Below are positions 1 to 39,583 of a stretch of 39,583 nt of DNA, in pieces. This DNA is from a virus. The position numbers and the translations under genes were made by a program. The notes under the pieces are model-generated. The model did not search any database, had not been told where the DNA came from, and saw only the letters and a program-made list of their open reading frames with translations. The stretch spans positions 1 through 39,583 of the IMG/VR virus record IMGVR_UViG_3300020459_000027. The stretch is one strand, 5' to 3'. How positions within the stretch are numbered: position 1 is the first letter of the stretch; the number at the start of each line of letters is the position of its first letter.

Positions 1-306
1 ATAATAAGTTCCAGGAGAAGATGGAGTCCAAGTAACAGTTCCAGATTCAGCACCATTGTTAGTTACACCAGATGCACCACTACCAGTACCAGTAGTATTT
101 GCTGTCTTAATCCAGAATGGATGTCCACCAACACTTACATTGAAATCAATAGTGTCTCCAGCAACACAATTTATTGTTAGATTGTTTCCACTAATACTTC
201 CACTACCGTCAGTTCCATTAAGTACATAAGCAGAAGCACCACTATTAGTTACTGAAATAGAATAGTTACTTGGTGATCCTCCACCAGTATTAGTAACTGT
301 TACTTT
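1..306 (-). other. Second cupredoxin-like domain (C-terminal, truncated by window edge)
   Basis: Residues about 725-826 resemble the first domain: YVLNGTDGSGSISG against YTISGTDANGSVSG, then LTINCVAGDTIDFNVSVGGHPFW with His786 matching His349. The window ends at GTVTWTPSSPGTYY, just where a Cys-x2-His-x2-Met cluster would be expected. Such domains recur in cyanophage structural proteins as I recall them. Whether this copy keeps all copper ligands cannot be seen here. Confidence 0.65.
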
Positions 307-2478
307 ATAGTCTCTTCTTTCTCCAAGGTTAAATGTATCCTTCTTCATCTGCGCTCTCATCAATGAGTTTGCATCTGGAGCATTAGGAGAATCTTCTACT
401 CTAGGAAATTCAAATTCATAAACATCATTGACTTGTGGACTTAGGTATGCATACTCTGCATTTGTCAACTGGAAAACAATATTACTAGTTCCAGCATTAG
501 TCTTCATTCTATAATGAGTTTCAGTACTCTGATCAGTTAGGAATCTTGTAGTAGCAGCCTTTTCACTGATAGTATTAGCATTCAACCAACCTCCTACTGG
601 AGTTGTTGCTATAGAAGTATCATCATCAAAATCAGCAAATTGATATCTTCTCTCTGCAGCCCATTTAGCACATACTTTACCTTCACCTGTACCTGTTGCT
701 CCATCATGAACCTGTCTGAAAATAGCAGCCATTCCAGCTACGATTGGAGAAGAGAATGATGTTCCATTTATAGTGTCATGATTACCAGCACTATAATTGT
801 CAGCAGTAACAGTATTTGATGCCCAATCATATCTTGGGATCAATAAATTTTGTCCTGGTGCATATGCAGTAACAGCATCACCATAGTTGGTGAAATCTGC
901 AAAGGTTAGTTTATTATTAGTACCTACTTTTAGAGCACCTACAGTAATGATATCAGATACATCAGCAGATCCATATCCAACTTCTTCTCCTCTTCTGGAG
1001 TAACCATCTGTATATGTAATTTCTGCATCAAGTTTTGATGCCTGACCAGAATTTCTAGATCCGTATACAACTTTAGTATTTACAGGACCATAATCAACGT
1101 CAGCATTTTGATCTGGATCAAAGAAATCTAATCCGTTACCAGCAGCTCTACAAACAGTAACACCTTTCAGCATTCCTAATTTATATTCACCATCATCTAT
1201 CTGTTGATCACCACTACCACTTGCTGTAGATGATGATTCCTCAACAGTAATATCGCCATTCATACTGGCGTGTGCTTGACAGAAATACTTGAAACCACCA
1301 GATGCTTTTCCTACAAGAGCAGTTCCAGTATCAAATACAACATTTCCACCACTAGCAGTACCAGCACCAGTCACACCAGCAGCAGCTAATCCTGCATTAT
1401 ATGACGCTCCACCAGTCTGAACATGGAATGGATGACCAGCTGCATTCATTGTGAATGTTAGGGTGTCTCCTTTCTTGACTGTAATTGTTGGGTCTGATCC
1501 CGATACTGATCCATTAGCATCAGTTCCACTAATAGTATAGTTTGAACTACCTGATGCAGTAACTGTGAAGTTATAGTTTTGTCCAACATGTCTTTCATTC
1601 CTATCAACATATGGTTCTTTTGGGTTTGGCCAAGTATTACCAAAACTACAGTTGACTACAGAAGGTCTTGGTCTAGTATTGCCATCTAAAGTATTTCCTT
1701 TGAATCCTGCATGATCTGGATCATTATGATTATAAACCGCATCATATGCACTTCTTATGGTAGACAAAGACATGCTACCACCATCATCACTAATTCTAAG
1801 TGAATAGATTCTTGCTTTGTTTGCTACACCAGCATTGATTCCAGCAGCACATATAGCAGCATTAGTACCATGACCATCTCTACTTACACTACCTGTAGAT
1901 GATGGTTCGTTTGTATTACCAGTATTATTTGGAGTGAATAGAGAACTAGAGAGTTCGTATACCCTATAGTCACCCTGTTCTGAAGTACCGTTTAGGTTTG
2001 CTTTGTTATCTGGACTGAATAGTTCTGGATGCAATCCAACGTTGACTCCTGTTGGTCTACTAGCACCTCTAACACCACTGTCTAAAATATAGATATCTAC
2101 TTCATCACCTTCATTAGTTGCTGAGTATGATCCTACATTACCAGCACTAACACTAGCAGAGTAATCTAATCTAGTAATAGCATCTAAATGCCAATAACTT
2201 GTACTAGAAGATCCTGGAACAGAAGTCGTTCTAGTTCCATATAACTGGAAATTTTCATGGTCTAAAACTGATGCACCATGATCCAACTCATCAATTTTAG
2301 TTTTGAACTCTACTTGATTGTATTGTGACAGATCAGTGTCAAATATAATTGTATCTTGACTAACGAGAATCTTTACCAGCGAAGAACCACCAACCTTTGC
2401 AACAACGTCATCGGCAACTTGTTGTAAGGTTTTTGAATTAGACGCTGCTTTGGTTAGTAGTACTTTATTAGTTGCCAT
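1..2478 (-). CDS. Subtilisin-like (S8) serine protease with inserted cupredoxin-like domain, 3' partial
   Basis: At least 826 codons, open at the left edge. I translated the whole stretch and found one frame without stops. Seen: catalytic Asp133 in YILDSGV, His203 in DGHGTN, oxyanion Asn448 in RAAGNG and Ser574 in NGTSFSSPIVAGMAA, the four S8 signatures. The His-Ser distance is 371 residues against about 157 in subtilisin. Most of the excess is a domain at about 300-412 with cupredoxin features (His349, Cys400, His403, Met406). A second such domain starts near residue 725 and runs off the window. No signal peptide or obvious I9 propeptide is seen; the N-terminal 100 residues are of unknown role. 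The start ATG overlaps the preceding 72-residue gene by 11 nt. Its place at the end of the baseplate operon suggests a virion protein that may cleave host surface or phage proteins; that is inference. The family call is firm, the function is not. Confidence 0.9.
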   Translation of the reverse strand, partial: MATNKVLLTKAASNSKTLQQVADDVVAKVGGSSLVKILVSQDTIIFDTDLSQYNQVEFKTKIDELDHGASVLDHENFQLYGTRTTSVPGSSSTSYWHLDAITRLDYSASVSAGNVGSYSATNEGDEVDIYILDSGVRGASRPTGVNVGLHPELFSPDNKANLNGTSEQGDYRVYELSSSLFTPNNTGNTNEPSSTGSVSRDGHGTNAAICAAGINAGVANKARIYSLRISDDGGSMSLSTIRSAYDAVYNHNDPDHAGFKGNTLDGNTRPRPSVVNCSFGNTWPNPKEPYVDRNERHVGQNYNFTVTASGSSNYTISGTDANGSVSGSDPTITVKKGDTLTFTMNAAGHPFHVQTGGASYNAGLAAAGVTGAGTASGGNVVFDTGTALVGKASGGFKYFCQAHASMNGDITVEESSSTASGSGDQQIDDGEYKLGMLKGVTVCRAAGNGLDFFDPDQNADVDYGPVNTKVVYGSRNSGQASKLDAEITYTDGYSRRGEEVGYGSADVSDIITVGALKVGTNNKLTFADFTNYGDAVTAYAPGQNLLIPRYDWASNTVTADNYSAGNHDTINGTSFSSPIVAGMAAIFRQVHDGATGTGEGKVCAKWAAERRYQFADFDDDTSIATTPVGGWLNANTISEKAATTRFLTDQSTETHYRMKTNAGTSNIVFQLTNAEYAYLSPQVNDVYEFEFPRVEDSPNAPDANSLMRAQMKKDTFNLGERRDYKVTVTNTGGGSPSNYSISVTNSGASAYVLNGTDGSGSISGNNLTINCVAGDTIDFNVSVGGHPFWIKTANTTGTGSGASGVTNNGAESGTVTWTPSSPGTYY
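1243..1581 (-). other. Cupredoxin-like domain nested in the S8 catalytic domain
   Basis: Residues about 300-412 of the protease. It reads as a beta-rich domain: YNFTVTASG, TITVKKGDTLTFTMNAAGHPF, then FKYFCQAHASMNGDITV. The ligands expected for a type 1 copper site are His349 and the C-x2-H-x2-M cluster Cys400/His403/Met406, the amicyanin-like spacing. It sits between SFGN (278-281) and the strand leading to AAGN (438-448). In subtilisin that link is about 30 residues and its first part lines the S1 pocket. Copper binding is inferred from ligand pattern only. Confidence 0.75.
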
Positions 2479-2686
2479 TCTTCTTAAGGAATTCCGTTAG
2501 TAACGTTTTTATTTCAGAGACTTCTGCTTTGAGATTATTTATATCGCTAACTGCATCTTGAAATTTCACGTTCTGATTTTTAGATTGCATGTATCTCTGA
2601 TATGCAGTCTTATCTGTATTGATTACAGATCCCTTTGAGGGATCTTTGAGAAGGTCGCTTTGACCTTCTATTCTAAAGTTTGGCAT
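2468..2686 (-). CDS. Small coiled-coil virion-locus protein, 72 aa
   Basis: Short protein starting MPNFRIEGQSDLLKD and ending in a heptad-like helix (VSDINNLKAEVSEIKTLLTEFLKK), suggesting a coiled coil. The middle is polar and Lys/Gln-rich. The ATG follows the stop of the 2,867-residue gene with no gap (TAA then ATG), and its own 3' end overlaps the protease start by 11 nt. This implies translational coupling along one transcript. I know similar small proteins beside tail genes in cyanomyoviruses but no function; a chaperone or connector for the neighbouring fibres is possible. The existence of the gene is well supported by the packing. Confidence 0.8.
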   Translation of the reverse strand: MPNFRIEGQSDLLKDPSKGSVINTDKTAYQRYMQSKNQNVKFQDAVSDINNLKAEVSEIKTLLTEFLKKNGN

Positions 2687-5600
2687 TTATGCAGTAGCAA
2701 TACATCTAAAGTCTTCAAGTTTAGGAACAAACGCAGGTCCCCTAGTGGTGTTCTGTTTCATAATAATCTTCACGGCAAATCTATCAAATTCTGGTAGATC
2801 TTCAGCTGTGAATTTATATTCTTTGAATGAATCAGGATCTTCTGCGAGTGGATCTAAAACATTTGAATCATCAACTTCAACTACTTCATAATCATCAGCA
2901 AGACCACTGTATTCTTCATCAAAATCTACAGGGAATATATCAGCCTCTGCAACTGCTAATGTAGTAGGTGCAGTACTGCTACCAACCGCAGTAACTTTGA
3001 ATTTGAATCCACTACCTAATCCATCTCCATCGAAGTTTGGATCAAGTGTAAGAATTTCTCCTACTGCATATCCTTGACCAGCACCATTGATAGCAACAGA
3101 AACTACTGATCCATTTGTAACAACAACATCTACGGTTGCAGAGTTACCTACGCTTGGTAAAGTTGTTGGAGAATCAGCAGAGTATAATACTGATTGAGCA
3201 GTTCTTGTAAGAGTTCCACTATTAGGGTTGTATGTATTACCACCCGACTCTAGTGTAACTGTTGATAATCCATTTCCACCACCACCTTGTGCATCATCTA
3301 TGGTTATTGTTGGTTTCTCAACAAATTTGGATCCCCTATTAGTAATAAGAATACTCTTGAGATTATTAGCTGTTGTATCAATAATTGGAGTTGCAGTTGC
3401 TCCATTATTAGGAGTAATTGTAATTGTAGGAGCAGTAGAATAACCTGATCCTTTCTCTACAACTTTGATTTCTCTCAAACTAGAAGTAGAAGTATACTTA
3501 GGATTGAAATACTGCCAAGGTTGAATAGCCATATTCTTATCAGAAGAAACAGGCTTGATCTTATACATCAACTGAACATCTTTATTATCAAACATGTTAG
3601 CAGTAATCCTAACATCAATATTCTGAGCAGGATTCTCAAGAGTTACAACCTTAGTCTGATACTTCGCACTATGTGCTCCCACAGCACTTTCTTCCTCATT
3701 CCTGTAGAGATATCCTCCACGATTTATTGTATCTGTATGAATATAGAAAACATCAGAACCGCCAAGAACAATGAATGCAAATGGAGTCTGTTCTGGACTT
3801 CCAACAACTTCTGGTCCGAATCTTTGTCCTTGTTTCAGTACAACTGTACTACCATTGAGTTTATCTACATCAGGAACTTTTAGATATCTTACATCAATAT
3901 AATTTTCTTCTTGATTGACTCCTATAATTTCTGCTTCTATCAAACCAGTAAGTGCTTGAGATGTTGTAGCAGAAGCACTATAGTCTCTAGTACCATTAGC
4001 ATCAGTCTTATAGATGTTGATTATTCTTTGACCAACACTCAATGATTGTCCATTATTAGATATTGGACCTAGAGTACTTTCTCCACCACCTGCAGGAGTA
4101 GTCTCAAATGGATATATCCTATAAACCTTATAACCAAACCTCTCATCATCATGAGAAGGTCTATCAATTCTATTAGATGTTGCATAAAGATTGACTCTTT
4201 CAAGATCTAATACTGGAGATACTGCATCATTGCTAGTACTCATTGTCACATTATATGCTAGAGACTTACTACCTCTATTTTGATAGACTTCATTTATTTC
4301 AGAAAGTATCTGATAGTTATCTTGAAGATATGCATTTTCTCCAGGTACAACAGAGAATGTGTGTTGTGTCAAATCACTAGCATTATGATAATCAACTGAT
4401 GATGATTTCAATGCAGTAATTGTATGATTTACTGAATTGCTTGCAAACTGAAGAATACCTATTTGAGGTTGTAGAACTTGGAACTGCTTATTTTTAGAAG
4501 CCCAAACATAATCACTACCACATCTTCCACTTTCAGTTGCTTGATCATACTCATTATTAGAATCCTTAGGCAATTTGATGCAATAAGTATCTAGTCCAAC
4601 ATTACTGATTTGATGCACTGAATTCAATTTAGAAACAGCAATACCATTTGCTAAAGGATCTACAGATCCAACACCTGTAACACCTTTCAATACAACATAA
4701 TCACCATTAGTCATGCCATGATCTCTATGATGAATCATAACAACTCTTGGGTTAGCACCAAATAGATTTTCTGCATATTCTGCAGGAGCAGTTGCACTAG
4801 TGAAGATTCCCTCACCGACATTAGCCTGACCTCTATAAGAGAGTTTATTAGTTTCTAAAGGTTGCTTATCTAGTAGTTCTGGTTGTATTCTTCCATTCTG
4901 GAATTCTACAGTAGCAGTAGAATTAGTGACGAATTTTGCTCTATTGAGAGTAAACTTGACATCTTCAAATTGATCAGCAGTCCAGACTGTAGAGTTCTGT
5001 GACTTGAATAATGATCCAAGATAAGGTTGAGTAGAAACTCTTTGAGTAGATCCAATCTCATTTTCACCCAATCTAGAAATATACATGTTGTAATCAATAC
5101 TATTTGATATTACAACAAACGCATACTCTCTATTATTCTCAAGATATATTGGAGCCTCAAATTGGAATGTAGTAGCAGAAGTTGCATCTTCCGATGTAGA
5201 TACACCCATATCAACTGAAGGAGACTCATCTCTTATCTTAGTAACAGCAAGTGCTCCTGTACCAGTACCAGATATAGAAACTGAAGGTTCTGAAGTATAA
5301 CCAGATCCAGAATTAGTTACAATTATATCAATTATTTTATTACTTACAGGATCAATATTTGCAGTAGCAGTTGCTTGAACACCACCCACCTGCTGAGGAG
5401 CACCTATAATAACAGACGCTGTAGTATAGTTACTACCACCATCTGTCATCTCAACACTATTGACTATAGATGTAGATTTTGAAATCTTTGTTACTGCAGT
5501 TGGTTCTGGGAATCTTTGGATAGATAGAACTTCGTCTTCTACAAATGTTTTACCATTATGATTATCTAATAGTAAACTATAAACAGTATTTCCAAAATTA

Positions 5601-8600
5601 GTTGTAGCAGTTGTTCCTTCTATACTTAGATTGGATTTGACTGTACCAGTAGCACCTGATGTCAATCCAATAATAGTTTCACCAGCAACAAAGTTTATAG
5701 GAGCATCACTAATAACTTTCAATGTTGTATCTGGATTGATAGTAGTTGTACTAAATGGAATTGCCTTCTTACCAGGAGTTCCCTGTAAAGTTTCAGTTAG
5801 ATAACATGAAACTGGTACAGTCATACTCTTGTTCTTGAAGAATACTTCCAAACTAGACATAAACATACCATCTTCAAATCCTTCAACCATAAAGGTTTGT
5901 GCGACAGGATCAGACCAATTTTCTGTAATAACATTTTCAGTTACACTGGTTCTGACACCATCAATAAATTGTACTGAATCAGAATCACCAACAGATCTTT
6001 GAGCAATAACAGGAACCCTTGTAGATGTAATAGTTCTTTCAGTAGTCTCAAGAAGACCCATTGCAAAGTATTCTTTTTCTGCAAATGTATCAACTTGATC
6101 CTGAAGATCACTATTGGTAGAACTAGAAGTTAGTCTTAGTGTTCTTTCTCCAACTCTAAACTGTCTCTGTGGACTAGTAGTATCATAAATTAGATCTTCA
6201 AATACTCCAGTATAAGTTTGATATGAATATGCATCATCAGAAGAACTTTGTGATACTCTTCTTCTATCTAATTCAGTACCAGAAATTCCTCTAGTAGCAA
6301 GTGTTGATATAGTTCCATCATCAAATGTTCCAATTGGAGCATGTCCATTAGGAATAACAAATACACCACTTATATTACCATTATCGTCTGTAACTATTGG
6401 TTGTCCAAATCCTTTAGGAGAGTTTAGAGCAAACCCAGTATATGATGAATCAGGACATACCCATGAGTTTACATCAATACCTTCAAAGAATGCATAGATT
6501 CTTGTATTGGGTTTCATTGCTGTTACTGAGAAAGCAACTTCCCTTGATCTCATAAATGGTTGGAATGCAACTCCAATTACACGGTTTCCAAAATTCTGAC
6601 GAACAGTATCGAAACCAGACATTGTGTTTCTAGTTCCAGTCCTTGTTCTGGTTCTGGTTCTACCTGTAACAGTAGAATTAACAGTTCTATCAACACCAAC
6701 AACAACTGCCGTATCAGAACCAGTAGGCATTTGACCATTCCGTGAATTGTCACGTGAAGTTGTTGAACTAGATGCAAGAGTTTGTGATCCACTCCAAGAA
6801 GTCTGCCATTCATTCCAAACAGTACCAAGGACTCCTCTTTCATCTGCCATATTTGATATGGTATCAAAAAGATTATTATCTTGCACAACAAGATCTGGTC
6901 TTGATACAGTATCCTTCCACTCATCAATATCAGGATTCATCTGTAGATTTCCTTTATATTGGAAAACTAGGAATGGGTTGAGGTTTACTGTTTCTGTAGC
7001 ATATGGGTTCTTGATAACTTCTTCATCAGTATAATTGAGAGTTACAATAGAACCTGATTTCTTATATCCTTTAGCTGATCTAGAATCATCATCTGTTAGT
7101 TTCTCAGAAAGATGAACTTCACTAGTAAAGTGCTGAGGTCTCAATTGCTGAGTCTGCATGTCAATAGAACATTTATATTCTGTTGACCAAGTATCACCTA
7201 CATTATGACCAGCAAAACTATCAACTACAATACCAGACTTGAATCTATCAAGTCCACTCTTAGCATCTTTGATAGTAACATTCAATGTATCTTGCTCTAG
7301 TAAACTAAGAGTAGTGTAATACTCCATAGTTTCTATACGTCTATCAAGTTCACGAATATCCTTCATTGTATAACGTCTATGGTTATACGACTTGATCTTT
7401 ACATCTTTAGGACTAAAGGTATAAGCAGGAATATCTAAATCAAATAGTCTTATAGAATCCTGAATTGGATTTGGATATTGTGGAATTGTAGAAGGAACTC
7501 CTTGTACAACTTCAAAGGAACCTTTCTTAGTCAAATATATACTATCTTTTCTTGGTAGATAGAAATCATAAGTGAAATCAATAGATTCATTAGGTGTAGG
7601 AATAAATGTTTCAATATTTGTATATAAAAGAGCACCTATTTCATTATTATCCTCTGCACCAGCAATTTGACCTGGATCACCATCATTAGGTGATAATCTA
7701 AAATCAACACAATCTCTAAGAGCCATTATGCCTTCTTTCTCTGAGAAGTATACTGGAACATCTGCATAATCCAATGTTAGATTTGATGCATTGATATATG
7801 AATCAACTGAGAAGAATTGACCATCATTCTGATGATCAAAATAATCAAAGTCTATCAATAATTGTCCAGCTGGTTCTTCTGTTCCACTCTTTCTTACAAT
7901 TCTTGCTATATCATAGAAGTTATCTCTTTGACCATTATCAAAGAAGAATCTATCTTTTATATCAATGTCATTTACAGAAGCAAGAGCATCTGGATCATTA
8001 GACATATGGACTGCATTCAATTTAAATCCATCAGTTTTCTTTAGATTTATAATTGAATCAATTCTAAAAGTTGAAACTGGTAACAGAGCATTCTTTAGGA
8101 TCTTTGATCTTGGTTTAGCATTTCTAATTACTATAGGAGCCTGAATCTTTATTACTGCATTTGACCATTCAGAAGGAAGACCTGACCATGTAACTTGAGA
8201 ATTTACAGATGAAGATGCTAAAGTTCTAGAAAATTCATAAGATGATAGGTTTAGTACATCACCATTTTCTAAACCTGTACTAGTACTCTTATCTTTTACT
8301 ATTGCAATATAATTTGAAGAAGAGAATCCAGCAAAATCTTTATTATCTCCTTGTAAGTTGAATGTCAGAGTTTTTCCAGCACTAACTGTACTAGAGAAGT
8401 TCTTTACGCACTTTACAGTAAATCCACTCTTAGATTGATCCTTAGCAACAGTCTTCACGACTTGATCAGGACATCTGAATATCAAAGAACTACGACTTCC
8501 ATCATTTATCTGTGCTTCAATTTTGACTACTTGAGCATTTGTTATGCTGTCAATCAGTGGACCTTGAATGTATATTCTTCCAGGTGTACCACTATGAACA

Positions 8601-11290
8601 TACCTTACAATATATCTACGTTCCTTACCACCATCAGAAAGAACTTTGATTAAATCATCTTCCTTTAGAATTTTAGTTGGATCAACTGTAATACTTGCAA
8701 GTTGAAGATAATCATTTCCAGCTACACCAGTAACCTGACCTACATCTGTGAAATTGTAGAAACTTGAATTCTCTGAAATTACGTCTGCAGTAAAATTATT
8801 ACTACCTGCAAAATCACAAACAGATTTTACATCTTTCATAGTATAGGTATTGATACAATTATCCCACAATTCAACTCTCAATGTAGCAGCAACACCAGTA
8901 CTTAGAATTGTTGCTTCAGGGATAGAAGTATATGTTTTTGCTCTTGCAGATTTGTAAGACCATTCATTAGGGAATACATCATTTGCTGTATCAGCACCAT
9001 CATCAAAATATACCTTCTGAAGACCACCATCAGTGTTTTGTGTACACTTATATGGGAATATATTAGATCCAACAGATCTAGTAAACATTACATCCACACC
9101 ATCAATAGTAAGTTTATGAGTAGCAGTTGGATTATTACCAACAGTAGCATAACCTGTTCCACTATCTACAACATGCAACTTTCTAATAGTTCCATTTCTT
9201 ATGATGGTTCCAGTAGATACTCTACCAGCACTGCTGACACTATTATCAGGATCAGTAACTACTTGTTCTCCACCAATAAAAGTTCCTTTTACATTTGATA
9301 ATAAAATTTCATCATATCCATCTCCAACATAGGCTGATTCAACAACACCTTGAGCACCACTAGATGATCCAGTAACACGAGCACCTTCAGTCTTTAGACC
9401 TGAACTATACTTACCATGAACCTTATTACTATGAATTTTTATAGAAACGAATGTTGATGTATCAAAAATACCCAACTTGAATATAGAATTTCTAGTTTCA
9501 TTTCCACTTATTCTACCAATAGAATCAGTAACAGAAGAAATGTTTTTCAAATACTTTGGACTAACAACTCCGATTACTTTGGTATTCAATTCATAGATAC
9601 CTCTCAGGATTGCTCTGTCAGTTCCAGTAGCAGTTCCACTTAGTGCGTCTTGAATCTCAAGTCCAGAATCCATCCTCTCAGAAGTACCATCCAAACTTAC
9701 CACCATAATCCATTGATTACAAACATTACTAGTTGCAACACCATTCTGTAATGTTCCTATAGGTGCAGTTGCATCTAATTTCACCATACTTCCAGCAACT
9801 ACAGTTGCTTTAGCAGCACCACCATTCTGGTTTATAGTCCAAACTTGGTTATATGTATTAGGATAGTTACTAGACCAATCATAAGTTGCTTGAGCATCTA
9901 AGTTTTCTATATGAAGTAAATACCTTACTGCTGGTTCATTACCTCTATTAGACTTAGTATCTCCTAGATAAGAATCAATAAACCTATTATAAAGTTTTAG
10001 TTGACTGTGTGCATTACCACCAAGACCTACAGAAAGTGTATCAACTTCAGGAGAACCATAAACATTCTGCAAATTCAATGAAGCTCCTGTTGGGACACTA
10101 ACTGAAGCTCTTTCTCTTGTTAAAGTATCTCTTGCTCTATCAAATGTTTTGTACTTAGTTCCTACGCTTTCAATTTCATATCCACGTACATATGCTTTAC
10201 CTGGAGATAGTGCAGCAACAATCTTATCATCTGATACTTCAGAGACTAAGTTATTATATAAACCATTTGCTCCTAATGAATATACACCATTATTTGTTCC
10301 ATCGTCTTTATGATTTTTTATTTCTAAACCATAATTCTTGACGATATAATCTCCAGACTCATCATAAGTTCTACGAGCAAGAATTTCTTCTATATCTGAC
10401 CAAGATTGCTTCTCAACCTTTCTTTCAATCTTTCCATCTTTAACACGAAGTAATTCAATAAAATTATTTTCTACCGCTACATCAACATTCCTTGATGCTA
10501 ATGTTAGTGTAATCTTTAGTCTATGAGCACCAGGCGCAGCATAGTTACTAAACCCAGATGCATTATCATTTAGAGATGTATCCTCATCTGGAGTTATAAG
10601 ATCCTCTTGTACAAGAAAACCAACTCTAGCAGTTGGTACGGATGAATACTTATCAACAACAAGCGTCTGAGCTGCGTTTCTTACAAAATGACCATTGATA
10701 TAATATATACCTTCTTGAACAAATACTGCTGAACCATATCCAGTTGCATTACTTTGCTCTAAACTAACGTCTGCACCAGCACCATATGACTTATATACTG
10801 TTGGTCTTGTAGATCCTGTAATACCAATAACGGCTGTAGGAGATCCTACAATATCAGTTGCAATTATTTCACCTTCTTGGAACCTTCTATTTGTAGTTGA
10901 AGTACCACTACTCTCATATCTAACAAAGAATGTTACTGCATCAGCAGAAGTTTCATCAGTTACATTGAGAACTTTGGCAATAACCCCCGTTGTTTGACCT
11001 GTTAAAGTTGCTCCAAGAAACTGAGAAAGTGTAAATCCCTGAGAATAACTAGAGATTTTTATATAACTATACTGATTATTAAATGAAATTTCACCAGGAA
11101 CCACCATCGATCCCTCTTTCATGAGGTACTTACCTACACTTTCAACCTGATTCTGTAAAACTGATTGTAATGTAGTAAGTTCTCGTGATTGAATCGAGTA
11201 TCCAGGTCTAAAAAGAACTCTGTAAAAATCCTTAGATGACTGAAAATCGTCATAATAAGGAGTTACATTTAAATTTGTACTCTGTGGCAT
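2687..11290 (-). CDS. Giant DUF4815-type baseplate/tail fibre protein, 2,867 aa (gp9/gp10 position)
   Basis: The N-terminus (PYYDDFQSSKDFYRVLFRPG, then SRELTTLQSVLQNQVESVGK and RRTYDESGDYIV) matches my knowledge of the DUF4815 domain found in gp10-like phage proteins that anchor fibres to the baseplate. The body is Ser/Thr/Asn-rich beta sequence typical of fibres. Several GSGY-type units (TDGGSNYTTASVII, TNSGSGYTSEPSVSI, EKGSGYSTAPTITI) also occur in the giant upstream protein. An Arg-Thr run (GRTRTRTRTGTRNTM) lies near residue 1,540. A Shine-Dalgarno-like AGGATAA precedes the ATG, and gp8 ends 35 nt upstream. By position after gp8 it replaces T4 gp9/gp10, but it is several times longer than either. 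Structural role likely, exact role unknown. Confidence 0.85.
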   Translation of the reverse strand: MPQSTNLNVTPYYDDFQSSKDFYRVLFRPGYSIQSRELTTLQSVLQNQVESVGKYLMKEGSMVVPGEISFNNQYSYIKISSYSQGFTLSQFLGATLTGQTTGVIAKVLNVTDETSADAVTFFVRYESSGTSTTNRRFQEGEIIATDIVGSPTAVIGITGSTRPTVYKSYGAGADVSLEQSNATGYGSAVFVQEGIYYINGHFVRNAAQTLVVDKYSSVPTARVGFLVQEDLITPDEDTSLNDNASGFSNYAAPGAHRLKITLTLASRNVDVAVENNFIELLRVKDGKIERKVEKQSWSDIEEILARRTYDESGDYIVKNYGLEIKNHKDDGTNNGVYSLGANGLYNNLVSEVSDDKIVAALSPGKAYVRGYEIESVGTKYKTFDRARDTLTRERASVSVPTGASLNLQNVYGSPEVDTLSVGLGGNAHSQLKLYNRFIDSYLGDTKSNRGNEPAVRYLLHIENLDAQATYDWSSNYPNTYNQVWTINQNGGAAKATVVAGSMVKLDATAPIGTLQNGVATSNVCNQWIMVVSLDGTSERMDSGLEIQDALSGTATGTDRAILRGIYELNTKVIGVVSPKYLKNISSVTDSIGRISGNETRNSIFKLGIFDTSTFVSIKIHSNKVHGKYSSGLKTEGARVTGSSSGAQGVVESAYVGDGYDEILLSNVKGTFIGGEQVVTDPDNSVSSAGRVSTGTIIRNGTIRKLHVVDSGTGYATVGNNPTATHKLTIDGVDVMFTRSVGSNIFPYKCTQNTDGGLQKVYFDDGADTANDVFPNEWSYKSARAKTYTSIPEATILSTGVAATLRVELWDNCINTYTMKDVKSVCDFAGSNNFTADVISENSSFYNFTDVGQVTGVAGNDYLQLASITVDPTKILKEDDLIKVLSDGGKERRYIVRYVHSGTPGRIYIQGPLIDSITNAQVVKIEAQINDGSRSSLIFRCPDQVVKTVAKDQSKSGFTVKCVKNFSSTVSAGKTLTFNLQGDNKDFAGFSSSNYIAIVKDKSTSTGLENGDVLNLSSYEFSRTLASSSVNSQVTWSGLPSEWSNAVIKIQAPIVIRNAKPRSKILKNALLPVSTFRIDSIINLKKTDGFKLNAVHMSNDPDALASVNDIDIKDRFFFDNGQRDNFYDIARIVRKSGTEEPAGQLLIDFDYFDHQNDGQFFSVDSYINASNLTLDYADVPVYFSEKEGIMALRDCVDFRLSPNDGDPGQIAGAEDNNEIGALLYTNIETFIPTPNESIDFTYDFYLPRKDSIYLTKKGSFEVVQGVPSTIPQYPNPIQDSIRLFDLDIPAYTFSPKDVKIKSYNHRRYTMKDIRELDRRIETMEYYTTLSLLEQDTLNVTIKDAKSGLDRFKSGIVVDSFAGHNVGDTWSTEYKCSIDMQTQQLRPQHFTSEVHLSEKLTDDDSRSAKGYKKSGSIVTLNYTDEEVIKNPYATETVNLNPFLVFQYKGNLQMNPDIDEWKDTVSRPDLVVQDNNLFDTISNMADERGVLGTVWNEWQTSWSGSQTLASSSTTSRDNSRNGQMPTGSDTAVVVGVDRTVNSTVTGRTRTRTRTGTRNTMSGFDTVRQNFGNRVIGVAFQPFMRSREVAFSVTAMKPNTRIYAFFEGIDVNSWVCPDSSYTGFALNSPKGFGQPIVTDDNGNISGVFVIPNGHAPIGTFDDGTISTLATRGISGTELDRRRVSQSSSDDAYSYQTYTGVFEDLIYDTTSPQRQFRVGERTLRLTSSSTNSDLQDQVDTFAEKEYFAMGLLETTERTITSTRVPVIAQRSVGDSDSVQFIDGVRTSVTENVITENWSDPVAQTFMVEGFEDGMFMSSLEVFFKNKSMTVPVSCYLTETLQGTPGKKAIPFSTTTINPDTTLKVISDAPINFVAGETIIGLTSGATGTVKSNLSIEGTTATTNFGNTVYSLLLDNHNGKTFVEDEVLSIQRFPEPTAVTKISKSTSIVNSVEMTDGGSNYTTASVIIGAPQQVGGVQATATANIDPVSNKIIDIIVTNSGSGYTSEPSVSISGTGTGALAVTKIRDESPSVDMGVSTSEDATSATTFQFEAPIYLENNREYAFVVISNSIDYNMYISRLGENEIGSTQRVSTQPYLGSLFKSQNSTVWTADQFEDVKFTLNRAKFVTNSTATVEFQNGRIQPELLDKQPLETNKLSYRGQANVGEGIFTSATAPAEYAENLFGANPRVVMIHHRDHGMTNGDYVVLKGVTGVGSVDPLANGIAVSKLNSVHQISNVGLDTYCIKLPKDSNNEYDQATESGRCGSDYVWASKNKQFQVLQPQIGILQFASNSVNHTITALKSSSVDYHNASDLTQHTFSVVPGENAYLQDNYQILSEINEVYQNRGSKSLAYNVTMSTSNDAVSPVLDLERVNLYATSNRIDRPSHDDERFGYKVYRIYPFETTPAGGGESTLGPISNNGQSLSVGQRIINIYKTDANGTRDYSASATTSQALTGLIEAEIIGVNQEENYIDVRYLKVPDVDKLNGSTVVLKQGQRFGPEVVGSPEQTPFAFIVLGGSDVFYIHTDTINRGGYLYRNEEESAVGAHSAKYQTKVVTLENPAQNIDVRITANMFDNKDVQLMYKIKPVSSDKNMAIQPWQYFNPKYTSTSSLREIKVVEKGSGYSTAPTITITPNNGATATPIIDTTANNLKSILITNRGSKFVEKPTITIDDAQGGGGNGLSTVTLESGGNTYNPNSGTLTRTAQSVLYSADSPTTLPSVGNSATVDVVVTNGSVVSVAINGAGQGYAVGEILTLDPNFDGDGLGSGFKFKVTAVGSSTAPTTLAVAEADIFPVDFDEEYSGLADDYEVVEVDDSNVLDPLAEDPDSFKEYKFTAEDLPEFDRFAVKIIMKQNTTRGPAFVPKLEDFRCIATA

Positions 11291-11325
11291 CTTCTATTAT
11301 CCTGCAATGGGGGTATATTGATCAA

Positions 11326-12987
11326 TCAGAACTCAATTACGAGTTTTACATCTTCAATCTGGTCAGCGGCTCTGGTAATAACTCGTCTGTTTTCAACGTA
11401 GATCACGTCTCCAGTATACTTACCATACTCAGGATCACAAAGACCATTTACAAATGTTCCTTGTTGCTGAATAGTACCTTGACTAGTTCTGCTAATACCT
11501 CTATCAGCATTAGAACCAGCACCAACAATGTTGTTTACACTACCACCACCAGATGCTGCAGTGTAGAATGGATATGTAGATCCATCAGAATCTCTTAGTT
11601 CAGGATCATTTGGTGACTGATTGTATCTAAGAATTGCAAGGTTTCCTGAAGTATTATACTCGTAGTAATCAACAACACGACCTTTTGCGTTTACTGTCAA
11701 ACTTTGAGTACCCCTAGTTACAGTATAGGATTGAGAAATTACCTCATCCTTAGCATAAATTCCACTTCCAGAAGAAGTATCAATAATTGCAGCAAATGTT
11801 CCACTAGCAGTATCAGATGTTAGTGCAGTTCCAGCAGGATTTGTTGGGTCTTTGATAACACCAATTCTTCTGAAATCCTGATCAACATAGAAGTCAGTTG
11901 TCTTATCAGCAGCAGTTGACCTATTACCATAGATCAATCTGGTGTTGAGCATGACTCTCTTTGCACCAAGTTCCTTTTCTACATCCTTACCATGTCCATT
12001 TTGAGGTGGAATGACAATCTCTATATTAGGTGCAGTATAACCAGAAGCAGGAAGAGTAGAAGATGGAGTACCAGCTCTTAGATTGGTAACAGAAGCGTAA
12101 TAAGTAGCACCTGCACTGAGATCAACAGTTGCATATGTATAATTACGTCCTCTAGTAGTAATTGCAGCAGCACTTACTTGACCACTAGCATCAGTAGTTA
12201 GTTTGAGAACTGCGAATCCGTTAGTGGCATCATCTCCATCACCCTTGACTCTGAAGAAAAGATCCTGAGAAACAGGAAGACCTGATCCAGTAGTCTTTAG
12301 AAGAGCAATATCAAGTGCTCCTTTTACAACAGTAGAAGCATAACTAGTAGCTTTTACAGGTATAAAGTCCGTAGATGTAAAGAACAATACATCATTAGTT
12401 TCTAACTTATACAAGTACTGATAGATGTAACCGTCAGTAGATGAAAAATCAACGATATTGTCTGAGTTTGCAGCAGCCGCAGTAGGAGCAGTAGTTCCTG
12501 TACTTCCTCCTGTTGGGTTTGTTGGTGATACACCGTTATTCAAAACCTTGAATACCTCATAGGTAGTAGGGTTCATTACATAAAATTGCGAATCTAGTAA
12601 TTGAGAAGTACCCTGTGCAGTCTGATTTGCTTGATTATAGTCTGGACGGAACATTGTATACTTTGTTCCTTGAACCCAGTTGTAGCGTCTGACAACCTTT
12701 CTTACATTAGAGAACCCGATTTTCTTCAGAGAAAGGATATCATCGTGAATCTCATTATAAAAATCTCCATTATCATAAGGAACAGGTACATTTCCCTCAC
12801 TCAGAGTGGGAGATGCTGTGCTTCCATAGTTGCTGTTCGCTGCATACGAATCATACCACGAAGTATGTCGTCCAATAAAGAAGTAAATATTATTGGAATT
12901 GGTGTTCGTGTTAGAAGTATCGAATGCTTTAAGGAACTTATCGGCATTATGGATTCTAAACTGCTCAGTAATTAGGCTACTAGACAT
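11326..12987 (-). CDS. gp8: Baseplate wedge protein gp8
   Basis: 553 residues. The C-terminus (YTGDVIYVENRRVITRAADQIEDVKLVIEF is the last stretch, residues about 524-553) lines up with the end of T4 gp8 (GEMIYMENRPPII...DQTEEINILF). The N-terminus has the gp8-like pattern of a short helix followed by YFFIGRHTSW. T4 gp8 is 334 residues, so about 200 are inserted, mainly Ser/Thr/Gly-rich sequence between residues 150 and 480. It is a wedge component joining gp7 and gp6 at the baseplate periphery in T4. It has its own late promoter-like TATAAATA box just upstream and no clear Shine-Dalgarno sequence. It lies between the giant protein and the DUF4815 protein, matching T4 order 6-7-8-9/10. Confidence 0.85.
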   Translation of the reverse strand: MSSSLITEQFRIHNADKFLKAFDTSNTNTNSNNIYFFIGRHTSWYDSYAANSNYGSTASPTLSEGNVPVPYDNGDFYNEIHDDILSLKKIGFSNVRKVVRRYNWVQGTKYTMFRPDYNQANQTAQGTSQLLDSQFYVMNPTTYEVFKVLNNGVSPTNPTGGSTGTTAPTAAAANSDNIVDFSSTDGYIYQYLYKLETNDVLFFTSTDFIPVKATSYASTVVKGALDIALLKTTGSGLPVSQDLFFRVKGDGDDATNGFAVLKLTTDASGQVSAAAITTRGRNYTYATVDLSAGATYYASVTNLRAGTPSSTLPASGYTAPNIEIVIPPQNGHGKDVEKELGAKRVMLNTRLIYGNRSTAADKTTDFYVDQDFRRIGVIKDPTNPAGTALTSDTASGTFAAIIDTSSGSGIYAKDEVISQSYTVTRGTQSLTVNAKGRVVDYYEYNTSGNLAILRYNQSPNDPELRDSDGSTYPFYTAASGGGSVNNIVGAGSNADRGISRTSQGTIQQQGTFVNGLCDPEYGKYTGDVIYVENRRVITRAADQIEDVKLVIEF

Positions 12988-13020
12988 CGCTATAAAATTG
13001 AAATACGGGCTTTCTTACGT

Positions 13021-13034
13021 TATTTATATTTATA
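13021..13034 (-). promoter_or_regulatory. T4-type late promoter before gp8 (overlapping double box)
   Basis: On the minus strand this reads TATAAATATAAATA: two overlapping copies of the T4 late promoter consensus TATAAATA, placed 34 nt or more before the gp8 ATG in the 55-nt gap after the giant gene. An exact match in the only gap between two huge structural genes makes a real late promoter likely. Confidence 0.75.
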
Positions 13035-13038
13035 CCAC

Positions 13039-13054
13039 GGATCTAAGTAGATCC
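13039..13054 (-). repeat. Inverted repeat at the stop codon of the giant gene
   Basis: GGATCTA and TAGATCC form a perfect 7-bp inverted repeat with a 2-nt centre. On the coding strand the stop codon TAG lies in the 3' arm. No U-tract follows, so it is not a classical terminator; it directly precedes the gp8 late promoter. It could be an RNA end, a processing site or chance. Confidence 0.4.
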
Positions 13055-16000
13055 TAAGCGGATGGGACGTGCTGTTCTAATCAAATCACCAGCACTATAG
13101 TTCTGAGTGAGAGGTTGTGTAAGAATCAACCTCTTATTTACCCAGTCTATTGAATCATAGGCAAGTCTTTCCTTACCTGTTTCTATTTCACCAGAAACCT
13201 GAGAAGCAATGGATACCATGACAGTATTTGCTACATTACTTATATTCGTTCCAGAAAGAAGATTTTGACCAATATTCAATCTTATAACGAATGTGTTGGA
13301 ATCAATAATCCTATCAACATAACCAACTATGACAAATGTTCTTTCTTCATATATTGCCATATCCTCAGTCAACCAGAAAGTATTACCTTCAACTGTCATA
13401 TAGTTGAATCCTTGAACACCTTCCAAATTGATGAATGAATTTCCAATAGAACCAGATGTAGAGAACTTTCCAGCAAATTCTCTTATCATAGTATGACATG
13501 TGGCATCAAATCTTATTTGTTGATGACCTGCTACAGCACTATCTTCATATAAAGATGAATAGAATCTGTCAGAAACATCCTTCAATCTCAATGATCCAAA
13601 TTTATCATCAAGAGAACCAATAGTTAGTGTATTATCTACATTGAACTTATTATCTTCAAGAGATTGGAAAGTAGGAGATAATTTCAAACTACCTATAGAA
13701 ACCTGATTTGGCATACCAGCAGCAGATTCTTTAGGATATGCAGGATCAGTTGAACCATAATAATCATATACTTTTGCTGAATCATCAGCTGAGAGATCAT
13801 CAACTATCTCATCAGTACGGAATATTGTAACTTCTTGACCAGCTTTTGTAAGTGGTGTAGTAGTTATCGTAGTATCAAAACTAACAGTCAGTTGCTTGGC
13901 ATCAAGAACCATAGTAGTTCTCAATGTTGTATCGAAGGATGACCAGAAGTTATACTGGTTCCTTACTAAAGCAAGAGGATATGTTTGAGTAATATGCTTA
14001 TATGACCTAGTAACCAGAACTTCTGGTACTTGGAAATAATTTTCACCTGGGAAGTCAACAACACATCTAGCAATTTGCTTATTCTGATCAATCTCAGCAT
14101 GTGCTCTTGCGAACCCACCATTATCACTTTCTGCAGCCTTGATTACGAGAATAGGTACAGTATCATAATCTAATCCTGTTGGGAATGATCCACTTAGAGA
14201 ATCGATTTCATAAACGTAACCATTCTCTTTGCTGGTCATTGTGACAGCATTTGCACCAGCAAGAGTAGTTGCTATTGTTGCTCCATCAGCAAGAATCCTA
14301 TCAGGATATACTTGAACTTCTACTTTATTGCTACCAAGATCCTGAACTACTGTTGCAACAGACTGTCCACCACTGAACATGACTGTTCCTACAGGATATG
14401 CTGAAGAATCAGATAGAACCATTGTGAATCTAACCCTTGCTGTAAAGGTAGCTTCACGTCCTCTAACTTCACCAGTATAATCTGAGGTCTTGAACTGTGT
14501 CTGTTTTAGACCAGACAAATCAGTCTCAAGTACAAATTTATGAACTCCTGTTGAAGCACTTATTGATATCTGATTAGTACCACCACCAATAGAATCTAAG
14601 TAATTATCAAATAACCTAACTCCTCTAGTTGTGTAAGTATAACCTAGGTAATATGTTGTTCCATTGGTCAATCCAGGAATATCAGAATTCCCATTATTAT
14701 CATATGTGACTTTAGTTCCAGATATAAATCCAGAAGTTGATTGGTTATTATATGTTTCAAACCTAAGTTCTATAGGAGAACCTATAATACCAGTGGCAGC
14801 ATCAAGTGAATATGTATTAGTACCAATCTTTTTCTCCCACTCAATGATATCCCTATTAGAAATATCTACAAGTTCTCTTTCAGCAACTTCACCTTCAATC
14901 TGAATACTATCACCCAACTTGAAGAATTCATAAATTGGATAAGCTTGTAATGGAAGTGTTCTTATTCTCTTATTTGTTGGAATTCCACTCTCAGTAGTAA
15001 AGAGAACAGGAGTACCATTACTATCCCTCTTGATGAAACTTGGTTCATATAGAGGTACATTGAAACCTTTGAGAACTTTCTCAAGGTCTCTACCATACCA
15101 GTATATAATCTGTAAATCAGCTCCTGCTGGAATTGGTTTATAGAATTCAATCAAGGATTCATTTACAACATATGATTGTCCGAATTCTTGAATAACACCA
15201 TTGACAGTAACAATAATCTGTTCAGAGATATTAGGTATTATCAAACTACCGTTCTGCATCATAACAAACGTTGTTGCAGAAGATGTAATATCAATCTCAT
15301 CTAAGATTGCATACTTACCATTAGAATATGCGAAGAATTCTTGGAATGTTCCTTTCTTCTCAATGTATGTTCTCTTAGGAGTTCTAACAACAGATGCAAG
15401 AGATGCTGGATTATCGATAGTATTGATAACGATATCCATTAGAGTACTAATAGAAGATGCAACATCAGCACAAGATGCAGTATAATTTCTTGATGCAGGA
15501 TCTATAGCAATAGTATCATCAAATACTAAAGTCTTATTACTATGTCTTAGTGGATATGCATTAGGAGGAGTTCTTACGATACTCGTCATTGAACTTGGAT
15601 TTGAAACCGCACCAGTAATAATTCCACTTAGAGTTGCTATAGAAGAAACTACATCAGCACAATCATTAGTATCATACCCAAGAACTGAAATTGAATTACT
15701 ATAAGCACTTACAAATGTATGTGTATAATTACCACCTGAAATTACAGCACCAGCAGTAGCAGATTGGAATACATGTGGGTATTGATCAGCAACTGCACCA
15801 ACTCCAACGTTGATTGTAATCTGACCATTATTTCTGGTTAGACCATCTGTAGTAGAAGACTTCCATGTATGATCAGTAGTATTGCTAGACTTCCCTACAT
15901 ACATTTCGATTACATCATCATTAATCTTGGTTACAGATATCCACTTATTACTGTATGGATCAGTTGGTCTTGGATATGCATGATCAGTAGCGTTATTGTC

Positions 16001-19000
16001 AAATCCGCATGTGAAAGTTATAGAACCATCAGCAAACTTGACATTATCACCAGTACTGAATCCGTGTGTAGGAACAGTAACTCTCATAATTCCTGATATT
16101 GGATTATACTCTGCACCAGTTACGGTGTGAAGTGATCCATCCTGAATAATCTCAATGGAATTATCATATGATCTGTCTTTTCTGAAACTAATTGCACTAG
16201 CATTTGCATTTACGAATGTATGCTGATAATCTCCACCAGCAATCACTGCATCAGCAGTTGCATCAATAAAGATGTGATCTGTAGTATTAGTAGATGGAAT
16301 AGTAGATAATGCCTGTATTGTTATAGTAGTATCAGTAACTGCTGTGATAGAAACTGAAGTATTGTAAGCAGGATCACTTATTCTTGGATATGTATGGAAT
16401 GTTTGATGATTATCCTTAGCACAGGTAAACTTCAATGAATCTCCAGCTAACTTAATATTTTGACCTACCTTTAGATTATGTGGTCCTATGCTGAGAACTA
16501 CAAGACCTGTAGTTGGATTATATGTAGTTGCAGGTCCAGGTGTGTATTTTACTAACGGAGACTTGCCAACAGTTATATCAAATGTATCTGCATTACTTCC
16601 TGCATTTTCTACTGTAACCCACTTACCACTAATAGGATCTGTTGATCTTGGATAACTATGATCTGATGAATTACCATCCATCAAACATTTGAATACTATT
16701 GAATCATCAGCAATCTTTATTTGATCACCATCAGAGAATCCATGATTAGGAGAAGTAATACTCAATTTGCCTATATCTGGATAGTAAAGAGCATTAGTAA
16801 TATCCTTATTGATAATATCTGTTCTTGGATAAGAGTGATCGGTCTGATAGTTATCCTTAGCACAAGTAAAGGTTAGTGAATTGTCAGCTAATTTTATAGA
16901 TGTTCCTCTATTCAAAGTATGAGTTCCAATGGTGAGTATCATATCACCTGTAGTATGATTATAAGACGCATTAGAAACATCATGAGTTACCTGTGGAGAA
17001 GTACCCACATTTACAGTAAACGTATCAGCACTATTGACTGTTGCAATAGGTATTACAGCAGAAGCAATTGGATCAGACTTACGAGGATAAGTATGCTCTG
17101 ATGAATTATCATCCATTGAACATGTAAAGTTCATTGAATTAGGGGCAATAGCAATCCTATCACTAGTTGACAATCCATGATTCTTGACTGTTACTACTAA
17201 GTTTCCTGTAGTAGGATCATAGGTAGCATCTGTTGGAGCAAGTTTTGGTAAAGGAGTACGTGCAGTTATACAATCATTCTTAGCAGTACTGAATGTATGT
17301 GTGTAACTACCACCACTAATCAATGCTCCAGTAGTAGCACTTACAAATGTATGATCGTGTAAATCAGTAACTAGAGATGCACTTCCAACATTTATTGTAA
17401 TCTTACCATTCTGTATCTCCAACCCATTAGGTGTTGAACTATCAAATGTATGAATTGATTTATTTGGAGATGCTCCTATTTGGATCTCAAAATTATCTCC
17501 AAGAACTTTACCTACAGGAAGCCATCTTGAACTATAAGGATCCGAAGAACGAGGATATGAATGAGTTGTAGCATAGTTATCCATACCACATCTGAATACT
17601 AATGAATTATTCTGTAGTCGAACTAATTGAGTTGCTTTTTCTATTCCACCAGCAAGTGCATCAACAAATGTATGTGCATAATTTCCACCTGTACTAATAA
17701 CTGCTCTTTCAATACAATTAGTTTCTGCAGATATGAATGTATGTGGAGTAGTATTGGTTGATGGTATAGCATCTAAAACTTGGATATCAAATGTATTATC
17801 AGTTACATTTGAAACAGGTATCCACTGACCACTGATAGGATCTGTTGATCTTGGGTAAGATTTTTGACCACTTCCATGAGTACATGTAAATGTTATTGAG
17901 TCATCATCAAGTCTTATATGATCACCATTACCAAACTTATGACCATTCACAGTTAGTGTCATAACACCTGTTGTTGGGTTATACACTACATCAGTTGGTG
18001 TATATTCATTTGCTGCGTTTACATATGTGTGTGTATAGTTACCACCAGAAATTACAGCACCAGCAGTAGCAGATACAAATGTATGAGTATCACTATTACT
18101 GATAGCACCTTGTCCACCATTTACGTTTATAGTAATTTTGGTAGAAGTTGTTCCAATAATTTCAAGTGCAGTATTATATGCATAGTCAGCACCATTACTG
18201 GTATTTGCACCTGTTGCACGAGGATATGCCTTTTCAGCAGCAGCACCTGAAGCACCATTGAATGCACAACTGAATGTTATAGACTCTGTTGCTAATCTAA
18301 TACTCTCACCAACTTGTAGAGTATGAGATCCAATCTCCAATTGCATATTACCTGAAGTTGTATCATAAGTAGCATCTGTTACATTATGATTTACAGTAGG
18401 AGTTGTGCCAACATTGACTGTTATTGAATTGGATGTTGTTCCAGTAATTTTTACTGCTGTATTATAATAAGGATCTGTTGATCTTGGATAAGTGTGATAG
18501 GTACTGTTCTGATCCATATCACAAGTGAATCTTAATGAATCTTTTGCAATTCTAATTGAAGATCCTACATCTAAGTTATGACCACCAACAACAAGAGTCA
18601 TTTCTCCAGTTACAGGATTGTATGTAGAATCTGATACAGAGTATCCACTAATATTAGATGTTCCAACATTTACAGTAAATGTAGAAGTATCTACAGCACT
18701 AACAGGCAACCATTTATTTGCTGCTGGATCAGTCTCCCTAGGGTATGAATGCTGAGTAGATCCTGCATCCATAGTACATGTAAAGAACATTGAATTAGGA
18801 GCAATCCTAATCATGTCAGAAACTGCAAAGTTGTGGCTAGTCATTGTAACCTTCAACTCACCTGTTAGTGGGTTATAAGTTGCACTATCAGCAGTGTGAC
18901 GTGTTGGAGCAGTGAATGGATGATTAGGAATATTCAGAACTGCTGTTCCTGTTTCTGGATTATAATCTGCACCAGCTATAGTGTATGGTGATATACCAAC

Positions 19001-22000
19001 ACTCTTGATTGGAATAGACTTATTATAAACTGGATCTGTTGTACGTGGGTAAGTATGATTAGTTACATTGAAATCTTTTAGGCAAGTAAATGTTAGTGAA
19101 TTAGCAGCTAACTTTATACCTGAACCTTCAATGAAGTTATGATTACCAATAGTAATTTCCATATCACCAGTGTTCTGATTATAATCAGCAGCAGTGATAT
19201 CATAATTTTCTAAAGGAGATGATCCAACATTTACACTAATAGTGTTTGTAGTTGTATTGAGAATTTCTAATGCTTTACTATTAGCAGGATCTGAAGATCT
19301 AGGATAGGTATGCTTAGTATCATTAGAATCCATAGTACAAGTAAATTCTAAAGAATCCGTATCTATCTCAATACTATTAGCTGCTGTCAACCCATGATTA
19401 GGTATGGTTAGAACCATTTCACCTGATGTTGGGTTATAAGTTGCACCTGTTGGTGTGAATGATGAAATTGTAGAGTCAGTAATAGTAGCATTAGTATGCT
19501 GAGTATATCCATGAGATCCTTGTATATTCACAAGAATATTACGACAAACTTCAGAAGCAATATCTTTTGCAGCATTGAATGTATAAACAATCTCTGTTTC
19601 TCTACCAGTCACATAATTGGAGATACCTTTAGCATAGAAGCTTGCAGCATCCCAAGTCCTACTGTTTCCACCATAGGTCATGTTGAAGATTATAGAATCT
19701 AAAGCATCTTTCACATCATCTATACAATCAGCAGATGTAAATCCAGTAGGATAAGTGTAACTAGGATACTGAGCAGTCATTCTAGAAACTGCTTCATAAG
19801 CAATGAGATCCTTATTCATTTCTAGAAGATTTGCTCCATCAATCATCTTGTTAGTTGAAGCATTATCATAAGTTGAATAACCAGTACTTGTGCCAAGTTT
19901 ATTATAATCATCCAACTTGTTCTGCATAGCAAGAACACAAAGATCCTTTGCCCATCTAAATGCTAATTTAGAAGGTTCTTCTTCACCTACAAGATGTTGT
20001 AATGCTCCTCCATTGACATAGAGATTTGCTGCATCATGAACCTGATCATTTCCACCAAATCTAATATTATCAACAATTGCAGAAATAACATCTCTAACAT
20101 CATCAATACAATCCTGATTAGTAAAGTTACCTGATCCTGAATTTATCTGGAAGGTTCCTTTATATGCAGGATAATCTAACATTGATAAAACAGCTTCTTC
20201 TGCAATCAATGATTTATTTGCTTCAAGAAGGTTTGCTGCATCAAGGAATCTATCTCCTGCAGTTACCGTTCCTTTTAGTTTGATAGGAGTATTGATTGCT
20301 CCTCTACCAAATGTCTTTCCGTTGACTAATACAGCAGGGTTAGATGCATTGACAAAAAGATGAGTTGTTGTATTTGAAGATATTCCTACATTTACAGTAA
20401 TGGTTTGAGAACCTACTGCAAGTATAGGTAAATTCTGACGGTGAGCTGGATCTCCTCCTCGTGGATACCTATGCTCTGTTGCATGATTATCATAGAAACA
20501 AGTAAAGTTTATAGACTTGTATCTAATATTGAGTTCATCATTTGTAGTAATAGGAGTATTGACTAATATACCATCTGCATTCTCAACTAAATGATTTACA
20601 TCACTAACTGTGAGAACAAGTTCTCCATCATTAGGATTATAAGTTGCTGCACTTACATTGAGATTACCTAACTGGATTACGTCTCCATTTGAATCTTTTC
20701 CTGTTCTTGGTTCTACATCACCAGAAACTGCAGGAGCAGTAACGTTTTCTCCATCAATAAAATCTTTAGTTAGTACTTCAACTTTTAGTACACCCTTTCC
20801 TTCATATCCAAGAGGTGTTCTACCAACAACTTTTCCTGTTGCACCACTGGTTGCACCAACAATAATTTCATTGTCTCTAAAGTTTAGAACTCCAGCAACT
20901 TCACTCATATTGATAACTTTACCAACTCTCTTAGGAGCAGTGCTGAATGTTATTGTATTGGCATTATTATCAATAGTATAAGACTTATCAGTTCCAGGTA
21001 TTTGAATAATACCATCCATGAATACCAAAGCATTTTCAGCTGGTTCTAATGGATCTTGTGGAGCATAACTTGGTTGTTGAGCAGTAGTTTGTAATGCAAA
21101 GGTTGTCTTATATCCATCGAATTGAGGAGATATATCTACAAATTTCTTAGCAAAGTTCTTATTATTGACTACATCAGAAAATCCAAATTTTCTACCTACA
21201 AACTTCTGAGTCTGAGTATGTCCTGTATCTGGATCAATGAATTCAGTAGGAGGTGCAGCAAATATAATCTTAGAAGATAATTCACCTTTAGTAAGTTGGT
21301 TTTCTGGATAGAACGTATGATATAGTTGAGGACCTACTACAAATGGATATGCTGCATTTAGTTCTGCAGTATTAGTTGCAGGAGTAGTGTAATTATATGT
21401 ACTATTCTTGATAGTTGTAAAATAACAATATCTACCTAATGGAAACTCAGGAGTTACACAGAATCTTCCATTATAAACATCAAGATCTGCACCTGTTGTG
21501 CTGTAAGAATAATCTTCTACAAAATAACCAATATTGTATATTGTAGGAACGATACTAATCTGACACCAAGCAGTAGCACTCTTTATCCACATATTTTGAC
21601 TTAGTGTTCCATTTACAGATGCAAGTAAAAGTGTTCCTGTAAGAGGATTGAAGGATTGAACAATTCCATTTATACCTGAAACAATACTATCATCAGTAGC
21701 ACTGTTTACTTGAGTTACTACAGCACCAGGAATGAATATATCAGTAGCACCACTAAACGGAACAAATCCTACTACATTGAATTCAACAGAATCTACTGGA
21801 GGTCCAATTTGATCTCCTGTAAGAATAGTTCCATCAATAAGAGTATTTCTAGTAGAAAGAGGTCTTGTAGAGTATCCACTTTGTATTTTCTTTATTGCAG
21901 ATGTAGCAGAGTGAGCATCTGTATAACCATAAGGTCCATAAATCGGAGTACCATCAAATGCCCATCCAAGGATAGGTGAGTGTGATGGAGATGAAGCATC

Positions 22001-25000
22001 TTCTGCATAATCACCAGTTGATGTCATATTATCATTCAACTGTCTCCTCAATCCAATTGGGTTACATGCCTGATAATATTGACCTCTAGTATTTGCTTTA
22101 CCACCAAATGCATCAGTTGGTGGTTTAGAACCAACTTCAGTTATAGTCCATGTACCTTTATTGTTATAGGTTGTTTCTAATGTACTGTTTTGTAAAAGAG
22201 TTCCATTTGCAAACATTCCAATAACTCCCAATGGAGTATTTTGCTTATCTACAGGAGCAAATACTTCTGTTGGTACTCTCTTGATATAGTCTTGGAAAGA
22301 GGGGTTTAGTCCACTGTAAGGACCTATAGTTGATGTATATGATGGAACACCCCTAGAAGTTATATAAATGAATTCTTCGTCTTTATAGACTTGTGTAATG
22401 TCTGCTGTACCGCCTACAACAGTAGCACCATTATCAATATCTGTTGTACCAGATGTGATCTTCCATGAATCATACTCTAGTGAACCAGCACCAGTAGTTG
22501 TAATCTCTAATGATTGGATCTTTCTATCATTGATAATAGTATATGCTTTTCCAGGTTCTTGCCCAACACCATCGATAGTGACAAGTAATGAATTATCATT
22601 ATATGGACTGATCAGAGATCCTTCTTCTCTAATATCATATATTCTCTTGATGCCATCAATATTAGCAGTAATATCATCAACATATGATAAATCAATAGCA
22701 ACTGTTCCTTCAGCAGATATAAGAGAACCCATTCCAGGTCTCTCAACCATTCTAAAGAACTTATTGATCTGAACAGTCTTGAGTGAATCTGTCAATTCCA
22801 TTGGAATTGTAGGATCAATATCAATAAACTCCTTGAATACTTCTATAGTAATCTGTTTGTTTGGATTCTGTGCATCACAAGTAAAGTTTGGAAGATATGA
22901 ATTAGGTGATGTTGATTGCAATGATAAATCAAATCTTTCTCTATTATGTTCAGCATCCGCAAATGTATCATTTGGATGATAATCAGAAATCTTTATGTAT
23001 GCATTACCTAAACCATCATTTTCTGCATAGGTAACATAATAGATCTTCTGATCAACCATCTTACCTTCAACAATATCACCAGCAGCAGTTATTCCTTTCC
23101 ACTTCAATTCATAATCAAAACTATCTTGATAATACTTGAATGAATCTCCAACTTTTATATTTGAACCATTTCTTAGGAAAATGTTTGTTGCCCATGTTAT
23201 ACTTGATAGGAAATCAGATTGAATATCTGCACTAGTATCAAATGTAAACTTATGACGATCTGAAGGACAAGTTGTTGCACCACCTATAGGAACTGTACTT
23301 ACACTTGCTGAAGAATCAAGAATAACTTCACCAAATACTAAGAATCCTGCAGGGTGAGTAGAATCCTTGATAATTTCTCTCCAATCAGTTACAGGTATCT
23401 GAGAACGAATAACATAAGAGAAATCCTGATAGAAATAGGAATCCTGAATCTTCTGAGATGACGTACTTAGTTTACCTAAGTCATCTGAGAAGAATCCACT
23501 AATAGTTGTGATAGCATCAATAGTAGATTGGATAGAAGCAGAATTGACTGTCTTTGGTTTAGATTCAGTTCCAGAAAGATATCCTTTCAATACCTGTCCT
23601 GTCAAAAATTCTCCAACAACACTTCTTACTCTAAGAGTCTGATTTATTTCATTATAATCAACAACTATACCAGTAACTAATGGATTGTTGACATCACCCT
23701 GATAAACTCTTTCTCCAAACTCATATTTCTTAGGATCTTCAAGATCTACTAATTGCATTGAGACTGGAATAGTAGTCTCAGGAACCATTGTATAGTTATT
23801 AGAGAAGCGAGCACCAGGACTTGTTATATCAAGTCCAATAACCTTACCAATAGTAGAAGATGATGGAAGAACTCTTATGTTCCTTTCATCTTCTTCAACA
23901 AGAAGTAATTCAGTTCCTGATGTATATCCTTGACCTCCGCTTGTTACCCTAATACTACGAACTGATCCACCTTGAGTATCTGCAACCAATTCAGCACCAG
24001 TTCCATTTCCTATAACATATATTGTTGGACTTATATATCTACTACCACCAAATTCCCTTGTATCAGGAGTACTTACACTAACTCCAGTAATCTCCCCAGT
24101 ATTCTCATCTATAGTAAGTGAATAACGCAATTCATCATCTTTTCTGAGAGATATACCTTTTATAACAGGAAGAGATTCATATCCAAAACCTTGATTTATA
24201 ATATTAATATTAGCAATTTCACCAAATACATTTGGAGTAACAACTCCCATTTTTTTTGTACCTCTTGCCTGTCCTTCTACTCTTCTCTTGACAATATACT
24301 TGAAAGTAGTAGATGTAACATCAAAGATAGGAGTTCCACCAGTATTATATGGATCCTCAACAAAATTGATCTTTGGATTACTATCTGTTATAGAACTATT
24401 TGAATTATCATAGAATAGATTTGAAATAGAAGTATCAGTTATTATCAGTGTAACTGTAGCATTAGCATTACCTGGAGTACCAACTCTACTAACAGCATAC
24501 TCATCAGTATACAAATCATCATTATAGAATGATAATATAGTTGTTTGATTGGTTAGTTCTGATACATCAAATACGTACTTGTGTCCATATACAAAAGATA
24601 AATTTGGATTAGATTCAAAACTATTATTAGTATGAATACTAGAGAATAAGAATCTGTTGTTAGTACCATCAAACTTTACTACAACTGGTGTAGTAATTGA
24701 TTGATTAGTTGCTGGATCTCCAAATATCTCAACTAAATCATCTTCGCTCAAACCATGAGCAATATCTGTCTGAAGAATTGCTTCAAGTTCACTTTGGTTT
24801 GTTATATCAGTATTATGTGCATGTTCCTGACCTGTAGTACCAAGCAATCCTCTGGTCACTTGGAAAATATTACCAGCCTTTCCATCCAAACGAAGCATTT
24901 CAGTTCCAATCTTGACTATGTTTCCTAGATTGAAGAAATCAAACTTAGTAGGTCCAAATGCTATATTTCTCTGATCAGTGGTTATTGGATTTATAACTTG

Positions 25001-28000
25001 ATCTTGTACGAATATATTATTGTCATCCTGATCCTTGAATGAACTTGATGTAGTAAATCTTTGAGCATTATAAAGATCTACTGTTGCATAATACTTATCA
25101 GATCCTGCAGTGAAAGTTGCTTGTGCATTTGCAATCTCAACTGTTGCACCATTCAAGTGACTACCACTAGTAGGATATGAACTACCTAATTGTTTTCTAG
25201 CAACTGTCCATGTTTTATTCTCTATATCCCTAGAGACAATTCTCATTTTCTCAGATCCAATAGAGATGTATCTATCAAGAGGGAAAGCAGATGCATTTCC
25301 TACACGTATAATAGTATCAGTATTGGATATTGTTCTAGTAAGTTGTGTACTAGTAGATGTTGCTGGATCATAACTTGTAACAACTCCACCAGCTACTGTA
25401 TTAGTTGCACCAATTCCAATTTCATTGACAGTCTCTGAACTGAATGTTCCAGCACTATATGCACCAAATCTAGGAAGATCTGAAGCATTAGGTCCTGATT
25501 TTATATCTTTTACAAAGAGATAACCATTACTATTGTCAATTTTCTCTATTTTTGAAACTCTTCCTTCACATTGAGACGTTGCTCCTTTTATATAAGTACC
25601 AACATTCCAAGCATCCATACTAGATGCTCCAGTAATAGATATCCTTACAGTGTAATCACTTATAACACCTTCAGGTGTTTGACTTACTACTGCTGTACCA
25701 GCTAAGTGAGGAACTTTTTTAGAAGCATCCCATCCACGAAGTACTGGTACAGTTTTAGCAAATTCAAAGTCTCCAGCACGACCCTCTCCAAAATAGTTCT
25801 TATTGTTCGCTCCACCCCATAAATTAGTCTCTGTAGTTGGTGATGAGATTGAACTAGCATATCTACTACCAGATCCATCAGCATTGAAAATTGCAGCTGA
25901 AGCAGCGACACCTGCCCCTCCAACGTCAGCAACACTTATATTATGCTCATATCCACCAGCACCACTATATAATGACTGATTGAATGTAGATGAAACTGTA
26001 AATGTATAATAATTGCTAGTAACAGGGTTGATATACATTTCAAGTTGCATTGTATTTGCAACTCTATCAAGTGCTATAATCTTACCAATCTTGTAAGATA
26101 CATTATTTGCATCTACGTATATCTCATCAAATCCATATGCTCCATTGATATACTCATAATAAAATCCTTTTTGGGATCCTGCTGTTATTGGTAAATCATT
26201 AGATAATTGCTCTGTAGAAGAAACCTTAAGATAAACGTACTTTGTGTTATTGGTTGGGACACCATTAACATATACTATCTCATCTTCAATCTCCAATGTC
26301 ATTCCAGTGCTAAGATTCTCAAGATTATTAGCACGAAGATAAATTTCGTCTAAAAGTCCTGTATTAATAGCAGTTTCAAATTCCTGTTCAATAACAGTAT
26401 TATCTGAGATCTCGTCACCTTCAGAAATTCTATTATAATACAATACATTTGTACTAGTATCTACTGATGGAGAAGGAACTGTTAGTTTCTGTTGTCTAGA
26501 ATCAATCTTTCCAACAATATCAGAAGCAACAATAGATGATGTGTTTACAACAGCTCCACTTGGACTCTTAGGAAGAATAGATGAAACTGCTGCTGTAAAT
26601 CCAGTACCTTGTGTATTTGAATTGTCAACATAGAACTCATCTCCAGCACCCCATCTAGGAGTGAAGGATTCATTACTTGCTACATCTACGTAGTTTTTAC
26701 CACCATTTTCAATAATAACAGAATCAATAGATCCTGATGAAACGTTAGATACTGTTGCACCAACTAAAGAACCAAATTGAGGTAAATTATTATTTTCATC
26801 TCTTACTCTGATAACATCAGTAGGTAAATTTTTCAATATAGAAGTTGCATCCCAGTTAGATGATTCTGGAGCATATTTGAAGGTAGGTCCTACAACATAA
26901 GGGAATCTTGGTTTTATATCATATCTGTCTATTTGATTTTCATCCGCACTTGAATGAACAGTAGTAAAATAACAATATCTACCTAATGGAAACTCAGGAG
27001 TTATGCAAATTCTTCCATTGAACTCATCTAAGTCTTTATGTAAAGCATCTCCATCTGGCTTGTACTCATAATCTTCTATGAACGTTCCCATAGAATATGC
27101 AGTAACACCAATAGCATTACGTGCATCTTTTACAAAATAAGATGATTCTAAACGTTTTAGAGGAGATGATGTGTCAAGAGGGTTTGTATATCCAACAGGA
27201 CCATAAATTGGAACACCATCATATGCCCATCCAATAATAGGTGAGTGTTGTAAATTTCCTGCTGTCTCATTACCAGCAACAATATTATCACCAAGTATAT
27301 TTCTAATACCTACAGGATTACCAACATAATTGTATGCATCATGATACTCTGGTATTAGACCAGGAAAAGGATATCCATTATGCTTATCTGAATATCTCTG
27401 ATATTCTTTGATATTATCTCTATGCCACTCAGTCACATTTGCAGATACATTTGCTCCACTTGCAGTAGGAACAATATAAATCTTTGTTTTTGCTTTATCA
27501 TAATCATATCCACCAGAAACCTTTCTTATAGAGGATATAGCACCACTTGTAGGGTCAATTGTACTGACAACGAATCTTGCCCCTCTACCCCTTCCAGATT
27601 CGTCTACAATGACTATTTCTGGTACTTGGGTATAATCCTGACCTGAACCTAATATATTAAGAGTTTCTATCTCTCCAGTAATATTATTGCTTGGAAACTG
27701 TGGGCTCATATGAGCACCAGAACCAGCACTAATAGTTACTTCAGGAGTTGACTGATATGCACCAAAAGCAGTTAGAGTAATACCTATTACCTTTCCACCA
27801 GAAATTTGTGCTGTAGCAAAAGCACCTGTACCAACACTATCATCAACAACAACTTTTGGTGGTGCAGTGTATCCAGATCCACCATCTACTACAGTAATAG
27901 AACTAAGTTCACCAGCACTTGTCAACTGTCCACCTTGTCCAGAAATATTAGGACCATCAAGTTCCGTATTTACACCTCTGAAGGATATAATAGGAACTCC

Positions 28001-29692
28001 ATCAATTGTTACACCTATAGTTCCGTTATCTGGTTGTGTTGTCTTTGTTTTTCCTAAAGATGGAACTTTTGGTATCTTTTTCAGATGTCTTTGTGATGCA
28101 GGAGATAATCCAGCATGAGGACCAGCTTTTATTTCACCAATACTAAGAACATCAGGAAATCCATTAGAAGAAACGAATACATGATCATTATTCTCAAATA
28201 CTTGGTTTACACCTCTTGAAACGTTATATTCGTTAGAAAGATAGGTAGCAACCATATTTCCAGAAGTGGAAACGGTTCTTATGTTATCTTCTGTTGAAGG
28301 AACGTTCTGTCTCCATGAAGAATTGATAGGTGCATCCTGTTTTTTACCAGATAGACCAAATTCTACAACATCTCCTTCTTTTACAAATAATCCTTTACCA
28401 GTTATAGGAGTTTCAGATATCAAACCAGCAGGTCTGAATGAAGCAGAATAATAATCTATTAAAGGATTTGCTTGCGAATCTGAAACAACATAAAGAATAT
28501 TAGATCCAAATACTGATCGATTCTTAGACGCAGCTGTAAAAGTTACAGCGTTAGTAGATACATCATAAAATTCTGTACCTGTCTTTTCTGCATATGAAAA
28601 AGATATTGGTATATTATTTGCATCATTTATCCCTTCTACATAAAATTCACCATTTATATCTGGAAACCCTATAGTTGAGTCAACAACTAAGGTCTTATTA
28701 AGAGTACCAAAGGTAGTATTACTTCTAGTCTCATTAGCAGGTTGGAAATGTCCAATAACAGATTCTGCATTCAAGAAGATTCTATAAAGAGTATCATTTC
28801 CTGATTTGATTGGAATTACTTTTTCAATACTTGCTGTTGCTTCTCCAATTGTCTGATCATAACCATAAGTAATTTGTTTTAGAACTAATCCTGGAAGATC
28901 ATCTACTGTAACACCATCGGCAAATTTGATTAGAGTTCCTTGTAATACTGTATCAACAGACCATGTAGATACAGAAGATTTTAGAAGTTGCTCGTTTGGA
29001 TAACGAACTAAGATCTTCTCATCGTTGAATGCACTTCTGAATAAGAATTCAATAGCAGGACTTGTACCCTTAGATGCATAGAAATCCTTGATATACTTCA
29101 GAATTGTTGGTACTGAAATATCTTCGTTCAGTCTTTCAATAGGAATTCCAGAGAAATACTGAGTTTTTAAATTTTTGAATAAAGTTGCAAGGAAAAGATG
29201 ACTAATATTAGTAACAGTTGTGTTACTTGCACTAAAAGCAGTTCCATTAGTACTAATGAATGTACTATCGTTTAGTAAATCACCTAGTTTTGTTGTACCT
29301 GAAGAACCTCTACGTATATCATATAATACACCAGTAGAAGGATCAATATTCTTATATTGTATAATTTCTTGATTTGTACCATCATTTAGTAGTACAAGAC
29401 CCTCTGAAGGGAACCTTTTCCAAATTGCTCTTTGCTTATTATCAGTTTTTTGTGATAATCCTATAGTTGTGTCATCCGCAGTTATATCAAAAGCTAAAGT
29501 AGTCTCAAGGATAATACCATCCTTGTAGAAATCAGCATTTTGATACTTCTGAATCTGTCGAAGAAGACCAGTAGACGCACCATCAATCTCAGTGGCTTTA
29601 TAGTATTCTTCAAAAAACTTTACGAAAGTAGGATATTCCTGCCTGAAAAAGTCAGATAGTTGACTATCTACTAACTGGGATACTTTGATCAT
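13043..29692 (-). CDS. Giant tail/baseplate structural protein, 5,549 aa, with YHYH domains and repeat array (gp7 position)
   Basis: A single uninterrupted frame of 16.65 kb. Architecture seen: an N-terminal unit (about 1-240; LSDFFRQEYPTFVKFFEEYY) probably for baseplate attachment; GSGYTAPP-type repeats near 600-750; a first YHYH domain (about 758-935); a long beta-rich middle; a second YHYH domain (about 2,535-2,790); two helical DAANLLE...DCIDDV repeats (about 3,140-3,400); around 13 copies of a repeat with F-x-C...H-x-YPR (about 3,060-4,580); and a C-terminal unit (about 4,780-5,549) with VTVNGVIQEFG-type fibre sequence. It lies between gp6 and gp8 where T4 has gp7 (1,032 aa), but I see no convincing gp7 similarity beyond position. 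The start follows the gp6 stop by 3 nt, with GGAG 9 nt upstream of the ATG. Structural role strongly inferred; likely long fibre or baseplate appendage. Confidence 0.85.
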   Translation of the reverse strand: MIKVSQLVDSQLSDFFRQEYPTFVKFFEEYYKATEIDGASTGLLRQIQKYQNADFYKDGIILETTLAFDITADDTTIGLSQKTDNKQRAIWKRFPSEGLVLLNDGTNQEIIQYKNIDPSTGVLYDIRRGSSGTTKLGDLLNDSTFISTNGTAFSASNTTVTNISHLFLATLFKNLKTQYFSGIPIERLNEDISVPTILKYIKDFYASKGTSPAIEFLFRSAFNDEKILVRYPNEQLLKSSVSTWSVDTVLQGTLIKFADGVTVDDLPGLVLKQITYGYDQTIGEATASIEKVIPIKSGNDTLYRIFLNAESVIGHFQPANETRSNTTFGTLNKTLVVDSTIGFPDINGEFYVEGINDANNIPISFSYAEKTGTEFYDVSTNAVTFTAASKNRSVFGSNILYVVSDSQANPLIDYYSASFRPAGLISETPITGKGLFVKEGDVVEFGLSGKKQDAPINSSWRQNVPSTEDNIRTVSTSGNMVATYLSNEYNVSRGVNQVFENNDHVFVSSNGFPDVLSIGEIKAGPHAGLSPASQRHLKKIPKVPSLGKTKTTQPDNGTIGVTIDGVPIISFRGVNTELDGPNISGQGGQLTSAGELSSITVVDGGSGYTAPPKVVVDDSVGTGAFATAQISGGKVIGITLTAFGAYQSTPEVTISAGSGAHMSPQFPSNNITGEIETLNILGSGQDYTQVPEIVIVDESGRGRGARFVVSTIDPTSGAISSIRKVSGGYDYDKAKTKIYIVPTASGANVSANVTEWHRDNIKEYQRYSDKHNGYPFPGLIPEYHDAYNYVGNPVGIRNILGDNIVAGNETAGNLQHSPIIGWAYDGVPIYGPVGYTNPLDTSSPLKRLESSYFVKDARNAIGVTAYSMGTFIEDYEYKPDGDALHKDLDEFNGRICITPEFPLGRYCYFTTVHSSADENQIDRYDIKPRFPYVVGPTFKYAPESSNWDATSILKNLPTDVIRVRDENNNLPQFGSLVGATVSNVSSGSIDSVIIENGGKNYVDVASNESFTPRWGAGDEFYVDNSNTQGTGFTAAVSSILPKSPSGAVVNTSSIVASDIVGKIDSRQQKLTVPSPSVDTSTNVLYYNRISEGDEISDNTVIEQEFETAINTGLLDEIYLRANNLENLSTGMTLEIEDEIVYVNGVPTNNTKYVYLKVSSTEQLSNDLPITAGSQKGFYYEYINGAYGFDEIYVDANNVSYKIGKIIALDRVANTMQLEMYINPVTSNYYTFTVSSTFNQSLYSGAGGYEHNISVADVGGAGVAASAAIFNADGSGSRYASSISSPTTETNLWGGANNKNYFGEGRAGDFEFAKTVPVLRGWDASKKVPHLAGTAVVSQTPEGVISDYTVRISITGASSMDAWNVGTYIKGATSQCEGRVSKIEKIDNSNGYLFVKDIKSGPNASDLPRFGAYSAGTFSSETVNEIGIGATNTVAGGVVTSYDPATSTSTQLTRTISNTDTIIRVGNASAFPLDRYISIGSEKMRIVSRDIENKTWTVARKQLGSSYPTSGSHLNGATVEIANAQATFTAGSDKYYATVDLYNAQRFTTSSSFKDQDDNNIFVQDQVINPITTDQRNIAFGPTKFDFFNLGNIVKIGTEMLRLDGKAGNIFQVTRGLLGTTGQEHAHNTDITNQSELEAILQTDIAHGLSEDDLVEIFGDPATNQSITTPVVVKFDGTNNRFLFSSIHTNNSFESNPNLSFVYGHKYVFDVSELTNQTTILSFYNDDLYTDEYAVSRVGTPGNANATVTLIITDTSISNLFYDNSNSSITDSNPKINFVEDPYNTGGTPIFDVTSTTFKYIVKRRVEGQARGTKKMGVVTPNVFGEIANINIINQGFGYESLPVIKGISLRKDDELRYSLTIDENTGEITGVSVSTPDTREFGGSRYISPTIYVIGNGTGAELVADTQGGSVRSIRVTSGGQGYTSGTELLLVEEDERNIRVLPSSSTIGKVIGLDITSPGARFSNNYTMVPETTIPVSMQLVDLEDPKKYEFGERVYQGDVNNPLVTGIVVDYNEINQTLRVRSVVGEFLTGQVLKGYLSGTESKPKTVNSASIQSTIDAITTISGFFSDDLGKLSTSSQKIQDSYFYQDFSYVIRSQIPVTDWREIIKDSTHPAGFLVFGEVILDSSASVSTVPIGGATTCPSDRHKFTFDTSADIQSDFLSSITWATNIFLRNGSNIKVGDSFKYYQDSFDYELKWKGITAAGDIVEGKMVDQKIYYVTYAENDGLGNAYIKISDYHPNDTFADAEHNRERFDLSLQSTSPNSYLPNFTCDAQNPNKQITIEVFKEFIDIDPTIPMELTDSLKTVQINKFFRMVERPGMGSLISAEGTVAIDLSYVDDITANIDGIKRIYDIREEGSLISPYNDNSLLVTIDGVGQEPGKAYTIINDRKIQSLEITTTGAGSLEYDSWKITSGTTDIDNGATVVGGTADITQVYKDEEFIYITSRGVPSYTSTIGPYSGLNPSFQDYIKRVPTEVFAPVDKQNTPLGVIGMFANGTLLQNSTLETTYNNKGTWTITEVGSKPPTDAFGGKANTRGQYYQACNPIGLRRQLNDNMTSTGDYAEDASSPSHSPILGWAFDGTPIYGPYGYTDAHSATSAIKKIQSGYSTRPLSTRNTLIDGTILTGDQIGPPVDSVEFNVVGFVPFSGATDIFIPGAVVTQVNSATDDSIVSGINGIVQSFNPLTGTLLLASVNGTLSQNMWIKSATAWCQISIVPTIYNIGYFVEDYSYSTTGADLDVYNGRFCVTPEFPLGRYCYFTTIKNSTYNYTTPATNTAELNAAYPFVVGPQLYHTFYPENQLTKGELSSKIIFAAPPTEFIDPDTGHTQTQKFVGRKFGFSDVVNNKNFAKKFVDISPQFDGYKTTFALQTTAQQPSYAPQDPLEPAENALVFMDGIIQIPGTDKSYTIDNNANTITFSTAPKRVGKVINMSEVAGVLNFRDNEIIVGATSGATGKVVGRTPLGYEGKGVLKVEVLTKDFIDGENVTAPAVSGDVEPRTGKDSNGDVIQLGNLNVSAATYNPNDGELVLTVSDVNHLVENADGILVNTPITTNDELNIRYKSINFTCFYDNHATEHRYPRGGDPAHRQNLPILAVGSQTITVNVGISSNTTTHLFVNASNPAVLVNGKTFGRGAINTPIKLKGTVTAGDRFLDAANLLEANKSLIAEEAVLSMLDYPAYKGTFQINSGSGNFTNQDCIDDVRDVISAIVDNIRFGGNDQVHDAANLYVNGGALQHLVGEEEPSKLAFRWAKDLCVLAMQNKLDDYNKLGTSTGYSTYDNASTNKMIDGANLLEMNKDLIAYEAVSRMTAQYPSYTYPTGFTSADCIDDVKDALDSIIFNMTYGGNSRTWDAASFYAKGISNYVTGRETEIVYTFNAAKDIASEVCRNILVNIQGSHGYTQHTNATITDSTISSFTPTGATYNPTSGEMVLTIPNHGLTAANSIEIDTDSLEFTCTMDSNDTKHTYPRSSDPANSKALEILNTTTNTISVNVGSSPLENYDITAADYNQNTGDMEITIGNHNFIEGSGIKLAANSLTFTCLKDFNVTNHTYPRTTDPVYNKSIPIKSVGISPYTIAGADYNPETGTAVLNIPNHPFTAPTRHTADSATYNPLTGELKVTMTSHNFAVSDMIRIAPNSMFFTCTMDAGSTQHSYPRETDPAANKWLPVSAVDTSTFTVNVGTSNISGYSVSDSTYNPVTGEMTLVVGGHNLDVGSSIRIAKDSLRFTCDMDQNSTYHTYPRSTDPYYNTAVKITGTTSNSITVNVGTTPTVNHNVTDATYDTTSGNMQLEIGSHTLQVGESIRLATESITFSCAFNGASGAAAEKAYPRATGANTSNGADYAYNTALEIIGTTSTKITINVNGGQGAISNSDTHTFVSATAGAVISGGNYTHTYVNAANEYTPTDVVYNPTTGVMTLTVNGHKFGNGDHIRLDDDSITFTCTHGSGQKSYPRSTDPISGQWIPVSNVTDNTFDIQVLDAIPSTNTTPHTFISAETNCIERAVISTGGNYAHTFVDALAGGIEKATQLVRLQNNSLVFRCGMDNYATTHSYPRSSDPYSSRWLPVGKVLGDNFEIQIGASPNKSIHTFDSSTPNGLEIQNGKITINVGSASLVTDLHDHTFVSATTGALISGGSYTHTFSTAKNDCITARTPLPKLAPTDATYDPTTGNLVVTVKNHGLSTSDRIAIAPNSMNFTCSMDDNSSEHTYPRKSDPIASAVIPIATVNSADTFTVNVGTSPQVTHDVSNASYNHTTGDMILTIGTHTLNRGTSIKLADNSLTFTCAKDNYQTDHSYPRTDIINKDITNALYYPDIGKLSITSPNHGFSDGDQIKIADDSIVFKCLMDGNSSDHSYPRSTDPISGKWVTVENAGSNADTFDITVGKSPLVKYTPGPATTYNPTTGLVVLSIGPHNLKVGQNIKLAGDSLKFTCAKDNHQTFHTYPRISDPAYNTSVSITAVTDTTITIQALSTIPSTNTTDHIFIDATADAVIAGGDYQHTFVNANASAISFRKDRSYDNSIEIIQDGSLHTVTGAEYNPISGIMRVTVPTHGFSTGDNVKFADGSITFTCGFDNNATDHAYPRPTDPYSNKWISVTKINDDVIEMYVGKSSNTTDHTWKSSTTDGLTRNNGQITINVGVGAVADQYPHVFQSATAGAVISGGNYTHTFVSAYSNSISVLGYDTNDCADVVSSIATLSGIITGAVSNPSSMTSIVRTPPNAYPLRHSNKTLVFDDTIAIDPASRNYTASCADVASSISTLMDIVINTIDNPASLASVVRTPKRTYIEKKGTFQEFFAYSNGKYAILDEIDITSSATTFVMMQNGSLIIPNISEQIIVTVNGVIQEFGQSYVVNESLIEFYKPIPAGADLQIIYWYGRDLEKVLKGFNVPLYEPSFIKRDSNGTPVLFTTESGIPTNKRIRTLPLQAYPIYEFFKLGDSIQIEGEVAERELVDISNRDIIEWEKKIGTNTYSLDAATGIIGSPIELRFETYNNQSTSGFISGTKVTYDNNGNSDIPGLTNGTTYYLGYTYTTRGVRLFDNYLDSIGGGTNQISISASTGVHKFVLETDLSGLKQTQFKTSDYTGEVRGREATFTARVRFTMVLSDSSAYPVGTVMFSGGQSVATVVQDLGSNKVEVQVYPDRILADGATIATTLAGANAVTMTSKENGYVYEIDSLSGSFPTGLDYDTVPILVIKAAESDNGGFARAHAEIDQNKQIARCVVDFPGENYFQVPEVLVTRSYKHITQTYPLALVRNQYNFWSSFDTTLRTTMVLDAKQLTVSFDTTITTTPLTKAGQEVTIFRTDEIVDDLSADDSAKVYDYYGSTDPAYPKESAAGMPNQVSIGSLKLSPTFQSLEDNKFNVDNTLTIGSLDDKFGSLRLKDVSDRFYSSLYEDSAVAGHQQIRFDATCHTMIREFAGKFSTSGSIGNSFINLEGVQGFNYMTVEGNTFWLTEDMAIYEERTFVIVGYVDRIIDSNTFVIRLNIGQNLLSGTNISNVANTVMVSIASQVSGEIETGKERLAYDSIDWVNKRLILTQPLTQNYSAGDLIRTARPIRLGST
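15958..20515 (-). repeat. Array of about 13 Cys/His repeats (F-x-C ... H-x-YPR) inside the giant protein
   Basis: Consensus by eye: a YNPTTG-type hairpin, a segment like H-x-L-x2-G-x2-I-x-LA, then FTC-x-MD-x-N-x-T-x-H-x-YPR-x-TDP, then a strand ending ITVNVG. The FxC...YPR blocks lie near 15,970, 16,390, 16,650, 16,830, 17,090, 17,550, 17,850, 18,220, 18,490, 18,740, 19,040, 19,300 and 20,460. Most are 255-300 nt apart (85-100 residues); longer gaps hold an extra SATAGAVISGGNYTHTF-type unit or, in one case, the helical repeats. The Cys and Tyr-Pro-Arg are kept in all copies; the His is kept in most but not in the copies near 17,850 and 18,220. Confidence 0.85.
19500..20270 (-). repeat. Two helical repeats interrupting the Cys/His array
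   Basis: Two copies of about 125 residues with the pattern DAANLLEANKSLIAEEAV / GANLLEMNKDLIAYEAV, then DCIDDVRDVISAIVDNIRFGGN / DCIDDVKDALDSIIFNMTYGGN, then DAANLYVNGG / DAASFYAKG. They are predicted alpha-helical, unlike the beta-rich surroundings. They lie between the first array copy (near 20,460) and the rest. Shorter relatives of the DC-x2-V unit occur near 15,650 and 15,470 (DCADVVSSIATLSGI, SCADVASSISTLMDI). Confidence 0.75.
21318..22095 (-). other. YHYH domain 2 of the giant protein, with an insertion
   Basis: Contains HSPILGWAFDGTPIYGPYGY and, further on, YNGRFCVTPEFPLGRYCYFT, the two hallmark blocks of the YHYH family (PF14240, function unknown). Between them this copy carries about 95 extra residues (from about GDQIGPPVDSVEF to TAWCQISIVPTIYN) that copy 1 lacks. 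Confidence 0.8.
26888..27421 (-). other. YHYH domain 1 of the giant protein
   Basis: Contains HSPIIGWAYDGVPIYGPVGY and FNGRICITPEFPLGRYCYFT, preceded by NPVGIRNILGDN, which also matches NPIGLRRQLNDN of copy 2. Both copies end with a Y-P-F/Y-VVGP motif. Family knowledge: YHYH domains occur in secreted bacterial and marine phage proteins without known activity. Confidence 0.8.
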
Positions 29693-29695
29693 TCC

Positions 29696-31573
29696 TTACG
29701 ACTCCGCTAAGACCTGAATATTTCCTTTTGTAAGAGCCAAATAAACCTCTCGCTTTGCGAAGATATCGTTTTGCGCTGGTCTAATAGTGACTTTAATAAG
29801 TGAACCAGTTTCAACTGTTTCAGTGATAACAATAGATGTGGACATACCTAGTAATATCTCACCTTTACTGTAATTGATAGATCCAATTGGATCTCCAAGA
29901 TACGTCTTAATTGAGTTATTCAAGTAATACGCCTTTACGTTTTTAGTAGTCCTAGCAGTATCTAGGTAAGTTCCGTCATAGTCATCTTCTAGGTAAAAAG
30001 TCTGAGTATAACCTTCTAATTTGAACCCAGTTGATGTCAAAACTGGAGAATCAGTATCAATTTCAAATGCATTTACATAGCAAAGTTCATAAGAAGCTTT
30101 TGTATTCAGAATTGCCTGAATATCTCTTCTCATTGATATCGTTGTAGCATTCCTACTAATAGAAGGATCTGCATCATCGATGACTGCTATCAATTTACTA
30201 TACTTTAGTTTTCCTCCAAATCTGCTCAATGCAGTAGAAGATTCATACAAATCTATAGCACTTTCTACCAAAGTCTTGATTTCAGATGCTGATTTTGTAG
30301 TAGTCTCAGAATTAAAGTATATTGTAGAGTTGATTGTTGGATAAAGTACGTGTGGATCAACTATATCAGTAGTCAAAGAAGCAACCTTATAGGATCTAAG
30401 TTTTGACTTGATAAGATCTTTTGTACTTACTGATAGAGTACTACCAGATTTGGGTTTGATAACGATCTTTACTTTTCCATATTGAGGTGGACTTGCTTCC
30501 TCTCCTCCATACGCAAAGATATCATCAACGTTTGGATATACTAGACGAACTATAGTTTCATAGTCATCAGCAGTTACTGCTCTATTCTGAGCAGAATAGA
30601 ATCTTGGTGCTTGGAATTTGATTGAATCAATGGTCTCTGCTTTTGCACCACCTTCAGTTACAGGTGCATTTGAGATAGTAACAGTTTGACTTCCTGGTGT
30701 AACAGAAAGATTATTAGTCACATTTCCAGCAAAAACGAAATTAGCAGTTCCTTGTATACCATTTGCATCAGCACCACTAGAAATAATGTAAGTTGCTGTT
30801 ATTTTTGAATTATTTGGTAGTTTTGCACCTACTACACCATCACCAAACACAAGTTCGTATTTCTCATCTTCTATTTCCTGAACAAAGTAAACTTTACTTG
30901 TAGAGGTAACTTGAGTGATATTTACTCCTCTTGTATATAAATCAGATGTTGTTGAACCAGAATCGGGTTGAACTTTGATAATCAAGGTGTCAAGATCCAA
31001 TCCAGTGTTAGGAATGATAAATCTTTGATCTAAATCATTCTGATCAACAATCCATGAAGTAGAAAGGTATGTACCTTCATACAACCTAACATTATTATAT
31101 GTACCAGTAGCACCTTGACCAGGAGCTTGTGGGTTGATATAAACTAATGGAGTGACAATATCAGATGGAGTTGATAGTGAATATGATACTTTATCCTTTA
31201 TCGCATTGAAAACACTACCTGCTTTTATAGTAATTGATCCAGGAGCACTACCTGTCAATCCAGAAAATGTTGAGAATACGTTGAAGTTGAATAAAGAACT
31301 AGAAGACTTGGCAGATCTTGGTAAATAACCTAAACTTTTAGCATGAAGAACTACATTGTCCCTTAAAATCGAAGAATCTAAAAAAGATTCATTTGCAATC
31401 ATGTTCGAGACGAAAGATTGATAATGCGTGTTATACGCAAGTAAATCAACGATATTCGCTAATGCAGACCCTTCAAAGTCGTAATCAGTGAAATCGGTAT
31501 TGTTCTTCAGGTAATCTTTCAGTTCTGCTTTGATATTCTCAAAGTCTAAACTAGTAAGTTTCGTATTTGCCAT
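29696..31573 (-). CDS. gp6: Baseplate wedge protein gp6 (Baseplate_J family)
   Basis: 625 residues against 660 in T4. The N-terminal stretch FTDYDFEGSALANIVDLLAYNT matches T4 gp6 LDYDFEGSRLNVLCDLLAYNT closely, followed by ESFLDSSILRDNVVLHAKSLGYLPRS like the T4 YESFMRTANLRSSVV...GYLPTS. The middle (VTEGGAKAETIDSIKFQAPRFYSAQNRAVTADDYETIV) is the conserved Baseplate_J core. gp6 forms the inner baseplate ring that dimerises between wedges and holds the structure together on contraction. The ATG lies 2 nt after the gp25 stop with TAGGTAA upstream, so the two are translated together. No anomalies seen. Confidence 0.95.
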   Translation of the reverse strand: MANTKLTSLDFENIKAELKDYLKNNTDFTDYDFEGSALANIVDLLAYNTHYQSFVSNMIANESFLDSSILRDNVVLHAKSLGYLPRSAKSSSSLFNFNVFSTFSGLTGSAPGSITIKAGSVFNAIKDKVSYSLSTPSDIVTPLVYINPQAPGQGATGTYNNVRLYEGTYLSTSWIVDQNDLDQRFIIPNTGLDLDTLIIKVQPDSGSTTSDLYTRGVNITQVTSTSKVYFVQEIEDEKYELVFGDGVVGAKLPNNSKITATYIISSGADANGIQGTANFVFAGNVTNNLSVTPGSQTVTISNAPVTEGGAKAETIDSIKFQAPRFYSAQNRAVTADDYETIVRLVYPNVDDIFAYGGEEASPPQYGKVKIVIKPKSGSTLSVSTKDLIKSKLRSYKVASLTTDIVDPHVLYPTINSTIYFNSETTTKSASEIKTLVESAIDLYESSTALSRFGGKLKYSKLIAVIDDADPSISRNATTISMRRDIQAILNTKASYELCYVNAFEIDTDSPVLTSTGFKLEGYTQTFYLEDDYDGTYLDTARTTKNVKAYYLNNSIKTYLGDPIGSINYSKGEILLGMSTSIVITETVETGSLIKVTIRPAQNDIFAKREVYLALTKGNIQVLAES

Positions 31574-31575
31574 TA

Positions 31576-31977
31576 TTACCTAGTGCTTTCCAAATAGAAT
31601 TCGATTGTCTGCGTATGTGGAATCCCGACAATTTCAAACTCAATAGAAACATCAAAGGAATTATTATCTGGAATTGGATTTACGTCTACTAGACTCAATA
31701 CAACTCTTTCTTCATATGTTTGAATAACTCTAGTAATTTCATCAGAGATTTGGGACGCAGTTCCGTAATCGCAATTATCAAATAGAAGTCTAGAGAGATT
31801 TGTTCCAAGTTCAGGTTGAAAGGGTCTTTCACCTATATTGGTCATTATTAAATGCTTTAGAGCAGACTTTATCGCTGCTTCATTTCTTTTCACCAAAATA
31901 TCCTTAGTTTTGGGGTGTGAATCAAAACTAAAGGATATGTCTTTGAATGATCGGGAAAGAAGGTCTGCTTTCGCCAT
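31576..31977 (-). CDS. gp25: Baseplate wedge protein gp25
   Basis: 133 residues, the T4 length (132). It has the GPW/gp25 family landmarks: NIGERPFQPELGTNLSRLLFDN against T4 GSRPFDPEFGCDLSDQLFEN, and the EPR-like TYEERV near residue 90 (T4 NYEPRI), here with Glu in place of Pro. gp25 nucleates sheath polymerisation and binds gp6 and gp53 in T4. It lies immediately before gp6 as in T4. A late promoter-like CTAAATAA lies 27 nt upstream of the ATG; no good Shine-Dalgarno is seen. Confidence 0.95.
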   Translation of the reverse strand: MAKADLLSRSFKDISFSFDSHPKTKDILVKRNEAAIKSALKHLIMTNIGERPFQPELGTNLSRLLFDNCDYGTASQISDEITRVIQTYEERVVLSLVDVNPIPDNNSFDVSIEFEIVGIPHTQTIEFYLESTR

Positions 31978-32003
31978 ATTAGGCGTTATAAGTCGGATTA
32001 TTA

Positions 32004-32011
32004 TTATTTAG
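32004..32011 (-). promoter_or_regulatory. Late promoter-like box before gp25
   Basis: Minus strand reads CTAAATAA in the 56-nt gap between the 69-residue gene and gp25, 27 nt from the ATG. It differs from TATAAATA in its first bases; position in the gap and spacing like other boxes here support it modestly. Confidence 0.45.
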
Positions 32012-32033
32012 ACCGCTTCTTTCTCGTATTTTT

Positions 32034-32243
32034 CTAATGGTCGTGGCAACACCCTTCATGGTCGCCTTTTCTATCTAATTTCTCTGAAATTTCCTGTAAC
32101 AATTGAATTACCATCTGTATATCCGTTTCTAAGGGAGAAACATATGGTTCGTAATCTTCTGGACAATAATCTGAAGGATTTACTTCTGTTCCCTGTGCTT
32201 CTGCATTATCACCACCGTTCAACGCAGATGTAGTCATTCCCAT
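32034..32243 (-). CDS. Small acidic protein with CCHDH tail, 69 aa
   Basis: Unrecognised. The N-terminal half is acidic and polar (NPSDYCPEDYEPYVSP), then a helix (DIQMVIQLLQEISEKLDRKG) that could form a coiled coil, then a Cys/His-rich end, EGCCHDH. The Shine-Dalgarno GAGGA sits 7 nt before the first ATG, which fixes the start (a second Met is at residue 3). It sits between a small basic protein and gp25, so a virion or baseplate assembly role is likely. The terminal Cys-Cys-His-Asp-His could bind metal; that is inference from composition only. Confidence 0.8.
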   Translation of the reverse strand: MGMTTSALNGGDNAEAQGTEVNPSDYCPEDYEPYVSPLETDIQMVIQLLQEISEKLDRKGDHEGCCHDH

Positions 32244-32267
32244 CGTTTAGTCCTCGGTATAATGTAG

Positions 32268-32275
32268 TATTTATT
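32268..32275 (-). promoter_or_regulatory. Late promoter-like AATAAATA before the 69-aa gene
   Basis: One mismatch from T4 TATAAATA, 24 nt before the ATG, followed by a strong GAGGA. It overlaps the stop codon of the upstream 50-residue gene. Confidence 0.5.
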
Positions 32276-32426
32276 ACTTTCCTTGACCTCTTGATCTCTT
32301 TTTAGCCTTGTTGCGTGAAGTCGCAGTATATTTTGTATGCTTACCTCTTCCCTGTCTTGTTTTCTTAGGAATAGACTCAACGTACTCTGAGGAACCCCAT
32401 GCACCTTGTTTAGTCTTGACAGCCAT
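32274..32426 (-). CDS. Small basic protein, 50 aa
   Basis: Reads MAVKTKQGAWGSSEYVESIP, then KKTRQGRGKHTKYTATSRNK and a Lys/Arg tail ending RSRGQGK, stop TAA. It is strongly basic (about one third Lys/Arg), Gly- and Gln-rich, and probably disordered. I recall near-identical small proteins in cyanomyovirus tail loci, without known function; nucleic-acid or charge-based binding to virion parts is possible. It fills an otherwise unexplained 232-nt gap. A TATAATA box 23 nt upstream could be its promoter; there is no clear Shine-Dalgarno. Confidence 0.75.
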   Translation of the reverse strand: MAVKTKQGAWGSSEYVESIPKKTRQGRGKHTKYTATSRNKAKKRSRGQGK

Positions 32427-32448
32427 TGTAATGGATCGAACGTACCGA

Positions 32449-32455
32449 TATTATA
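32449..32455 (-). promoter_or_regulatory. TATAATA box before the 50-aa gene
   Basis: Minus strand reads TGGTATAATATC, 23 nt before the ATG. The same TGGTATAA core precedes gp8 and the 65-residue gene, suggesting a shared promoter class. Confidence 0.45.
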
Positions 32456-32475
32456 CCAGTTTGTTGAGTATTTGT

Positions 32476-35109
32476 CTATGGAGAGGTAGTACCAGCAGTT
32501 GTTATGCGAATTCTTCCCCCTTGACCACTCTGACCATTTGCTTGTCCACCAGCACCATAAGGCATAAGGAAATTTGGATTATTAGCTGCACTTCGAGCAC
32601 CAGTAGTTGCTGCTGATATTACTGAGTTATTGTAATATCCGCATCCACCGCCACCAGCACCAGCTCCAGTGGCAGGATCTACACCTACAAATCCTCCACC
32701 ACCGCCTCCTCTGTATCCTCCACCACCACCAGCAGTGCCATTGAATCCAGCACCACCAATACCTACACTACCAGTCCCACCATTACCTTCAGTCCCACCA
32801 AATCCAGGAGTAGCACTTGCATTACCAATTCCTGCCCATATAGCACCTCCACCACCTAAACCATTGTTTGATGCGTTATTGCCACTTAGACCTCCTCCAG
32901 ACCCTCCTAGAGACCTTACAGAAGCACCTCCACCTCCTGCAGCAACTACTCTTGCAAAAGTCAATATTGCTTCACTTCCTCCAGAAACTACATTGCCATG
33001 ATCTTCATAGATTCCAGTAAGTCCACCTCCTGCTCCTCCAGAAGAACCTCCTGATCCACCACCAGTTTGAGGATCACCACTAAAACCACCTGCAGTATTT
33101 GCTCTTCCACCTTTACCTACAATAAAGAAATAACGCTGAGTATTCCTAAGAGTCATCTTTACACTACTAAATCCACCATCTGCTCCTTGGAACGTACCAG
33201 CAGATCCTCCTCCTGCACCCCAAAGTTCACAACTTATAGGAGTACTACCATTTTCCGCAATTACTTCATATACTCCATGAGTTGTAAGGTCAAAAACCCC
33301 ATTCGATAAATCTACATCAGTCCAATTAAAATTGAAACCTGATCCATTCTGTTGATTATTCTGCAGATATCTATACTTGAATCTACTAGAATAACCTGTT
33401 TGGTTGGTTATTGTAAGTACTGCAGCATTAGAAAACACATCTAACGCTCCTGTAGCACTCAATTTACACCGATATATGTCCATATTATCAACAGGATAGA
33501 TTGGAGGTGGTGTTTCAACCGTTGTTGATCCTCCAGAGACTATTGTTCCTGTCTGACCCTGTATAGGATAATAAGTATTTTCGCCAGCTTGTTTTATTTG
33601 CCACTGGTATGTAAGATCGCTACTATCAGTAGTACTTGCTTGAATACTGAATTCTGCAGGAACAGTTACCAAAGTAGAGGTAGTTGTTGATCCAGATCCA
33701 ATCAAATTAGTAATAAATGGGTCAATATAACGCTCATTACCGACATATACCCGAATTATAGTGATTCCTGCTGCTGAACACTTACTTTCAAACATAGATA
33801 TCGCTTGAGATACCGTACTTACGGTCATTGAACCAGAATTATCAACAAAAAGTGCTACAGTTGATCCTTGAGGGTAAGTTGACAATCCAGCAAGTGAGAA
33901 CCAATCTCCACCCCACCTAGGAACATTATGTTCTGTCAAGGGGTTAGGATAAGAACTCATGTTGTTAGGTATCTTATTATACCCCCAACTATTACCTCTA
34001 GCGACAGACATCAGGTCAAATGGTCTCAGTGGCCAAGCAGTTCTAAATTGAGCCCATGCACTATCAAATGAACTCTGACTTGGAGAAGTTTCGTCAATTA
34101 CTGCAATACAAGGAACTGTCTCATTTGTTACAACAGGTTCTTGTACTACAGTCTGACTTTGAGGTTGTTGATTGATAATAATGCTTACAGGGAGAACTGT
34201 AATACAAACTGTAGAAGAATATACATCTGCAGCAGTTTCTGCCTTGACTTTTAGTCTAAAACAGCGTCCATCATCCTCTGGATAGCGTAAATTACAAATT
34301 GTTACAGCATTTGTATCAGCATTTGTAATAATTGGAGCAGTTCCACCGTTTTCAATGTCAAAAAAGGTCTCTCCATCCACCATTGGGAGTTCTTCTTGCC
34401 AAATATACTCTAAATCAGTGCCATCTGTGATAGTAACGTTGCCAGCAGTGAATGTAACACATGCTCCAGCAGTATTTGTTTGACTAGTTGGTTGATTTCC
34501 TATACTAATAGTAGCCCAAGACCCTCTATTACTGTCAAATCTCCATTCTACACTCCAATCTGACTCAACACACCTAGTCAAATTGAGATTTACTGCTCCA
34601 TTATGAGTAGAAGGGTGTGTCAAAGTAAATTTTTTAGTACTTCTATCAATTGATCTAACTAAAGTACCTTCAGGCGCAACAATACCACCTGTAACACCAG
34701 CAACCGTAGATATAAGGTCTACACGCATTCCAGGTTCAATTGAGTACTCTAAGTCCTCTACTTCGAGGATTTGTTGATTATCTTCGTTTTGTCTACCCAA
34801 GAGAGTCACTTCGGTGCTCCCTTTTACCATTCTAGCAGTTACAAACAGGGGTACTGCACCCTCTTTCGCCTTAGAAGAGTGAAATTTACACCTAATCCAA
34901 TAATCTTTGAAGCCTTGGAGGTAATCTTCAGCAAAAAAGTCTACTTTTGTCTTGAAATCAGCATTTATTACCGTTTCAAAGGGTAAAATACCAAAATCTT
35001 GATGATCTGAGACTTGCCAAGAACTTGCTATATGGGTAACTTCGTCATCAAACCCAAAAGGAGTAAATTTATCCTTTACATCGAATTTATAACTGGTTTT
35101 TATGGGCAT
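32476..35109 (-). CDS. Adhesin-like tail protein: Ig-like, vWA-like and glycine-rich domains, 877 aa
   Basis: Domains by eye: residues 1-190, a unique N-terminal part with a phage tail look; about 197-307, an Ig-like fold (ISIGNQPTSQTNTAGACVTF ... CFRLKVKAE); about 330-475, a region with STVALFVDNSGSMTV carrying the MIDAS-type D-x-S-x-S at Asp423/Ser425/Ser427; about 477-570, a second Ig-like fold (LTYQWQIKQAGENTYYPI ... YRCKLSATG); and about 620-877, a glycine-rich end with many GGGG/GGSGG runs, as in phage tip adhesins. The start overlaps the PAAR stop (TAATG). Likely a receptor-binding or tip-associated fibre. The vWA part is short, so a full vWA fold is uncertain. The Gly-rich domain is known from cyanophage tail proteins. 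Confidence 0.8.
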   Translation of the reverse strand: MPIKTSYKFDVKDKFTPFGFDDEVTHIASSWQVSDHQDFGILPFETVINADFKTKVDFFAEDYLQGFKDYWIRCKFHSSKAKEGAVPLFVTARMVKGSTEVTLLGRQNEDNQQILEVEDLEYSIEPGMRVDLISTVAGVTGGIVAPEGTLVRSIDRSTKKFTLTHPSTHNGAVNLNLTRCVESDWSVEWRFDSNRGSWATISIGNQPTSQTNTAGACVTFTAGNVTITDGTDLEYIWQEELPMVDGETFFDIENGGTAPIITNADTNAVTICNLRYPEDDGRCFRLKVKAETAADVYSSTVCITVLPVSIIINQQPQSQTVVQEPVVTNETVPCIAVIDETSPSQSSFDSAWAQFRTAWPLRPFDLMSVARGNSWGYNKIPNNMSSYPNPLTEHNVPRWGGDWFSLAGLSTYPQGSTVALFVDNSGSMTVSTVSQAISMFESKCSAAGITIIRVYVGNERYIDPFITNLIGSGSTTTSTLVTVPAEFSIQASTTDSSDLTYQWQIKQAGENTYYPIQGQTGTIVSGGSTTVETPPPIYPVDNMDIYRCKLSATGALDVFSNAAVLTITNQTGYSSRFKYRYLQNNQQNGSGFNFNWTDVDLSNGVFDLTTHGVYEVIAENGSTPISCELWGAGGGSAGTFQGADGGFSSVKMTLRNTQRYFFIVGKGGRANTAGGFSGDPQTGGGSGGSSGGAGGGLTGIYEDHGNVVSGGSEAILTFARVVAAGGGGASVRSLGGSGGGLSGNNASNNGLGGGGAIWAGIGNASATPGFGGTEGNGGTGSVGIGGAGFNGTAGGGGGYRGGGGGGFVGVDPATGAGAGGGGCGYYNNSVISAATTGARSAANNPNFLMPYGAGGQANGQSGQGGRIRITTAGTTSP

Positions 35110-35522
35110 TATACTGTTTTTTCTTCAAATTCTAGTCCAAAATCAGTTGCTGGCTTGATTCCTGGCGGTTCTCCACCACAAAATACGTTCGGAGACCCTG
35201 CTGCGACAGAAGTACATCCAGCAACTGCATCTCCGACTCTACCAGCACCTTTCCCTGTACCACCATCCTTTGCTCCACCCATGAGTAAAGCACCATGACT
35301 CATACCAGTATCTAAAAAGACTGTAGTTGACCCTGTAGCAATTGCTGCTGAATGAGGTAAACATATAGGTGGTGCTGGAAATAAATGAGTTGTATTCTTA
35401 TCTCCCTGTCTACTCCAAGGTATATTATTGACAAACACAGTAGGAGAACCCTCTGCTCTGGTCATTCCAGAACAATGAGCTACGTCTGCATCTCCTATTC
35501 TAGTTGCTGCTGGTGTACTCAT
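35109..35522 (-). CDS. PAAR-repeat spike tip protein (gp5.4-like), 137 aa
   Basis: Starts MSTPAATRIGDADVAHCSGM and has the PAAR pattern twice: RIGD...GSPTVFVNNIPWSRQGD and GRVGDAVAGC...AGSPNVFCGG. It is Gly-rich, with His/Cys at the positions that bind the tip metal ion in PAAR proteins. PAAR proteins form the sharp cone at the end of the central spike and can carry extension domains. The ATG is chosen because it overlaps the upstream stop as ATGA; an in-frame Met five codons earlier would lie inside that gene. An ACAGGACC just before it can act as ribosome binding site. It is directly followed by the adhesin-like gene, which may attach near the tip; that is inference. Confidence 0.9.
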   Translation of the reverse strand: MSTPAATRIGDADVAHCSGMTRAEGSPTVFVNNIPWSRQGDKNTTHLFPAPPICLPHSAAIATGSTTVFLDTGMSHGALLMGGAKDGGTGKGAGRVGDAVAGCTSVAAGSPNVFCGGEPPGIKPATDFGLEFEEKTV

Positions 35523-36310
35523 GATGGTCCTGTCCAAGGAACATATACTTCCTCTTCATATTTAGCGTCCATTTCCTCTTTTGTACGCTGTCTACCGATC
35601 AAATGTCTAAGAATCTCAGAGGATCCATCAGTATTAGGTAATAACCGATGAGTTAGTGTTTGATACTCTGTTTCTGGGTTCCCACCAATCATAAGATTGA
35701 TTTTCAGTTTATAAGTCAGATCAACAAACTCTGTAGGGTCTAAACGGAATTCACTAATATGATCATACTTATCAGGAACTACTTCCATAAAGTTCTGCTG
35801 AGAAGGTTGAGTAACACTACTGATATTAGGAGGTGGTGTTAGTATGATCGGATCCGTTGAATTATTATCTAAGTAAGTTATTCTATCACAAGGAAAGACA
35901 ATTCGAGTATACTCTCCAGATATTGTACCAGAGAGAGACGTTTGCCCCGACCCCCCTGTAGGTTCTGGGTAGGTAACACCAGACGATAACCTTATCCCTA
36001 AGACATCAGGTCTAGCAATCGTAGGTTGCTGATAGGTCTTTTGTGGTAATTTTAGATACTTCAATGAAATCCGAGTCCATCCACCACAATCAGTGGGATA
36101 ACCAGTGCCAGGAAGTCTTGTTACATAGAAATTAGCACTTGGAGAACCTGCGACCCCATCAAGACTATCTGTAGTCTGAAATCGCCAATCTACAATATAA
36201 TCACCAGATGATGTAGTATTACTGTCCAGAGATACGGTAACGCTTTCTGAGAACTGTTCAAGTATCTTTATTTTAGTAAGTTCTGTTTTATTGAGAGTAG
36301 TATATGCCAT
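35519..36310 (-). CDS. Unrecognised virion-locus protein, 263 aa
   Basis: I do not recognise a family. It begins MAYTTLNKTELTKIKILEQF (helical), then beta-rich sequence with ISLKYLKLPQKTYQQP and DGYIV-like strands. A Pro-rich turn (IILTPPPNISSVTQPSQQNF) lies near residue 155, and the end is charged (RQRTKEEMDAKYEEEVYVPW). There is no membrane segment. Its stop overlaps the PAAR start (ATGA) and its ATG overlaps the stop of the 64-residue gene (TAATG), so all are made together. It does not look like T4 gp53 or gp5. A baseplate or spike-associated role is inferred from context. Confidence 0.75.
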   Translation of the reverse strand: MAYTTLNKTELTKIKILEQFSESVTVSLDSNTTSSGDYIVDWRFQTTDSLDGVAGSPSANFYVTRLPGTGYPTDCGGWTRISLKYLKLPQKTYQQPTIARPDVLGIRLSSGVTYPEPTGGSGQTSLSGTISGEYTRIVFPCDRITYLDNNSTDPIILTPPPNISSVTQPSQQNFMEVVPDKYDHISEFRLDPTEFVDLTYKLKINLMIGGNPETEYQTLTHRLLPNTDGSSEILRHLIGRQRTKEEMDAKYEEEVYVPWTGPS

Positions 36311-36504
36311 TAGTCTACCAGTGGGTCATCATTTCTGAGATTATTGTAGATACTTTGTATCTTTCTATTATTGACTTTCAAGTTGTGATCAATCATATCA
36401 AGTCTTACAAAGATCTCGTCTAATAGGTGAGATATATCAGTTTCCTGTTCTTCACCGACCTTACGATACTTCATTGGATTTTGTGAGGAGTCTTTTTTCA
36501 CCAT
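36310..36504 (-). CDS. Small coiled-coil protein, 64 aa (or 54 from an internal Met)
   Basis: Mostly helical: ISHLLDEIFVRLDMIDHNLK VNNRKI suggests a coiled coil. Function unknown. From the first ATG it overlaps the preceding gene by 44 nt; an internal ATG at 36474 (MKYRKVGEEQ) cuts the overlap to 14 nt. Neither start has a clear Shine-Dalgarno, so the choice is open. The stop overlaps the 263-residue gene start (TAATG), supporting a coupled operon. Confidence 0.65.
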   Translation of the reverse strand: MVKKDSSQNPMKYRKVGEEQETDISHLLDEIFVRLDMIDHNLKVNNRKIQSIYNNLRNDDPLVD

Positions 36505-36658
36505 TTTCTTTTACGAGTTCAACTTGGATGTCCCTAGGCTGAGATGTATCTTCGTGATATGCATCAGCATAGTCTAAAAGGATATCTAACATCTCTTGTT
36601 CAGTTACAAGATTATGCTTTAGATCTCCAACGACATAAATGTTGTATTTATCTTCCAT
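36461..36658 (-). CDS. Small hypothetical protein, 65 aa, first gene of the virion operon
   Basis: MEDKYNIYVVGDLKHNLVTE followed by an acidic helix (EMLDILLDYADAYHED) and IQVELVKENGEKR. It looks like the small acidic conserved proteins of cyanomyoviruses, with no known role. A CAGGA lies 11 nt before the ATG and a TGGTATAATAA box 24 nt upstream. It heads the packed set leading to the PAAR protein. Confidence 0.7.
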   Translation of the reverse strand: MEDKYNIYVVGDLKHNLVTEQEMLDILLDYADAYHEDTSQPRDIQVELVKENGEKRLLTKSNEVS

Positions 36659-36853
36659 TTTTTATGTGATCCTGTACTACTTATTATACCACGAAAATTT
36701 TTCTCTGGGGCATTTTTTTCAAAGTGCGTTTTTTATATACAGGTCGATGGTAAAGGTTTGTAGGTTAGGGACTTAGGTGTTTTTATATACGGGCGCAAAT
36801 CTTAACATTTAGGCACATCAATATGACTGCTAATTGTTAATTTAGATAATAAA
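36659..36853. promoter_or_regulatory. Non-coding control region upstream of the virion operon
   Basis: No ORF of note on either strand. Features: a TGGTATAATAA box at about 36681-36691 serving the 65-residue gene; two copies of a minus-strand GTATATAAAA motif exactly 50 nt apart (36731-36740 and 36781-36790), each flanked by CC(C/T) and a C; and an 11-mer TTAGGGACTTA at 36765-36775 that recurs at 39352-39362 in the other large gap. The layout fits a promoter region separating the small-gene cluster from the structural operon. Confidence 0.55.
36681..36688 (-). promoter_or_regulatory. TATAATAA promoter box before the virion operon
   Basis: Minus strand CGTGGTATAATAAG, 24 nt before the ATG of the 65-residue gene. 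The CGTGGTATAA core is identical to that before gp8. It could be read as a late box or a sigma70-type -10. Confidence 0.55.
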
Positions 36854-36875
36854 AAAGGACTGTTGCCAGTCCTTT
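36854..36875 (-). terminator. Rho-independent terminator after the 111-aa gene
   Basis: Perfect 9-bp stem AAAGGACTG / CAGTCCTTT with a GCAA tetraloop on the minus strand, followed by a U-tract (TTTTTTATT counting the stem end). It starts 11 nt after the stop of the 111-residue gene. Confidence 0.85.
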
Positions 36876-36885
36876 GCTTATTCTG

Positions 36886-37221
36886 TTAGACTGGGATGAT
36901 CATGCCATCTGCAAAATCAACCGTGCCGTCTGGGGTGTTGATGTACCAGTAGAAATCCTTCTGAAAGATGCTACACCCTGTGCCGTTGAACACGCCATCA
37001 CGAAGTAGAGCATTTAGTCTGGATTTTGTGGTGACTGTCTCCCAACCTGCTGATGTGATTTGCATAAACCCATCACCGATGCGAGCGATGAGATTATTAT
37101 GAAGACGAACCTCTGCGACTGGTCTGTCATTCTCCTGCACGATCTCAACTCTGGTGTTATCCTTTGCGAAGTCATGCTTGAAACGAACTGCAGAGCACAT
37201 TTGGGATTCGATCTTTCTCAT
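36886..37221 (-). CDS. Conserved cyanophage-type hypothetical protein, 111 aa
   Basis: Starts MRKIESQMCSAVRFKHDF and has VYLH-like strand/turn patterns (VAEVRLHNNLIARIGDGFMQ), a TTKSRLNALL helix and FQKDFYWYINTPDG near the end. I recall this pattern (MRKIESQM..., TTKSRLNA, VFQ...W) as a common small cyanomyovirus protein of unknown function. No catalytic motif or membrane segment is seen. The gene stands alone: palindrome and TATTAT box upstream, strong terminator downstream. Its leader is nearly the same as that of the 59-residue gene at 38449-38628 and lacks a Shine-Dalgarno. Confidence 0.85.
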   Translation of the reverse strand: MRKIESQMCSAVRFKHDFAKDNTRVEIVQENDRPVAEVRLHNNLIARIGDGFMQITSAGWETVTTKSRLNALLRDGVFNGTGCSIFQKDFYWYINTPDGTVDFADGMIIPV

Positions 37222-37248
37222 AAATGTTTTTGGTTTGTTGACTCTTTA

Positions 37249-37267
37249 ATAATACTGCTTAAGCAGT
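37249..37267 (-). promoter_or_regulatory. TATTAT box abutting a 14-bp palindrome
   Basis: ACTGCTTAAGCAGT (37254-37267) is a perfect palindrome; on the minus strand it runs straight into TATTATTAAAG. This replaces the hairpin terminator found at the other junctions and may be an operator. The leader to the ATG is about 28 nt. Confidence 0.45.
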
Positions 37268-37287
37268 GCGAATGGTAGAAAAATGGT

Positions 37288-37301
37288 CAGTTTGCTAACT
37301 G
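37288..37301 (-). repeat. Stop-codon hairpin, copy 1
   Basis: Plus strand CAGTTTGCTAACTG, a 5-bp stem containing the TAG stop of the ligase-like gene. Related copies lie at 38221-38234 and 38695-38710. Confidence 0.55.
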
Positions 37302-38173
37302 TCCCATACTGCACCTCTGGCGAAGTTTGCTGCACTAAACTCTGAACGGTTGACCAATTTGCATTGACCGTACTCTGACCAAATCACGAAACCTTCATGC
37401 TGTGATGGTTGACCATTCAAAAACACCTGTGGTGCATCATGAATAATAAACGATTGCATAAGGTCTTCCTTTACTTCGCTGACGAGTTGGAAAAGGTTTG
37501 TGAGTTGGACATCATTGAGAATATCAGTGAGAATAGAATCAGTGAGAGGAATGTCATTTTTGATGAGTGTGTTGATGTCTTTTTTGATTTTGGTATACTC
37601 AGTGCCTGTGATCCAATTTTGCTTATATGGCACAGGTGGTGAAACGTCATTTCTACGAACCAAATCCACGCAAGGTTGAACCCACTTGATTTGATCAGTA
37701 TCTACGAAATGTTCCTGGAGAGGTTTGCAAACTGCATCACGAAGATCATTAGTCGCTGTGTACTCAGTATGCGGTGCAACAATGATATTTTGATTGATAA
37801 CCTCTGGGAACTTATAAGTCAGAGTATTTGGGGTAAATGTGTCTGTGCCACCGAACCCGATGAAGTCACCCTGATAAATTCCCTCTGTTCTTGGAAGATT
37901 ATCAAAACATGCGTGTAGTATGTCTGCTAACGGTGCTTTGTAATGTTGATCGATCTCTTCGTGAGAGTGTGGGATCTTGATTTTCTTTTTGTTGAATACC
38001 GATTTCGTCCCCACGAAGAAAGTGCCAGTAACAGGATCCGTACCCCAGACAATAGCAGGACTTCCATCGATTTTCAGAGAAACATTGAATTCATTATACA
38101 ACAAAAAGAGCACCGACACGAAACCTCCAATGATAAGGTCTTCGGGGTGCTCAAGGTGGGTGTTTTTGTTCAT
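37295..38173 (-). CDS. Nucleotidyltransferase/ligase-fold-like protein, 292 aa
   Basis: Starts MNKNTHLEHPEDLIIGGF. Motifs in the order of covalent nucleotidyltransferases (DNA/RNA ligases, capping enzymes): SLKIDGSPAIVWG (motif I, K-x-D-G, the would-be adenylated Lys), IYQGDFIGFGG (motif III-like), HEGFVIWSE (motif IV, E-G-x-V) and CKLVNRSEFS (motif V-like). I recall close relatives in cyanophages annotated only as hypothetical. The ATG at 38173 is chosen over an upstream TTG because it lies 6 nt after a TATAAT box, so a transcript from there would begin near the ATG. The fold is likely; the substrate (RNA, DNA or protein) is not known. Confidence 0.75.
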   Translation of the reverse strand: MNKNTHLEHPEDLIIGGFVSVLFLLYNEFNVSLKIDGSPAIVWGTDPVTGTFFVGTKSVFNKKKIKIPHSHEEIDQHYKAPLADILHACFDNLPRTEGIYQGDFIGFGGTDTFTPNTLTYKFPEVINQNIIVAPHTEYTATNDLRDAVCKPLQEHFVDTDQIKWVQPCVDLVRRNDVSPPVPYKQNWITGTEYTKIKKDINTLIKNDIPLTDSILTDILNDVQLTNLFQLVSEVKEDLMQSFIIHDAPQVFLNGQPSQHEGFVIWSEYGQCKLVNRSEFSAANFARGAVWDS

Positions 38174-38179
38174 ACCTTT

Positions 38180-38185
38180 ATTATA
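38180..38185 (-). promoter_or_regulatory. TATAAT box 6 nt before the ligase-like ATG
   Basis: TATAAT follows the T-run of the upstream terminator and leaves 6 nt to ATG. The same 6-nt spacing is seen at 38952-38957, implying leaderless or nearly leaderless mRNAs. Confidence 0.6.
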
Positions 38186-38193
38186 CAAAAGAA

Positions 38194-38213
38194 AAAACCC
38201 CTTTCGGGGTTTT
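38194..38213 (-). terminator. Terminator after the 74-aa gene
   Basis: AAAACCCC / GGGGTTTT 8-bp stem, GAAA tetraloop on the minus strand, then TTCTTTT. It sits 15 nt after the 74-residue gene stop. Confidence 0.85.
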
Positions 38214-38220
38214 GGTGTGA

Positions 38221-38234
38221 CAGTTTGCTATCTG
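38221..38234 (-). repeat. Stop-codon hairpin, copy 2
   Basis: CAGTTTGCTATCTG on the plus strand, imperfect stem, carrying the TAG stop of the 74-residue gene and lying just before the terminator. Confidence 0.5.
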
Positions 38235-38452
38235 CCTCTGCCGTAGTATTCGTTCATTACATCACGAACCCTTTCACGATCTAATGAATCGCCATCACCC
38301 CACGTGTAACTGTCGTTATCGTAATGTTTGATAGCGTCAAGGTACATTGTGGTAGCAAATGCAATTTGCTCCTTTGTTCTACCTTGGTCATATAAACCGC
38401 CTTGACCGTAGAAGTCAAGGCAATAGTTTATGAAATCGTTGAAACTGTTCAT
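38228..38452 (-). CDS. Conserved cyanophage-type hypothetical protein, 74 aa
   Basis: MNSFNDFINYCLDFYGQGGL opens a helical protein; the second half is acidic and ends VRDVMNEYYGRGR. The CLDFYG-x-GG-x-YD motif and the D-R-x2-VRD-x-M ending are what I remember from a widespread small cyanomyovirus family of unknown role. Its ATG overlaps the TGA of the 59-residue gene (ATGA) and it has no Shine-Dalgarno, so it probably depends on coupled translation. A terminator follows. Confidence 0.85.
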   Translation of the reverse strand: MNSFNDFINYCLDFYGQGGLYDQGRTKEQIAFATTMYLDAIKHYDNDSYTWGDGDSLDRERVRDVMNEYYGRGR

Positions 38453-38628
38453 GAGAATAAAGGTCTCATGTAGTTTTTGAAGTCTTCACGCATACTGTCT
38501 GCAAGTATACGAAGTTGATCTTCGGAAGAGTTGTTACCACTCATAACCAGTTCATCATAACATGCTTGACTAATACCTTTGTCGGTGATGTCATACTTGT
38601 GAAGTTGAACGTGATTGAAAAAACTCAT
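38449..38628 (-). CDS. Small hypothetical protein, 59 aa
   Basis: MSFFNHVQLHKYDITDKGIS, then QACYDELVMSGNNSSEDQLR and a helix to the end (LADSMREDFKNYMRPLFS). Not recognised; it looks like a soluble helical protein. Support comes from full use of the gap, a terminator plus TATAAT box upstream, and the ATGA overlap with the next gene. The ATG is preceded by the CATTTATGAG leader shared with the 111-residue gene and no Shine-Dalgarno. Confidence 0.75.
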   Translation of the reverse strand: MSFFNHVQLHKYDITDKGISQACYDELVMSGNNSSEDQLRILADSMREDFKNYMRPLFS

Positions 38629-38654
38629 AAATGCTTTGTGTTTGTTACTTCTTA

Positions 38655-38660
38655 ATTATA
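38655..38660 (-). promoter_or_regulatory. TATAAT box before the 59-aa gene
   Basis: GTGTATAATTAAG on the minus strand, 10 nt after the terminator stem, about 26 nt before the ATG. Start of the leader shared with the gene at 36886-37221. Confidence 0.6.
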
Positions 38661-38670
38661 CACACTAAAA

Positions 38671-38687
38671 AACCCCTTGGAGGGGTT
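38671..38687 (-). terminator. Terminator after the 67-aa gene
   Basis: AACCCCT / AGGGGTT 7-bp stem, 3-nt loop, followed by TTTT on the minus strand. A separate CCAGTT/AACTGG hairpin (38695-38710) precedes it. Confidence 0.8.
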
Positions 38688-38694
38688 GAGTGTG

Positions 38695-38710
38695 CCAGTT
38701 TGTCAACTGG
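38695..38710 (-). repeat. Hairpin copy 3 ahead of the terminator
   Basis: CCAGTT-TGTC-AACTGG, a perfect 6-bp stem. It resembles copies 1 and 2, but the 67-residue gene stops 32 nt earlier; a TGA in this hairpin is in that gene's frame, 12 sense codons after its TAG. Confidence 0.55.
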
Positions 38711-38741
38711 TTAGAAATCGTTTAGGATGGAAGTTCTGCGT

Positions 38742-38945
38742 CTACCAATCCTGTACTGCATCCCAGACATCGATGAAGTGCTCGATCCACAGGACTTGAC
38801 GCTGTGTAAGTTCTCCGAAGTTCTGTTCATCAGCAGAGACTTGTGGGAGATTTTCCTTTGTGCAATAATCGGAGTAGACATCACAGAGAAAGGCGATTGC
38901 GTCATAGGAGTTGTTTGGGATTTGAAAAGGGTTGTTTGTTGCCAT
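38742..38945 (-). CDS. Conserved cyanophage-type hypothetical protein, 67 aa
   Basis: MATNNPFQIPNNSYDAIAFL then CDVYSDYCTKENLPQVSADE, LTQRQVLWIEHFIDVWDAVQ. The pattern C-x9-LPQ-SADE and a final W-hydrophobic helix is one I associate with a small cyanophage family of unknown function. A longer reading from 38963 (MSYNTSM) would start before the likely transcription start, because TATAAT (38952-38957) lies 6 nt before the chosen ATG. Terminators flank it on both sides, so it is a one-gene unit. Confidence 0.75.
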   Translation of the reverse strand: MATNNPFQIPNNSYDAIAFLCDVYSDYCTKENLPQVSADEQNFGELTQRQVLWIEHFIDVWDAVQDW

Positions 38946-38951
38946 ACTGGT

Positions 38952-38957
38952 ATTATA
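38952..38957 (-). promoter_or_regulatory. TATAAT box 6 nt before the 67-aa gene
   Basis: TCCTATAATACCAGTATG on the minus strand, directly after the terminator U-tract of the preceding gene. Same spacing as for the ligase-like gene. Confidence 0.6.
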
Positions 38958-38968
38958 GGACATGAAAA

Positions 38969-38984
38969 AACCCCTTTCGGGGTT
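38969..38984 (-). terminator. Terminator after the 88-aa gene
   Basis: AACCCC / GGGGTT stem with GAAA loop, followed by TTTT on the minus strand, 14 nt after the stop of the basic 88-residue gene. Confidence 0.8.
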
Positions 38985-38997
38985 CTGTAACAATTCT

Positions 38998-39264
38998 TTA
39001 CGAAAGATTCATCTTTGCGTATTGTGTTTTGACGAAGTTGAAGTATCCAGGAAATCCTTTGAAGAGTTCTTTGACTTCGTACTGGTGGATTGCCCATCTT
39101 GTCTGTATGTCCTTGACATAACGATCAGAAGAAATTAGTCTTGCTGATGATGGACGTTTTGAGGTTTTGATCCTCACGGTCTTTGTAACCTTGGTTGCTG
39201 TCTTCCGAGTTCTACGCTTTGCTGGTGCTTTGGTAGTGGTCTTGGAAGTAGTAGCAGTTGGCAT
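38998..39264 (-). CDS. Basic Lys/Arg/Thr-rich protein, 88 aa
   Basis: The N-terminal half (MPTATTSKTTTKAPAKRRTR and on to about residue 35) is very basic and Ala/Thr-rich, like histone tails or nucleoid-binding proteins. The second half is ordinary folded-looking sequence (YVKDIQTRWAIHQYEVKELF, PGYFNFVKTQYAK). It may bind nucleic acid. A longer start (MIKYTRQSR at 39291) would place its ATG inside the TATAAT box, so the ATG at 39264 is preferred, with a leader of about 20 nt. Not recognised as a named family. Confidence 0.75.
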   Translation of the reverse strand: MPTATTSKTTTKAPAKRRTRKTATKVTKTVRIKTSKRPSSARLISSDRYVKDIQTRWAIHQYEVKELFKGFPGYFNFVKTQYAKMNLS

Positions 39265-39289
39265 ACGTGATTGACGTGTGTACTTAATC

Positions 39290-39295
39290 ATTATA
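39290..39295 (-). promoter_or_regulatory. TATAAT box before the 88-aa gene
   Basis: TTTTATAATG on the minus strand, directly at the end of the terminator T-run; 25 nt to the chosen ATG. Confidence 0.55.
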
Positions 39296-39302
39296 AAAGA
39301 AA

Positions 39303-39326
39303 AAGGTTGACATTTCTGCCAACCTT
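39303..39326 (-). terminator. Terminator of the upstream unit
   Basis: AAGGTTG / CAACCTT 7-bp stem with a 10-nt loop, then TTTCTTTT on the minus strand. A perfect 14-bp palindrome TTACAATATTGTAA (39325-39338) overlaps its upstream edge. Confidence 0.75.
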
Positions 39327-39338
39327 ACAATATTGTAA

Positions 39339-39509
39339 CAAATTGAAATAATTAGGGACTTACAACTTCAAAACTCATATTTTTATAACGGATGAGTTAC
39401 CGTGAGTACAAGAGGTCTCCAAACATAAAGAGCAGTTATCCACGGTGTGCGATCTAAGACGCTCCCGAATTGTTGCTCACCCCTGCCTTGCGTATGCCCC
39501 GATTAGTTC
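39339..39509. other. Gap without a recognisable gene
   Basis: No convincing ORF on either strand. It holds the 11-mer TTAGGGACTTA (39352-39362) shared with the gap at 36765. It also has short complementary segments (ACCGTG/CACGGT, GGAT/ATCC, GAGCA/TGCTC) that could fold, and a minus-strand short reading with CSLCLETSCTH. I could not fit a tRNA. Confidence 0.4.
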
Positions 39510-39583
39510 TTATGCTCTCATCTGTTCGTACTCAGTGACAGCATCTGTAACCAATGACTTGTGAATGAAAAAGAGTTTGTCAA
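39510..39583 (-). CDS. Possible C-terminal tail of a gene entering from the right, partial
   Basis: One minus-strand frame reads DKLFFIHKSLVTDAVTEYEQ then MRA and stop TAA. It has a natural helical, charged composition, while the other frames are broken. Only 24 codons are visible and no family can be named. If real, its terminator would be the hairpin at 39303-39326, about 180 nt further on. Confidence 0.35.
   Translation of the reverse strand, partial: DKLFFIHKSLVTDAVTEYEQMRA

Follow-up and report, generated by a model that had tools for sequence, protein, structure and literature searches.

The S8 peptidase that the cyanophages P-HM1 and P-HM2 have in common was reported by Sullivan et al. 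in 2010 (PMC3037559), in a paper in which the word copper does not occur. Both proteins (PHM1_104 and PHM2_106; T4-GC 519) have an S8 core orthologous to that of the protein studied here and a C-terminal copper module. They lack its nested domain and have a clean, empty insertion site, with a divergent copy of the module N-terminal to the protease instead. The "peptidase S8" of Synechococcus phage S-BM3 (WDS61281.1; T4-GC_519) is 46% identical to our protein and shares its gene position, the nested cupredoxin with all ligands, and a YHYH domain, but its record annotates a peptidase only and leaves the copper domain unrecognised. Outside phages, the subtilases proteinase K and aqualysin (S8) share the catalytic triad, the oxyanion Asn, and the fold with the phage protease and, unlike it, have no domain inserted in the S1 loop. 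Plastocyanin, amicyanin, and rusticyanin (PF00127) share the fold, the profile matches, and the ligand order H...C-x2-H-x2-M with the nested domain, and amicyanin also has the same C-x2-H-x2-M loop spacing. These proteins are free electron carriers, whereas the phage domain is a module within a larger phage protein.

Both parts of the protein belong to known families, and their combination is without a description in the open papers that we searched. Searches of open papers for phage tails with a cupredoxin, copper-binding, or plastocyanin-like domain returned nothing relevant. The original prediction that no subtilase with this architecture had been described therefore stands for the open papers searched but not for GenBank, where phage S-BM3 has it unrecognised. 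The reading better supported by the data below is that the tail carries a mobile type 1 copper module and that, in a single clade, one copy of it has lodged in the protease.

The window analysed here is a 39.6-kb IMG/VR virus record (39,583 nucleotides) that holds the baseplate region of a T4-like phage, with gp6-, gp8-, and gp25-like wedge genes, a PAAR protein, and a giant structural open reading frame (ORF). By gp6 comparison, the nearest isolate is Synechococcus phage S-BM3 (78% identity); the next is at 42%. The relevant features are the following.

1..2478, minus strand: large tail/baseplate-region protein, first 826 residues; runs off the contig end (2,810 residues in contig L097)
2254..2478, minus strand: propeptide-like N-terminal region, residues ~1-75, proposed from modelled secondary structure
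1591..2205, minus strand: subtilase S8 catalytic domain, first part, residues 92-296, with D133, H203, and the S1 segment SFG (278-280)
1240..1581, minus strand: nested cupredoxin-like domain, residues 300-413, with ligands H349, C400, H403, and M406
679..1221, minus strand: subtilase S8 catalytic domain, second part, residues 420-600, with oxyanion N448 and nucleophile S574
1..264, minus strand: second cupredoxin-like domain, from residues 739-826 on, with H786; cut by the contig end
2468..2686, minus strand: small virion structural protein gene (phrog_473), directly upstream; gene order as in phage S-BM3
2687..11290, minus strand: baseplate-region protein of 2,867 amino acids (DUF4815; phrog_358), syntenic with the S-BM3 "virulence associated protein"
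13043-29692, minus strand: giant structural ORF of 5,549 residues with YHYH domain matches

An overlapping viral contig (L003/L097) encodes the same 826 residues, identical, and continues to a stop codon, giving a protein of 2,810 residues (gene at 868-9300 in L097). The order in this protein is the S8 protease with its nested copper-type domain, a second such domain, a third and longer C-x2-H-x2-M region, a YHYH domain (PF14240; 106.7 bits; residues 1772-1987), and Ig/Hoc-like repeats. The second domain, which was absent from the earlier account of this sequence, is completed beyond the window by C829-x2-H832-x2-M835 and, with H786, has all four ligands; the third site (C983) lies further on. 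The YHYH domain and three copper-type sites are therefore found in one polypeptide.

The protease domain matches Pfam Peptidase_S8 (PF00082) at 68.1 bits (cut-off, 21.8), with the match split around the insert, and Foldseek matches its fold to proteinase K-like enzymes. The catalytic Asp, His, and Ser and the oxyanion Asn, proposed earlier to be kept, were found at D133, H203, S574, and N448 of the ORF at 1..2478. The enzyme is likely active, since these residues are invariant across 44 aligned relatives. Residues ~1-75 are modelled in the order beta-alpha-beta-beta-alpha, as in subtilase I9 propeptides, and no Pfam I9 match was obtained at an E value of ≤1.

The residues proposed as copper ligands, H349 and C400-x2-H403-x2-M406, were likewise located exactly where predicted, within residues 300-412 (1243..1581). 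Residues 328-413 match Copper-bind (PF00127) at 22.9 bits, so that both of the profile families in question score above their cut-offs. Across copies, 29 of 51 match PF00127, and the domain scores range from 22.9 to 26.6 bits against a cut-off of 21.2. The AlphaFold model of the domain (51 relatives) has a pLDDT of 95.7 and a pTM of 0.89, and residues ~300-413 are predicted as the Greek-key beta sandwich expected of a cupredoxin. Among the PDB structure matches listed for this model, nearly all are copper proteins or domains with a cupredoxin fold (rusticyanin, TM 0.57; plastocyanin, TMt 0.61). When the profile of the 51 relatives was compared with PDB sequences, the matches listed were type 1 copper proteins, namely plastocyanin (1b3i at 1e-6), amicyanin, rusticyanin, and nitrite reductase, together with one cytochrome oxidase subunit II fragment. 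The whole-protein model is of modest confidence (mean pLDDT, 61); in the whole-protease model, the insert reaches a pLDDT of ~80, and the linkers (residues 281-296 and 416-423) fall below 50. The fold and the ligand set are almost certainly those of a type 1 cupredoxin, and copper binding by the nested domain is predicted with good confidence.

Other accounts of the motif were rejected. A chance occurrence is ruled out by the PF00127 score, by ligand conservation, and by the expectation from shuffling (0.013 occurrences of C-x2-H-x2-M, against one found in 11,302 residues of protein encoded in the window). A CuA site is ruled out by the single Cys in the motif, which is unlike the CuA pattern. 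The domain is also not a stand-alone plastocyanin gene of the petE type known as a cyanophage auxiliary metabolic gene, as it is internal to an 826-residue (in full, 2,810-residue) protein.

We then compared the loop between the S1 segment SFG and the AAGN strand among related phage S8 ORFs. It spans 43 to 45 amino acids in the large majority, 73 to 80 in a few relatives, and 157 to 167 in the nested clade. This difference indicates that one domain of ~115 residues is cleanly inserted into the protease. It comes close to the "about 125 extra residues" of the original prediction and, together with the model, supports the proposed placement after the segment lining the S1 pocket. A tree built without the insert places the nested proteases in one clade (SH-aLRT support, 100%). 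The nested copies of the module cluster with those of the C-terminal and tail-fibre kinds and separately from the N-terminal type, so the insert is probably a tail-fibre-type module that was placed in the protease once. An assembly chimera is ruled out by the presence of the same architecture in nine distinct sequences, including a cultured phage. A cellular origin was rejected after a scan of GTDB genomes revealed no relatives of the nested protease.

The four ligands H, C, H, and M are the only fully invariant columns among 72 distinct copies drawn from several contexts, whose mean pairwise identity is 39%. Since the first profile had been built with the ligands present, we repeated the search with the ligand columns masked. 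All four ligands were kept in 9 of 9 nested copies, in all 40 C-terminal copies, and in 6 of 6 copies from proteins without an S8 domain; among copies N-terminal to the protease, 49 keep the full set and 7 do not. A bias from ligand-containing profiles is ruled out, as the conservation stands with masked profiles. Five of the seven ligand-lacking copies belong to one lineage (L025, L030, L034, L053, and L057), in which the Cys, the second His, and the Met are replaced together while the protease triad and the C-terminal copies are retained. Strict retention of the ligands, with joint loss of several where they are lost, is as a metal site would predict, and the persistence of some N-terminal copies after ligand loss suggests that the fold can serve without metal.

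The module recurs in several positions. A divergent copy separates a propeptide-like region from the protease in the sister clade, so that most S8 domains of this gene family have one copy nearby, in front or inside. Elsewhere, the module is C-terminal or N-terminal to the protease or occurs in tail proteins without a protease. The same domain is found in tail proteins of P-SSM2 and P-SSM5, in S-CAM4, S-H9-1, and ACG-2014 phages, and in baseplate-tail fibre connectors. Tail proteins of P-SSM2 (PSSM2_298), P-SSM5, and S-CAM1 and baseplate wedge-tail fibre connectors have this domain in a chain that lacks the protease; the P-SSM2 copies have the ligand set of the nested domain, and the S-CAM1 copy is truncated. 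The complete copies examined in protease-free tail proteins all have the same ligands, which argues that the job of the module is independent of the protease. The same domain was also found at 47% identity in Actinomycetia phage DSL-LC01 (OQ999401.1, 104019-104348), whose annotated host is not a cyanobacterium, and this copy suggests that the module has spread beyond cyanophages.

We propose, with somewhat better than even confidence, that the protein belongs to the virion of a T4-like marine virus of the cyanophage type and has an N-terminal S8 protease and a long tail of host-contact-type modules. Its presence in the phage particle and a function in host contact are both inferred from its gene neighbours and module company, with baseplate genes upstream and YHYH and Ig/Hoc-like modules downstream. 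A link to host recognition has been drawn for YHYH domains encoded in this structural operon in marine T4-like phages (PMC7029224). The type 1 copper module, recurrent in cyanophage tail proteins, was inserted, probably once, in the ancestor of this small clade, into a surface loop leading from the S1-pocket segment to the following helix of the protease, with the second and third copper-type sites after the protease. The sites would hold copper, probably acquired outside the cyanobacterial cytoplasm. The modules may function on the surface of the tail, most likely in contact with the host surface, where they would bind an envelope partner or carry out local redox chemistry on it. The protease would trim a host surface protein or a phage tail protein. 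The nested copy would work on its own account, with the protease tolerating a guest in a surface loop that is not a gate.

The alternative that survives best, although we consider it unlikely, is that the domain is a structural or adhesive sandwich. It would serve as a spacer or a lectin-like module, with ligands kept for stability (e.g., as a structural Cu(I)/Zn site) and no redox role. The Ig-like and YHYH modules in the same protein and the persistence of degenerate N-terminal copies are consistent with this reading, as is a match to the N-terminal-type cupredoxin profile, without the Cys-His-Met ligands, at 24395-24673 in the giant baseplate ORF. However, the four ligand positions alone are invariant in the 72 copies, and a spacer would need no exact type 1 set with amicyanin-like C-x2-H-x2-M spacing. 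The giant ORF also has a recurring motif, FTC-x2-DNH-x-T-x-H-x-YPR, at residues ~3065 and ~4424 (copies FTCFYDNHATEHRYPR and FTCAKDNHQTFHTYPR), and this Cys/His motif could be another metal site.

The original prediction also held that copper loading or redox state could gate substrate access. In this reading, which we regard as improbable, the nested domain lies over the S1 pocket, and the protease is opened or closed according to how that domain is loaded with copper or oxidised; it might, for example, stay silent until the virion meets the host envelope. The insertion does follow the S1 segment directly, and the ligands are present in all nine nested copies although the proteins are as little as 45 to 50% identical. 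No catalytic residue varies in the alignment of 44 proteins. With the sister-clade copy placed at the junction of the propeptide-like region and the protease, both layouts put a copy near the activation machinery. Yet identical ligand sets occur in copies that are distant from a protease, the triad and all other catalytic residues are retained in sister proteases that lack the insert, and several N-terminal copies without ligands stand beside a protease with an intact triad. Because the linkers are of low confidence in the model, the gating geometry is not predicted. Gating is unsupported, with indirect evidence that is mixed to negative; it is possible but not favoured. A gated virion protease, in which a blue-copper domain senses host envelope chemistry and switches the adjacent active site, is correspondingly doubtful, and we give as little credence to the idea that sister phages perform the same task through the copy at the propeptide junction.

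A type 1 copper site is largely buried in its fold. Such a site would therefore make a poor receptor bait, and we consider it very improbable that tail copper acts as a "Trojan horse" decoy that targets an outer-membrane receptor through which the host takes up copper or metal, despite the several copper-type sites per chain, their wide reuse in tail proteins, and a parallel in the iron-in-tail-fibre hypothesis (for marine phages, tail-fibre HxH motifs that bind iron have been discussed; PMC11705849).

A copper module of the tail surface, housed but not used as a gate by the protease, is thus the reading that we prefer. In cyanophage tail proteins, a type 1 copper module that is strictly conserved occupies several positions, one of them within a protease. 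If copper is bound at these sites, abundant marine phages would have copper proteins on their virus particles, and this would bear on how phages recognise or modify cyanobacterial surfaces and on virus-borne trace metal.
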